The notes beneath the pieces were generated by a model. The model was not told the origin of the DNA. It saw only the letters and a list, made by a program, of their open reading frames with translations, and did not search any database. DNA of 44,861 nt from Natrinema versiforme JCM 10478 (GTDB taxonomy: Archaea > Halobacteriota > Halobacteria > Halobacteriales > Natrialbaceae). Numbering within the stretch: position 1 is the stretch's first letter; every line of letters begins with the position of its first letter. Below are positions 1 through 44,861 of this stretch, piece by piece. The DNA lies in the NCBI RefSeq assembly GCF_000337195.1, contig NZ_AOID01000028.1, positions 1 through 44,861 of the forward strand, given 5' to 3'. A program made the translations under genes and the position numbers.

Positions 1-277
1 CGTACACCGTGACCTCACAGCGTTCGTAGCGCACCGAAAGCCGGTCGGGTCTGGTTCCCGGCCGTCGATCGAAGAGTCGATTGACGGCGTCCGTATCGAC
101 CACCGCGTACAGCGGTCGCATGCTCGCGGGGTCAGTGCTCCTGACGGCCGCGACCGCCTGGACGATCGCCGACGCCGGCGTGTCTTCACCGTCCCAGTCG
201 TACCGTCCGGTATACGTCCCGTCGTCGGTTTCGAGCGTCGGAATCTCGTCTCTCGAGGTGGTGTTTTTCCGTGTCAT
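1..277 (-). CDS. HalOD1 output-domain protein (partial, C-terminus outside window)
   Basis: The first 92 codons of a minus-strand gene start at the ATG at 277 and run off the left edge. The visible protein has a short polar N-terminus, then a stretch reading IVQAVAAVRSTDPASMRPLY followed by VVDTDAVNRLF and a strand pattern ending in RYERCEVTVY. This order (helix with AVA, D-P, PLY, VD.DA...LF, then two beta strands) is the pattern of the halobacterial output domain 1, a small haloarchaeal domain found alone or at the end of signalling proteins. A stand-alone protein of about 95-110 residues is expected. The ligand and partner are unknown. The family assignment is from pattern recognition only. 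Confidence 0.75.
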   Translation of the reverse strand, partial: MTRKNTTSRDEIPTLETDDGTYTGRYDWDGEDTPASAIVQAVAAVRSTDPASMRPLYAVVDTDAVNRLFDRRPGTRPDRLSVRYERCEVTVY

Positions 278-407
278 CTGAAATCACCGGGCAGCCCTTA
301 GTTCCTCACGCAGGCTGCCGGAATAGGTTCACCACCTAAATCTCATGGTCGTTCCATAACTCGTCGAACATTTGGGGCCCGGCAGCAGCGATCGACAGAA
401 TAGCCCG

Positions 408-3158
408 TTACCGCCGCGCCCACTCGAGCATCCGCTCGTAGACCGGGTCCGACGCGAGCGCCGACGAGTCGCCGACGAGCACCAGCGCGCGCTTGGGCCG
501 GGTCAGGGCGACGTTGATCCGCCGATAGTCCTCGAAGATCGGCCCCTCGAGCGAGCCGGTCGCGGTGAAGGAGACGATGATAACTTCTTGGCTCGAGCCT
601 TGGAAGCGGTCGACGGTGTCGACGGCCACGTCGTCGGGAACGTGTTTCGAGATCTCCGAGACCTGTGCTCGGAAGGGGGCGATGACGCCGATCTCGGACC
701 GCTCGAGGCCGGCGGCCTCGTAGGTCTTGATCAGCTCCGCGATCCGCGCGGCCTCCTCGCTGTCGGTATAGCGGCTGCGGTCGCCCTCGACGTCGACGAA
801 CGAGACCGGATCTCGCAGCGTCTCGGGGAGCCCGTCGCGGGAGACGCCCTCGAGGTCGTCCAGATTTCGGCTCGCAACGTCGGGCGTCGCGGGCCGAAGC
901 CGGCCGTCGTAGAACTCGGTCGAGGCGAAGACCTGAATGCGCTGGTTCATTCGGTACTGCCGGTCGAGCATCACGCCGGCCTCGGGGTGGAGCTCGACGA
1001 GTCGCTCGAACAGCGATTCGGTGAGATCGTTCTCAGCCCGGACGACCGGCGGGAGTTGCTCGTGGTCGCCCACGAGGACGAACCGCTCGGCCAGATTGAT
1101 CGCCGCGCAGGTCCCCGGCTCCGTGAGCTGGGCGGCCTCGTCGACCAGCGCCGCGTCGAACTGCTGTTCTTTCATGATCCGCGAGCCGCAGGTCGACGTC
1201 GTCGCCGCGACCACCTGTGAGTTCTGTAACGTCGCGACCCGGTCCTCGGGGTCGCCCGCCCGCTCGAGGCGATAGGGCTCCATGTCGTCGCGGATGCCGC
1301 TCTCCGATCCCACGCGAACGACTCGATCTTCGTCGATGACATCGTCGAGTTGCTCGAGTAAAGCCTCCAAGGCGTTGTCCACGGCGCGGTTCGTAAAGGC
1401 CGACAGCAGAACGCGCTCGCCGCGTTCGACCATCGCGCGGATGGCGCGGGCGATGGTGTAGGTCTTCCCGGTGCCCGGCGGGCCGTGGATCAGCGCGCAG
1501 TCCTCCGCCCCGACGGCCTTCGTCACGGCCTCGTTCTGGCGCTCGTTGTTGTCGATGAACGTCTCCTCGATCTCCCCGAATTCGGGCTCGGCCCGCCCGA
1601 ACAGGATGTCTTTCCGGCGTTCGTCGCCTTTCAGGAGCGCGTCGTGCATCGCGACGAGCAGCCGGTCGGTCGTCAGTTCGGAGGGGTAGACGTCGAGCCG
1701 GGTGACTTCGACCGGCTCGTCCGCCGTGATCACGATTTCGTCATCTAACCGCTCTATTCGAGCCAGTTCCGAGTTCCCGCGGACGGGATCGCCGTCGCTG
1801 GCCAGCACCAGATCCCCCTCCCGGAGCTTCGAGTTCGCGCCGCCCGTGTTGCGCGCGCTGAGTTCCCACCGCCCGCCCTCGAGCGGCCGTTTTTCGACGA
1901 ACTCGAGGTCGATCAGCGCGCGATCGTCGTCGGCCCGTTCTTCGGCGCTTTGCTCCCAGAGCTTGGCGTACTCGCGGTGGACCTCGCGGCGTTCCTCCTC
2001 GATCGCCCGGTAGAAGCGATCGAAGTACTCGAGTTCCTCGTCGGGCAGGGACTGTCCGATCTGGCCGGCCTTGGACTCCTGATCGAGCCGACCGGAGACG
2101 ACCATGCAGGTGTCCTGCTCGAAGCAGTACTCGCACTTCGCCTCGGCCTCGTACCCCGTCGGGATGTCGCCGGACATCTCTTTGGCCGCGATCTCGTTTC
2201 GCAGCCGGACGACGTACTTCAGGAGGCCGTCACCCATCGAGAACTCCTTCGCGGGGGTCAGGTCGCCGGTCTCCTCGTTGCGATCCAGCGCCGAGTTCTT
2301 CGTGTAGAGTAAGGTGCCGATGTCGACGTCGCCGCCGTGTTCCTCGAGCAAGAGCGCGTAGCAGGCGGCCTGGACCTTGTCCTTGAACCGCGGCTCTTTC
2401 TTGAGGTTCTTGCCGGTCTTGAGTTCGACCGGGGCTCCTCGGCGGACCGCGTCAGCGCGGCCCCGAATCCCGAAGGTCTCGCTGATGAGCAACTGCTCGG
2501 AGCGCCAACTGTCCTCTTCGGTGAGTCGGCCCTGCTCGAGCCAGCCCTCGATTGCTTTCGCGTTCTCCCGGATCTCTTCTTTGACGGCGTCCGGCGTCTC
2601 GCCGAGCAGGCCGAGTTGGAGTCCCCGTTCCTCCACGCGGGCGTCGATCGACTCCTCGAGGTCGCGACCCCGGAGCAGGTCGCCGAAGACTTCGTGGACG
2701 AGGGTCCCTTTCACGACGGGGTAGTTCAGCGGGACCCCGGAGAGCTTGTTCAGGTAGTAGAGGCGGGGGCACTCCACCCAGTTGCGGATCGAGGTGACGC
2801 TGACGAGGAACGAGGGCTCGACGACGACGTAGGACTCGCCGGTCGTCGCGTACTGCGTCTCGCCCTGATACTCCTCCTCTTTCGCGTTCGTCACGAGCAG
2901 TTCCATGCCCTGCTCGAGCAACTCGGCCGACTCGGTCCACTTGTTCCAGAGCGTCACCGTCGTCGTCTCGCGGCTCTCTGCAACGGCTGCCGTCCCGCCG
3001 TCGCTGCGCGTTGGCGTGGCGTCGCCGGCAGGCTCGTCGCCGTCGGTCGCGATCCGGAGCGGGACCTCCGCGAGGTCGCTCTCGCCGTAGCTCGTCGACA
3101 CCGACCGCACCTCGACCTCGTCCGCGACGGTTCCGCGTACGTGCACAGCTACCGTCAC
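408..3158 (-). CDS. dna2: Dna2-type nuclease-helicase (Cas4-like nuclease fused to SF1 helicase)
   Basis: A 916-residue fusion likely acting in DNA replication and repair (flap or end processing). Residues about 60-115 look like an OB-fold. The next part is a Cas4/RecB-type PD-(D/E)XK nuclease: Cys130 in VECPRLYYL, GTLVHEVF near 151, GRADAV near 233, VELKTGK near 244, QAACYALL near 263, and the iron-sulfur cysteines 342, 345 and 351 (CEYCFEQDTC). An SF1B helicase follows: Walker A GPPGTGKT near 559, Walker B VDEAAQ, motif III VGDHEQLPP, motif V RFQGSSQEV and motif VI NVALTRPKRA. All key residues are present, so it should be active. The start used is the GTG at 3158; a second GTG at 3146 (giving MHVRGTV) is equally plausible. 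The gene stands alone on the minus strand. Confidence 0.92.
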   Translation of the reverse strand: MTVAVHVRGTVADEVEVRSVSTSYGESDLAEVPLRIATDGDEPAGDATPTRSDGGTAAVAESRETTTVTLWNKWTESAELLEQGMELLVTNAKEEEYQGETQYATTGESYVVVEPSFLVSVTSIRNWVECPRLYYLNKLSGVPLNYPVVKGTLVHEVFGDLLRGRDLEESIDARVEERGLQLGLLGETPDAVKEEIRENAKAIEGWLEQGRLTEEDSWRSEQLLISETFGIRGRADAVRRGAPVELKTGKNLKKEPRFKDKVQAACYALLLEEHGGDVDIGTLLYTKNSALDRNEETGDLTPAKEFSMGDGLLKYVVRLRNEIAAKEMSGDIPTGYEAEAKCEYCFEQDTCMVVSGRLDQESKAGQIGQSLPDEELEYFDRFYRAIEEERREVHREYAKLWEQSAEERADDDRALIDLEFVEKRPLEGGRWELSARNTGGANSKLREGDLVLASDGDPVRGNSELARIERLDDEIVITADEPVEVTRLDVYPSELTTDRLLVAMHDALLKGDERRKDILFGRAEPEFGEIEETFIDNNERQNEAVTKAVGAEDCALIHGPPGTGKTYTIARAIRAMVERGERVLLSAFTNRAVDNALEALLEQLDDVIDEDRVVRVGSESGIRDDMEPYRLERAGDPEDRVATLQNSQVVAATTSTCGSRIMKEQQFDAALVDEAAQLTEPGTCAAINLAERFVLVGDHEQLPPVVRAENDLTESLFERLVELHPEAGVMLDRQYRMNQRIQVFASTEFYDGRLRPATPDVASRNLDDLEGVSRDGLPETLRDPVSFVDVEGDRSRYTDSEEAARIAELIKTYEAAGLERSEIGVIAPFRAQVSEISKHVPDDVAVDTVDRFQGSSQEVIIVSFTATGSLEGPIFEDYRRINVALTRPKRALVLVGDSSALASDPVYERMLEWARR

Positions 3159-3366
3159 GAGCGAGCGATCAAAAACGCTATCGGTCGCAGTACTGCATCG
3201 GCTCGCGCGCTATCTGGGTTCGTTCACTCGCTCGGTTCGGGTCGATTCGTTTCGATGCTCGAGACTGGTAAAACGCGATTACTACCGCTTTCAGTATCCC
3301 TCGCGTCGCCGCCGTGACTGGAACAGGCGCGCCGCTTTTGAGATCCCAAATCCTACGCTCGATGCC

Positions 3367-3942
3367 ATGAGTGACCCCAACGGCGACGATCGCCGGACGA
3401 GAGACGAGTCGGGGGACCGAACCGACGCCGGCAGCGGAGACGACGGCCCGGTCAATCGGCCGGAGGAGGCGGCCGCCGACATCGACTCGGGAACCGGCGT
3501 CGGGGACGGGGAACGCGCCGGGGGGCGCGACCCGCGCGACGAGTCGACGCAGGTCGCAAGCGAGGAGCGGCGGCGCAAGACCTCCGTCGTCAGCCTGCTC
3601 GTCGCCGTCCTTGGCGCGTGGGTCGCGCTCTCGGTACTGGTCTTCGAGACCGCCGCGGCACCGCTGTGGAACAACGTGCTGGTCGGGGTCGTCGTCCTCG
3701 CCGCCGCCGGCTACAACTACTACCGGGTGGCAAACGACGTCCCGCTCAGTACCGGCATCGCGTCGCTGATCGCCGTCCTCGGCATCTGGCTGATCGTCTC
3801 GGCCGCGCTGCTCGAGATGACCGGCGGCCTCTTCTGGAGCACCCTCGCGACCGGGCTCTTGATCGCCGGACTCGCGGGGTACAACGCCTACGAGGCCCGC
3901 GACGCGCGGACTGTCGCGACCGAACCTGGGCCGGGCGCTTAG
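3367..3942 (+). CDS. SPW-repeat-like integral membrane protein
   Basis: A 191-residue protein with a long acidic, polar N-terminus (1-70) and then four predicted membrane helices in two pairs, near 73-93, 101-118, 129-147 and 154-173. The two pairs resemble each other: each has a hydrophobic helix (LGAWVALSVLVFE / LGIWLIVSAALLE), a short loop with W (LWNNVLVG / FWSTLATG) and a helix ending in AGYN.Y. This internal repeat matches the SPW family of small membrane proteins, whose role is unknown. The stop codon overlaps the stop of the convergent gene 3939..4193 by four bases (CTTA/TTAG). There is no obvious operon partner. Confidence 0.7.
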   Translation: MSDPNGDDRRTRDESGDRTDAGSGDDGPVNRPEEAAADIDSGTGVGDGERAGGRDPRDESTQVASEERRRKTSVVSLLVAVLGAWVALSVLVFETAAAPLWNNVLVGVVVLAAAGYNYYRVANDVPLSTGIASLIAVLGIWLIVSAALLEMTGGLFWSTLATGLLIAGLAGYNAYEARDARTVATEPGPGA

Positions 3943-4193
3943 GCCTGTTCGGTCCCGTACTCGGTCTCGAGTCGGCGGACGCGGTGTTCAGCGGCGTGGT
4001 GGCCCATCGCGACGACGGCGAACCCGACCATGATACAGGCGAAGGCGATCGAGACGGCCGGCGAGACGCCGTTGACGTAACTATTGCATACCTGGCCGAG
4101 CGCCAACGCAAGCGGTGCGAGCGTCAGCAGCGAGCTTTTGGCCGGCGTCGCGCGAAACAGTTCGACGAGCGAGAGTGGTTGGCGGACGGACAT
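3939..4193 (-). CDS. Small membrane protein, unknown function
   Basis: An 84-residue protein starting at the ATG at 4193. Two hydrophobic segments (about 22-40 and 45-63) form a predicted helical hairpin, followed by a charged C-terminal tail rich in Glu and Arg. I recognise no catalytic motif or named family. It is convergent with the SPW-like gene and the two stop codons overlap, so their transcripts must overlap at the 3' ends. Haloarchaeal codon use and a clean start after a GC-poor stretch support a real gene. Confidence 0.6.
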   Translation of the reverse strand: MSVRQPLSLVELFRATPAKSSLLTLAPLALALGQVCNSYVNGVSPAVSIAFACIMVGFAVVAMGHHAAEHRVRRLETEYGTEQA

Positions 4194-4338
4194 GGGAAAG
4201 CGCTGGTTACGTTCCCTGACGAGGGAGCCACGGTATTCTTTTTGGTTCTAATCCCGTATTTCGAGCCGTGAAAGTCCACTTACGGCGTCTTTCGGTCCAA
4301 CCGATACGTTCATCCTGTCCGCGGTCTAACCGCCGCCC

Positions 4339-4890
4339 ATGCGGATTCGCGAGTGGCAGGACATACTCGAAGACGTCACGGAGCGGAACGTCGATCCGGA
4401 GGACTGGCGCGCCGTCGCCGGTGACCGTGCCGGCGGCGTCGGCGAAGACATGTACCTCGCGCATCCCCGGGCCGGCGTCTTCTTCCTGAAAACGTACGCG
4501 AAGAACCCCTTCGAGGTCCGCGGCGTCGGCACGCGAGTCGCCCGCAGCCTCGACGACGAGATCGGCTCGTTCATGCCCGAGCGGGACTCGGGCGGGCGCT
4601 TCGCGGTCCAGTCACCACCGGAAGACGAAGCGCAGGCCGAGACGGTCGGCAAGCGCCTCGAGACCGTCCTCGAGACGCACGCGGACGCGCCGACTCGGCC
4701 CCAAGACCTCTTCGACGACGTGATGGAGGCCATGGAGAGCCCCGCCTTCGGGCCGATGGAGTACGATCAGTACGATCGACCCGACGAACTCGAGGACCTC
4801 GCCGAGCGCTTCGACGAGGCCGACGAGTTGCTGAACGCGGAACTCGATGACCTGATCGAGACCGACGAGGTCGACCGCGGCTTCATGTGA
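4339..4890 (+). CDS. Conserved haloarchaeal protein of unknown function
   Basis: A 183-residue, very acidic soluble protein with no signal peptide or membrane segment. The N-terminal half has a compact hydrophobic pattern (VGEDMYLAHPRAGVFFLKTY, then FEVRGVGTRVARSLDDEIGSF), while residues 120-183 are mostly acidic helices. I do not recognise the family; the protein has the look of conserved halophile-only proteins. It ends in a region with a T-run (4897-4902, AACTTTTTCC) that could act as an archaeal terminator. Confidence 0.65.
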   Translation: MRIREWQDILEDVTERNVDPEDWRAVAGDRAGGVGEDMYLAHPRAGVFFLKTYAKNPFEVRGVGTRVARSLDDEIGSFMPERDSGGRFAVQSPPEDEAQAETVGKRLETVLETHADAPTRPQDLFDDVMEAMESPAFGPMEYDQYDRPDELEDLAERFDEADELLNAELDDLIETDEVDRGFM

Positions 4891-4894
4891 ACCG

Positions 4895-4903
4895 AACTTT
4901 TTC
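4895..4903 (+). terminator. Possible T-run terminator after the 4339..4890 gene
   Basis: A run of five T bases lies within 15 bases of the stop codon at 4890. Archaeal RNA polymerase terminates at T-rich stretches on the coding strand without needing a hairpin. The run is short, so this is only a candidate. Confidence 0.3.
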
Positions 4904-4911
4904 CGCTCGGG

Positions 4912-5048
4912 TCGCTCACTCCGTTCGCAACCACTCACGCAAAAACGTCCTCAGAAATCGAAGATTTCTGATGGGCCCGCGAGAGCGGAGCTCTCGTGGA
5001 CTTCGATGAAAAAGACAGCCGCCGCGGGGAATCGCTCACTACGTTCGC
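4912..5048. repeat. Non-coding repeat element with two hairpins and flanking 17-bp direct repeats
   Basis: Between the genes ending at 4890 and starting at 5167, the 17-mer TCGCTCACTCCGTTCGC (4912-4928) recurs with one change at 5032-5048. Between the copies are two perfect hairpins: CAGAAATC-GAA-GATTTCTG at 4952-4970 (8-bp stem, 3-base loop) and CGAGAGC-GGA-GCTCTCG at 4980-4996 (7-bp stem). No coding frame is supported. The layout resembles small dispersed palindromic elements of haloarchaeal intergenic regions. Whether it is mobile, and how many copies the genome has, cannot be seen here. Confidence 0.55.
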
Positions 5049-5166
5049 GAATACTTGCATAGAGTTCTCCTCAATCGACGAATAGACGGATACCTCAATC
5101 GAGCGATCGAATGCACCTGCGACTGCGTCCGGTGGGCCTTTGCAACCGGGCTCCGATAGACTCCAT

Positions 5167-5556
5167 ATGAGCGACCACGCCGAGACCGTCGTCCGCAACT
5201 ACTACGATGCGCTCCGGAGCGATGACCCCCTCGCACCGTACTTCCTCGCAGCCGAGTCGACCGTCAAGTTCGGCATCAGCGAGTCCCTGTTCGGGGGGCG
5301 AGAGGTCGCCACAGCCCTCAAGGAACAGACCGCAACGACCGACGACTGGACGATCGAGAGCCGCAATCTCGTCGTCGAGGAACGAGATGGATTCGCGACG
5401 GTCGCCGACGAGGTCGCCATGGCGTGGACGGACACCGAGAGCGGCGAGCGGTATCGGTTCGACAGCCGCTGGAGCGCCACGCTGGTCGAACACTTGGACG
5501 ACGCGAGCAACTGGCGGTTCGCGACGATGCACGTCAGCGCTCCCCACGAGCTATGA
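5167..5556 (+). CDS. NTF2-like (SnoaL-type) protein
   Basis: A 129-residue soluble protein starting at the ATG at 5167; an in-frame TTG at 5140 would add nine unlikely residues. The order of a first helix (AETVVRNYYDALRSDD), a pocket-forming segment with APYFL, GRE-VATAL, and then long alternating beta strands (WTIESRNLVVEE, FATVADEVAMAWTD, RYRFDSRWSATLVE, WRFATMHVS) is typical of the NTF2/SnoaL fold. These proteins bind or convert small ligands, and the ligand here is unknown. The stop overlaps the start of the next gene (ATGA at 5553-5556), so the two are probably co-translated. Confidence 0.7.
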   Translation: MSDHAETVVRNYYDALRSDDPLAPYFLAAESTVKFGISESLFGGREVATALKEQTATTDDWTIESRNLVVEERDGFATVADEVAMAWTDTESGERYRFDSRWSATLVEHLDDASNWRFATMHVSAPHEL

Positions 5557-5777
5557 GCCGCGGTCGCGGCCCGGGCCGGGGCTCCTCGCGCTCGAGTGAT
5601 CGGCCCGCCGGTTCCGGACAGCTCAAAGCCGTCTTCGTGCTCTTGGTCGGGCTATCGGGCGGTCTGATCGCGGTCCAGAACAACGCCCCGCTCGCGGTGA
5701 TCGGCGCGGCGATCGTCGGCGGGAGCGTCGCCGGTGGGGCGTTGCTCTGGTACCTGATCTGGATCACCACTGACTGA
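5553..5777 (+). CDS. Small two-helix membrane protein
   Basis: A 74-residue protein beginning at the ATG that overlaps the preceding stop (ATGA). The first 23 residues are Arg, Ser and Gly rich and positively charged, and should stay in the cytoplasm. Two hydrophobic segments follow (about 24-42 and 46-70), ending LLWYLIWITTD. The function is unknown. The tight overlap with the NTF2-like gene suggests a shared transcript. The stop lies next to the hairpin-rich repeat region 5813-5960. Confidence 0.6.
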   Translation: MSRGRGPGRGSSRSSDRPAGSGQLKAVFVLLVGLSGGLIAVQNNAPLAVIGAAIVGGSVAGGALLWYLIWITTD

Positions 5778-5812
5778 ATTTACTGTGCGCCCGCTGCCGT
5801 GGCGCGCGCTGG

Positions 5813-5962
5813 CCCACGACGAGCGAATAGCGAGTCGTGGGACACACCTGCGCGAGGTCTTCGTGAGTAGTACGAGCGAATGGCTCGGAAGACGCGGTGC
5901 GTCTTCCGGTGGATGAGTGAGTGACTGAAAGGAACGAACGAATCGGGTGGGGAGGGTGTGGC
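5813..5962. repeat. Hairpin-rich non-coding repeat element
   Basis: The 287-base gap between 5777 and 6065 holds an 8-bp inverted repeat, CCCACGAC/GTCGTGGG (5813-5820 with 5834-5841), and a perfect 9-bp hairpin with a 3-base loop, GGAAGACGC-GGT-GCGTCTTCC (5887-5907). Several GAGCGA, GAGTGA and GAACGA words follow (5910-5945). No reading frame has coding character. It differs from the element at 4912-5048 but has the same style. I judge it a dispersed haloarchaeal intergenic repeat; copy number is not visible from one window. Confidence 0.5.
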
Positions 5963-6064
5963 GATTCCCTGTTGCCACGATAGCAGGACGCTCGCCTTCG
6001 CTGTCGATATATTTATTCTGCCAACAGGTCGAATTGAGCCGAAACGCCTCGAGAACAGACCGAA

Positions 6065-7048
6065 CTAGCGGTCGACGCGCTGGATCCACGTCCCCGGCGC
6101 GTCGAGTTCGTCGTGGCTGGGGAGGTTCTCGGGTTGGTCCCAGACGAGACTCGCCGTCTCGAGGTCGCGGACGGCGACGACGTGTTCGAAGAAGTTCTTG
6201 CCGCGCTCGTACTGGCGCTCTTTGAGCCCGAGGCCGAGCAGTCGTCGGAAGAGCTTCTGGAGCGGGCCCCGGCCCTGCCGGCGCTCGTCGAGTTTGCGGC
6301 GCAGGTCCTCGTACTCCTCGTCGAAGGCGTGGTCCATCAGGAGTTCGGCGTAGCCCTCGACGACGGTCATCGCGGCGTCGAGATCGCGGAACGCCTCGCG
6401 GTCGAACGACCCCTCCGAGAGCGTCGCGATCCCGTCTTCCATGCGGGACTCGAGGTGGTCCGAGAGCCACGGCGCGGCCCCGAACTCGGCGGCGTGGGTC
6501 ACCTCGTGGAAGGCGATCCAGCGGCGGAACCGGTCGGCGTCGACGTCGAGTTTCGCCGCGGCGTTGAGGATGTTCGGGCGGACGAAGTACAGCGCGTGGT
6601 CGTTCGCGGGCGCGTCGGCGAGCAAGAGCGGGTCGTACTGTCCGAGGACGTTCCGCCCGAGGAAGGAGAGCAGGACGGTCATCGTCCCCGTGTTGATCGT
6701 CCGGGCGACGCCGGGGAACGTGCCGGTGTGGGTCTCGAGGGTTCCCATGACCCGCTCGAAGGTGGCGACGTTGGCGTCGATCCAGTGGTGGCGGTTCTGG
6801 ATCTCGACGGTCTCCGGGACGTCGAACTCGGCTCCCGAAACGGCCCGCACGGCGGCCCGCGCGTCCCGAACGTCGCTGGCGTAGGCCTCGCGCTCCCCGG
6901 GCTCGAGATCGAGCGAGCCGGGGTCGGTCGCCGCCTTGGCGGCGTCGGCGGCCGACCGCCAGTCGATCGCGTCGTCACCGGACGCCCCGGCAACCGCCCG
7001 GGCGCTGCGATAGAGATTCACGTCTATCGGTACGGGAAGGATGCGCAA
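6065..7048 (-). CDS. Zinc-dependent metalloprotease-like protein, DUF2342 family
   Basis: A 327-residue protein matching the family sometimes annotated 'coenzyme F420 biosynthesis associated', with a zincin fold. The HExxH motif is intact (FHEVTHAAEFGAAPW, residues about 191-205), so zinc binding is likely. The N-terminal region has the conserved helical segment IQNRHHWIDANVATFERVM, and FVRPNILNAAAKLDVDADRFRRW precedes the HExxH helix. Length is close to the family's usual 330-370 residues. No signal peptide is seen, so it should act in the cytoplasm. The substrate and the link to F420 are not established. The gene is monocistronic, with the start taken at ATG 7048. Confidence 0.8.
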   Translation of the reverse strand: MRILPVPIDVNLYRSARAVAGASGDDAIDWRSAADAAKAATDPGSLDLEPGEREAYASDVRDARAAVRAVSGAEFDVPETVEIQNRHHWIDANVATFERVMGTLETHTGTFPGVARTINTGTMTVLLSFLGRNVLGQYDPLLLADAPANDHALYFVRPNILNAAAKLDVDADRFRRWIAFHEVTHAAEFGAAPWLSDHLESRMEDGIATLSEGSFDREAFRDLDAAMTVVEGYAELLMDHAFDEEYEDLRRKLDERRQGRGPLQKLFRRLLGLGLKERQYERGKNFFEHVVAVRDLETASLVWDQPENLPSHDELDAPGTWIQRVDR

Positions 7049-7101
7049 AAGCGTTCGGCTCGGTCAGTCCGCTGTGCGGTCCGTCGGGCGATTCGTCTGC
7101 G

Positions 7102-7422
7102 TCAGTTGACGATGACGTCCGGTTCGTCTTCGGGCTCGAGTTCGGGCTCTTCGTCGTCGCCGCGGAACCGCTTGGCGGCGACCGCGATGCCGACGAGGAC
7201 GATCAGGGCGACCAGCGCGCCGACGGCGCTTTTACCCGTGCCGCCGGACTCGTCGTCGTCGGCTGCGTCCGCGTCGGGTTCCGTCGCCGTCTCCGTCTCG
7301 CGGTCCGAATCCGTGCCTGTCTCCGTGCTCCCGATCGGCAGCGCCTTGCCGATCGAGCCCAATCCGAACTGCGTCTCGCCGTCGATGTGCAACTCTACGA
7401 GGGTGAATTTCTTGTCTCCCAT
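7102..7422 (-). CDS. Haloarchaeal protein with C-terminal membrane anchor
   Basis: A 106-residue protein. The first 32 residues form a possible beta-rich segment (FTLVELHIDGETQFGLGSIG). A long Asp/Glu/Thr linker (33-66) follows, then one hydrophobic helix (about 68-84, VGALVALIVLVGIAVAA) with a basic flank KRFRG, then an acidic tail. It therefore resembles a single-pass or tail-anchored membrane protein with an acidic spacer. There is no signal peptide and I recognise no family. It lies 53 bases downstream of the DUF2342 gene's start on the same strand, so it could sit in the same transcript. Confidence 0.55.
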   Translation of the reverse strand: MGDKKFTLVELHIDGETQFGLGSIGKALPIGSTETGTDSDRETETATEPDADAADDDESGGTGKSAVGALVALIVLVGIAVAAKRFRGDDEEPELEPEDEPDVIVN

Positions 7423-7659
7423 GGGCGGACGCTCAACGAGTGCACACTTAGCCGTTGGGTTAGGTCTACGGTACTGAGGTGTGTAGCGACACGTTACGCC
7501 GACAGCCGTCTCAAGCGCTCGCCGTTACGAGGCCCGAAATCACGGGACGGCGGTGTCGGTCCGTGTCAGAATTGGCCTCCAGCCGGGATACCGTCACTCG
7601 CCTGATTGAAACGGGCCCGGACCGGTACGATTAAGTGTCCATCACCTGCGGTGTTGCGT

Positions 7660-7887
7660 ATGAGTGGACGACCGCTGGACGTCCTCGAGGCGTCGCTCGG
7701 CGAACGCGTTTCGGTGCGACTCAAGAGTGGCGACGAGTACATCGGCGAACTCGCCGGCTACGATCAACACATGAATCTGGTGCTCGAGGACGTGACGATT
7801 CCCGTCGAGGGCGGCGTCGAAGAGGAGACGCCGGTCGAAGACACAACCATTATACGCGGCGATAACGTCGTTTCGATCACTCCATGA
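7660..7887 (+). CDS. lsm: Lsm/Sm-like archaeal RNA-binding protein
   Basis: A 75-residue Sm-fold protein, expected to form a heptameric ring that binds U-rich RNA and small RNAs. Sm1 motif: [29 protein letters not shown], with the conserved D-x-H-M-N-L. Sm2 motif: [10 protein letters not shown], with the RG-N pattern. The start is the ATG at 7660; a TATA-like ATTAAG about 28 bases upstream fits a leaderless transcript. The stop overlaps the ATG of rpl37e (ATGA at 7884-7887). This lsm-rpl37e pair is a conserved archaeal arrangement linking RNA metabolism and the ribosome. Confidence 0.95.
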
Positions 7888-8060
7888 CTGGTGCAGGAAC
7901 CCCGAGCCAAGGAAAGAAGAACAAGACGACGCACACGAAGTGTCGTCGCTGCGGAGAGAAATCCTATCACACGAAAAAGAAAGAGTGCTCGTCGTGTGGC
8001 TTCGGCAAGTCCGCCAAACGCCGCGGCTACGAGTGGCAGTCGAAAACCGGCGACAACTGA
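7884..8060 (+). CDS. rpl37e: 50S ribosomal protein L37e
   Basis: A 58-residue gene. The protein begins [20 protein letters not shown] and carries a zinc ribbon, CRRCG at 20-24 and CSSCG at 35-39, with a strongly basic middle part. These are the hallmarks of eukaryal/archaeal L37e, a small zinc protein of the large subunit. It is unusually basic for a haloarchaeal protein, as expected for a ribosomal component. The start codon overlaps the lsm stop (ATGA), which implies coupled translation. Confidence 0.95.
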
Positions 8061-8234
8061 ACCCTTCGGTCTTCTGTTCGATTCTGCCGGTTTCTCGAGT
8101 TTTCGTCTAGTGCCGACTTTTCGCCACCCGAACCCTCCGATCGGGCCGCCTCGAGTCCCGAGTAGAGCGGCGCGAGCCCACGGGTACGAGCCGCCGATGG
8201 ACAGCCCTTAGTTCGACGCCGCGAAGGATCGCGT

Positions 8235-9425
8235 ATGGCAACGACAGACGCCTTCGCCGGCCTCGAGTGTGTCGACTGCGGGGCGGTCGTCGACGCCGTC
8301 GCGTCCCAGCGGTGTCTGGACTGTGGCGGGTCGCTCGATCCGACCTACGACTACGACGCGATCGACCTCGATCGCGAGGCCTTCGCCGCCCGGCCGTTCG
8401 ACTCGCAGTGGCGCTACGCCGAACTGCTGCCCTTCGATCGCGAGTCGGCGGTGACGACGAACGAGGGCGCGACCCCGCTGGTCGACTGCCCGGAACTGGC
8501 CGACGAACTCGGCGTCGAGCGCGTCGCCATCAAAGACGAGGGGCGGAACCCCACGGGCTCGAGCACGGACCGCGGCGCGTCGGTGGCCGTCACCGCGGCC
8601 GCCCGGGACGGCGCGACCGACGTCGCGCTTCCCTCGCCTGGCAACAGCGGACAGGCCGTCGCGGCCTACGCGGCCCGCGCGGGACTCGACTCCCACGTGT
8701 ATCTCCCCTCCCGCTCCGGCTTTACGAACAAGGCCATGGTCAACGTCCACGGCGGCGACATGAACGTCGTCGGGGGCCGCTACGGCGACGCGGCCGGCGC
8801 GTTCGAGGAAGGGCTCGACGAACACGACGACTGGTACTCGCTCCGGGCCGTCGACACGCCCTACCGCCACGAGGGCGCGAAGACGATGGCCTACGAAATC
8901 GCCGAGCAACTCGAGTGGGAGGTTCCCGACGTGATCGCCTATCCGACGGGAGTCGGAACCGGGCTCGTGGGGCTCGCCAAGGGCGCACGGGAACTGCGGG
9001 AAATCGACCTGATCGACGAGTTGCCGGCCCTCTACGCCGCGCAGGCGTCGGGGTGTGCGCCCATCGTCGAGGCGTTCGAGGACGACCGCGAGGACCACGA
9101 ACCGGTCGACCATCCCGACACGATCTGTGGCGAACTCGAGATCCCGGACCCCGCCGCGAGCCCGCGGGTCCTCGACGCGATCCGCGAGACCGACGGTGGC
9201 GCGGTCGCGACCGACGATCCGGACATCCTCGAGTCCGCTGTGCAGGTCGCTAAGTCGACGGGCCTCGAACTCATCCCGAGCGCGGCCGCGGCGGCAAGCG
9301 GCGCGTGGGAACTCGCCGAGCGCGGCGCGTTCGACGGCGACGAGACGGTCGTCATCGTCAACACGGGCTCCGGCAACAAGGAGGCCGACGTGTTGCGTAG
9401 CCACCTGATGAGTCAGGGCGTCTGA
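8235..9425 (+). CDS. Threonine-synthase-like PLP-fold protein lacking the PLP lysine
   Basis: A 396-residue protein similar over its full length to fold-type II threonine synthases. It has an N-terminal zinc ribbon (Cys12, Cys15, Cys27, Cys30), the domain entry DEGRNPTGS, the phosphate-loop-like SPGNSGQA, FTNKAMVNVHGG and a C-terminal NTGSGNKE. The lysine that normally forms the Schiff base, in GSFKDRG, is missing: residues 109-112 read S-S-T-D, with Thr111 (ACG at 8565-8567) at the lysine position and Ser110 in place of Phe. The rest of the fold is intact and the frame is open, so the gene is not decaying. It is probably a paralogue with a changed function rather than the pathway ThrC. TATA-like sequence (CCTTAG) lies about 28 bases before the ATG. 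Confidence 0.85.
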   Translation: MATTDAFAGLECVDCGAVVDAVASQRCLDCGGSLDPTYDYDAIDLDREAFAARPFDSQWRYAELLPFDRESAVTTNEGATPLVDCPELADELGVERVAIKDEGRNPTGSSTDRGASVAVTAAARDGATDVALPSPGNSGQAVAAYAARAGLDSHVYLPSRSGFTNKAMVNVHGGDMNVVGGRYGDAAGAFEEGLDEHDDWYSLRAVDTPYRHEGAKTMAYEIAEQLEWEVPDVIAYPTGVGTGLVGLAKGARELREIDLIDELPALYAAQASGCAPIVEAFEDDREDHEPVDHPDTICGELEIPDPAASPRVLDAIRETDGGAVATDDPDILESAVQVAKSTGLELIPSAAAAASGAWELAERGAFDGDETVVIVNTGSGNKEADVLRSHLMSQGV

Positions 9426-9557
9426 GGGGAAACACCGGGTAATACACCCGAAGACAGCCGTTCGAACCGATAGCAGGGGCCCAGGCCGCCCAGCGAGGGT
9501 CGAACGCGTTCACCGACAAGGTCTTGACTGCGAGACGAGTAGATCGAACGAGTACCA

Positions 9558-9731
9558 ATGTGTGAACATTCACCAGAGTGTTCGAACGGGGCCTCGTGCC
9601 AACTCGTCCTCGAGAACGGACGGACCGGCCTCGAGACCGCCGAATACTACTGTAAGGCCCACCTCGTACTGCGGATCTGGGAGGTCGAGAACGACACCGC
9701 GCTCCGGGCCGTCAGCGCCGAACAACTGTAG
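9558..9731 (+). CDS. Small Cys-rich (putative zinc-binding) protein
   Basis: A 57-residue ORF starting at ATG 9558. The protein starts [14 protein letters not shown] and later has EYYCKAHL. Cys2, Cys8, Cys14, Cys32 and His35 are candidate zinc ligands, with the C-x2-H pair at 32-35. The rest is an acidic amphipathic helix. Such micro-proteins with zinc-finger-like patterns are common in haloarchaea, but I do not recognise this one's family. Codon use (GC-rich third positions) agrees with the neighbours. It lies between the ThrC-like gene and GGGP synthase on the same strand. Confidence 0.6.
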
Positions 9732-9922
9732 CGGCGCGCGGGTTGCCGCAGGCGTTCCGGTCGCGCGTCGACCGCCCGAACCGGTCGGCCGCAACCGAGT
9801 TCGGCAGCGGTCAGACCGCCGCGCTGGCACTCGAGTCCGAACCCGGCGGCACTTCGGGCGAGCAAGCCTCGAGACGGGGGCATTCCGTAGCGTTTTTGCT
9901 GGTTGTCGGGAAACGGGGCGGT

Positions 9923-10624
9923 ATGACTACCCCCTGGGACGAGTGGAATCATATTCTCAAGATCGATCCGGACAAGGAGTTACCCGAGGGCGTGACCTAC
10001 GGCGATCTCTGTGCGACCGGCACCGACGCGATCGAGGTCGGCGGCACCATGGGCATCACCGAGGAGAACATGAGCGCCGTCATCGAGGCTTGCGCCGAAC
10101 ACGACGTGGCGCTCTATCAGGAGCCGTCGAACCCCGAGGTCGTCCTCGAGGACGACGCGCTCGACGGCTACCTCATCCCGACCGTCTTCAACGCCGGCTC
10201 GCCGTTCTGGATCACCGAGGCCCACAAGGAGTGGGTCCGACTCGAGGGCGAACTCGACTGGGATCGGACGACGACGGAAGCTTACATCGTCATGAACCCC
10301 GACGCCGACGTGGCGGAACTGACCGAGGCGAACTGCGACCTCGGCGCGGACGACGTCGGCGCGTACGCGACCGTCGCCGAGCACATGTTCGGTCAGGAGA
10401 TCGTCTACGTCGAGTACTCCGGCACCCTCGGCGACGAGGCGGTCGTCGAGGCCGCCGCCGAGGCCACCGACGAGTCTACGCTGTTCTACGGCGGCGGCAT
10501 CCACGATTACGACTCCGCGTACTCGATGGCCCAGTACGCAGACGTCATCGTCGTCGGCGACCTCGCACACGACGAGGGGATCGAGGCCGTCCGCGAGACC
10601 GTCGCGGCAGCCAACGAGGCCTGA
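9923..10624 (+). CDS. Geranylgeranylglyceryl phosphate synthase
   Basis: A 233-residue (beta/alpha)8-barrel enzyme joining geranylgeranyl diphosphate to sn-glycerol-1-phosphate, the first committed ether bond of archaeal membrane lipids. Visible motifs: IEVGGTMGI near 34, [21 protein letters not shown] near 73, YVEYSG near 163 (substrate site, usually YLEYSG), LFYGGGIHD and [11 protein letters not shown] near 215, the phosphate-binding glycines. Length is typical of the group I enzyme. The start is the ATG at 9923 ([10 protein letters not shown]); the longer open frame upstream has no family match. A T-run follows the stop (10646-10655). Confidence 0.92.
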
Positions 10625-10645
10625 CGCGGTCGAACGTACCGTTCC

Positions 10646-10656
10646 GTTTTTCTTCC
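10646..10656 (+). terminator. Possible T-rich terminator after GGGP synthase
   Basis: CGTTTTTCTTCC lies about 25 bases past the stop codon and is the only T-rich run before the convergent cobB gene. It fits the archaeal U-stretch rule but is short. Confidence 0.35.
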
Positions 10657-10686
10657 AATTCGATTCGGCCGCGTTCCGAGAGCACG

Positions 10687-10703
10687 CACACACACACACA
10701 CAC
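10687..10703. repeat. (CA)8 microsatellite
   Basis: Eight CA units sit in the 101-base convergent spacer between the GGGP synthase and sirtuin genes, a rare simple repeat for this GC-rich genome. It is not part of a gene. Confidence 0.85.
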
Positions 10704-10725
10704 TCGAGCGGCGCGGCGACGACCG

Positions 10726-11514
10726 CTACTCGGCGACGAGCGCTCGCAGCCGCGGCAGCGCGTCCGTCACGTCCGCTCGAGAGACGACAGCGGCGATGTC
10801 GTCACGCGGCGTCGACCCGAGGTTGACGATCCCCACCGTCGCGCCGGTCGACGCGGCGAGTCGGGGCAGCGAGGCGGCCGGTTCGACGACGAGCGAGGAG
10901 CCGATCGCGAGGAAGACGTCGCTCTCGCGGGCGAGCGATCGGGCACGCTGGATGACCGCACCCGGAAGCTGCTCGCCGAAGAGGACGACGTCGGGTTTGA
11001 AGACGCCGCCACAGTCACAGGTCGGCGGCAGTTCTCCCTCGGCCGCGCGCTCGAATATCGGCTCGCCGTTCCGGCGCTTCCCGCAGTCGGTACAGCGGAC
11101 TCGCTGGGAATTCCCGTGGAGTTCGAGAACCGTCGGTTCGCCGGCGTGCCCATCGTCGGTCTCCCCATCGCGGACTGCCTCGGCCGCCTCGCCGTGTAAC
11201 CCGTCCGTGTTCTGGGTGAGGATCGCCTCGAGGTCGCCGTCCCGGCCCATCGCGGCCAGTGCTTCGTGGGCCGCGTTGGGTTCGAACTCGCCGTCGAACA
11301 GCTCCCGCTGGAGGTCGACGCGATCCGCCCAGAACCCCGCCGGATCGCGCTGCAATCGGCCGTAGGCGAACTGTCCCTCGTCGAATCGCTCCCAGACGCC
11401 GTCGTCGCCGCGGAACGTCGGCACGCCCGAGGGCGCGGAGATCCCCGCGCCGGTGAAGGCGACGACCGTCTCCGCGTCCCGTATCTCGTCCGCGAGTCGC
11501 TCGAGATCGTCCAT
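10726..11514 (-). CDS. cobB: Sir2-family NAD-dependent protein deacylase
   Basis: A 262-residue sirtuin that removes acyl groups from lysines using NAD. Motifs: [16 protein letters not shown] (about 21-36, NAD site), QNTDGLH, ELHG with the catalytic His, a zinc module CTDCG ... [15 protein letters not shown] and NLGSTPRDD at the C-terminus. All catalytic residues are in place. The start is taken at ATG 11514 (MDDLERL); the longer frame to 11541 adds nine residues with no family support. The gene is convergent with GGGP synthase and divergent from aspS. A role in chromatin or metabolic-enzyme deacetylation is likely, but the target is unknown. Confidence 0.9.
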
Positions 11515-11690
11515 ATCTATCGGCACCGCGGCGGGACCCAAAAAGCCGCGGACGGCGACGTGCAGTCGCTTGGTCGTCGGGTGTTGGACGTGCTCGAGCG
11601 GGGAGCGGGAAGGGGTCGAGGGCGCGTGATCGGGTTCGATCGCGACTCCGAACGACTGCGCTTAAGTTCCGCCTGCGTGAATCGGGTGGT

Positions 11691-12995
11691 ATGCAGGACA
11701 GAACCTACACTGCCGACGCCGAGCCCGGCGACGACGCGACGGTCGCCGGTTGGGTCCACGAGATCCGCGATCTCGGTGGCATCGCCTTCCTGATTCTCCG
11801 GGACACCACGGGCAAGATCCAGATCAAGTTCGAGAAAGACGAGATGGACGAGGAGTTAGTCGAGACCGGTCTCGGCGTCTCCCGCGAGAGCGTCGTCAAG
11901 GTCTCCGGTGCAGTCGAGGAAGAGCCTCGCGCGCCGACGGGCGTCGAGGTCACGCCCGAGTCCGTCGAGGTCGTCGCGCCCGCGGACCCGGAACTGCCGC
12001 TCGACCCCTCCGGCAAAGTCGACGCCGACCTCTCGACGCGACTCGACAACCGCACTCTCGACCTCCGCAAGGAGGAGGTCCAGACGGTCTTCGAGATCCG
12101 CTCTGACGTGCTGCGTGCGGTCCGCGACCAGTTCCGCGAGTTCCGCTGTACGGAGATCAACACGCCGAAGATCGTCGCCACCGGGACCGAGGGCGGCACC
12201 GAACTCTTCCCGATCACCTACTTCGGCGAGGAGGCCTTCATGAACCAGTCCCCGCAGCTGTTCAAGCAGCTCGTCGCCGGCTCGAACGTCGAGCGCGTCT
12301 TCGAGATCGGCCCCATCTTCCGCGCCGAGGAGCACAACACGCCCCGGCATCTCAACGAGGCCACCTCGATCGACTTCGAGGGCGCGTTCTGTGATCACAC
12401 CGACGCCATGGACGTCGCCGAGGGCATCGTCAAAGCCGCCTACGAGGCGGTCCAAGAGAACTTCGGCGACCAACTCGAGGAACTCGACCTCGCCGAGGAC
12501 TTCGAGGTTCCCGAGGGCGACTTCCCGCGCATCAGCTACGAGGAGGCCCTCGAGCGCATCAACGCGACGGGCGAACTCGATGAGCAACTTGTCTGGGGCG
12601 ACGACCTCTCGACGCCGGCCGAGGAAGCCCTCGGACAGGACGTCGGCGGTCACTACTTCATCACGGACTGGCCCAGCGAGATCAAGCCGTTCTACATCAA
12701 GGACCACGACGACGATTCGGAACTGTCGACCGGCTTTGACCTGATGCACCCGCGCATGGAACTGGTTTCGGGCGGCCAGCGCGAGCACCGCCACGAGAAG
12801 CTCATCGAAGGCTTCGAACAGCAGGGCCTCGATCCCGACCAGTTCGAGTACTACACCAAGATGTTCAAGTACGGCATGCCGCCCCACGCCGGCTTCGGCC
12901 TCGGCGGCGAGCGTCTGCTCATGACTATCCTCGGACTGGACAACATCCGTGAAGCCGTGCTCTTCCCGCGGGATCGCCAACGTCTGAGTCCGTAG
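11691..12995 (+). CDS. aspS: Aspartyl-tRNA synthetase
   Basis: A 434-residue archaeal-type class IIb synthetase. The N-terminal OB-fold anticodon-binding domain occupies about residues 1-100. Class II motif 2 is [19 protein letters not shown] (about 204-222), and motif 3 is [13 protein letters not shown], followed by [11 protein letters not shown] at the C-terminus. In haloarchaea this enzyme is generally non-discriminating and also charges tRNA-Asn for later amidation; the sequence alone does not prove that here. A TATA-like CTTAAG about 30 bases before ATG 11691 fits a leaderless transcript. The last eight codons and the 55 bases after the stop recur in diverged form at 13132-13203. Confidence 0.95.
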
Positions 12996-13050
12996 GACGA
13001 AGACGTTGGGAGCCAGCGAGACGACCGAAGGGAGTCTCGCCAGACCGGCA
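12971..13050 (+). repeat. Repeat copy A: 3' end of aspS plus downstream
   Basis: The segment starts within the last aspS codons and continues past the stop. It matches 13132-13203 through CTGAG(T/C)CCGTAGG(A/G)CGAAG, TTGGGAGC and CGAAGGGAGTCTCGC to ACCGGCA. Copy A is eight bases longer, with an extra GAGACGAC-like insert before GAAGGGAG. Confidence 0.75.
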
Positions 13051-13131
13051 GCGCCTGTCACCGTAGGCGACGACGCAACTGTCGAGCGGGGGCTCGTTGG
13101 ACTCGCGCTGCTCGTCCAACGGTGTTCCCGC

Positions 13132-13203
13132 GAGATTGCCAGAGACTGAGCCCGTAGGGCGAAGTCTTTGGGAGCAAGCGAAGGGAGTCTCGCAGGACCG
13201 GCA
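13132..13203 (+). repeat. Repeat copy B: diverged duplicate of the aspS 3' end
   Basis: Read in the aspS frame, 13134-13157 gives D-C-Q-R-L-S-P-stop, nearly the true C-terminus (D-R-Q-R-L-S-P-stop). The codons differ at silent positions: CAA/CAG, CGT/AGA and AGT/AGC. Divergence that keeps the protein suggests this copy came from another aspS allele rather than from a recent local duplication. Between the copies lies an 8-bp hairpin, CGTTGGAC/GTCCAACG, at 13095-13121. Confidence 0.7.
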
Positions 13204-13270
13204 TCGACTGAGCCACTGACGAAGACGCAATCTTCAACGTTATATCGTTCGGGCCGAAAGCGGGGGCGTA

Positions 13271-14098
13271 ATGCTCGAGGAGGCGACGGCGTTCGTCCCC
13301 GGACACGTGACGGGATTTTTCAGCGCTCACCCGGACGACGATCCGACGAAAGCCGGCTCACGGGGGGCGGGACTGACGCTTACAGACGGTGTCGAAGTAA
13401 CGATCGAACCGGCGGAGAAATCGGCAATCGTCCTCGACGGAACCGAAATCGAGGTCGAACCGGTAACGACCGTCCTCGAGACGCTCGATGCGACCGCCCG
13501 CGTCGAAGCGACGTCCGAACTCCCGCTCGGAGCCGGCTTTGGCGTCTCGGGAGCGATGGCATTGGGCACGGCGCTCGCGACGAACCGCGTGTTCGAGCGC
13601 AAGCTCTCGGAGAACGAACTCGTGACGATCGCTCACGGTGCCGAGGTACAGGCCGGAACGGGGCTCGGCGACGTGGTCGCACAGGCACACGGCGGAATCC
13701 CGATCCGCCTCGAGCCGGGCGGGCCACAGGACAACAAGCTCGACGCGGTCCCGGCGCGGGCGCGCGTCGAATACGTCTCGTTCGGCGAACTCTCGACGGC
13801 CGACGTGCTCTCGGGCGATACCGAGCAGCTCACGGCCGCCGGCAAGGAGGCGCTCTCCCGGGTCGTCGAGGAACCGACGCTGCTCTCCTTGCTGTACGCC
13901 TCGAGGCTGTTCGCGCGCGACGCCGGCCTACTCACGGAGCGGGTCACGGAGGCGATCACTGAGGTCTCGGCCGTCGACGGGCAGGCGTCGATGGCCATGC
14001 TCGGCGAAACCGTCTTCGCGCTCGGAACGGGGCTCTCGGACGCCGGCTACGAGCCGTCGGTCTGTGCGACGCATCCGGCCGGCGCGGTGTTGCGGTAG
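13271..14098 (+). CDS. Pantoate kinase (archaeal CoA pathway)
   Basis: A 275-residue GHMP-superfamily kinase that phosphorylates pantoate, the first of two archaeal-specific steps replacing bacterial PanC/CoaA. It starts with the family-typical FVPGHVTGFFSAHPDDDPTKAGSRGAG. The GHMP ATP loop is ELPLGAGFGVSGAMALG (about 80-96), followed by AEVQAGTGLGDVVAQAHGGIPIR and, near the C-terminus, SMAMLGETVFALG. Length is typical for the family. Its product feeds phosphopantothenate synthetase, encoded at 17401 on the same strand, with one unusual gene in between. The ATG at 13271 follows a TATA-like TTATATCG about 30 bases upstream. Confidence 0.9.
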   Translation: MLEEATAFVPGHVTGFFSAHPDDDPTKAGSRGAGLTLTDGVEVTIEPAEKSAIVLDGTEIEVEPVTTVLETLDATARVEATSELPLGAGFGVSGAMALGTALATNRVFERKLSENELVTIAHGAEVQAGTGLGDVVAQAHGGIPIRLEPGGPQDNKLDAVPARARVEYVSFGELSTADVLSGDTEQLTAAGKEALSRVVEEPTLLSLLYASRLFARDAGLLTERVTEAITEVSAVDGQASMAMLGETVFALGTGLSDAGYEPSVCATHPAGAVLR

Positions 14099-14424
14099 TT
14101 AAGTATCACCAGGATCCATCAGCTATTATAGATATCTGCCGCCGAATCGCCGGACAGCCGGCGACCGGACTTGATTTATCGGTCGGGTTCGCGGACGGAA
14201 GCCGGTTCGATCCATCGTCGAGTCACTGATTCAATACCATCATGTGTGAAAATAGTCCTTATCGGTGCTTTGTAGGCCTATAGAGAGGGATCTCCTGATT
14301 ATATCGATGCACTGTGAAGACCGGATCAGTGCTGAATAGATCCTTCCGAACCCACATGACTGATTCCGTATAGGTAGCCAGAACTTTATTATGATTCGTT
14401 CAAGTTATCCGGTCAAGTTTGGCA
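14099..14424. other. 326-base gene-free, AT-richer spacer
   Basis: The spacer between pantoate kinase and the YegP-repeat gene is clearly richer in A and T than its surroundings. It has several TATA-like words (TATTATAGATAT at 14123, GATTATATCG at 14298, CTTTATTA at 14384). The last lies about 35-40 bases before ATG 14425 and is the likely promoter. No ORF of more than a few codons has coding character; an ATG at 14241 opens only 14 codons. A small RNA cannot be excluded. Confidence 0.5.
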
Positions 14425-17337
14425 ATGGCATCACTGACTGACATTCACCAAAACCTGTTTCAACTGTATGAACACTACGTCGGCGAACCCGACTCGAGCA
14501 AGGACGTCTACGGCTATTGGCTGTTCATCGTCGGGTACGTTATCGGGGCCGCCGGCGTGGCGACGTTCGTTGTCGGGTATGCGGGCGAGGGGTATAATTA
14601 CGCGCTGATCCGGATCTCGGGGGTGACGGCCGCAACAGGGCTCGCGTTCTGTCTATTCGGCATCGTCCTTATGCTGCCGGTGCGGCGGCGAGGAATTCAG
14701 GCCAGCGCCGTTGGACTACTTATCGCGTTGGGGGGCGTCGGTTTCTTCGGGTGGGCGTATCCGAACAATTGGCGAAATCTCGGGGTCGACTACAGCATCG
14801 AGGTTATCTCGGTTTACACGTTCGGTATCGGAATCATCGCGGGCGTGACCGCCCTCGTTCCCGTGCTCACGGGACAGAAAGGGATGTTCGTCGAGGAGGA
14901 AGGGACGACGGACGATCCGCCGATTCTCACTGGCGATTCGATGGAAGGGGCCCAGTTCGCCGTCTTCCGCGACGACAACGGCGACTGGAAGTGGCACGTC
15001 CTCCACCTCGAGGCGCTGGCCCAGAGCACGGAAAGCGCCGTGACGCGGCCCGACGCGACGGAAGGAATCGAGCGGGTCCAGTCCCAGATCAGCTCCGCAG
15101 GACTGATGGAGCTGACGACCTCGGCGTTCCGGCTCTACGAGGGCCGGGACGGCACGTGGCAGTGGACGCTCGCCCGCGACGACGGCAGCATCGTCGGCAC
15201 CTGTGCCGGCAAGTTCGACCGCCGTGACGGAGCCGAGGAGTCGGTCAGCTTCCTGAAAGACCGCGGTCCAGATGCCGACGTGATCGAGATCGAGGGGGCC
15301 GCGTTCACCTACGCCGAGAAGCGCGACCAGTGGCACTGGCAACTGGTCGACGACGACCGGACGCCGCTTGCCTCGAGCGAGGACGGGCATTCGACACAGG
15401 AACGAGCCGAGGAAGCCGCCCGCTCGTTTGCCGAGCGGTTCGACCGCGCGCGAGCGCTCGACGTGGAGCACATCGGCGTGGAACTCTGCGAGCGGGCCGA
15501 CGGCTGGACGTGGCGCTTCGTCGACGCCGCCGACGAGGTCGTCGCGAGCAGCGCCGCCGAGTTCGACTCCCGGCGCGACGCCGAGAAGGCCGCCGAGGCG
15601 TTGCTCCCGGCCCTCGAGTCGGCGTCGGTCACCGTTTCCGGCGAGCCGACGTACGAACTCTACGAGTCCGGTGAGGAGTGGCGCTACCGGCTCGTCGACG
15701 CGAACGAGCACGTCGTCGCGTGCGGTCCCGAAGGGACCGCCGACCGCGACGCATCCGAGCGGTGGACCGAGCAGTTCGGCGATCACGCACTCGAGTCGGA
15801 TGTCGTCGAGATCGAGGACGCCGAGTACGAGGTCTACCCGGCGGACGCGACGATCGATTCCGAACCCGATACGCCGGACGGTGAGGCCGACGACCTCCCG
15901 ACGCCGTTCGAGGAGCCCGAACCGGCCGCCGACGGCGGAACGGTCACGGACGACGCGCCGGCGGCGGACGACACCAGCCCGTGGCACTGGCGGCTCGTCA
16001 CCGACGACCGCGAGGTCGTCGCCGCGAGTACCGAGCCACACGCCGACGCCGAGGCGGCGACGACGGCGATCGAACGCGTCCGCGAGCAGGCCAGCGAGGC
16101 CGAGCTTATCGAGTTCGAGAACGCCGCCTTCCAGGTCTACGAGGCCGATTCCGGCGAGTGGCGCTGGCGGCTTATCGACGAGGACGGCAACGTGCTGGCC
16201 GACAGCGGCGAGGAACACACCTCCCGCGGCGAGGCCGCCGAAGCGATGATGACGCTCAAAGAGCAGGCCCCCAACGCCGAACTGCTCGAGATCGAGACCG
16301 CGGCGTTCGAACTGTTCGTCAACGAGGACGACGAGTGGGGCTGGCGGCTCATCGACGAGGCCGGCAAACTCGTCGCCGAGGACCCGGCGACCCACCCCAC
16401 CCGCGGGGCCGCCCGCCAGGCGATGAACCGCCTGCTCGAGTACCTCGACTCCGACGTTCGGACGATGGACCGGGCCATCTTCCAGACCTACGCGACCGAG
16501 GACTGGCACTGGCGCTTCGTCATGCCGTCCGGCGAGACCGTCGCCGTCGACGGCGAGGCGTCCCCGACCCGCGACGAACTGGTCGACGGCCTCGACGACG
16601 TGCGCAACGCCGCCGCATCCGCCGGCCGCTACACGATCGGTGACGTGTCCGTCCAGCTCTACGGCACCGACGAGTGGCGCTTCCGCCTGCTCGACCGCGA
16701 CCGCGAGGAGATCGCCGACTCGAGTCTCTCCTATGCCGACCGCGGGACCGCGACGGCCGCCGTCGACGAACTGCAGGCGAACGCGACCGACGGGCCGATC
16801 TTCGCGATCGACGAGGCCGCGATCCGACTCGACGGCTCGGACGACTGGTCGTGGGAACTCGTCGACCGCGACCGCGAAGTGATCGCCAACGGGGTCGGCA
16901 CCGCCGCGAGCAAGGCCGATCTGCTCGACACGATCGAGGAGGTCCGCCAGCTCGCGCCGATGGCCGGCCGCGTCGACTTCGATGTCGCCTCCTTCGAACT
17001 CGTCGCCGACGAGGACGACCGCTGGCAGTGGCGGCTCATCGACGAGGACGGCCGGACCGTCGCGACCGGCTCCGAGACCCACGAGACGGCCGACGACGCG
17101 CGCGCGGCCCTCGAGGACGTTCGCGGATTGATCGAGTCAGCGAGCATTCTCGAGATCGACAGCGTCTCGTTCGAACTCCACACCGCCGAGGACGGCTGGG
17201 TCTGGCAGCTGATCGACGAGTACGGGACGACGATGGCCGAGAGTACCCAGACCTACGAGAACCGCACCGATGCCCGCGAGGCGATGAACGACGTGAAAGC
17301 GCAGGCCCCCGAGGGCTGGATCACGTTCACGGAATAG
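14425..17337 (+). CDS. Membrane protein with 13 tandem YegP/DUF1508-type repeats
   Basis: A 970-residue protein starting at ATG 14425 (an in-frame TTG lies six bases before). Four membrane helices (about 31-52, 62-86, 92-110, 127-148) lead into a chain of 13 repeats of about 50-60 residues. Each repeat has F.vY/L, then W.W.L.d.....v..S, then a helix with a.....v....a; examples of the core are WRWRLIDEDGNVL, WGWRLIDEAGKLV and WQWRLIDEDGRTV. This is the pattern of DUF1508 (YegP), usually present as one or two copies. An acidic, Pro-rich linker of about 60 residues (near 475-520) splits the array 5+8. The repeats should face the cytoplasm or the surface, depending on topology. The function is unknown. 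It lies between the two archaeal CoA-synthesis genes. Confidence 0.85.
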   Translation: MASLTDIHQNLFQLYEHYVGEPDSSKDVYGYWLFIVGYVIGAAGVATFVVGYAGEGYNYALIRISGVTAATGLAFCLFGIVLMLPVRRRGIQASAVGLLIALGGVGFFGWAYPNNWRNLGVDYSIEVISVYTFGIGIIAGVTALVPVLTGQKGMFVEEEGTTDDPPILTGDSMEGAQFAVFRDDNGDWKWHVLHLEALAQSTESAVTRPDATEGIERVQSQISSAGLMELTTSAFRLYEGRDGTWQWTLARDDGSIVGTCAGKFDRRDGAEESVSFLKDRGPDADVIEIEGAAFTYAEKRDQWHWQLVDDDRTPLASSEDGHSTQERAEEAARSFAERFDRARALDVEHIGVELCERADGWTWRFVDAADEVVASSAAEFDSRRDAEKAAEALLPALESASVTVSGEPTYELYESGEEWRYRLVDANEHVVACGPEGTADRDASERWTEQFGDHALESDVVEIEDAEYEVYPADATIDSEPDTPDGEADDLPTPFEEPEPAADGGTVTDDAPAADDTSPWHWRLVTDDREVVAASTEPHADAEAATTAIERVREQASEAELIEFENAAFQVYEADSGEWRWRLIDEDGNVLADSGEEHTSRGEAAEAMMTLKEQAPNAELLEIETAAFELFVNEDDEWGWRLIDEAGKLVAEDPATHPTRGAARQAMNRLLEYLDSDVRTMDRAIFQTYATEDWHWRFVMPSGETVAVDGEASPTRDELVDGLDDVRNAAASAGRYTIGDVSVQLYGTDEWRFRLLDRDREEIADSSLSYADRGTATAAVDELQANATDGPIFAIDEAAIRLDGSDDWSWELVDRDREVIANGVGTAASKADLLDTIEEVRQLAPMAGRVDFDVASFELVADEDDRWQWRLIDEDGRTVATGSETHETADDARAALEDVRGLIESASILEIDSVSFELHTAEDGWVWQLIDEYGTTMAESTQTYENRTDAREAMNDVKAQAPEGWITFTE

Positions 17338-17400
17338 CGGTCACCCCGACTGTCGACGGCTATCAATCGACTTTTTTATCGACCGACCCGAATCACGCTC

Positions 17401-18180
17401 GTGAGCGACTACGACAGCGTCTCCGCCGATGTCGAGCACGAGGAGGAGATCCCCGAGGATCATCCGCGATACCAGGACCTGCTCACTCGCCACCGAATCG
17501 AGAACGGCATCGAGGCGGGGATCACGCATCTGCAGGGGATGCACGCCGAGGGCCGGGGCAGCGCGTTCGACTACCTGCTGGGCGAGGAGACGATTCCGAG
17601 CGCCGACGACGCCGAACGGGCCGCCGCCGCCCACCTCCTGCTCGCCGAGCGGCCAGTGCTCTCGATCAACGGCAACGTGGCGGCGCTGGTCCCCGGCGAG
17701 ATGGCCGCGCTCGCCGACGCCACGGGCGCTGCTCTCGAGGTCAACCTCTTCAATCGCACCCCCGAGCGGATCGAGGCCATCGCGGAGCACCTGCAAGACC
17801 ACGGCGCGGACGACGTGAAGGGCCTCGAGGCCGACGCGCGGATTCCGAACCTCGATCACAAGCGAGCCAAGGTCGACGCCGACGGCATCTACGCGGCCGA
17901 TGTCGTGCTCGTGCCCCTCGAGGACGGCGACCGCGCCGAGGCGTTAGACGAGATGGGCAAGACCGAGATCGTGATCGACCTCAACCCGCTGTCGCGCTCG
18001 CCGCAGGTCGCCGACGTACCGATCGTGGACAATATCATCCGCGCGGTGCCGAACATCACCGACCACGCCCGCGAGTTGGCCGACGCCGACGAAGCCGGGC
18101 TTCGAGAGATCATCGAGGCCTTCGACCGGGACCGAGCGCTCGAGGCGGCAGAGAAGCGGATTCGATCGGGCGACCTCTGA
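17401..18180 (+). CDS. 4-phosphopantoate--beta-alanine ligase (phosphopantothenate synthetase)
   Basis: A 259-residue enzyme that joins 4-phosphopantoate and beta-alanine with ATP, the second archaeal-specific CoA step (former DUF137). Recognisable family blocks: IPEDHPRYQDLLTRHRIENGIEAG near 16, GRGSAFDYLLGE near 51, INGNVAALVPGE near 88, LFNRTPERIE near 115, and ADVVLVPLEDGDRAEALDEMGK followed by VIDLNPLSRSPQVA near 190-205. Length is normal. The start is GTG 17401; a TATA-like TTTTTTATC about 30 bases upstream supports a leaderless message. Pantoate kinase, its pathway partner, lies 3.3 kb upstream on the same strand. Confidence 0.92.
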   Translation: MSDYDSVSADVEHEEEIPEDHPRYQDLLTRHRIENGIEAGITHLQGMHAEGRGSAFDYLLGEETIPSADDAERAAAAHLLLAERPVLSINGNVAALVPGEMAALADATGAALEVNLFNRTPERIEAIAEHLQDHGADDVKGLEADARIPNLDHKRAKVDADGIYAADVVLVPLEDGDRAEALDEMGKTEIVIDLNPLSRSPQVADVPIVDNIIRAVPNITDHARELADADEAGLREIIEAFDRDRALEAAEKRIRSGDL

Positions 18181-18201
18181 GTGGGCGGGCTCTCGGCCAA
18201 C

Positions 18202-18855
18202 TCAGAACTTCCCCGTGATCGTCGGCGAGACCGAATCGCGCGCGTCGTCGCGTTCGATGATCGGTGACTGTTCGTCGCCATCGACGAACGGTAGCTTCGA
18301 TTTGATCGCGGTGACCGATTCTTCGAGCCGGTAGTACGACAGCCAGAGCCGCTCGCTCAGCCGTCGCGCGAGCGAGTTGTCGATTTCGTAGTCGATACCC
18401 GGCCCGTACTCGAGGTCGTCGCCGTCAACGAGCCAGTGGCGGGCCAGCGCGACGCCGGTCTCGGCGTCGTAGCCGCGGGCGAGGTAGTGTCTGTAGGGGT
18501 GGCGGATCCACGAGCACTCCCAGTGAGCGTAGACGTCGACCCCCGGATCGTTCTCGAGGTCGTGGAGGACGATATGCAACTGCTCGTCGGCCAGCAGCGA
18601 CGGCCGCCACACCCACGAGCCTTCGGCGGTGTTGCCGTCCATTCGGACCTTGAGCGCGGCGATCGGGTTCCGCGAGAAGCCCAACTGCTCGAGGACGTCC
18701 TCGAGCGTCGCCTCCGAGCAGCGGGCCGTGAGCACGTACTCGTCGGCGGTCGTGTGACTGATCGCGTAGCCGCCGAAGGTCCCCCGCAAGAGGAAATGAA
18801 GCTGTGGCAGGGTACTGCGCCGGACCGCGTTGACGGCGTCCTCGCTGTCGAGCAT
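18202..18855 (-). CDS. Conserved haloarchaeal protein of unknown function
   Basis: A 217-residue soluble protein rich in aromatic residues and His (for example YAHWECSWIRHPYRHYLARGYD and LSERLWLSYYRLEES). There is no signal peptide, membrane segment or familiar catalytic motif. The aromatic and charged pattern suggests a compact alpha/beta fold. The gene is convergent with phosphopantothenate synthetase and divergent from tyrS. I do not recognise the family; coding support comes from length, codon use and the absence of a competing frame. Confidence 0.65.
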   Translation of the reverse strand: MLDSEDAVNAVRRSTLPQLHFLLRGTFGGYAISHTTADEYVLTARCSEATLEDVLEQLGFSRNPIAALKVRMDGNTAEGSWVWRPSLLADEQLHIVLHDLENDPGVDVYAHWECSWIRHPYRHYLARGYDAETGVALARHWLVDGDDLEYGPGIDYEIDNSLARRLSERLWLSYYRLEESVTAIKSKLPFVDGDEQSPIIERDDARDSVSPTITGKF

Positions 18856-18957
18856 CGATCGCCGAGCCTACGCCGACCGCCCGTATGAGTGTTCGGGTGG
18901 AGCCTGCAGCGATCGCCTCGTGCCGGCAGATCAGCGGCGGCCCGACCGCCTTTCAGG

Positions 18958-18969
18958 AGGTATAAATTC
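18958..18969 (+). promoter_or_regulatory. TATA box of tyrS
   Basis: GGTATAAATTCC lies 25-33 bases before the tyrS ATG (18991). It is preceded by a purine-rich BRE-like AGGAG. The spacing predicts transcription starting at or just before the ATG, so the message is leaderless or nearly so. Confidence 0.65.
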
Positions 18970-18990
18970 CTCCTCCGGTTTCCCTTCCAC

Positions 18991-19986
18991 ATGGACGCCT
19001 ACGAGTTACTCACGCGAAACGCCGAGGAGGTCGTCACCGACGAGGAGATCCGCGACCTCGCGGAGGATCCCGAGGGCAAGCGGGCCTACGTCGGCTACGA
19101 ACCCTCCGGCGTCCTCCATCTGGGGCACCTCCTGACTGCGAACAAACTCATCGATCTCCAGGAGGCGGGCATGGATGTCGTCATCCTGCTGGCGGACGTC
19201 CACGCCTACCTCAACGATAAGGGGACCTTCGACGAGATCCGGGAGACCGCCGAGCAGATGAAAGCGCAGTTCCTCGCCTACGGCCTCGACGAGGCCCAAA
19301 CCGAGTTCGTCTACGGCTCCGAGTTCCAACTCGACGAGGAGTACGTACTCGACCTGCACACGCTCGAGGTCGACACGACGATGAACCGCGCCCAGCGCGC
19401 GATGGCCGAGATACAGGGCGACGAGACGGCTAAAGTGAGCCACCTCGTCTACCCGCTGATGCAGACCTTGGACATCGAGTACCTCGATCTGGATCTGGCC
19501 GTCGGCGGCTTGGACCAGCGCAAGGTCCACATGCTCGCCCGCGAGAAACTGCCCGAAGTCGACTACGTGGTCCGACCCGCCCTCCACACGCCCATCGTCG
19601 CTGACCTCACCAGCGGCGAGGGGAAGATGTCCTCGAGCGAGGGCGTCACCATCTCCATGGAGGACTCGACCGAAGAACTCGAGGAGAAGGTCAACTCGGC
19701 GTACTGTCCGCCGACCCGTGATCCGGAGGCCGACGACGAGGGCAACGAACGCGAGAACCCCGTCCTCGAACTCTTCGAGTACCACGTCTTCCCGCGGTTC
19801 GACGAGCTCGTCGTCGAGCGCCCCGAGAAGTACGGCGGCGATCTGACCTACGAGGACTACGAGACCCTCGCCGACGACCTCGAGTCGGGCGAACTCCACC
19901 CCGCCGACGCGAAGGGAACCCTCGCGACCTACCTCGACGAACTGATCGCGCCGGGCCGCGAGAAACTGCGTGAGATCCGGGGCTAA
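18991..19986 (+). CDS. tyrS: Tyrosyl-tRNA synthetase
   Basis: A 331-residue archaeal-type class I synthetase. The HIGH-like motif is in GYEPSGVLHLGHLLTANKL (about 37-55), and the KMSKS equivalent is GEGKMSSSEGVTISM (about 209-223). The tyrosine-binding block DVHAYLNDKGTFDEIRE and the VGGLDQRKVHMLARE segment are intact. Length fits archaeal TyrRS without the bacterial S4 domain. The start at 18991 is fixed by the family N-terminus (MDAYELLTRNAEEV) and by the TATA box 30 bases upstream. The longer upstream frame is not supported. Confidence 0.95.
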   Translation: MDAYELLTRNAEEVVTDEEIRDLAEDPEGKRAYVGYEPSGVLHLGHLLTANKLIDLQEAGMDVVILLADVHAYLNDKGTFDEIRETAEQMKAQFLAYGLDEAQTEFVYGSEFQLDEEYVLDLHTLEVDTTMNRAQRAMAEIQGDETAKVSHLVYPLMQTLDIEYLDLDLAVGGLDQRKVHMLAREKLPEVDYVVRPALHTPIVADLTSGEGKMSSSEGVTISMEDSTEELEEKVNSAYCPPTRDPEADDEGNERENPVLELFEYHVFPRFDELVVERPEKYGGDLTYEDYETLADDLESGELHPADAKGTLATYLDELIAPGREKLREIRG

Positions 19987-20226
19987 TCGGGTCCGCCTCG
20001 AGTCGAATTTCTGAACGGAGATATTTCGATCCAGTGGCCGCGACCGCGGCCGCTGGTGATTTCATGCCGACTGCCGAGCGACGCGACCCGTGACGGCGGG
20101 TCCGTGTAGCGGGGTGCTATCACTCTAACCGAGGGATATCGAACGCATTAGCGCTGTAAACAGCGAATTTCGAACACGGACGACGGCCAGTCTTATCCGT
20201 GTCTCTCGTGGAGGTCCGGTCGATCC

Positions 20227-20892
20227 ATGGGACGCGAAACTGAGTCCGACGACGCATCGCGCCGTTCGTTCCTGCAAACCGGAACGCTCGCCTCGGCGGG
20301 CCTCGCACTGGGGCTGTCGGGTGCGGCACCCGCCGCGGCGACCGACGGCGAAACGACCGACTCGGCCGAGCCGTCGTCGACCGGCGCGGCGAGCGACACC
20401 GACCTGAATCTGGCGGATATCGGCTTCCTCCAGTTGATGGCCTACCACCACCGCGGGGGAATCGAAGCCGCGTCGCTGGTCCCGGAGCGGACGAACCACA
20501 GCGCGTTGGCCGAGTTCGCCGAGACGGTGATCGAGGCCCAGCGGGAGGGTATCGCGCGGATCGAATCGATTCTCACTGAGGCCGGGATCGAACCCGAGCA
20601 CCTGCTCGAGGTCGATCTCGACGCCGTCAGAACGATGGTGACCTCGATCCCCGGCAATCTCCGCCCGAACGAACTCGCATACCTACAGCGCCTCGAGGGG
20701 ACGACCTTCGACCTGCGATTCATCGAAACGTTCGCGAACCATCACCGTGGCGCGATCCAACTGTCTCATCTCGTCCTCCAAGAGGGGCAGTCGCCTGCGG
20801 TCGAGGCAATGGCGACTGACATCATCGAAACGCAGCAGGCACAGATCGTCCGAATGTATACGTGGTACCTCGACTGGGTCCAACGGACGTAG
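20227..20892 (+). CDS. Tat-exported DUF305 protein
   Basis: A 221-residue secreted protein. The N-terminus has a twin-arginine signal, SRRSFLQTG followed by a hydrophobic stretch, with likely cleavage after the APAAA segment (near 37). The mature part has two similar four-helix-type halves, each with a His pair: MAYHHRGGIEAA and FANHHRGAIQLS. These HH motifs and the VEAMATDIIETQQAQI.RM...Y helix are hallmarks of DUF305, a ferritin-like family often tied to copper handling. Metal binding by the His and Met residues is inferred. No copper gene is adjacent; the next gene downstream is birA, 68 bases away. Confidence 0.85.
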   Translation: MGRETESDDASRRSFLQTGTLASAGLALGLSGAAPAAATDGETTDSAEPSSTGAASDTDLNLADIGFLQLMAYHHRGGIEAASLVPERTNHSALAEFAETVIEAQREGIARIESILTEAGIEPEHLLEVDLDAVRTMVTSIPGNLRPNELAYLQRLEGTTFDLRFIETFANHHRGAIQLSHLVLQEGQSPAVEAMATDIIETQQAQIVRMYTWYLDWVQRT

Positions 20893-20960
20893 CCGATCAC
20901 GGCGGTCGGCGGCGGCCGCCGATCAGCCGATTGAAGTGTGCGCGACTCCCTTGCGAGTCC

Positions 20961-21899
20961 ATGAACGAGACGCGACGGGCGATCCTCGAGGCAATCGCGG
21001 AGGGGCCGGTGTCGGGGCCCGAACTGGCCGATGCGCTCGATATCTCGCGGGCGGCTGTCTGGAAGCACATCGAGGGGCTGCGCGAGGCCGACTTCGAGAT
21101 CGAGAGCGGACCGAACGGCTACGAACTGACCGCCGTCGCGGCGTACAACGCCCCGGCCGTCGAGTTCGAACTCGAGGCCCCGTTTTCGATCGAGTACCAC
21201 GACTCCGTGGGGAGCACCAACGACCGGGCGCGCGAGTTGGCGGCCGAGGGGGCAACGGATGTTGCCGTCCTCGCGGACGAACAGGTCGGCGGCCGCGGCC
21301 GCCTCGAGCGCGAGTGGTCCTCGCCGTCGGGCGGGGTCTGGGTCAGCGTCGTGACGCGACCGGCCGTCGCGCCCGCCCAAGCCCCGCTGTACACGCTCGC
21401 GGCGTCGGTCGCCACGGCCACGGCGGCTCGAGAGGCGGGCGTCGACGCCCGAATCAAGTGGCCAAACGACGTGGTCGTCCCGGTCGGCGACGACGGCGAC
21501 TATCGGAAGCTTGCCGGAATTCTCACGGAGATGGAAGGAGAAACCGACCGCGTGGAGTGGCTCGCCGTCGGGGTCGGCGTCAACGCGAATCTCGACGCCG
21601 ACGCGCTGCCCGAGGGTGCGACCAGCATCCGCGAAGAGGCGGGCGACATCGATCGGCGGCGGTTCGTCCAGCGGCTCTTAGAAGAATTCGATCGATATCG
21701 GGAGGACCTCGAGGCGGTCGTTCCCGCGTGGCGCGACCTGGCGCTGACGATCGGCCAGCGCGTGCGCGTCGACCGCCCCGCGGGCGAGATCGTCGGCGAG
21801 GCCGTCGACGTGACCGAGTCCGGGGCCCTCGTCGTCGAGACCGAGAACGGACAGGAGATCGTTACGGCGGGCGACTGCGAGCACTTGCGGCCCGTCTGA
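20961..21899 (+). CDS. birA: Biotin--protein ligase / biotin repressor BirA
   Basis: A 312-residue bifunctional BirA. Residues 1-58 form a winged helix-turn-helix (ELADALDISRAAVWKHIEGL). The catalytic domain has GRGRLEREWSSPSGGVW (112-128), the biotinyl-AMP loop, KWPNDV near 166, the lysine-bearing KLAGILTEMEG and GVGVNAN near 204. A C-terminal SH3-like domain follows (about 260-312). With the DNA-binding domain present it should both biotinylate the acyl-CoA carboxylase carrier and repress biotin genes. A matching operator lies before bioY at 36995-37026. The start at 20961 is set by the HTH; the longer upstream frame is not supported. Confidence 0.94.
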   Translation: MNETRRAILEAIAEGPVSGPELADALDISRAAVWKHIEGLREADFEIESGPNGYELTAVAAYNAPAVEFELEAPFSIEYHDSVGSTNDRARELAAEGATDVAVLADEQVGGRGRLEREWSSPSGGVWVSVVTRPAVAPAQAPLYTLAASVATATAAREAGVDARIKWPNDVVVPVGDDGDYRKLAGILTEMEGETDRVEWLAVGVGVNANLDADALPEGATSIREEAGDIDRRRFVQRLLEEFDRYREDLEAVVPAWRDLALTIGQRVRVDRPAGEIVGEAVDVTESGALVVETENGQEIVTAGDCEHLRPV

Positions 21900-21914
21900 T
21901 CGAGCACCGCGGTT

Positions 21915-22295
21915 TCAAACGCCGAGCAGGATCGAACCGACGGTTGCGGCGACGACCCAGCCCACGCCGGTCCACGACACCACGAAAAACGCCTCGCGAG
22001 CGCTGGCTTCCGTCCAGTCGGAGCTCACGTCGAGGCGATCCTGCATCCCCTCGATGGTCCGTCCGAGGCCGACCGCCGACGACCACGCGGTGACGCCGAA
22101 CCCGAGGACCAGCGCGCCAAGTGCAAACGCCGTGTCGGTCGCGGCTCGCGGCGTCCAGACCGTCAGCAGTGCCAGCGAGACGACCGCTCCGAGCGCGGCT
22201 CCGATCGCTACCCAGCGAACGGCGGCAACCATGAGCCGGCGGACCCGCTCGACGGTGCCCCTCGAGACGGGAACGCCGGAATCAGTCGACGGCAT
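21915..22295 (-). CDS. Small membrane protein downstream of the peptide permease genes
   Basis: A 126-residue protein with three to four hydrophobic segments (about 25-47, 55-76 and 102-125) and a loop containing EGMQDRLDVSSDWTEASAREAFF. The gene overlaps the 3' end of the dppC-like gene by 14 bases on the same strand, so it is probably the last gene of the ABC-importer transcript. No known importer subunit looks like this, and the haloarchaeal family has no assigned role. It may simply be a read-through neighbour. Confidence 0.6.
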   Translation of the reverse strand: MPSTDSGVPVSRGTVERVRRLMVAAVRWVAIGAALGAVVSLALLTVWTPRAATDTAFALGALVLGFGVTAWSSAVGLGRTIEGMQDRLDVSSDWTEASAREAFFVVSWTGVGWVVAATVGSILLGV

Positions 22296-23199
22296 CTCGC
22301 ATGCGCGGATCTAAGGCGTCCCGCATCCCGTCGCCGAGGAGGTTGAAGCCGAGCACTGTAAGCGCGAGGAACAGGCCGGGGAAGAACGACCACCACCACG
22401 CGCCGGAGAACAGTCCCTTCTCGACGCCCTCCGAAAGCATCATCCCCCACGACGGGTCGCCGGGAGCCGCGCCGAATCCGAGGAACGACAGCGCCGCGAT
22501 GTCGATGATGGCGAGCCCGTAGTTCAGCGTGGACTGGACGGTGATCGGCGCCAGACAGTTCGGCAGGACGTGGCGAACCAGCAGCCGCGGATCGGTCGCG
22601 CCGAGGGCCCGCGTCGCCTCGATGTACTCGTCCTCGAGGACTTTCAGTGCCGCCCCGCGCACGACGCGGGCGAACCGCGGCGTGTACACGAGCGTGAGCG
22701 CGATGACCGCTCGCCACAGCCCCAGCGAGTCGGGGAAGATCGTGACGAGTGCGAGTGCCAGCAGCAACGATGGGAACGACAGGAGCACGTCCATCGTCCG
22801 CATGATAACGTTATCCGTGAGATCACCGTAGTACGCTGCGACGATCCCGGCGGTGATACCGAGGACCGTCGACGCGACGACAGTCGCGGTCCCGAACTTC
22901 AGCGCGTACCACGCACCGTACAGCACCCGCGGGAAGATGTCGCGGGCTTGGCCGTCCGTTCCGAACCAGAACGTGCTACTCGGACCTACCTTCGTCGGGT
23001 TTTCCCCGAACTGCGTGTCGACGATGGCGTCGAGTCCGTACGCGAATCGGGCGTAGATAGCGACGAGGAACATCCCGACGATCAGACTGAGACCGATGAC
23101 GGCGATGCGGTTCGACAGCAGTTCCGTGAGGAACGGGCTGGCCCGGAGGCGCTCGATGGGACTGCGCTCGACGGTCGATGATTGGGTTTCCGTGCTCAT
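22282..23199 (-). CDS. Peptide-type ABC importer permease (DppC/OppC family)
   Basis: A 305-residue inner-membrane permease with an N-terminal cytoplasmic segment, one helix (about 35-52), an extracytoplasmic domain (FGTDGQARDIFPRVLYGA), then five helices of the permease core. The EAA-type coupling motif reads YIEATRALGATDPRLLVRHVLPN (about 193-215). It ends with the DppC signature GLFLALTVLGFNLLGDGMRDALDPR. It overlaps the upstream permease gene by four bases (ATGA at 23196-23199), the usual B-C order, indicating strict co-translation. The substrate (di/oligopeptide, nickel or sugar) cannot be told from the permease alone. Confidence 0.92.
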   Translation of the reverse strand: MSTETQSSTVERSPIERLRASPFLTELLSNRIAVIGLSLIVGMFLVAIYARFAYGLDAIVDTQFGENPTKVGPSSTFWFGTDGQARDIFPRVLYGAWYALKFGTATVVASTVLGITAGIVAAYYGDLTDNVIMRTMDVLLSFPSLLLALALVTIFPDSLGLWRAVIALTLVYTPRFARVVRGAALKVLEDEYIEATRALGATDPRLLVRHVLPNCLAPITVQSTLNYGLAIIDIAALSFLGFGAAPGDPSWGMMLSEGVEKGLFSGAWWWSFFPGLFLALTVLGFNLLGDGMRDALDPRMRDAVD

Positions 23200-24209
23200 T
23201 GGTCAATTCGTGGGTCGAGGATGGAATACGTGATGTCTACGAAGAGGTTCACTAATGTGTACATGAACGCGAAGACGAGGACGGTCGCCTGCACCACGGG
23301 GTAGTCGCTACCGTGGATAGCGGAGACGAGTAGCGTCCCGATGCCGTTAATCTCGAAGACGGTCTCGGTCAGCACCGAGCCGCCGAGCATCGAACCGAAC
23401 TGGATACCGATGATGGTGATCACGGGGATGAACGCGTTCCGGAGCCCGTGTTTCATGATCGTGGTCTTCGCGCCTTGGCCCTTCGCGCGGGCCGTCCGCA
23501 TGTAGTCCTGTCTGACGACCTCGAGCATCGACGATCGCATCATCCGAGAGATGAACGCCATCGAGTAGATGCCGAGCACGAGGACGGGCATCAACAGGTG
23601 GCGCGCCGCGGACTGAAACGCGGCCATGTCCCCGGCCAGTAGCGTGTCGACGAGGATGAATCCGGTCGTCGAGTCGATGAAGTACGTCGATCCGATGCGT
23701 CCGCTCGTCGGGAGGACGCCGAGGATCTGTGCGAACAGCAGTATGAGGAGCGGACCGCTCCAGTAGATCGGCACGCTGATTCCCGTCAGTGCGCCGATCC
23801 GGGAGAAGTGGTCGGTCAGCGTGTCCTTCTTGACGGCGCTGATAATCCCGAGCGGGAGCCCGAACAGCAGGCCCGCGATCTGTCCGAGAACCGCGAGCTC
23901 GATGGTGATCGGGAGCCGGTCGGCAAGAATTTCGCTGACGTCGCTCCCTTGCCGGACCTGATAGGACTGCCCGAAGTCGAGCGTCACAGTGTCGTGGAGG
24001 AATCGGAGGTACTGCTGCCACAGTGGGTCATTGAGTCCGAGGTCGGATCGGATCTGCTCGACGAAGTCTTGACTCGCGCGTTCGCCCGCGATGACGACCG
24101 CGGGGTCACCCGGCGAGAGGTGGAGGATCGCAAAGACCACTGTTGCCACTCCGAACAGCACCGGACCGAGCAACAGCAGGCGTTTGGCGACGAACCGCTT
24201 TGATACCAT
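23196..24209 (-). CDS. Peptide-type ABC importer permease (DppB/OppB family)
   Basis: A 337-residue permease with the typical DppB start, a first helix (LLLLGPVLFGVATVVFAILHLSPGDP), then a large extracytoplasmic loop (FLHDTVTLDFGQSYQ) and five further helices. The coupling loop is DYMRTARAKGQGAKTTIMKHGLRNA (about 233-257), and it ends VNLFVDITYSILDPRID. It lies 50 bases downstream of the substrate-binding protein gene. That spacer has a T-run and a TATA-like TTTTTAAC about 29 bases before ATG 24209, so the permeases may have a separate promoter. Confidence 0.92.
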   Translation of the reverse strand: MVSKRFVAKRLLLLGPVLFGVATVVFAILHLSPGDPAVVIAGERASQDFVEQIRSDLGLNDPLWQQYLRFLHDTVTLDFGQSYQVRQGSDVSEILADRLPITIELAVLGQIAGLLFGLPLGIISAVKKDTLTDHFSRIGALTGISVPIYWSGPLLILLFAQILGVLPTSGRIGSTYFIDSTTGFILVDTLLAGDMAAFQSAARHLLMPVLVLGIYSMAFISRMMRSSMLEVVRQDYMRTARAKGQGAKTTIMKHGLRNAFIPVITIIGIQFGSMLGGSVLTETVFEINGIGTLLVSAIHGSDYPVVQATVLVFAFMYTLVNLFVDITYSILDPRIDQ

Positions 24210-24259
24210 TATTCTGAGCTAATTTTGAGGGGTTAAAAATGTCCCGTCAGCCGGGCGCG

Positions 24260-25900
24260 TTACTCGAGTTCCACTATGTGGAGGTGGGGGCCACCGATGG
24301 CCGAGACGTCGTAGTTGCTGACGGTATTGCGGACACCGCGGATCTCGTCGGCGTAGTCGATGTAGACCCACGGGGCCTCGTCGTGTGCGATCTGCGCCGC
24401 CTCGTGGTAGAGGTTGGCGCGTTCGTCCTGATCCGCCGTCTGCTGGGCTTCTTCGACGCGGTCCATGAACTCCTGGTTCGCCCACGCAGCGCGGTTGGAC
24501 GTGTTGTACCCCTCCGTGCTCCAGTCGACCCAGTCCTGCCCGTCGGGGGACTCCACCTGCGGGTGGAGCAGGACGTAGTAGAAGTTGTCCGGGTCGGCGT
24601 TGTCCGTGTACCAGCCGGCCAGCGACGCGTCGTGTTTCCCGTCGGAGGTGTAGGTGAGGTAGTCCGAGAACGGTCGCTCGTCGATGGTGACGTCGATACC
24701 GATGTCTCCGAGGTTCGTCCGGATGGTCTCCGCCGTCGACGACGGAGCCGGGTTGTAGCCGCGGGCGTTCTGGAACGTCGTCAGTTCGAAGGAGAAGCCA
24801 TCACCGTATCCGGCCTCTTCCAGCAGCGACTCTGCCTGATCGGGATCGTAGGCGTACGGACTGAGGTCGTCGTTGTGTCCGAACAGCGCCGGCGGACACG
24901 GCTGGTCGGCCTGTTCGGCGATGCCGGAGTAGACCTCGTTGACGATGGACTCGGTGTCGATGGCGTAACTGATCGCCTGCCGGACCCGCGCGTCGCGGAA
25001 CGCCTCGACGCGGGACTGGTTGAACGACATGTACCCGATGTTGATCCCCTCTCCGGACTGGATTTCGGCGGCGTCGGAGTCCTCGACCGACCCGATGTTT
25101 TCGGGTGCGAGGTTGTCGATGATCTCGAGTTCGCCTTCGACGAGGGCCTGCGTGCGCGTCGAGTTCTGTCCGCGCTCGAGGAACAGGAGCTGCTCGACGT
25201 TCGGCCCGTCGCCCCAGTAGTTGTCGTTGGGAGTGAGCAGGATGCGGCCGTTCGAGTTGTCAAGTTCCTCGAGTTGGAACGGGCCGGTCCCGTTGGCGTC
25301 CGCGTTGAAGTCGAAGTCGTTCTCGATGTCCTCCTTGGAGAGGACGACGGCGGCGAACATCGCGAGGTTACGCAGGAACGGCGCGTACGGATCGTTGAGC
25401 GTGATGTTGAGCGAGTGATCGCCGTCGGCTTCGACGGACTCGATCCAGTTGCCGAGCGTGAACGGGCCGTATGCGGAGGCGTCCTCGAAGTAGTAGTCGT
25501 AGTCCTCGTCGACGAACCGGCGGTAGGTCGCGACGAAGTCGTCGGCGGTGAAGTCGGTTCCGTCGTCGAACTGGGCGTCGTCGCGCAGTTCGATCGTGAC
25601 GTCCACGCCGTCCATCGACCAGTCGGTCGCGAGACTCTCCGTGATGGCTGCCTCGCCGGGTTCGAAGTCGATGAGCCCGTCGTAAATCTGGTTGGTGACC
25701 TTCGACACCTCGCCGCTGGTCGTTCGTTGCGGGTCGAGCGTGTCCGAGTGGGAACTGCGGCCGTATCGGAGCGTGCCGCCGCTGTCACTGTCACCGCCGA
25801 GACAGCCGGCCATGGAACTCGCTGCAGTCGCGACAACCGTTGCGCTACCGGCAGACTTCAGGAAACTCCGCCTGGAAGACTGACCGTCATTACCTGACAT
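24260..25900 (-). CDS. Tat-exported lipoprotein, peptide-type substrate-binding protein (SBP_bac_5)
   Basis: A 546-residue receptor for the importer. The N-terminus has a twin-arginine motif (SSRRSFLKSAG), a hydrophobic core and a lipobox SMAGC with Cys near residue 33, so the protein should be lipid-anchored outside the cell, as is common in haloarchaea. Family-5 features: TLDPQRTTSGEVSKVTNQIYDGLIDF near 55, FDDGTDFTADDFVATYRR near 115 and VRQAISYAIDTESIVNEVY near 310. The family binds peptides, nickel or other solutes; the ligand is not evident. The gene has its own strong promoter (25922-25961). Confidence 0.92.
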   Translation of the reverse strand: MSGNDGQSSRRSFLKSAGSATVVATAASSMAGCLGGDSDSGGTLRYGRSSHSDTLDPQRTTSGEVSKVTNQIYDGLIDFEPGEAAITESLATDWSMDGVDVTIELRDDAQFDDGTDFTADDFVATYRRFVDEDYDYYFEDASAYGPFTLGNWIESVEADGDHSLNITLNDPYAPFLRNLAMFAAVVLSKEDIENDFDFNADANGTGPFQLEELDNSNGRILLTPNDNYWGDGPNVEQLLFLERGQNSTRTQALVEGELEIIDNLAPENIGSVEDSDAAEIQSGEGINIGYMSFNQSRVEAFRDARVRQAISYAIDTESIVNEVYSGIAEQADQPCPPALFGHNDDLSPYAYDPDQAESLLEEAGYGDGFSFELTTFQNARGYNPAPSSTAETIRTNLGDIGIDVTIDERPFSDYLTYTSDGKHDASLAGWYTDNADPDNFYYVLLHPQVESPDGQDWVDWSTEGYNTSNRAAWANQEFMDRVEEAQQTADQDERANLYHEAAQIAHDEAPWVYIDYADEIRGVRNTVSNYDVSAIGGPHLHIVELE

Positions 25901-25921
25901 AACAGTAGTCCGTAATTGGAA

Positions 25922-25961
25922 CTATATAATGGTACCGGACAGTATTGTCAACTCTATACTG
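25922..25961 (-). promoter_or_regulatory. Promoter and possible operator of the substrate-binding protein gene
   Basis: Read on the minus strand, ATTATATAG ends about 22 bases before ATG 25900, giving a leaderless message. Just upstream lies an inverted repeat, CAGTAT (25940-25945) with ATACTG (25956-25961), 10 bases apart, at the position where a regulator would affect TFB/TBP binding. The TATA box is clear; the operator is a guess. Confidence 0.5.
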
Positions 25962-26086
25962 GTTGGGAAGCGTTTATTGGCCGTGCTGACCGGTTGGTGA
26001 AACGAGTCGCGACTCGATGGACTGGATTCCGAAAACGCCGAACGCACCCGGCGGATCCGAGCGATCGACTGGCACCGCGTCTGCCC

Positions 26087-29074
26087 TTACTCGGATTCGG
26101 TGTAGATGTGACAGGCTGCGGGGTGGTCGCTGTCGTCGAGTACGGGGTCTTTCCGTTCGCAGACGCTCTCGAACGTGTCCGTCAGGACGGCCTCGGCGGC
26201 TTCCCAGTCGCCGTCGTCGAGGTGCCGATAGGACTCCTCGACCGCCTCGCGAGCGCGACCGGAGAGCGGTTCGTCGAAGAACTGCGCGTTGAGCGCGGCT
26301 GTCAGGTCACTACCACCGTCCGCGACCGCGCGAGGCGGCGGCGATTCGGCGACGACTTCGTTGCGGGCCGCCTCGAGGTCGATGTCCCGGGACTCTACGC
26401 GCTGTCGGTAGAACATGACCTCGCGGTAGCGTTCCTGTTCGATGTCGAGGTCGTCAGGTGGGATGATCGACGGACACCGCGTCCGGAAGTGACAGCCCGA
26501 TGGCGGATCGATCGGGGACGGCACGTCCCCTTTCAGGATGGTGCGGTCGTCGGTGTCGGCCAGCGGGTCCGGTTCGGGAATCGCCGACAGCAACGCGTTC
26601 GTATACGGGTGTTGCGGGTCGGCAAACAGCTCGTCAGTCTCGGCGATCTCGACGAGCTCGCCGAGGTACATCACCGCGACGCGGTCCGAGATGTGCCGAA
26701 CGACAGAGAGGTCGTGGGCGATGAACAGGTACGTCAGCCCGAACTCCTCTTGTAGGTCCTCCAAGAGGTTGATGATCTGTGCCTGCACGGAGACGTCCAG
26801 AGCCGACACCGGCTCGTCGGCGACGATGAAGTCGGGGTCTACCGCGAGGGCGCGGGCGATGCCGACGCGCTGGCGCTGGCCGCCCGAGAGTTCGTGGGGG
26901 TAGCGGCCGTACTGGCTCTCGTCGAGTCCGACCTCCTCGAGGAGTTGGAGGACGCGTCGGCGCCGCAGCAGGCGCTTGGAGTCGCCGGCGGATACCGACA
27001 CGTCGACGGCGGTGACGCGGCCGTCCTCACGGGTAACGTCGGTCTGGACGCCGAGCGCGCCCTCGATGTCCACGGTCACGTCGTCGCCGACAGTTACCGA
27101 TACCGGGACGACCGTCTCGCCGTCGGTACTTCCCAGGAGTGCGTCCGCGTTGTCCGAAACCTCGACGGAGACGGCGTCCTCGCTAATGCCCTCGACGGTC
27201 ACGTCCGCACGCGTGACGACATCGGGGTCGCTCTCCGGAAGGCCGTGTATCTTCAGCGGTTCCATGACCGTCTGCCCGACGGACATCCGCGGATCGAGAC
27301 TCGACATCGGGTCTTGGAACACCATCTGCATGTCCTTGCGCTTCTCCCGGAGTTCAGTCTTCGAGAGGTCGCCGAGGTCCTCGCCGGCGAACACGACTCT
27401 CCCGTCGGTCGGCGGGTTGAGGTGGAGGATTGCCCGCCCCGCGGTCGACTTGCCGCAGCCGGACTCGCCGACCAACCCGAGCGTCTCGCCCTCGTGGACA
27501 TCGAAGCTCACGCCGTCGACGGCTTTCACGCTCGGCTTCTCACCCATGAACCGATCGAGGTAGCCGTCTTCTTGCTGGTAGTACTTCCGCATCTCGCGGA
27601 TTTCGAGGATCGGCTCGCCGATATCGTGTTCGACCGCCGATACGGCGTCGTCGTTGCCGTACTCGTCCTCGTCGAAAGACTCGAGGAGACACTTCGAGCG
27701 GTGGTCGACATCGTCGGGACCGTGCTGGCGGAACTGGATTTCGCCGTCGCGACACTCGGGTTTGGCCCACGGACACCGGTCGGCGAAGTGACACCCTTCG
27801 GGCATGTCGATGAGGTCGGGAACGTTCCCCTCGATGGGCGTTAGGCGGTCTTTCTCCTCCGTTGGGATGGATTCCAAGAGCGTGTACGTATACGGGTGGC
27901 TCGGATCGGCGAAGATTTCCTCGACGGGCCCCACCTCGACGATCTCGCCGGCGTACATCACCGCGACCCGGTCGCAGGTCTCCGCGACCACGCCGAGGTC
28001 GTGGGTGATCATCAGCACCGACATCCCGAACTCGTCTTGGAGGTCGTCGATGAGGTCGAGAATCTGGGCCTGAATGGTCACGTCGAGGGCGGTCGTCGGC
28101 TCGTCGGCGATGAGAAGGCTCGGCTGACACGCGAGCGCGATGGCGATGAGGACCCGCTGGCGCATCCCGCCGGAGAACTCGTGGGGGTACTCCTCAAGGC
28201 GCGTCGTGGCCTCCGGGATGCCGACCTCGGTAAGAATGTCCACGACATCTTCCATGACCTCCTCGTCGTGTTCTTGCCCGCCAATGGACGGCAGAATCTC
28301 TCGGATGGCATTGAGCCACGTGTCCCGTTTCCGTTCGCCGTACTGATGGAGCCGCAGGGACTCCGCGACCTGCTCGCCGACGGTCACCGCGGGGTTCAGA
28401 GAGGTCATCGGGTCCTGGAAGATCATCCCCATCTCGCTGCCGCGGACCTTCCGCATCGCTTCCTCAGGGGCGTCGATCAGGTCGACGACGCCGTCCTCGA
28501 CTGCGATCTCGCTGGCGGCTGCGCCGCTTGCGAATTGCTCGCGTGCTGTCTCGTCCAGATAGACGAACCCGTCGTCGGCGTCGTCGAGGGCGTTCTCTAC
28601 AGTATCCGCAACCACGGACTCGGTCGCGCCCTCGTCAAGCCGGTCGGCGGACTCTCGCAGCGTCGGTGCGAGCCCCGCGGGATCGTCGTGGCCGGCGAGG
28701 TCCGCGGCTATCCCGCGCAGTTCCGAGCCGGCCGAGTCGACCCCGTCGCCGACGCGGAGATCCGCGATGAGTTCCCGAACCGCGTCGATGAGTTCGAAGG
28801 GATACGGGACGACGGCACCGTCGAACTCGTCCGCGAGGTCCGCGGCGAGTGCCGCGCGTCGCAGGGTCACGCGGCCGCCGACGACGTCGCCGGGGTCGTC
28901 GACGAGATCCATCGCTGAGAGGGCAGTCACGCTCTTACCGGACCCGGACTCGCCGACGAGGCCGACGGTCTCGCCCTCTTCGATGGTGAGGTCGATCCCG
29001 TCGACGGCTTTAACTGCACCGCGTTTGGTGTCGAACTGCGTGCGGAGTCCGGAGAGGGATAGAAGGTCAGTCAC
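26087..29074 (-). CDS. Fused double ABC ATPase of the peptide-type importer (DppD-DppF fusion) with two inserts
   Basis: A 995-residue single chain carrying both importer ATPases. Domain 1 (1-465): Walker A GESGSGKS 41-48, Q-loop [11 protein letters not shown] near 219, signature SGGMRQR near 301, Walker [14 protein letters not shown]-loop THDL and a Cys cluster (CHFADRC...C). Domain 2 (488-880): Walker [10 protein letters not shown] near 536, Q-loop [11 protein letters not shown] near 586, signature SGGQRQR near 730, Walker B FIVADEP and HDL. Domain 1 carries an extra ~130 residues (about 68-198) between Walker A and the Q-loop; domain 2 carries ~87 residues (about 612-698) between Q-loop and signature. 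A helical tail follows 880. The start is GTG 29074 because the homology begins there. The gene is transcribed ahead of the receptor gene. Confidence 0.9.
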
Positions 29075-29156
29075 TGGCGACAGTTCTCGAGGGAGCGAAG
29101 AAATACCTTGTGGGATTTGGACAACATTTATCTCCGGCGGTGCACGCGGTGGGGGC
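29075..29156. promoter_or_regulatory. Divergent promoter region (importer ATPase and 29157 gene)
   Basis: On the plus strand, ACATTTATC (29124-29132) lies about 26-33 bases before ATG 29157. On the minus strand, AAGGTATTTC (about 29101-29110) lies about 30 bases before GTG 29074. Both genes therefore look leaderless with face-to-face promoters in 82 bases. Confidence 0.5.
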
Positions 29157-29651
29157 ATGAGCGAAAATCCAGCGGGCACTTCCCCGAGAAGCGCACAGGA
29201 CCAGTCCGGCTGGCAGGCGGTTCTCGAGGACATGACGGCGATCGCCGACGACTACCGTGACCGCGGCTGGACGGCCCTCGAGCTCCATCCCGGGGACTCC
29301 GTGCTCGTGGACTCCGAGCGACGCACGGGCCTCGACGTCGTCCTGCCCGGACCCGAGTACGAGGACCTCGAGTCGCTGACTGAGGACACAACGTTCGCGG
29401 ACGTGGACGTGTTCCGCGCGGAAGAGGGCGGCATGATCTACCTGCTGATCGTCGAACAGGCTCCGACCGACGAGACGGCCGTCCTCGTTCCGGCCTACTA
29501 CGATACCGGCTCCGGGCAGACAGCGCTCGAGACCGTCCGATCGGCGGGCGAACTGCGGCTGTTCTGTCGGCGACTGAACGACGACTACGTTGAGTTCGTC
29601 CACGACGACGTCGCGCCGTTTCTCCCCGAAGCGTTCGCGGACGCCGAGTAA
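29157..29651 (+). CDS. Conserved haloarchaeal protein of unknown function
   Basis: A 164-residue acidic soluble protein starting at ATG 29157, with a TATA-like box 26-33 bases upstream. It opens with a Ser/Gln-rich tail, then a helix ([20 protein letters not shown]) and a mostly beta region ([50 protein letters not shown]), ending in a segment with [19 protein letters not shown]. There are no catalytic motifs or membrane segments. The pattern is typical of small halophile-only proteins; I do not recognise the family. It is divergent from the importer ATPase gene. Confidence 0.65.
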
Positions 29652-29733
29652 GGGGAGTTCGGGCCGGTGCCGTCGCTGGTCGTCGTTTTCAAAACCGCTC
29701 GTACTACGCAGTCCGACCGATGACTCGAGGCCG

Positions 29734-30210
29734 TTACTCCGCCGCGAGCGGGGGCGCTTCGGCGCGTTCGTCGATCTCGTCGGGATCGACCTGCACCGTC
29801 AACACCGGGACTGAAGAGCGCCGGACGACCCGTTCCGTGACGCTGCCGAGCAGCAGTCGGTCGATCCCCCCGCGGCCGTGGGTCCCCATCACGACCAGAT
29901 CGCACTCGGTGGGGTCGGCCTCGTTGATGATGACCTGACTCGGCGCGCCCTCGCGGACCGCCGTCTCGACCGTGATCTCCGCCGGTGCGAGGTCTTCGAC
30001 GCGACCGACCGCCGCTTGCCCCTCCTCCCGGAGCGCGTCGCTGACACCCTCGAGGGCGGTTTCCATGGGGAGCCCACCGTAGCCGGCCACGTTGACGACG
30101 TAGAGCGCGCGGATCGTCGCGTCGTGTGCGTCCGCGAGGTCGAACGCGTACTCGAGCGCGCGCTCGACCTCTTGCGAGCCGTCGGTCGGAACGAGGATGC
30201 AGTCGTACAT
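29734..30210 (-). CDS. Universal stress protein (UspA family)
   Basis: A 158-residue single-domain UspA protein. It starts MYDCILVPTDGSQEVERALEYA and has the internal ALYVV strand. It carries the ATP-binding signature G-2x-G-9x-G-S as GTHGRGGIDRLLLGSVTERVVRRSSVPVLTV (about 113-143). It should bind ATP and form dimers; haloarchaea carry dozens of such genes and the specific role is unknown. The upstream minus-strand region has a TATA-like TTAATATG about 30 bases before ATG 30210, so the gene is transcribed alone. Confidence 0.93.
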   Translation of the reverse strand: MYDCILVPTDGSQEVERALEYAFDLADAHDATIRALYVVNVAGYGGLPMETALEGVSDALREEGQAAVGRVEDLAPAEITVETAVREGAPSQVIINEADPTECDLVVMGTHGRGGIDRLLLGSVTERVVRRSSVPVLTVQVDPDEIDERAEAPPLAAE

Positions 30211-30397
30211 CGTGGGTCATGATGTCATACAACAACCAGTCATATTAACGTTTTCCTGACACGAGAGACGGTCAGTCCGGGTGACGAATTCCGGGCCCGA
30301 TCGGCGATTCCGATGGCGAGCGCGAATCGGCGATGAAACCCGAATCGCGGGTCCGAGAGGGGAAACGCTGATACAGCCACCGGTCCAACCGGGGGCC

Positions 30398-30862
30398 ATG
30401 AGCGATACGTCGTGGACCGACCGGATCGTCGGCGAGCGGATGACCGTCGATCAGGAGTTCGCCTCGCAGATCGAGGGGTCGCAGTTCTCCAACCAGCAGT
30501 GGAGCCTGATCATGACGGCCACGGAGTTCGAGATCGAACACGCCGACAACCCCGAGCAGGCCCAGATCGTCGCCAACACGGACAACCTCGACGGGATCAT
30601 CCCCGAACTCGAGAACGTCCAGACCGGCATGGGCGCGATGGCCGGCGGGGGCGCGGGCGGCGGTTCGAGTTCCTCGAGCGGCGGCGGCATCGTCGACTCG
30701 ATCATGGGCGCACTCGGCATGGGCGGTAGCGACGGCTCCTCCGAGAAGGAACAGCGCGAGGCGGCTGAACGGCTCACGCAGGAGTACGCGACCGAACTGC
30801 AGTCCCACCTCGAGTCCAAGGGGAAGTGGGAGACGGTGCGGCGGACGGCCGCCGACGGCTGA
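30398..30862 (+). CDS. Haloarchaeal DUF5799-like protein
   Basis: A 154-residue protein starting at ATG 30398. The conserved-looking N-terminal part (WTDRIVGERMTVDQEFASQIEGSQFSNQQWSLIMTATEFEIEHADNPEQAQIVANTDNLDGIIPELENV) is mostly helical. A flexible Gly/Ser/Met stretch follows (80-122), then a C-terminal helix ending HLESKGKWETVRRTA. I believe this matches the halophile-specific family annotated DUF5799, from memory of the pattern. There is no membrane segment or signal. The function is unknown. The gene is divergent from the stress protein gene. Confidence 0.7.
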   Translation: MSDTSWTDRIVGERMTVDQEFASQIEGSQFSNQQWSLIMTATEFEIEHADNPEQAQIVANTDNLDGIIPELENVQTGMGAMAGGGAGGGSSSSSGGGIVDSIMGALGMGGSDGSSEKEQREAAERLTQEYATELQSHLESKGKWETVRRTAADG

Positions 30863-30932
30863 GGCCGAAACGACCGTCGCCGGCGGACTCGGTGGGCCGC
30901 GAGTATCGAGGACCGCTCCTCTCGCCGACCGG

Positions 30933-31127
30933 TCAATCGCCGGCGTGAAAGAGCGTGTACTCGCTGGTTTCGTAGCTGTTGATGAGTTCGTTGATGAGTT
31001 CGTCGTCGTCGGACTCGTCGTCGACGCGCAGTGCATCCAGTCGCTCGATCGTCTCTCCGTCGAGTTCGACGGATGGCAGACGAGAACGTTCGTCGTCGCG
31101 AGGCAAAAACACCACGGGGGTTGCCAT
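30933..31127 (-). CDS. Small haloarchaeal protein, possible ribbon-helix-helix or antitoxin-like
   Basis: A 64-residue protein. Its core, VELDGETIERLDALRVDDESDDDELINELINSYETSE, has a short strand followed by two helices. This resembles small haloarchaeal proteins of the DUF7557 type and, more loosely, antitoxin or ribbon-helix-helix N-termini. There is no toxin gene next to it. The first 20 residues (MATPVVFLPRDDERSR) are less typical, so the true start may be internal. It is divergent from the gene at 31204. Confidence 0.5.
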   Translation of the reverse strand: MATPVVFLPRDDERSRLPSVELDGETIERLDALRVDDESDDDELINELINSYETSEYTLFHAGD

Positions 31128-31203
31128 CCGCGACGCGTTTCACTGCGGGCATAATCCGGGGCAAGCCACAGCACCTTTACGGACGGTTCCCGACCGTAAG
31201 AGT

Positions 31204-31494
31204 ATGACCGACGAAGTCCAGACGACGACCTTCTCGATCAGTTCCGACGACGGCGCAACCGACGAAATCACGGTCCCGTCCGGTCTCCTCGACCTCGTCG
31301 CCGAGGGCGACCAGACCGACGCCGAAACCGTCGGCGACGTCATGCTGCTCTCCTTTGCCAGCCGCGCCCACCACATCGTCCACCACGGCGAGGACTCGGA
31401 CGCGGAACTCGAGGCCCAGGAAGAACGCGTGATGGACCTCTTCGAGGAGCGCTTCGGCGTCACGTTCGGCGAAGCGACCGGCCACCAGCACTGA
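31204..31494 (+). CDS. Conserved haloarchaeal small protein
   Basis: A 96-residue acidic protein starting at ATG 31204. A beta-like N-terminus (TTTFSISSDDGATDEITVPSGLLDLVAEG) leads into a helix (VGDVMLLSFASRAHHIVHHGEDSDAELEAQEERVMDLFEERFG). The three His residues in AHHIVHH could bind a metal, but no known motif is matched. Codon use is native. The family is probably restricted to haloarchaea. It is convergent with the giant surface-protein gene, 100 bases away. Confidence 0.6.
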   Translation: MTDEVQTTTFSISSDDGATDEITVPSGLLDLVAEGDQTDAETVGDVMLLSFASRAHHIVHHGEDSDAELEAQEERVMDLFEERFGVTFGEATGHQH

Positions 31495-31594
31495 GCCGCG
31501 ACGCGCGACTCTCCGTATCGACTGCTTCACGTCTCAGTTCCGTCGAGCGGTAGCGCTGTCCGTAAGCGGCGCGTCGGTGCCGAGGCGTCGGTTG

Positions 31595-34500
31595 CTATCC
31601 GGCACCGGCAGTTTCGTTTCCGGTATCCGTACTCCCCTCCGCTGGTCCGGCGGACTCGCCGTCGGCTCCCGAAGCCGTGCCGTCTGTCTCTGGCGCGTCC
31701 GTCGTCTCCGCCGGCTGTTCGCCCGGCGCGTCTTCCGCGGGCGGGTCGGCCGCACCCTCATCCCCGCCGTCGGGCGTCTCGGTCGGCTCGGACTCCCCCG
31801 GCGCGGTATCGGCTTCGTTGTCCGCGCCCGGATCATCCGATTGTGCCGACTCCGCCGGCGGCTCGTCGGTTGGCTCCGATCCATCGGGCTGCTCTGCCGG
31901 CGGCGCCGGCTCCGTCGGCTCGGCCGGCTCGTCCGTCTCACCCGTCTCCGTTCCGTCGCCCGGTTCCGCGGTACCGTCCGTCTCCGCGGTCGCCGGTGCG
32001 GTCGCTTCGATCGTCACCGACGCCTGCTCGTCGTCGGTCGCGATCGTGTGCGTTGAGGTCCCCTCGGGCAGCGGCGACGAGAACTGGATCTCGGCCGACT
32101 GCCCGCCCGCGAGCGTCACGGTCTCCTCGGCGATCGGCTGGCCGTCGACGCTGTAGGTCACGGTCTGGGTCCCCTCGAGATCGCCCTGGTTCTCGACGGT
32201 TGCCGTCACCGTCGCCTCCTCGCCGGGATCGCCGGTTTCGGGCGCTGCGATATCGGTCACGGCGAACGTCGCTGGCTCACCGCTTTCCTCGACGGTCACC
32301 GTCGTCTCGGCCGTCTCGTTCTCGCTCGAGACCGCGAGCGGGTACTCGCCGGGCTCGAGGTCGCCGGTCTCGTAACTCAGCGTGGCCGTCTGGATTTCGC
32401 CGGGCTCGAGCGTCACCGGCACCGACTCGCCGGGCCCACCGCCGACGGCGATCTCGATGTCTTGGGTTCCGGCTTCGTCACCGACGTTTTCGAGGTCGGC
32501 CTCGACCGTCACGGGCTCGCCCTGTTCGACCGGGCTGTTGGTCCCAGCGATCGAGACGTCGAACGTCGCGGGGTCGCCGCTCTCCTCGATGGTCACCGTC
32601 CCTTCGGCCGTCTCGTTGTCAGTCGCGACCTCGAGCGGGTACTCCCCGGGCTCGAGGTCGTCGGTTTCGGCCGTGAACGAGACGGTCTGGTTCTCACCGG
32701 CCTCGAGCGAGACGGATTCGGAGTCAACCGCGGTCTCGCCGACCGCGAGCGAGACGTTCTGGGTACCCGCGTCGCCGCCGGTGTTCTGCACGTCGGCCTC
32801 GACCGCGAGTTGCTCACCCTGTTCGACCGGACTGTTCGTCTCCGTGATCGAAACGTTGAATGCCGCGGGATCGGCCGGCTGGATCTCGCCGGCGGTCGGC
32901 GTTGCAGCGGTCACGGGCTCGTCGTAGCCATAGTTCGCGAAGTCGGCCTGCCAGACGAGCCGTTCGTCGTCGCTCTCGGGCGTCCACTCGACGGTGAACT
33001 CGTTCTCGCCGGGTGCTAACTCGGTCGGCGGCTCGTCGGTCGTGGTTCCCTCGACGAACTCGCTGTTCCCGCTCATCGTTTCGTTGTTCGGGTTCTCGTA
33101 GCCGAAGGTCACGTTGATGGCGTCACCGCCGTCGACGGGCGTCGTCTCCTCAACCGAGAGCGACGGCAGGTCCGGTCGTGCCTCCTCGGCGCACGTCCGC
33201 ATGTCGGGGTTCGCGTAGTCGATCGACGCGAATGGGACCGCTTCCGGTGAACTGATCCCGGAGAGGTACGTCCCGAAGGTGCCGTAGTCGGGCACCTCGA
33301 CGGTCACCTCGTCGCCGTCGGTCGTCACGTTGCGCTCGTCGCCGATCTCGAAGACGATTGTCCCGTTGAACGGAGCCTCGACGTCCTCGCCGATGGCGAC
33401 GTAGTCTTCGATGATCGTGTCGCCGAAGCCGGCCTGATCGTAGAAACCCGTGCTCGCGGCGACCTGATCGCCGTCCTCGAGGGAGGCGTCGACAACCGCA
33501 CGCGAACAGCTCGTAAACTCGACATCGAAGTCCGCGAGTTCGCCGTCGACTGTGTACTCGACGGAATCCGTCTCGAGGGCCGTTCCGTCTTCGGCCGCGA
33601 CGACCGAGACGTTGAGCGTCGAATTCGCCTCGAGCGGCGGCTCGAGGTCGAACTCCGTCGGGCCGATCGTCTCGTTGGCCGCGAACGACTCGCTCTCGGC
33701 GAGTTGGGTCCCGTTTCCGTCGGTGATGGTCAGCGCGTACTCGACGGACGCGTTGGCCGAGGTGACGGTCAGCGTCTCGCCGTCGCCGGTCTGATCGGCG
33801 ACCGAGAGGTTCGCCGTCGGCTCTCCGGGCTCCGGCTCGACGACCGCGTACTCGATCGACTCGTTTGCCAGTGCCGCGTCGTCCGCCGCGGCGCGAACGG
33901 AAACGTTGACCGTCGCGTTCTCCTCGAGGGGCGGCTCGAGGTCGAGGCGCTCCTCCGCGACCGTCTCGTTCGCCTCGAACTGTTCGCTGTCGACGCGTTC
34001 CCCGTCGTACTCGGCCGTCACGACGTACGGCACGGACGCGCTCGCCGCGTCGATCTCGAGGGTCTCGCCGTCTCCCTCCTGATCGTCGACCGACAGGGTT
34101 GCCTCCGACTCGTTGGGTTGCTCTTCCCCGATCGACTGCTCGAGGACGACAGTGCCGTCGCCGTCGAGCACGACGACGTCGTCTCCGGAGGCGTTCCAGA
34201 CCGGGGTTTCGATGTCCCAGTGGAGGGTATCTTCCGTGTTCTCACCGGGACCCGTGATTACCGTGACGCTCTCGCTGGGTCCGAGGGTGAAGTCTTCGGG
34301 GAACGACAGCGGATCGTACCCCGCACCGTCGACGACCCCCTCGTCAATGCGGTCCTGCAGTGTCCACCCCGAGAAATCGAGTGTGCGGTTCCCCGTGTTC
34401 TCGAGGACGACGTACTCCTCCGTCGAATTCTCCTCCGCGACATCGATGTTGTAATCGACGGCAGTGAGCATCCCCTCGGCCTCCGGCGCGGAGTCGACGG

Positions 34501-36556
34501 TGTCGGTGTCGTTCGTCTCGTCGGTCACCGTCACGAACGCGGCGTCGAGCACTGGCGCTCCGTTGCCGGTGACGTACGGCACGTCGTCCTCGCCGTCGGA
34601 GTCGACGTAATCAAACGTCTCGTCGTCGTTCGTATCGTGATGGGCGACCGCCACGAGCGGCCCGCTCTCGTTCAGCGGCTCGTCGAGGTCGACCGTGACG
34701 TTCTCGTGCTCGCCGGCCTCGAGATAGCTCGAGACGCCGACGACGTCGTCGGGATCGGCGTCGACCGCGACGCCGCTGTAGACGGCGACGAAGCCGCCTT
34801 CCGAGAGCGACACGTCCTCGATCGTCACCTGTTCGCCGTCGCTCGTCTGATCGGCGACATCGATCGCGGCCTCGCCCTCGATCCGGTCGATCGTTTCGAT
34901 TCGCTGGACGACCTCGACCTCGACGTACTGGGAGATTAAGGTCACGTCGTCGGTGTTCTCTTGAATCGCGTAGGCGGTCGCATCGGCCGCGGTCTCCGCC
35001 GTCACGGACTGGAGTTGCGTGATGCTGATCCGCTGGGACTGGACCGCTTGGGCCGTCTCCTCGCAGGCGCTCCGCGCCGCCGTCTGGATCTGCGTGATCG
35101 ACGCCTCCTGCGATTGGACGAGCGCACCGCTCGCACCGCCGCTTGCGAGGCGCTGGACCTGCGTCACGTCGATGATCTGCGTCTGGGACACTGCTCCCTC
35201 GCTCGCCCCGAACGCGGCGGCCTGTACCTGCTCGACGGTGACTTCCTGTCGCTGGATCCCGCTGGTAACCGCGCCCTGTGCGGCCCCGGTCGCGGCGGAC
35301 TGGACCTGCGTGACCGACACCGTCTGTCGCTGGACGAGCGCGCCGCCCGCACCGCCGTCAGCGGCGGCCTGAATCTGTTCGACGGTCGCCTCCTGACTCT
35401 GGGAAATCGCGCCCTTCGCCGCGCCGAAAGAGGCCTCCTGGACCTGCGTGATCGAGATTCGCTGGATCTGCTCGATGCTGACCGATTGGATCTGTTTCAG
35501 CGATCCTCGGCTCGCGCCGCGGGCCGTCGCTTGGGTTTGCTCGACCGACACCGCCTGTTCCTGAACGAGCGCGCCCTTCGCCGCCCCGGCCGCGGCCTTC
35601 TGAATCTGCTTGATCGTCACGCGCTGGCGTTGCTCGGCCTCGACGCGCTGTTCCTGCTCGAGCACCGCGTTCGCACTGCCCTCGAGCGAGCCGGCGGCCG
35701 CGCCCGCCGCCGCGTTCTGGACGTGCTCGAGTGTCACTCGCTGGCGCTGCTCGACCGCTATCGACTGGTACTGCGTCAGGACGCCGTAGGCCGACCCCTG
35801 TGCGGCTTCCTGAATCTTCGCTACCGTTCCGATATCGTTCGCGCCGGCCTCGCTCGCGGCACCCGCGGCCGCGCCGCTGGTCGCGACCTGTAGCTGCTCG
35901 ACGCTCACGCGCTGACTCTGGGCGACCGCACCGTGTGCCGCGCCCCAGGTCGCGCTCTGCAGTTGGGTCGCGTTCACCGACTGCGATTGGGAGAGCCCGC
36001 CGCCGGTCGCGCCGCCGACCGCGTACTGGATCTGGGTTACGTTCGCCGACTGCTCCTGAATTAGCGCGCCGTGGACCGCACCCTTCGTCGCCGCTTGGAC
36101 CTGCTCGGCCTCGACGGTCTGGTACTGGGCTGCCGATTCTTGCGCGCCCTCGAGCGCCGCCGCGCGCTGCTCTTGGGTCACCTCGACCCCCTGGGACTGC
36201 ACGAGCGCGATCCCCTCGTCGACGCCGGTTTCGACGGCGTCCTCGCGGTCCCCTTGGGTCGCGACCTGCTCGTTCGTCCCATCTGCGCCAGTCGACTCGC
36301 CGTCCATCGAGGGCGACTCGAGCGATACCAGTTCGAAGTCCGAGTCAGCCGCCGGTTGGGTCCCCTGTTGGCTCCCGTTTTCCTGCAGCGTGGCCTGCGA
36401 ACCGTCTTCGGTCAACGCTGCAGCGGCCGCGTCGGTGTCCTCGTCGTCCGCGCCGATCGGTCCGAGACCACCACCGAGTAGCGGCAGCGCGACGACGCTG
36501 CCGATCATCGCGGCCGCGATCAATACGACGAGGACTGCCGTTCGATCCCGCCCCAT
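31595..36556 (-). CDS. Giant secreted multi-domain protein with Gln/Ala-rich repeat array
   Basis: A 1653-residue protein. Residues 1-30 form a signal sequence or N-terminal anchor (RTAVLVVLIAAAMIGSVVALPLL). About 120-535 is an array of some 15 units of ~23 residues with the pattern xVxQ[VIL]QxAAxGAAxGA[LV]xQxQxV. At about 567-680 lies a DUF7282-like domain (GGFVAVYSG, VVGVSSYLEAGEHENVTVDL), with two shorter relatives at about 818-1004 (DQ..DGE.L, LEPPLE.N). Residues about 698-812 look like a lamin-tail domain (EEYVVLENTGNRTLDFSGW). About 1230-1520 holds three CARDB-like beta-sandwiches (NSPVEQGE, VEADV.NTG.., LEPGEYPL). The tail from 1521 is acidic with Pro and Thr. N-glycosylation sequons are frequent. 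There is no PGF-CTERM. The start is ATG 36556, overlapping the 47-residue ORF's stop (TGATG). Confidence 0.88.
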   Translation of the reverse strand: MGRDRTAVLVVLIAAAMIGSVVALPLLGGGLGPIGADDEDTDAAAAALTEDGSQATLQENGSQQGTQPAADSDFELVSLESPSMDGESTGADGTNEQVATQGDREDAVETGVDEGIALVQSQGVEVTQEQRAAALEGAQESAAQYQTVEAEQVQAATKGAVHGALIQEQSANVTQIQYAVGGATGGGLSQSQSVNATQLQSATWGAAHGAVAQSQRVSVEQLQVATSGAAAGAASEAGANDIGTVAKIQEAAQGSAYGVLTQYQSIAVEQRQRVTLEHVQNAAAGAAAGSLEGSANAVLEQEQRVEAEQRQRVTIKQIQKAAAGAAKGALVQEQAVSVEQTQATARGASRGSLKQIQSVSIEQIQRISITQVQEASFGAAKGAISQSQEATVEQIQAAADGGAGGALVQRQTVSVTQVQSAATGAAQGAVTSGIQRQEVTVEQVQAAAFGASEGAVSQTQIIDVTQVQRLASGGASGALVQSQEASITQIQTAARSACEETAQAVQSQRISITQLQSVTAETAADATAYAIQENTDDVTLISQYVEVEVVQRIETIDRIEGEAAIDVADQTSDGEQVTIEDVSLSEGGFVAVYSGVAVDADPDDVVGVSSYLEAGEHENVTVDLDEPLNESGPLVAVAHHDTNDDETFDYVDSDGEDDVPYVTGNGAPVLDAAFVTVTDETNDTDTVDSAPEAEGMLTAVDYNIDVAEENSTEEYVVLENTGNRTLDFSGWTLQDRIDEGVVDGAGYDPLSFPEDFTLGPSESVTVITGPGENTEDTLHWDIETPVWNASGDDVVVLDGDGTVVLEQSIGEEQPNESEATLSVDDQEGDGETLEIDAASASVPYVVTAEYDGERVDSEQFEANETVAEERLDLEPPLEENATVNVSVRAAADDAALANESIEYAVVEPEPGEPTANLSVADQTGDGETLTVTSANASVEYALTITDGNGTQLAESESFAANETIGPTEFDLEPPLEANSTLNVSVVAAEDGTALETDSVEYTVDGELADFDVEFTSCSRAVVDASLEDGDQVAASTGFYDQAGFGDTIIEDYVAIGEDVEAPFNGTIVFEIGDERNVTTDGDEVTVEVPDYGTFGTYLSGISSPEAVPFASIDYANPDMRTCAEEARPDLPSLSVEETTPVDGGDAINVTFGYENPNNETMSGNSEFVEGTTTDEPPTELAPGENEFTVEWTPESDDERLVWQADFANYGYDEPVTAATPTAGEIQPADPAAFNVSITETNSPVEQGEQLAVEADVQNTGGDAGTQNVSLAVGETAVDSESVSLEAGENQTVSFTAETDDLEPGEYPLEVATDNETAEGTVTIEESGDPATFDVSIAGTNSPVEQGEPVTVEADLENVGDEAGTQDIEIAVGGGPGESVPVTLEPGEIQTATLSYETGDLEPGEYPLAVSSENETAETTVTVEESGEPATFAVTDIAAPETGDPGEEATVTATVENQGDLEGTQTVTYSVDGQPIAEETVTLAGGQSAEIQFSSPLPEGTSTHTIATDDEQASVTIEATAPATAETDGTAEPGDGTETGETDEPAEPTEPAPPAEQPDGSEPTDEPPAESAQSDDPGADNEADTAPGESEPTETPDGGDEGAADPPAEDAPGEQPAETTDAPETDGTASGADGESAGPAEGSTDTGNETAGAG
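34955..36199 (-). repeat. In-gene repeat array encoding ~15 Gln/Ala units
   Basis: This segment of the giant gene encodes tandem ~23-residue units, some with an extra strand-like insert of about eight residues (RQRVTLEHVQ, RQRVTIKQIQ, QRISITQVQ). The DNA units are diverged, not identical, so the array is old and selected at the protein level. Alternating Q-x-Q with hydrophobic residues, and A-A-x-G-A-A-x-G turns, suggest stacked beta strands or a solenoid. Confidence 0.8.
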
Positions 36557-36699
36557 CAATCGCTCCCTCCGTCGCGGAGCGCACGCCCGTCACGGACCCG
36601 CCGTCGAACTGTCGTTCGGGTGCCGTCGACACCCCGTCGGAACGCCGGATCGTCCGTTTGATACTCCGAATTGCCGGTCGTCGTCCTACCGGATCCCAT
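36556..36699 (-). CDS. 47-residue basic ORF, translationally coupled to the giant protein
   Basis: An ORF starting at ATG 36699 with product MGSGRTTTGNSEYQTDDPAF followed by an Arg-rich half (RRGVDGTRTTVRRRVRDGR). It stops at TGA 36556-36558, whose last base starts the giant gene (TGATG). On the minus strand a TATA-like CTTATGCG lies about 27-34 bases before its ATG, so it would be the leaderless first gene of the transcript. The basic character is unusual for a haloarchaeal protein. It could be a real small protein, a leader peptide that sets translation of the large gene, or a chance ORF. Confidence 0.45.
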   Translation of the reverse strand: MGSGRTTTGNSEYQTDDPAFRRGVDGTRTTVRRRVRDGRALRDGGSD

Positions 36700-36994
36700 T
36701 TTCACACCACGGGGAGAAATTCGCGCATAAGGCCGCCGGTCGTTTCAGTTAGCGAACCGAGGCAACCCGCTCTTACTCCGTGTTTCACGATCGACCGGGA
36801 GCGAAAACGGCGAAGAGCGGTGTGCAACCGATCGTTTACCGCGCGGCCGCCGACGATCGAAACTGGCCGCGTAACTGGGAGGAAGCACGGTGTTTCGACC
36901 GCGTTCGAGCCCCGACCCGAACGGCACTGGCTCGAGCCGCGGTGACTCGAGCAACGGAGCCTCGAGAGACGTGTCAACGCTCGAGTCGATAATC
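36700..36994. other. Gene-free divergent spacer between the surface-protein unit and bioY
   Basis: Apart from the minus-strand TATA-like box (about 36726-36733) and the plus-strand bioY control region beyond 36995, I see no gene, RNA or strong hairpin here. Open frames crossing it are Arg/Ser-rich and lack coding character. Confidence 0.5.
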
Positions 36995-37026
36995 TCGGAA
37001 ACCGAAGTATTGATCCGGGTTTACGA
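36995..37026 (+). promoter_or_regulatory. Predicted BirA operator overlapping the bioY promoter
   Basis: TCGGAAACC (36995-37003), 14 bases, then GGTTTACGA (37018-37026) matches the published BirA consensus TTGTAAACC-N14/15-GGTTTACAA at about 6 of 9 and 8 of 9 positions with the exact spacing. The TATA-like AGTATTGAT lies in the spacer, about 25-33 bases before the bioY ATG (37039), so a bound BirA would block TBP. A BirA with the needed DNA-binding domain is encoded at 20961. Confidence 0.65.
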
Positions 37027-37038
37027 GAGAGCGAGCGT

Positions 37039-37626
37039 ATGGCAACGGAACGGAACGCGGTCGATCCAGTCGCCGACAACGTCGTCCGGCAGTTCGCGCG
37101 GGCGGCGATGCTCGCGGCGCTGATGGGGGCGTCGGTCGTGGTGTCGATCCCGATCCCCCTCTCGCCGGCACCGATCACGCTGCAGGTACTGTTCGTCTTC
37201 CTCGCCGGGCTCGTCTTGGGTCCGGTCTGGGGGCCGATCTCGGTCCTGTTGTACCTCGTGACGGGTGGCGCCGGCGCGCCGGTCTTCGCCGGCATGAACG
37301 GCGGAATGGGCGTCCTGATCGGGCAGACGGCCGGCTACCTGTGGTCGTATCCGGTCGTCGCGGCGCTGATCGGCCTCATCGTCCACCGCGGGACTGCGTT
37401 GCGCGATCTGCGGCGCGTTCGACTCCCGATTCTCGTCGGCGCGCTCCTCGTGGGAACGGTCGTCATCTACGCGATGGGGACGGCCTACATGGCGTGGCTC
37501 CTTGAGATGGCGGCCTGGGAAGCCATCACGGCCGGCGCGCTCCCCTTTATCCCCGGCGAACTGCTCAAGGTCGCCGCGGCTGTCGCCATCGTCCGGTCCG
37601 GTCAGATCACGCCGGTTCGCTCGTGA
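37039..37626 (+). CDS. bioY: Biotin transporter substrate-binding (S) component BioY
   Basis: A 195-residue membrane protein, the biotin-binding S component of an ECF transporter. About six hydrophobic segments are visible. Family marks: IPIPLSPAPITLQVLFVFLAGLVLG (near 36-60), GPISVLLYLVTGGAGAPVFAGMNGGMGVLIGQTAGYLWSYP (near 65-107), AMGTAYMA and a C-terminal FIPGELLKVAAAVAI. It is followed after seven bases by the ATPase gene and then the T component, giving a complete bioYMN module. Control by biotin through BirA is predicted from the operator just upstream. Confidence 0.95.
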   Translation: MATERNAVDPVADNVVRQFARAAMLAALMGASVVVSIPIPLSPAPITLQVLFVFLAGLVLGPVWGPISVLLYLVTGGAGAPVFAGMNGGMGVLIGQTAGYLWSYPVVAALIGLIVHRGTALRDLRRVRLPILVGALLVGTVVIYAMGTAYMAWLLEMAAWEAITAGALPFIPGELLKVAAAVAIVRSGQITPVRS

Positions 37627-37633
37627 CGACGCG

Positions 37634-38338
37634 ATGATCGAGTTCCAGTCGGTCTTCCACGCGTTCGAAGACGTCCCCGTTCTCGAGGACGTATCGCTGA
37701 CGATCGACGACGGCGAATTCGTCCTGCTCGCGGGGGCAAACGGCAGCGGGAAGACGACGCTGTTGCGCCACTGCAACGGTCTGCTAACCCCCGACTCCGG
37801 TTCGGTCCTCGTCGACGGGACGCCCGTCGCGGACGACCTGATCGCCGCCCGCTCGCGCGTCGGGATGGTCTTTCAACACCCCCGCGACCAGTTCGTCGCC
37901 GCCACCGTCGGCGCGGACATCGCCTTCGGTCCGGAGAACCTCGGACTGGAACGCGAGGAAATCAACCGCCGCGTCGCGGCCGCGCTCGAGGCGGTCAACA
38001 TGACCGGTCGAGAGGACGACCGGATCGAGGCGCTCTCCGGCGGCGAGCAGTCCCGCGTCGCGATCGCGGGCGCGCTCGCGATGGACCCCACCCATCTCGT
38101 CCTCGACGAACCCTTCACCGGGCTCGACGAACCCGCGCGCCGATCGGTCCTCGAGCGACTCGAGTCGCTGTCGGCCGACGGCACCGGAATCCTGCTCGCG
38201 ACCCACGACCTCCGAGACGTGTCCGCGCTCGCGGACCGCGTCATCGCCATGCGAGACGGGCGTGTCGCCGTCGACGGACCGCTCGAGGACGCGCTGGGGG
38301 ACCTCGAAGACCTCGCGGTTCGCGTTCCGGACCGATGA
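37634..38338 (+). CDS. bioM: ECF biotin transporter ATPase BioM
   Basis: A 234-residue ABC ATPase of the CbiO/EcfA type. Walker A GANGSGKTT (about 33-41), Q-loop VFQHPRDQFVAATVGADIAFGPENLG (the ECF-type extended Q-loop), signature LSGGEQSRVAIAGALAM near 133, Walker B LVLDEPFTGLD and switch His ATHDL. The start is ATG 37634, seven bases after the bioY stop; the open frame to 37502 overlaps bioY and is not used. The ATPase dimer should drive biotin uptake through BioN and BioY. Confidence 0.93.
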   Translation: MIEFQSVFHAFEDVPVLEDVSLTIDDGEFVLLAGANGSGKTTLLRHCNGLLTPDSGSVLVDGTPVADDLIAARSRVGMVFQHPRDQFVAATVGADIAFGPENLGLEREEINRRVAAALEAVNMTGREDDRIEALSGGEQSRVAIAGALAMDPTHLVLDEPFTGLDEPARRSVLERLESLSADGTGILLATHDLRDVSALADRVIAMRDGRVAVDGPLEDALGDLEDLAVRVPDR

Positions 38339-38396
38339 ACGAACGGGTTGAACCGCCGCGGCCAATGCGATCGACGCGGCCCGCGGGAGGGGAACG

Positions 38397-39101
38397 ATGC
38401 TGACGTTCGAACCCGACGAGACGCTCGCTCACCGACTGGACCCTCGCACGAAACTGGCGGTCCAGATCGGGTTCGCTGCCACCGCCTTAGCACATACGAC
38501 ACCGCGGGCGCTGCTCGTTCTCTCCGCGCTGACCGCAATCGCGTTGGTCGCGGCGAACGTCTCGCTTCGCCGCACCCTCGTCGCCTACCGCTTTGCCCTG
38601 CTCATCCTCGCGCTCGCACCCCTGATCGCGGGGGTCGCGTTCGGTCCGCCCTGGATCGATCGATCGGACGCCGTCGCGTCGGGGCTAGCGAGCTACCGGG
38701 TCCTGCTCATCCTGCTCGTCAGCGCCGCCTACGTGCGTTCGACGCCGATTCGGGACTCTCGAGCGGCGATTCAGCGAACGATTCCCGGCAAACCGGGCCA
38801 GATACTCGGCGTCGGCGTCGGGCTCGTCTTTCGATTCCTCCCGGTGCTCCGCAGCGATCTCCGAACGATCCGCGAGGCGATGGCCGCTCGGCTGGGAACC
38901 GAACGCGGCGCGGTCGACCGCGCCGGCACGGTCGCCGTCCTTGGGCTGACACGGGCGTTTAACCGCGCCGATCGCCTCTCGCTCGCGTTACAGGCTCGCT
39001 GTTTCGCGTGGAACCCAACGCTCCCGCCGCTTTCCTTCTCGCGAGCGGACTATCCCGTCCTCGCTTTCGCCGTCGTCCTCGCGCTGTCGACGTTCTACTG
39101 A
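38397..39101 (+). CDS. bioN: ECF biotin transporter transmembrane (T) component BioN
   Basis: A 234-residue membrane protein with about five helices. The N-terminal EPDETLAHRLDPRTKLAVQIGF is typical of EcfT/CbiQ/BioN. The two Ala-Arg coupling motifs of T components are present in its cytoplasmic helices: EAMAARLGTERG (near 162) and LALQARCFAW (near 200). A good Shine-Dalgarno GGAGG (38386-38390) sits six bases before ATG 38397, in line with internal translation in an operon message. It completes the bioYMN transporter. Confidence 0.92.
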   Translation: MLTFEPDETLAHRLDPRTKLAVQIGFAATALAHTTPRALLVLSALTAIALVAANVSLRRTLVAYRFALLILALAPLIAGVAFGPPWIDRSDAVASGLASYRVLLILLVSAAYVRSTPIRDSRAAIQRTIPGKPGQILGVGVGLVFRFLPVLRSDLRTIREAMAARLGTERGAVDRAGTVAVLGLTRAFNRADRLSLALQARCFAWNPTLPPLSFSRADYPVLAFAVVLALSTFY

Positions 39102-39223
39102 CCGCGGGCACTCGGTTTCGAACTGCCTGCACCGATTCCCAGAGTCGCTCGAAGCGAATCTCTGTATAACTCGATCGACTGCTCCGCCGTCGTACTCGAG
39201 CCCCGTCGTTCCACATCAGCCAT
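39095..39223 (-). pseudogene. Possible gene fragment (42-residue minus-strand ORF)
   Basis: An ATG at 39223 opens a 42-codon frame (MADVERRGSSTTAEQSIELY, then RDSLRATLGIG) that ends inside the 3' end of bioN. The N-terminal helix looks like the start of a larger haloarchaeal helical protein, and a TATA-like AAATATGG lies upstream. It could be a truncated relic or chance. It lies at the edge of a gene-poor scar beside a tRNA gene, a place where gene fragments collect. Confidence 0.25.
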
Positions 39224-39741
39224 CGTATCGCAGAATCCTCGTTCAGTGCTATTTGTTATCGCCATATTTGATTTATCAGGGCTGTCGCCAGCTCTCCCAT
39301 ACTCGCAGACGAGACGGCAAAACCGGGCTGTACTCCGCAAATCGCCCCCAGACTAGCAGTTGCGATCGTCGCCGTCCTGTTCACGTGCCGTCTCACGCGG
39401 GACGAAGCCGAGACTCGAGCGATGTCTCGTACCGATCACGACAGTCCGCCTCTCAGTGCAACGGAGCTCGACGAAAGCGGACTGGCCACCAACTCATAGG
39501 GTCGGCTACTGAGAAGAACGTCGAAGTGCCGGTAGGCCGGTGGAGGGATTGTAAACCGCGGCCACAGCGAAACAGCTCCCTGATTCAAATCCGCCACGGC
39601 TCACTGTGCTCCTCGCAGGTGTTCGTCGCAAAAGGGGAGCCATGAGAATGAGGTTTGAACCTGCGGTTCGGACTGGTAGGAGACGTATTTCTGCAGGAAA
39701 TTTCGAGACCCGCAGTAGAAGCTTTGAAACTGAGGAGTGAA
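39224..39741. other. Gene-poor scar between the bio operon and tRNA-Thr
   Basis: Over 500 bases have no supported gene. Base composition is more mixed than in the neighbours (AT-rich near 39260-39285 and 39670-39730). It holds a second copy of the tRNA-Thr 3' end at 39536-39550, a GATTCAAATCC word (39581-39591) and a GGTTTGAACC word (39652-39661) that resemble tRNA T-arm sequence on opposite strands. This looks like what remains after integration and loss of an element at the tRNA gene. Confidence 0.5.
39536..39550 (-). repeat. Duplicate of the tRNA-Thr 3' end (candidate attachment-site remnant)
   Basis: GCCGGTGGAGGGATT is identical to the first 15 plus-strand bases of the tRNA gene at 39742-39756, in the same orientation, 206 bases away. 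The match continues imperfectly (GTAAACCGCG against TGAACCCTCG). Archaeal integrases use the tRNA 3' end as att site and leave such partial copies downstream. Confidence 0.6.
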
Positions 39742-39814
39742 GCCGGTGGAGGGATTTGAACCCTCGACCTAATCCTTACGAAGGATTCGCTCTGCCAGTC
39801 TGAGCTACACCGGC
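39742..39814 (-). tRNA. tRNA-Thr (anticodon CGT)
   Basis: The reverse strand folds as a complete 73-base tRNA: acceptor GCCGGTG/CACCGGC, D-arm GCTC/GAGC, anticodon stem AATCC/GGATT around loop TTCGTAA (anticodon CGT, reading ACG), five-base variable loop, T-arm GAGGG/CCCTC around TTCAAAT. All stems pair. No intron is seen and CCA is not encoded, as usual in haloarchaea. Upstream (39855-39862) a TATA-like TTATGCCC lies about 40 bases before the 5' end, which leaves a short leader for RNase P. Confidence 0.96.
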
Positions 39815-39926
39815 ACGTCGCTTCGAGTGCGTTTATTCGTAGGGCCGATATTGGGCATAAGGGTTGCGAATCGATCCGGTCATGTGAGGGCGTTACGCGC
39901 CTCGAGAATCGAGCCCGGAGACCCGA

Positions 39927-40916
39927 TTATCGCTCGAGTCGCACGTCCAGACAGACGTTCAGTTCGTGTGGGGCGTACGACCGGACCGTGTGGCGGGTTT
40001 CGACGGTGATCTCGTAGTCGGGTTCGGCCGCCGCACGGATTGCACGTTCACCGGGTCCGAAGGGGTCGTCCTCGTGTTGGATATCGTAATAGTGGATCGT
40101 ACAATCGTCGCCGGCGAGGGTAACGGCCGACTCGAGGAACTCGCCGGCGCTGTGCGGGAGGTTCATCACGATCCGATCGGCCCAGTCTTCGTACCCGGTG
40201 GCGACTGTCCGAACGTCGTCGTTGATCGCGGTCACGCGGTCGGCGACCCCGTTTCGGCGCGCGTTCTCGCGGAGGTACTCGATGGCTTCGGGGTTGATAT
40301 CGACGCCGATGCACTCCGCGCCGCGTTTGGCGAAGGGGACGACGAACGGACCGACGCCCGCGAACATGTCGAAGGCCTGCTCGTCGGCCGTCACCTGTTC
40401 TGCCACGCGGTGGCGTTCGGTCGCGAGCCGCGGCGAAAAGTAGACGTCGGCGAGATCCAGCAGGAACTCACACCCGTACTCGCGGTGGACGACTTCGGTG
40501 TTCTCGCCCGCGAGCAGTTCCCAGTCCCGGACCCGCGTCTCGCCTTTGACCTTCGAGGCCTTGTTCAACACCGTTTCGACGGGGAGATCGGACTCGAGGA
40601 TGGCGTCGGCGATCGCCCGCGCGCGCTCTGGATCGTCCTCGTCGATGAGCGCGGCTCGCCCGAGTCGCTCGTAGGTGGGCTCGAACGCGAGGAGATCCGC
40701 AGGCATCGTCTGGCTCTCGCGCTCGGGAACCGTCCGCGGAACGATTTCGGGGTCCTCGAGGATCCCACTGGCACTGTCGGGATCGGCGATCGGAATGTAG
40801 ATCCGGCCGTCCTCGACGGCGATTTCGTACCCGTCGTCGATCAGGTCCGCGTCGGCCAGCGCCGCACGCGTCGCTTCGCCGTGTTCGAGCGCGACGCGGA
40901 CACACGGGACTTCCAT
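39927..40916 (-). CDS. trm5: tRNA (guanine-37-N1)-methyltransferase Trm5 family
   Basis: A 329-residue SAM-dependent methyltransferase. The N-terminal D1/D2 region (EVPCVRVALEHGEATRAALA ... LNKASKVKGETRVRDWELLAGENTEVVHREYG) matches archaeal Trm5. The conserved FLLDLADVYFSPRLATERHRVAEQV leads into the Rossmann domain: DMFAGVGPF (about 186-194), CIGVDINPEAIEYL, INDDVRT and NLPHSAGEFL (near 251), the catalytic NLP-type motif. It should make m1G37 or the related wyosine precursor in tRNA, which prevents frameshifting. The start is ATG 40916. The gene is divergent from the Rieske gene across a 228-base spacer. Confidence 0.9.
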   Translation of the reverse strand: MEVPCVRVALEHGEATRAALADADLIDDGYEIAVEDGRIYIPIADPDSASGILEDPEIVPRTVPERESQTMPADLLAFEPTYERLGRAALIDEDDPERARAIADAILESDLPVETVLNKASKVKGETRVRDWELLAGENTEVVHREYGCEFLLDLADVYFSPRLATERHRVAEQVTADEQAFDMFAGVGPFVVPFAKRGAECIGVDINPEAIEYLRENARRNGVADRVTAINDDVRTVATGYEDWADRIVMNLPHSAGEFLESAVTLAGDDCTIHYYDIQHEDDPFGPGERAIRAAAEPDYEITVETRHTVRSYAPHELNVCLDVRLER

Positions 40917-40982
40917 AGTCGAACTGACCGGCGGCCCGCCGTAACGCTGACGTTTTCGCAGGCGACTCGAGCCCGATCACGA

Positions 40983-41009
40983 TTCGTATATTGATAGTCG
41001 CTATACGAA
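40983..41009. promoter_or_regulatory. Perfect 8-bp inverted repeat in a divergent control region
   Basis: TTCGTATA (40983-40990) and TATACGAA (41002-41009) form a perfect inverted repeat with an 11-base spacer, between trm5 and the Rieske gene. The arms are AT-rich and include TATA-like words on both strands, so a dimeric regulator bound here could affect trm5 (start 40916). The palindrome TGGTACCA also occurs twice nearby (41049-41056, 41097-41104), the second at about -41 to -48 of the Rieske ATG. Confidence 0.4.
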
Positions 41010-41144
41010 ATGTGAGCTGTTCGGGGAACGGTCGCGACTGTGGAGTGATGGTACCAAGCGCTCGAGAATCCACGCAACACCGCCCGCGTACCGGAATGGT
41101 ACCATCGGATACGTTTTCCGTTCGGCGTGCGTACCCGTCTCGAA

Positions 41145-41573
41145 ATGAGCGGACGGACGCGACTCACGACCGTCGAGACGGTCCACGAGAATCGGTCGTG
41201 GCTGTTCACGATTCGAGATCAGTACGGTGAACCGGACGAGGTGATCCTCGTTCCCTGCGAGGACGACAGTGGTGTCGAGGCCTGGATCAACCGCTGTACC
41301 CACGAGGCCCAGCGTCTCGATACCGGCCGGGGCGCGGCGATGCGCGACGGGCAGATCATCTGTCCGAAACACGGCTCGATGTTCGACTCCTGTTCGGGCT
41401 ACTGCGATAACGGCGACGCTGCCGACACGACGCTGCCATCGATCGAGGTCACGGTCGACGACGGCGTCGTCTACCTGACTGAAGACGGCGTTACTTTCGC
41501 CCACGAAGGCGGGATCGACGACGAAACCGACGAGGACGACGGTCCTTCGTCGACATCGCACATCGGGTTCTGA
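41145..41573 (+). CDS. Rieske-type [2Fe-2S] protein
   Basis: A 142-residue soluble Rieske ferredoxin-like protein, starting at ATG 41145. The cluster ligands are in CTHEAQRL (near 52-54) and CPKHGSMFD (near 74-77), that is C-x-H ... C-x2-H, with the first box reading CTH rather than the commoner CPH. There is no membrane helix or Tat signal, so it is cytoplasmic, like ring-hydroxylase ferredoxins. The N-terminus (TTVETVHENRSWLFTIRD) and the acidic tail suit a haloarchaeal electron carrier. Its partner is not encoded nearby. The diphthine synthase gene follows after 78 bases. Confidence 0.88.
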   Translation: MSGRTRLTTVETVHENRSWLFTIRDQYGEPDEVILVPCEDDSGVEAWINRCTHEAQRLDTGRGAAMRDGQIICPKHGSMFDSCSGYCDNGDAADTTLPSIEVTVDDGVVYLTEDGVTFAHEGGIDDETDEDDGPSSTSHIGF

Positions 41574-41651
41574 CCGCGGCGGCGAAGGGGCCCGACGCGG
41601 GGCGAGCACCGTCTCGAAAACGTATTCCGAGCGCTACGACTACGGGCGGCT

Positions 41652-42425
41652 ATGCTCACGTTCATCGGCCTCGGTCTCTACGACGAGCGCTCGATCACCG
41701 TCGAGGGCCGGGACGCCCTGCAGGCGGCCGATCGCGTCTACGCCGAGTTCTACACCAGCAAACTGATCGGCACGACGGTCGACGACCTCGAGGCCGCCCA
41801 CGACATCGAGATCGAGGTCCGGGACCGCGCGGGCGTCGAACAGGAACCCGACGACATGCTCGCGGCGGCCGAAACCGAAGACATCGCCTTCCTGACGGCC
41901 GGAGATACGATGATCTCGACGACCCACGTCGACCTGCGACTGCGGGCTCACGACCGCGGAATCGAGACGCGCGTGATCCACGGCGTCACTGCCCAGACCG
42001 CCACCAGTTCGCTGACGGGACTGCAGAACTATCGGTTCGGTAAGGCGACGACGCTGCCGTTTCCCTACGCCCACGGCGCGGACGGACTCCCCGCGAGCGT
42101 GACCGAAACGATCGACGACAATCAGGACGACGGACTACATACCGTCGTCTACCTCGATATCAAGGCCGAGCGCGAGGAGTACATGACCGCCGATGTCGGT
42201 GCGGAACTGATCGCCGAGGAGTACCCCGACCTCGCGGGCGTCGTCGTCGCCCGCGCGGGCAGTCCCGACCCGCTCGTCGAGGCCGGAACCATGGCCGAAC
42301 TCGCGGACCGGGAGTTCGGCGATCCGCTGCACCTGCTCGTCGTTCCGGGCGAATGTCACCTGCTCGAGGCCGACGCACTGGTCGAACTGGCCGATGCGGA
42401 CCGAGAGAGTCTCCGAATCGCCTGA
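41652..42425 (+). CDS. dphB: Diphthine synthase
   Basis: A 257-residue SAM-dependent methyltransferase of the tetrapyrrole-methylase fold that trimethylates the modified histidine of elongation factor aEF-2 on the way to diphthamide. Marks: LTFIGLGLYDERSITVEG at the N-terminus, VYAEFYTSKL near 29, FLTAGDTMISTTHVDLRLRA near 79, VIHGVTAQTATSSLTGLQNYRFGKATTLPFP near 108-138, and YLDIKAEREEYMT. Length is standard. It lies downstream of the Rieske gene in the same direction. The product should be essential or nearly so for normal translation. Confidence 0.94.
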   Translation: MLTFIGLGLYDERSITVEGRDALQAADRVYAEFYTSKLIGTTVDDLEAAHDIEIEVRDRAGVEQEPDDMLAAAETEDIAFLTAGDTMISTTHVDLRLRAHDRGIETRVIHGVTAQTATSSLTGLQNYRFGKATTLPFPYAHGADGLPASVTETIDDNQDDGLHTVVYLDIKAEREEYMTADVGAELIAEEYPDLAGVVVARAGSPDPLVEAGTMAELADREFGDPLHLLVVPGECHLLEADALVELADADRESLRIA

Positions 42426-42524
42426 GACCGTCGAGCCGCCGGTCGAAACTCTCCGTCTCGAGACGGTGTTCCGTTCGAAACCGAACGCCGGCAGATTTAC
42501 GGCGGGGGCGGGAAAGGGTGGCCC

Positions 42525-43376
42525 ATGAGCGGTCCGGAGGGCACGGACGACGCGACTCGCTTGGACGGGTCGGACACAGCCGACCAGCGGGGCGACTTCG
42601 ATCGGGAGACGTTCGAGTTGGCCCGCGAGGAGCTTCGGACGACGTTCGACTATCAGGTCGAGCGCGTTCGGGAGATCGACGAGAAGGCCATCGAGATCCT
42701 GAAGGCGAACCTCCTGTTGATCGGGCTGGTCGTCACGGGTGGGTCGATCGTCGTCCAGACCGACCTCGACGTCGCGCCGTTCATCAACCTGTATACGATC
42801 GCCAGCGCGCTCCTCTTGTTGGTCTCGACCGGTCTTGCCGGGGTAACGTATACGGCTTCGAACCTCCGGGGCGGTATCGACGGTGACGCGGTCGACGCCG
42901 CGCTCGCGACGGCTCGAGTCGGTCCCGAAGCCGACGCGGACCGGTTCGAGGTGCGATTGCTTCGGAGCTACGGCCGGTGGATCGAGTACAACGCCCGGGT
43001 GACGGCGGTCAACGACATGTTCGCGACGATCACGGTCCTCATGGTAATCGCCTCATTCGTCTACGTCGTCGCCGGCATCGCGGCCGGCGCGCTCGGTCCG
43101 TCGACTCTCGTCTCGGCGGTCACCTTTCTCGCGCTTACGGCCGTCCTCCTGTGGCTCGGTGCCTTCGCGTACTACATGGATCACCTCGGCGCGAGCGACG
43201 ACCGGTGGGAGGGCACGTTCGACGGCGTCAGGATTTCGAAGGGTGTGACCCGGGAACGGGGACTGTCGACGCTGCGATCGATGCGCAGCGAGGGAGCCAA
43301 CGACGAAGCACAGGAGGAGCGAGCCGACGAAGCGCAAGCGGCGGACGCGGCCCCGGCACGAAACGCGAGGTCCTAG
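42525..43376 (+). CDS. Four-helix membrane protein with coiled-coil-like N-terminus (SLATT/PycTM-like?)
   Basis: A 283-residue protein. Residues 1-25 are polar. About 26-60 is a charged helix (FELAREELRTTFDYQVERVREIDEKAIEIL) running into helix 1 (61-77). Helix 2 is at 88-110, a cytoplasmic part at 111-164, helices 3 and 4 at 165-187 and 192-217, then an acidic Ala/Glu-rich tail. The D-x-KA...LKANLL entry into the first hairpin and the second hairpin after a helix (YGRWIEYNARVTAVNDMFATITVLM) recall SLATT and PycTM (DUF5706) membrane effectors, but no nucleotide cyclase or other defence partner is adjacent. The function is unknown and the similarity is only by eye. Confidence 0.6.
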   Translation: MSGPEGTDDATRLDGSDTADQRGDFDRETFELAREELRTTFDYQVERVREIDEKAIEILKANLLLIGLVVTGGSIVVQTDLDVAPFINLYTIASALLLLVSTGLAGVTYTASNLRGGIDGDAVDAALATARVGPEADADRFEVRLLRSYGRWIEYNARVTAVNDMFATITVLMVIASFVYVVAGIAAGALGPSTLVSAVTFLALTAVLLWLGAFAYYMDHLGASDDRWEGTFDGVRISKGVTRERGLSTLRSMRSEGANDEAQEERADEAQAADAAPARNARS

Positions 43377-43419
43377 ATCGGACGTCCCTGCAAATCGCGG
43401 CACTCACACCCATCCGGCC

Positions 43420-44505
43420 TCAGCCGTCCACGACTGACTCGAGCCGATCCAGAAAGTCCCCGGGGACTTCGACGTGGGGCGTGTGGCCCGTGTTCCCGAA
43501 GACGACCTCTTCGAACTCGCCGCCGCGGTCGGCGTAGTTCTCGAGGACGGCGCGGGTCTGATCGACCATCGGTTGGGGCGGGAAGACGTCCTCGCCGGGC
43601 CAGTCCGGCAGTTCGCCCATCCGTCCGAGCGTACCGAGATCGAACAGCGAGGCGTTCGAGACAATCTGGTCGGAATCGCCGCGGATCCACAGTACCGGCG
43701 GTTTCTCGTCGGGGTCGATTTCGGTGATTGCCTCGAGGTCGCAGAACTTGGGGGAGATGGCGTTGTTGACGCCCGTTTCGCCCGGGGCGATACCCGGCCA
43801 GTTGTCGCTCGGACTCGAAGAGCCCGGATAGTTCTCGTCGCCGGTCGCTGTATCGAGCATGCCCGTCAGATAGGATTCCTCGCGGTCGTCGTCGAACTCG
43901 TGGGTCGGATCGACATAGTAGGTGCGCAACACCTTTCGCGGGGAGGTCTGGCCCTCCTCGCTCCGGTCGCGGTTCTCGAGGCCCGCCACGAACCCGTCGT
44001 TGCCGATCCCGCCGCCGGAGCCGGCGTAGTCGTCGAAACAGGGCGTGCCCTCGGTGTCTTTCGTCCCGCCGAACCCGTACGGCGAGAGCGGGTTGACGAG
44101 GACGAGGTCGGAGACGGCCTCGGGGTGATCGATCGCGTACCGCATTGTGACCCCGCCGCCGTTCGACCAGCCCACGAGGACGAACGGCCTCGCGAGGTCG
44201 AGTTCATCCACCAGCGCGTGCAGATCGCCCTCGAAATCGCCGAGACCGTTCGTCGCGTCGACCGGTTTCGTCTCCGAATCGCCGTAGCCCCGCAGATCGG
44301 GTGCGATCGCGCGATGGCGACTCGAGAGCTCCGCCATCACGTCTTCGAAAAACCGCGAGGAAGAGACGTTTCCGTGGAGGAAGACGACTGTTTCGCCCTC
44401 GGCGTCGGCCCGATCGGATCCGCCAGACTCGAGGTAGTGGGTCTCGAGGCGGTCCGTTTCGACGGTTCGCGAGTCGACGCCAGCGAGGGTGTCGTCCCGA
44501 GGCAT
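43420..44505 (-). CDS. Alpha/beta hydrolase
   Basis: A 361-residue alpha/beta-hydrolase-fold protein starting at ATG 44505 (MPRDDTLAG); an in-frame GTG lies at 44520. Visible catalytic elements: oxyanion strand VVFLHGNVSSSRFFEDV, DLRGYGDSE, nucleophile elbow VGWSNGGGVT (Ser near 117), acid in LWIRGDSDQIVS and His in NTGHTPHVEVP near the C-terminus. The cap domain (about 145-260) is longer than usual, with a Gly/Ser/Asp-rich region. There is no signal peptide. The substrate cannot be told; haloalkane dehalogenase, epoxide hydrolase and esterase relatives share this layout. Confidence 0.85.
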   Translation of the reverse strand: MPRDDTLAGVDSRTVETDRLETHYLESGGSDRADAEGETVVFLHGNVSSSRFFEDVMAELSSRHRAIAPDLRGYGDSETKPVDATNGLGDFEGDLHALVDELDLARPFVLVGWSNGGGVTMRYAIDHPEAVSDLVLVNPLSPYGFGGTKDTEGTPCFDDYAGSGGGIGNDGFVAGLENRDRSEEGQTSPRKVLRTYYVDPTHEFDDDREESYLTGMLDTATGDENYPGSSSPSDNWPGIAPGETGVNNAISPKFCDLEAITEIDPDEKPPVLWIRGDSDQIVSNASLFDLGTLGRMGELPDWPGEDVFPPQPMVDQTRAVLENYADRGGEFEEVVFGNTGHTPHVEVPGDFLDRLESVVDG

Positions 44506-44690
44506 ACCTGCCCCAATCACGGCGAGTGTGATAGGTGTCGGGATCGCCTTTACAACCGGAGTCGGTTCGAGCGCGATGGGACGGTACGTCTCCCGAATTC
44601 GTGATCGGCGACCAGTCGGACCGATCGGCCGCGACCGATGTCACTCAGTGAACACTGACGACATTAGTTCGAATTAAAGCATGCAGAAAC

Positions 44691-44700
44691 GATTATATTC
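44691..44700 (+). promoter_or_regulatory. TATA box before the aldolase gene
   Basis: GATTATATTC lies about 30 bases before the first possible ATG (44726) and 42 before the second (44738). Transcription should start near 44722-44726. Confidence 0.5.
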
Positions 44701-44737
44701 GAAAACAATTCATCACTGTATTCGAATGGTTCGGTGC

Positions 44738-44861
44738 ATGAAAGCGTTCGACGAGACACCGATCAGTCGAAACGGGAAATCGCTCATCCTTGCCCACGAC
44801 CACGGTCTCGAGCACGGACCGGCGGCGTTCGAAGGGGTCGAAGATCGGCTCGATCCGGAGA
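44738..44861 (+). CDS. Class I fructose-bisphosphate aldolase / DeoC-LacD-type aldolase (partial)
   Basis: The first 41 codons of a gene cut by the right edge. The protein begins MKAFDETPISRNGKSLILAH, followed by the family signature DHGLEHGPAAF. This is the N-terminus of archaeal-type class I fructose-1,6-bisphosphate aldolase (DhnA family); the related enzyme of the archaeal shikimate entry pathway shares the motif. The Schiff-base lysine lies beyond the window. An ATG 12 bases upstream (44726, adding MVRC) sits at the position expected for a leaderless start from the TATA box at 44691, so either codon may be used. Confidence 0.8.
   Translation, partial: MKAFDETPISRNGKSLILAHDHGLEHGPAAFEGVEDRLDPE

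Follow-up and report, generated by a model that had tools for sequence, protein, structure and literature searches.

Repeated loss of the PLP site in a haloarchaeal threonine synthase homolog that keeps a second set of conserved residues

Why would a lineage keep an intact gene for a threonine synthase (ThrC) homolog that lacks the lysine to which the cofactor, PLP, should be bound? The question is raised by one gene in a 44,861-nucleotide stretch of the Natrinema versiforme JCM 10478 genome, hereafter the window. An earlier note on this DNA had described an intact frame reading GSSTDRG. This is what the sequence holds: the open reading frame runs through 396 residues without interruption, and its lysine motif (N105 to G114) is NPTGSSTDRG where NPTGSFKDRG is expected. 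The codons at 8556-8567 are GGC (G108), TCG (S109), AGC (S110), and ACG (T111).

8235-9425, plus strand: threonine-synthase-like protein, Lys-less (class A-B+, see below), 396 residues; identified by PALP, PRK08197, and AlphaFold2
8553-8576, plus strand: T107-G114, TGSSTDRG in place of TGTFKDRG; S110 (8562-8564) and T111 (8565-8567) replace Phe and the PLP-binding Lys
8268-8324, plus strand: zinc-ribbon cysteines C12, C15, C27, and C30, all four present in the window protein; archaeal-type N-terminal ribbon

The window protein has a threonine synthase fold (fold-type II, PALP) without the Schiff-base lysine. That it is a ThrC homolog, as first proposed, is confirmed by its scores against Pfam PALP (PF00291, 220 bits) and the NCBIfam model PRK08197 “threonine synthase” (344 bits, cut-off 303). 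It is also confirmed by an AlphaFold2 model (mean pLDDT 95.2, alignment of 57 sequences) whose top PDB matches are threonine synthases, with VIA-align Z scores of 43-50 (2c2b, 49.9; 6nmx and 6cgq, 48.8; 1v7c, 48.4). Besides the fold and the score above the PRK08197 cut-off, it shares with ThrC (EC 4.2.3.1) the zinc ribbon, N105, T107, D112, and R113, and the R211/K216 region. It differs from ThrC in the missing Schiff-base lysine, an altered phosphate loop, the loss of K215, and a score for TIGR00260 (thrC) of 153.5, under the cut-off of 167.1.

The protein is present in almost all haloarchaea. In the window’s family, 124 of 125 genomes gave matches (E up to 1e-80); in the class, 383 of 391 sampled genomes did (E up to 1e-75, a threshold that also admits close paralogs). 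One of the eight class genomes without a match at 1e-75, G360, has a copy broken by three stops. Loci were drawn from both searches, from 79 named genome contigs, and from further genome stretches, with identical proteins counted once. This gave 312 distinct proteins, of which the stop-broken copy (L332, from G360) and a fragment (L331, from G350) were excluded before alignment. Sixteen of the 310 rows (canonical ThrC-like and other outgroup paralogs) were then removed before the family counts, leaving 294 proteins. Setting aside 26 second copies and four TNTFKDRG paralogs leaves 264 haloarchaeal orthologs: 99 are A+, having K111 and an intact PLP phosphate loop, and 165 are A-. Genus and family labels were inferred from named relatives: Halorubrum (g33), Haloferax (g46), Natrinema (g1), and Haloferacaceae (f4).

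The Lys-less state is neither an artifact nor specific to the strain. The earlier judgment that a sequencing error is unlikely holds, since both codons differ from those for Phe-Lys and the change recurs in orthologs; chance and misreading are rejected along with it, as relatives in the genus share the state. A strain-specific change is rejected by the loss seen across haloarchaeal orthologs (165 of 264 A-). Lysine-bearing homologs, once named as a sign of strain specificity, do exist (99 of 264), but the loss extends over whole genera or families.

In the sequences, the missing lysine belongs to a wider loss that takes in the entire PLP site.

8943-8963, plus strand: PLP phosphate loop P237-G243, PTGVGTG in place of PTGGGVG; PTGGGVG is found in 99/99 A+ proteins
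8637-8648, plus strand: cofactor-side loop P135-G-N137-S138, with A135P and A138S; A135 is found in 99/99 A+ and 18/165 A- proteins
8865-8882, plus strand: R211-H-E-G-A215-K216; R211, G214, and K216 are kept, and K215 is replaced by Ala

The first description had zinc ribbon, phosphate loop, and the remainder of the fold all kept. The four cysteines and the ThrC fold are indeed there, but the phosphate loop is not (PTGGGVG has become PTGVGTG; canonical ThrC has PVGNAGN), and the cofactor site is further changed by A135P, A138S, K215A, G300E, and G307A. Across the 294 family proteins, lysine and loop are kept or lost together: K111 and GGGVG are both present in 129 and both absent in 158. In the other seven the lysine stands beside a broken loop, and the loop never occurs in a protein that lacks the lysine (GGGVG in 0 of 158 members without Lys111). 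F110 and K111 are each found in 99/99 A+ proteins; F110 remains in 16/165 and K111 in 7/165 A- proteins. K215 is present in 96/99 A+ vs. 2/165 A- proteins, and G300 in 99/99 and 17/165; G240 and G307 are left in 7/165 and 3/165 A- proteins. Each cofactor-side residue counted (F110, A135, K215, G240, G300, and G307) is kept in 96-99 of the 99 A+ proteins.

The ribbon cysteines are missing in about a quarter of A- members. Lys-less orthologs of the Halorubrum type (L115-L144) can be without them; L115, for example, has S, S, L, and D at positions 12, 15, 27, and 30. Zinc binding, judged by these residues, seems to be dispensable too in this group.

No single substitution marks the Lys-less proteins. 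Column 111 has been replaced by L, T, A, V, R, Y, D, I, F, M, G, E, N, or H across lineages, and the Lys-less proteins do not form a single clade in the tree. The idea that one conserved substitution defines a new subfamily was thus mistaken: the loss has occurred several times inside one orthologous family, lysine-bearing members of which still sit at the same locus. A compensating lysine was looked for, and in no column does the share of Lys among A- proteins rise by over 15 points. Seven A- proteins do bear a lysine at 111 (L013, L021, L022, L037, and L041; L296 and L300), all with a broken loop and without Phe110, and they read GTSKDRG or GTVKDRG. In the five Natrinema-type GTSKDRG proteins, F110, K215, G300, and the loop are absent and E300 is present as in Lys-less relatives. 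For these reasons, their lysine is best read as coincidental, having apparently come back in a Lys-less background.

PLP could in principle still be bound without a Schiff base, leaving some catalysis. N137 and T377 are kept in the window protein and in many A- proteins, and both presumably face the cofactor; their roles, and that of the phosphate loop, follow from the alignment with ThrC and from ThrC structures. In addition, the titles of PDB entries indicate that Lys-to-Thr mutants of tryptophan synthase beta crystallize with ligands or intermediates. However, no A- protein has an unaltered phosphate loop, which contains a Glu in 73/73 Haloferacaceae A- proteins, and K215 and A135 have been lost along with it. 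We therefore consider retained PLP binding very improbable. Normal PLP chemistry, which the earlier note had excluded, is very unlikely in the window protein given that the whole PLP site is lost in sequence, and it is highly probable that this protein is PLP-less and non-canonical.

The ThrC-type cleft residues E77, K100, N105, T107, D112, R113, R160, K166, R211, K216, C274, and E345 are conserved at 97% or more in the 152 A- proteins counted. We assume ligand roles for R160, K166, R211, and K216, based on the ThrC alignment and ThrC structures.

A second group of residues is conserved regardless of class. This set, B, consists of N170, R182, P294, G299, and E302 together with a C-terminal RSHLM[GS]xG[IV] tail, and it is 98-100% conserved in A+ and A- proteins.

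8706-8780, plus strand: P158-R182; P158, R160, K166, N170, H172, G173, G174, and R182 are invariant or almost invariant in both classes
9114-9140, plus strand: P294-E302, PDTICGELE; P294, G299, and E302 belong to set B, and E300 replaces Gly
9396-9422, plus strand: C-terminal tail RSHLMSQGV (set B), at a fixed distance from the stop codon

N170, P294, G299, and E302 are found in 99/99 A+ and 165/165 A- proteins, and R182 in 98/99 and 165/165. The RSHLM-type motif begins exactly nine residues from the end in 99/99 A+ and 162/165 A- proteins, and the final residue is Ile or Val in 95/99 and 155/165, respectively. AlphaFold2 confidence falls to a pLDDT of 79 over the last six residues of the window protein, so no docking site for the tail is predicted in the monomer. 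The conservation pattern indicates that the cofactor site is dispensable in this orthologous family and set B is not. The family can accordingly be described as having two functions that are separable at the level of residues, of which the window protein appears to have kept B and shed PLP catalysis. The unchanged set B suggests a second job besides catalysis.

A+ and A- genes occupy the same two loci, and the A- genes are on this basis positional orthologs of the A+ genes.

7884-8060, plus strand: ribosomal protein L37e gene, upstream; conserved neighbor in Natrialbaceae
9923-10624, plus strand: PcrB/GGGP-synthase-family gene (PF01884, 171 bits), downstream; conserved neighbor in Natrialbaceae

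At the Natrialbaceae locus, the gene lies between Lsm/L37e and the PcrB/GGGP-synthase gene, and at least one of these neighbors is found with 41 A+ and 56 A- genes. In the window, the Lsm gene, likewise a conserved neighbor in Natrialbaceae, ends at 7887, upstream of the gene studied here; the names L37e and Lsm are presumed from sequence. At the other locus, the gene is beside a flavin amine-oxidase-like gene (divergent), a DtxR-family regulator gene, and a GDT1 transporter gene, at least one of which accompanies 49 A+ and 86 A- genes. Among the 213 loci outside the L37e/GGGPS context, the flavin amine-oxidase-like gene was seen at 100, the DtxR-family regulator at 56, and the GDT1 divalent-cation antiporter at 42. 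This neighborhood spans about 1.4 kb upstream and 1.0-1.8 kb downstream of the gene. It is possible that DtxR and GDT1 point to a metal link for the family. We take the DtxR-family neighbor to be SirR, and ArtA to be an archaeosortase.

Two other genes nearby were observed. A Zincin_2 metallopeptidase-like gene (6065-7048, minus strand, 201 bits) lies upstream of Lsm and is conserved in this neighborhood. A Cys-rich ORF of 57 residues ending in YYCKAH (9558-9731, plus strand), absent from the ORF list, lies between the threonine-synthase-like and PcrB/GGGP-synthase genes; tblastn among the loci gave 39 matches to it at E up to 1e-4, with 91-100% identity among the 12 matches listed.

The A- state arose more than once. 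A first tree of 242 rows gave eight changes between K and non-K but had long branches that joined each other, and trees without the cofactor columns were therefore built; one of 70 rows has five changes, all five forced by starred branches. The final tree, from which cofactor and B columns were removed, was rooted outside haloarchaea and excluded the fast rows L309, L310, L304, and L297. It needs at least eight class changes, and placing all A- proteins in one clade is rejected (log-likelihood lower by 330; p-AU 4.6e-81). Halococcus, genus g57, and a metagenome-assembled genome (L080) show losses within groups that are otherwise A+. The loss in L080 is recent: the protein is 94% identical to a K+ relative and, among 33 positions tabulated, differs from it at F110C, K111N, V242G, and M75I only.

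A different history would involve no repeated loss: A+ and A- would be old paralogs or alleles, exchanged by recombination at a single locus. Three K+ genes, L147, L146, and L048, fit such swapping. They sit in otherwise Lys-less genera and group with K+ genes of other genera, although their flanks are congeneric where comparable, the exceptions being the short Lsm gene of L146 and, in part, L147. Holding each with its own genus is rejected (p-AU 0.014, 0.0002, and 1e-5, respectively). The history thus includes replacement of the gene at its locus, or else hidden paralogy, and how many losses there were is uncertain. However, the A- genes of Halococcus, L080, g57, and Natrialbaceae each nest with support among the K+ genes of their own group. 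Moreover, second matches at 1e-80 in Natrialbaceae are all paralogs of 41-50% identity, so that no genome there has both forms. Swapping as a full substitute for repeated loss is thus unlikely.

Lys-less genes are under purifying selection, with dN/dS about 0.2. Pairwise Nei-Gojobori medians are 0.178 for Natrialbaceae A+, 0.221 for Natrialbaceae A-, and 0.198 for Halorubrum-type A- genes; the values for the mixed “other K-” (0.469), second copies (0.330), and “other K+” (0.227) are less reliable, as distances between distant pairs are near saturation. The somewhat faster rate of Natrialbaceae A- relative to A+ genes, and the stop-broken copy of G360, might be taken as signs of a relaxed gene decaying toward a pseudogene. 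Against this, only one of the 312 distinct proteins has stops (L332) and one is a fragment (L331). Set B is conserved in 165/165 A- proteins, the C-terminus is fixed, and the gene is retained through the sampled Haloferacaceae. Decay is largely refuted by this conservation, and we give it hardly any credence.

The reverse separation, A without B, is found in a duplicate. Second K+ copies comprise 26 proteins in 25 sampled genomes, mostly Haloferacaceae-like and a few Haloarculaceae-like. They keep the tested A residues in 26/26 at seven positions, while N170, R182, P294, E302, M392, and G395 are all found in 0/26 and G299 in 5/26; the replacements are E or Q for R182, E or L for N170, and A for E302. 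Second copies were picked as K+ proteins without the tail, so that its absence is by definition, but the internal B residues were not used for picking. Neither conserved neighborhood was seen for any of 30 tail-less K+ proteins collected without a synteny filter; for the final 26, absence of synteny also served as a filter. Many second-copy loci are only about 4 kb long, so a neighboring gene could be missed. Nineteen of the 25 genomes also carry a retrieved A- copy, and five more have a family match that scores like A- in the search tables; G154 has none. No genome of the set has a second copy together with an A+B+ copy.

The nearest relatives found outside haloarchaea, L352 and L353 (40-41% identity), have the A residues and no B. 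The rooted tree requires two changes for B, in agreement with a single gain and a single loss. The simplest history is that an A+ ancestor gained B in haloarchaea; later, the gene at the ancestral locus repeatedly lost A, and a duplicate lost B. A further tail-less K+ paralog, reading NPTNTFKDRG and about 48-50% identical to the window protein (L112, L299, L301, and L303), is scattered over few genomes, once on a plasmid.

A canonical ThrC-like gene is, by its sequence, a separate gene in this genome. In the whole genome (G000, 4.19 Mb in 72 contigs), five further matches to the window protein were found at E up to 0.001. Two of these have GSFKDRG at 36-37% identity: L002 (C48:1221-2360) and L003 (C26:175213-176367). 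L002, with a C-terminal TTGHLLKD motif of canonical ThrC type, is a ThrC-like gene that fits the second, normal ThrC that the earlier note had suggested seeking. In Haloferax volcanii, a transposon insertion in thrC3 (HVO_2969) alone is reported to cause auxotrophy, and glycine, serine, and threonine together restored growth (PMC4300041). HVO_2969 would be a candidate ortholog of L002.

What, then, might the Lys-less proteins do? One answer is a new enzyme, in which the cleft vacated by PLP would have been remodeled for a reaction that needs no cofactor, with gained acidic residues as catalytic or metal-binding groups. The candidates are E300 in most A- proteins, with E242 and D/E378 in Haloferacaceae. 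The charged cleft residues are invariant, E or D is found at 300 in 121/152 A- vs. 0/99 A+ proteins, and Haloferacaceae A- proteins carry E242 in 73/73, D or E378 in 72/73, and E300 in 73/73. In Natrialbaceae, however, position 240 is mostly V, A, or T and position 242 is T or V, and Halarchaeum has R240 and R300. As the new residues differ between lineages, and set B is common to all, there is no common new active site, and a new enzyme seems rather unlikely.

Set B could also be purely structural. The tail would then dock on N170, R182, P294, and E302 of its own or a neighboring subunit, and the A- protein would be a structural subunit, for example in a heterodimer with canonical ThrC. The second copies, which have no tail, have also lost the internal B residues, as would be expected of residues in contact with it, and PALP paralogs are available as partners (11 proteins above the Pfam cut-off in the genome, including the window’s). 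On the other hand, the pLDDT of the tail is below that of the core, and a structural module alone leaves the retention of 165 A- copies without catalysis unexplained. We regard this explanation as quite unlikely.

We favor a conserved pseudoenzyme with a ligand-binding or regulatory role, and hold this to be moderately probable. Two hallmarks of a pseudoenzyme are seen in the sequences: cofactor and catalytic residues are lost, and the gene is retained under purifying selection. The window protein is probably a conserved, recurrently evolved, PLP-less pseudoenzyme, and a ligand-binding regulator that acts via its tail. PLP binding would have been given up, and B kept, in the window’s lineage and several times elsewhere. 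The emptied cleft may still bind a threonine-synthase-like (phosphorylated amino-acid) ligand without chemistry, through the invariant ThrC-type residues E77, K100, N105, T107, R160, K166, R211, and K216. A partner would be regulated through the free C-terminal tail, the most likely partners being a fold-type II PLP enzyme (CysK or canonical ThrC) or the neighboring subunit of its own dimer.

A bolder form of this explanation is doubtful: a two-function core protein would have been split by evolution, with the Lys-less proteins serving as metabolite sensors whose G-[IV] tail inserts into a fold-type II active site. PLP catalysis would have been discarded at the ancestral locus, or carried by the B-less second copy in Haloferacaceae and a few Haloarculaceae-like genomes, and the old substrate would be bound in the cofactor-free cleft. 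Several observations count against the favored regulator. Second copies have lost the internal B residues along with the tail, so B may be a structural module only, and the eight of 391 class genomes without a match argue against B being essential everywhere. The low model confidence at the tail, the K+ genes that group outside their own genera, and the lack of an Ile tail on the genome’s own CysE (see below) belong here too.

The tail recalls known contacts. The C-terminal Ile tails of CysE, of the CdiA toxin of E. coli 536, and of EGL-9 are reported to contact CysK-type active sites (PMC5562914, PMC12895370), and CYSL-1 of Caenorhabditis elegans is a CysK homolog without biosynthetic activity that regulates EGL-9 (PMC5562914). 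Under the favored reading, the window protein would resemble CYSL-1 as a fold-type II relative turned regulator, with the ligand site kept without biosynthesis and a C-terminal tail (Ile in the CYSL-1 system) as the contact. The two differ in that the conserved tail here is on the enzyme-like protein itself, the closest solved relatives of which are ThrC and not CysK. The CysE of this genome ends in AERVD and has no Ile tail. The likeness of the G-[IV] tail to CysK-binding tails is a lead by analogy, and the tail could equally dock on its own dimer.

Other PLP-family proteins have lost catalysis or are presumed to have lost it. TSB-like of eudicots is described as an inactive tryptophan-synthase-beta paralog that activates TSA (PMC12727527). 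It is likewise a fold-type II pseudoenzyme under selection, but it belongs to one plant lineage, is a paralog beside an active copy, and has a known partner, whereas here the ortholog itself changes, and does so repeatedly. A further case, Rv3778c of Mycobacterium tuberculosis, we take to be of fold type I. It is reported to be a PLP-family protein without the lysine, presumed non-catalytic and possibly functional (PMC12910592). Loss of the PLP lysine and presumed lack of catalysis are common to both; Rv3778c differs as a cysteine-desulfurase relative and a single protein, and is not known to have a second conserved residue set. Full-text searches, with subscription journals mostly outside their coverage, returned no literature on the Lys-less haloarchaeal ThrC family.

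The family model name “threonine synthase” is very probably wrong for 165 of 264 haloarchaeal orthologs, and it misleads metabolic reconstruction. The repeated loss of the cofactor site with B fixed is a natural experiment that isolates a non-catalytic function at residue resolution. It raises the question of why the PLP reaction has been dropped so often while the scaffold cannot be. The function of B is open to point mutation (E302, R182, and the last two residues) in Haloferax volcanii or Halorubrum. If the bolder sensor reading is true, the family would be an archaeal counterpart of CysE/CysK and CYSL-1/EGL-9, evolved many times from one ortholog.

Follow-up and report, generated by a model that had tools for sequence, protein, structure and literature searches.

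A 44,861-nucleotide stretch of the Natrinema versiforme JCM 10478 genome (contig NZ_AOID01000028.1, positions 1 to 44,861; hereafter, the window) encodes an exported modular protein whose N-terminal part is built from Gln- and Ala-rich units of about 23 residues. A sequence-only reading had likened these units to β-solenoids and amyloid-like adhesins such as curli, which raises the question of what fold they adopt and whether they belong to any known repeat family. The best explanation, held here with modest confidence, is an all-helical solenoid with one helix per ∼23-residue unit, serving as the scaffold of an exported, probably cell-surface protein.

Domain architecture and export

The open reading frame occupies positions 31595-36556 of the reverse strand (ATG at 36556, stop at 31595; 1653 amino acid residues), and all features listed below lie on the same strand. 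The protein starts with a putative export segment (residues 1 to 25; 36482..36556), a hydrophobic stretch with the conserved sequence VVALPLLGG and an unassigned cleavage site, followed by a linker (residues 26 to 104; 36245..36481) that proved variable in identity comparisons. The repeat domain (residues 105 to 545; 34922..36244), delineated with a family scoring matrix as about 15 to 17 units of ∼23 residues, precedes a DUF7282 domain (Pfam PF23951; residues 563 to 676; 34529..34870; E = 7.9e-37) and a lamin-tail domain (LTD, Pfam PF00932; residues 709 to 804; 34145..34432; E = 9e-13). These are followed by two similar domains of ∼90 residues that have no Pfam match but are kept in relatives (residues 820 to 1005; 33542..34099), a domain that also occurs in a second protein of the same genome (residues 1010 to 1130; 33167..33529), three CARDB stretches (residues 1235 to 1510; 32027..32854; Pfam, E = 4e-12), and an acidic low-complexity tail (residues 1511 to 1653; 31598..32026; D+E 28.7%, K+R 0%) without a membrane anchor. 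The DUF7282, lamin-tail, and CARDB domains that had been suspected behind the array are thus all recognized by Pfam; an NCBIfam search with the whole 1653-residue protein returned no match. The duplication of CARDB domains is still visible in the DNA as a tandem array with a 297-bp period and 75% matches (window positions 32259-32873). Extreme low-complexity tails (poly-EEP, EEADEEE, and TETPTE) are also found in the relatives at loci L100, L107, and L109.

Hydrophobic N-terminal export segments, called by hydrophobicity of the sequence rather than by a dedicated signal-peptide predictor, are present in the window protein and in 41 of 41 complete relatives, four of which carry a twin-arginine (Tat) motif. 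This supports the earlier proposal of a signal sequence in front of the array and the prediction of an exported, surface-type protein. The same proposal had placed the repeat at the membrane end of the molecule, which the comparison does not support: a hydrophobic membrane anchor is found at the C termini of five of the 41 complete relatives, so that the repeat of these proteins is expected to lie far from the membrane, and the window protein has no hydrophobic anchor at its C terminus. Short repeat proteins with a twin-arginine signal are encoded at four loci, L040:1062-2729 (+), L041:1098-2141 (-), L112, and L172.

The repeat array and its novelty

A position-specific scoring matrix built from the family recognizes 14 units in residues 147 to 506 of the window protein, starting at residues 147, 170, 193, 216, 242, 273, 312, 335, 366, 389, 412, 438, 461, and 484, compared to a mean of 0.02 units and a maximum of 1 in 200 shuffles of the same stretch. 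Gln residues recur most strongly at lag 23 (autocorrelation 0.47), followed by lags 8 (0.42) and 31 (0.32), about 7 to 10 standard deviations above the values in shuffled sequences (SD 0.046, maxima 0.15 to 0.20). The spacing of the units is mostly 23, with insertions of 2 to 3, 8, and 16 residues; the 8-residue extras found in some turns copy the Q-x-Q spacing. Since degenerate units lie on both sides of the 14 scored ones (residues 105 to 146 and 507 to 545), the previous count of about 15 units of ∼23 residues is correct. These units share a mean identity of 42%, and Tandem Repeats Finder detects no DNA-level array over the repeat domain, in agreement with the view that they have diverged at the DNA level. 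At locus L110 (G183:C28:412000-416500), the repeat open reading frame of a relative gives way to unrelated Arg-rich sequence close to its end and looks like a frameshifted copy or an assembly error.

The repeat of the window protein had been thought to belong to no named family, and searches of Pfam, NCBIfam, PHROGs, and PDB sequences indeed produced no match; Pfam, PHROGs, and PDB sequences gave none for the wider family either. No account of this repeat was found in literature searches. As far as these tools show, the repeat family is undescribed, albeit of a known general kind.

Anatomy of the repeat unit

Units collected by their Gln motifs only (n = 1463, Neff = 352) consist of two halves, positions -8 to +2 and positions 3 to 14. 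The first half has the pattern Q x Q x [VA] [STND] [VI] x Q [IVL] Q and varies at positions -7, -5, -3, and -1, in strict period-2 alternation. The second half, x A A x G A A x G A [LVI] x, varies at positions 3, 6, 10, and 14; its conservation follows a 3.6-residue period, and its variability has a helical period of 96 to 100 degrees, with the best value at 96 (permutation p = 0.02 at 100). Gly is found at position 7 in 73% and at position 11 in 74% of the units, which corresponds to GxxxG spacing. Position -3 is occupied by Ser, Thr, Asn, or Asp in 89% of the units, as in a helix N-cap, and position +1 by Ile, Leu, Val, Met, or Phe in 83%, which together with the Val/Ala at position -4 resembles a hydrophobic staple. 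In a looser set of units, Pro occurs mainly at positions -1 (3.3%) and -2 (1.1%), within the first helix turn, and the degenerate N-terminal units of some relatives, such as HPDANPDRIRSAATGAAHGAF, read as plain helix starts. Judging from the sequence alone, the unit reads as a helix that is capped at position -3 and extends to about position 14; a single stripe (positions -1, 3, 6, 10, and 14) would be exposed, and the other sides consist of Ala and Gly together with a few aliphatic residues.

For an exported haloarchaeal protein, the repeat domain is poor in acidic residues (D+E 9.5%, versus 23.9% in the domains that follow it and 24 to 29% over the rest of the protein), as would suit tight packing or assembly of the domain. 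Loop position -3 is enriched in N-x-S/T sequons, with 102 seen against 61 expected (p = 1e-11); in the window protein, they occur at residues 172 and 195.

Structure prediction and possible helix packing

An AlphaFold2 model of the full array, calculated from an alignment of 12 sequences, showed a ∼17-residue helix and a 6-residue loop in each unit (fragment residues 46-62, 69-85, 92-108, and so on). Its pLDDT values are mostly 67 to 92 over the first ∼160 residues, i.e., units 1 to 6 only (residues 105 to 264; 35765..36244), and below 50, falling to about 20, for most of the remaining array; the helices came from the best model, the other four of the five being poor throughout. The periodicity, the cap at position -3, and the coevolution described below agree with stacked helices, the model of the remaining array being unreliable. 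A second model, of residues 385 to 529 (six later units, with non-overlapping repeat rows), consisted of strands; with its pLDDT of 44 and its contradiction of the first model, it was set aside as evidence. Foldseek searches of the PDB with both models returned nothing significant. The best hits of the first model were to designed helical repeats (E = 0.14), and the matches of the second model to pore proteins were dismissed as noise from a bad model.

A mean-field coupling analysis of neighboring-unit pairs (n = 682, Neff = 270) gave its top score (z = 5.9) to position 12 and position 5 of the next unit. Val12 is paired with Ala5 in 41 of 44 cases and Gly12 in only 3 of 79; Gly12 is paired with Thr, Cys, or Ser at position 5, an apparent size compensation. 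The weaker pairs sum to 15 to 18, and the antiparallel band at sums of 16 to 18 has an uncorrected p of 0.015; one parallel band is also nominally significant (p = 0.003). The top coupling and the weaker pairs suggest antiparallel neighbors that would cross near the two glycines. Among the exposed positions, those of units 1 (His), 3 (Trp/Tyr and His), and 5 (Glu, Gln, and Tyr) are conserved, as are those of units 8, 10, and 12, whereas the units between them vary (p = 0.017 in the chosen phase and 0.07 if the phase is left free). Such alternation would follow if alternate helices face opposite sides, and an additional, degenerate helix between units 6 and 7 would explain the change of phase. 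Taken singly, the coevolution and alternation tests are weak and suggestive rather than conclusive; they draw on related sequences, and several bands were tried.

The main rival of the helical reading is a β/α solenoid resembling leucine-rich repeats, in which QxQxVxVxQ would form a strand of a parallel sheet with Gln ladders and the Ala/Gly-rich segment a short helix on the opposite side. The strand-like alternation of the first half keeps such a fold in consideration: period-2 alternation (-8 to +2) and a helical period (3 to 14) coexist within a unit, couplings likewise occur at a separation of 2 in the first half and of 3 to 4 in the second, and the 8-residue insertions preserve the Q-x-Q register, as an extra strand would. 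The alternation and the separation-2 signal are, however, partly due to the N-x-T sequon. Furthermore, position -3, which would be in the middle of the strand, has a helix-capping residue in 89% of the units, the conserved hydrophobic residue at +1 breaks the alternation, the confident AlphaFold2 segment contains no strand, and helices all facing the same way would not predict the alternate-unit conservation of the exposed positions. This fold is accordingly regarded as unlikely, although well worth keeping in mind. That the Gln motif is able to stand alone is seen in the protein at locus L041, whose QSQSVDVSQSQ stretches are not followed by a helix half.

The proposed analogy to a β-solenoid or amyloid-like adhesin of the curli type fared worse. 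Curli (CsgA) repeats resemble the unit in having a length close to 23 and Gln at fixed positions, but the unit has an Ala/Gly-rich helical second half and unit-specific conservation. The curlin repeat consensus is S-x5-Q-x-G-x2-N-x-A-x3-Q; the unit studied here has Ala at +4/+5 and Gly at +7 and +11 and lacks the conserved core Asn. The window protein and 12 family members have no curlin match at E values of up to 1, and no csg secretion or nucleation genes were seen among the genes flanking the repeat gene. The units keep their own identity across genera, unlike interchangeable amyloid repeats, and the 3.6-residue period, the N-cap signature at position -3, and the all-helical confident AlphaFold2 segment all point away from strands, which were seen throughout the second model only at a pLDDT of 44. 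Haloferax volcanii biofilms do take up amyloid dyes, but the protein behind this staining is only a guess (PMC4180959), and a curli-type fold of the repeat appears very improbable. Least likely of all is a disordered or low-complexity spacer in which composition matters rather than fold: it would account for the low pLDDT that AlphaFold2 assigns to the central units but not for near-invariant positions across families, the conserved unit count and unit-specific residues, a dN/dS of 0.15 to 0.34, or conservation at least equal to that of the adjoining Pfam domains.

Phyletic distribution and conservation

Each of the 29 Natrinema genomes (that of the window and 28 others) has the array once, the closest named full-length relatives being those of Natrinema ejinorense and N. 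salsiterrestre, with 83 to 84% identity in the repeat. The array occurs in 124 of the 392 sampled genomes of the order: 80 of the 96 genomes of the same family, Natrialbaceae (two of them weakly matching), and 44 from four further families. The sample of the phylum (393 genomes) contained no match outside the order; coverage of genomes beyond the phylum consisted of one pattern-limited scan. A virus or phage origin of the repeat was rejected, with no match in IMG/VR or INPHARED, and only two plasmids, both haloarchaeal, carry a relative.

Orthologous units share 84 to 87% identity with other Natrinema, 69 to 71% with other genera of the family, and 51 to 55% with Halorussus and Haladaptatus, versus 42% among the units of the window protein. 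Each unit is closer to its ortholog in another genus than to its neighbors, and a recent tandem expansion can be dismissed on these grounds. The repeat is 68 to 84% identical to its relatives, compared to 31 to 52% for residues 1 to 104. It is the best-conserved large part of the protein, equaling or exceeding the adjoining Pfam domains; the compared relatives either lack the lamin-tail domain or align poorly over it, and the CARDB content and the tail differ between them. With pairwise dN/dS values of 0.15 to 0.34, the suggestion that selection keeps the pattern is supported. These sequence comparisons mark the repeat as an ancient and strongly conserved module.

Gene neighborhoods

The genes flanking the repeat gene code for BioY, an ABC ATPase, a CbiQ-type permease, DUF7545, DUF5799, and Usp. 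The first three form a divergently oriented biotin-type ECF transporter gene set at window positions 37039-39101 (+). In Natrialbaceae, the repeat gene lies between this biotin transporter operon and the DUF7545/DUF5799 genes in a conserved order, and bioYMN adjoins it in those examined loci that hold the flank. In Halorussus and Haladaptatus, the repeat gene has other neighbors and bioYMN is not adjacent, so that gene surroundings do not reveal its function; a link to biotin uptake was rejected as mere synteny. Elsewhere in the window, positions 26087-29233 (-) encode a 1048-residue protein in which two ABC ATPases of the peptide/nickel type appear to be fused, together with additional segments; it is intact in N. 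ejinorense (85% identity).

Proposed organization and comparison with known repeats

In the all-helical solenoid proposed here, the N-terminal ∼440 residues would form a row of short helices, one per 23-residue unit. Each unit would open with the loop Q-x-Q-x-V-[S/T/N/D], whose last residue caps a ∼17-residue helix, V-x-Q-I-Q-x-A-A-x-G-A-A-x-G-A-L-x. The Ala residues and the Gly residues of GxxxG could allow very close antiparallel packing of neighboring helices into a rigid rod in which alternate helices occupy opposite faces; the conserved Gln pairs flanking the turns would probably hold them by hydrogen bonds. The face on which alternate units display conserved His, Trp/Tyr, and Glu/Gln may be a binding or assembly surface. 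As the scaffold or adhesin stalk of a protein that would often be surface-anchored, the rod could then present the variable Ig-like domains of the C-terminal part (DUF7282, CARDB, and in some cases LTD) at the cell surface or hold them at a distance from each other.

A stack of antiparallel helices, as inferred for the repeat, is also the common feature of HEAT, ARM, TPR, and PPR solenoids and of designed helical repeat proteins (DHRs), the nearest, although not significant, PDB structures to the first AlphaFold2 model. The natural helical repeats have larger, multi-helix units, such as ∼40 residues with two helices in HEAT and 31 to 36 residues in PPR (PMC11514114), compared to ∼23 residues and one helix here, and none of the TPR, HEAT, ARM, PPR, and other Pfam α-solenoid models matches the repeat. 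Gly-zipper Pfam models share its GxxxG spacing, but only one of 12 members reaches an E value of 0.66, and the many Gln and charged residues argue against membrane helices. The C-terminal domains of the window protein fall in the Pfam families of haloarchaeal CARDB/DUF7282 surface proteins; the repeat itself lies outside both families and occurs without them in Haladaptatus. Tentatively, these repeats might represent a solenoid class of their own, with 23-residue one-helix units, GxxxG-zipped helices, Gln-paired turns, and alternating faces, making a salt-stable, weakly charged extracellular rod within haloarchaeal surface proteins that are very acidic elsewhere.

Implications

An undescribed domain, so far without functional annotation, is under strong purifying selection in most members of one large haloarchaeal family and also occurs in several other families. 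If the helical model is true, the known repeat types gain one whose single-helix unit is unusually short, and the domain illustrates how extracellular proteins can function in near-saturated salt with few acidic residues. For studies that look for surface scaffold or matrix proteins of haloarchaea, the repeat gene is a concrete candidate.
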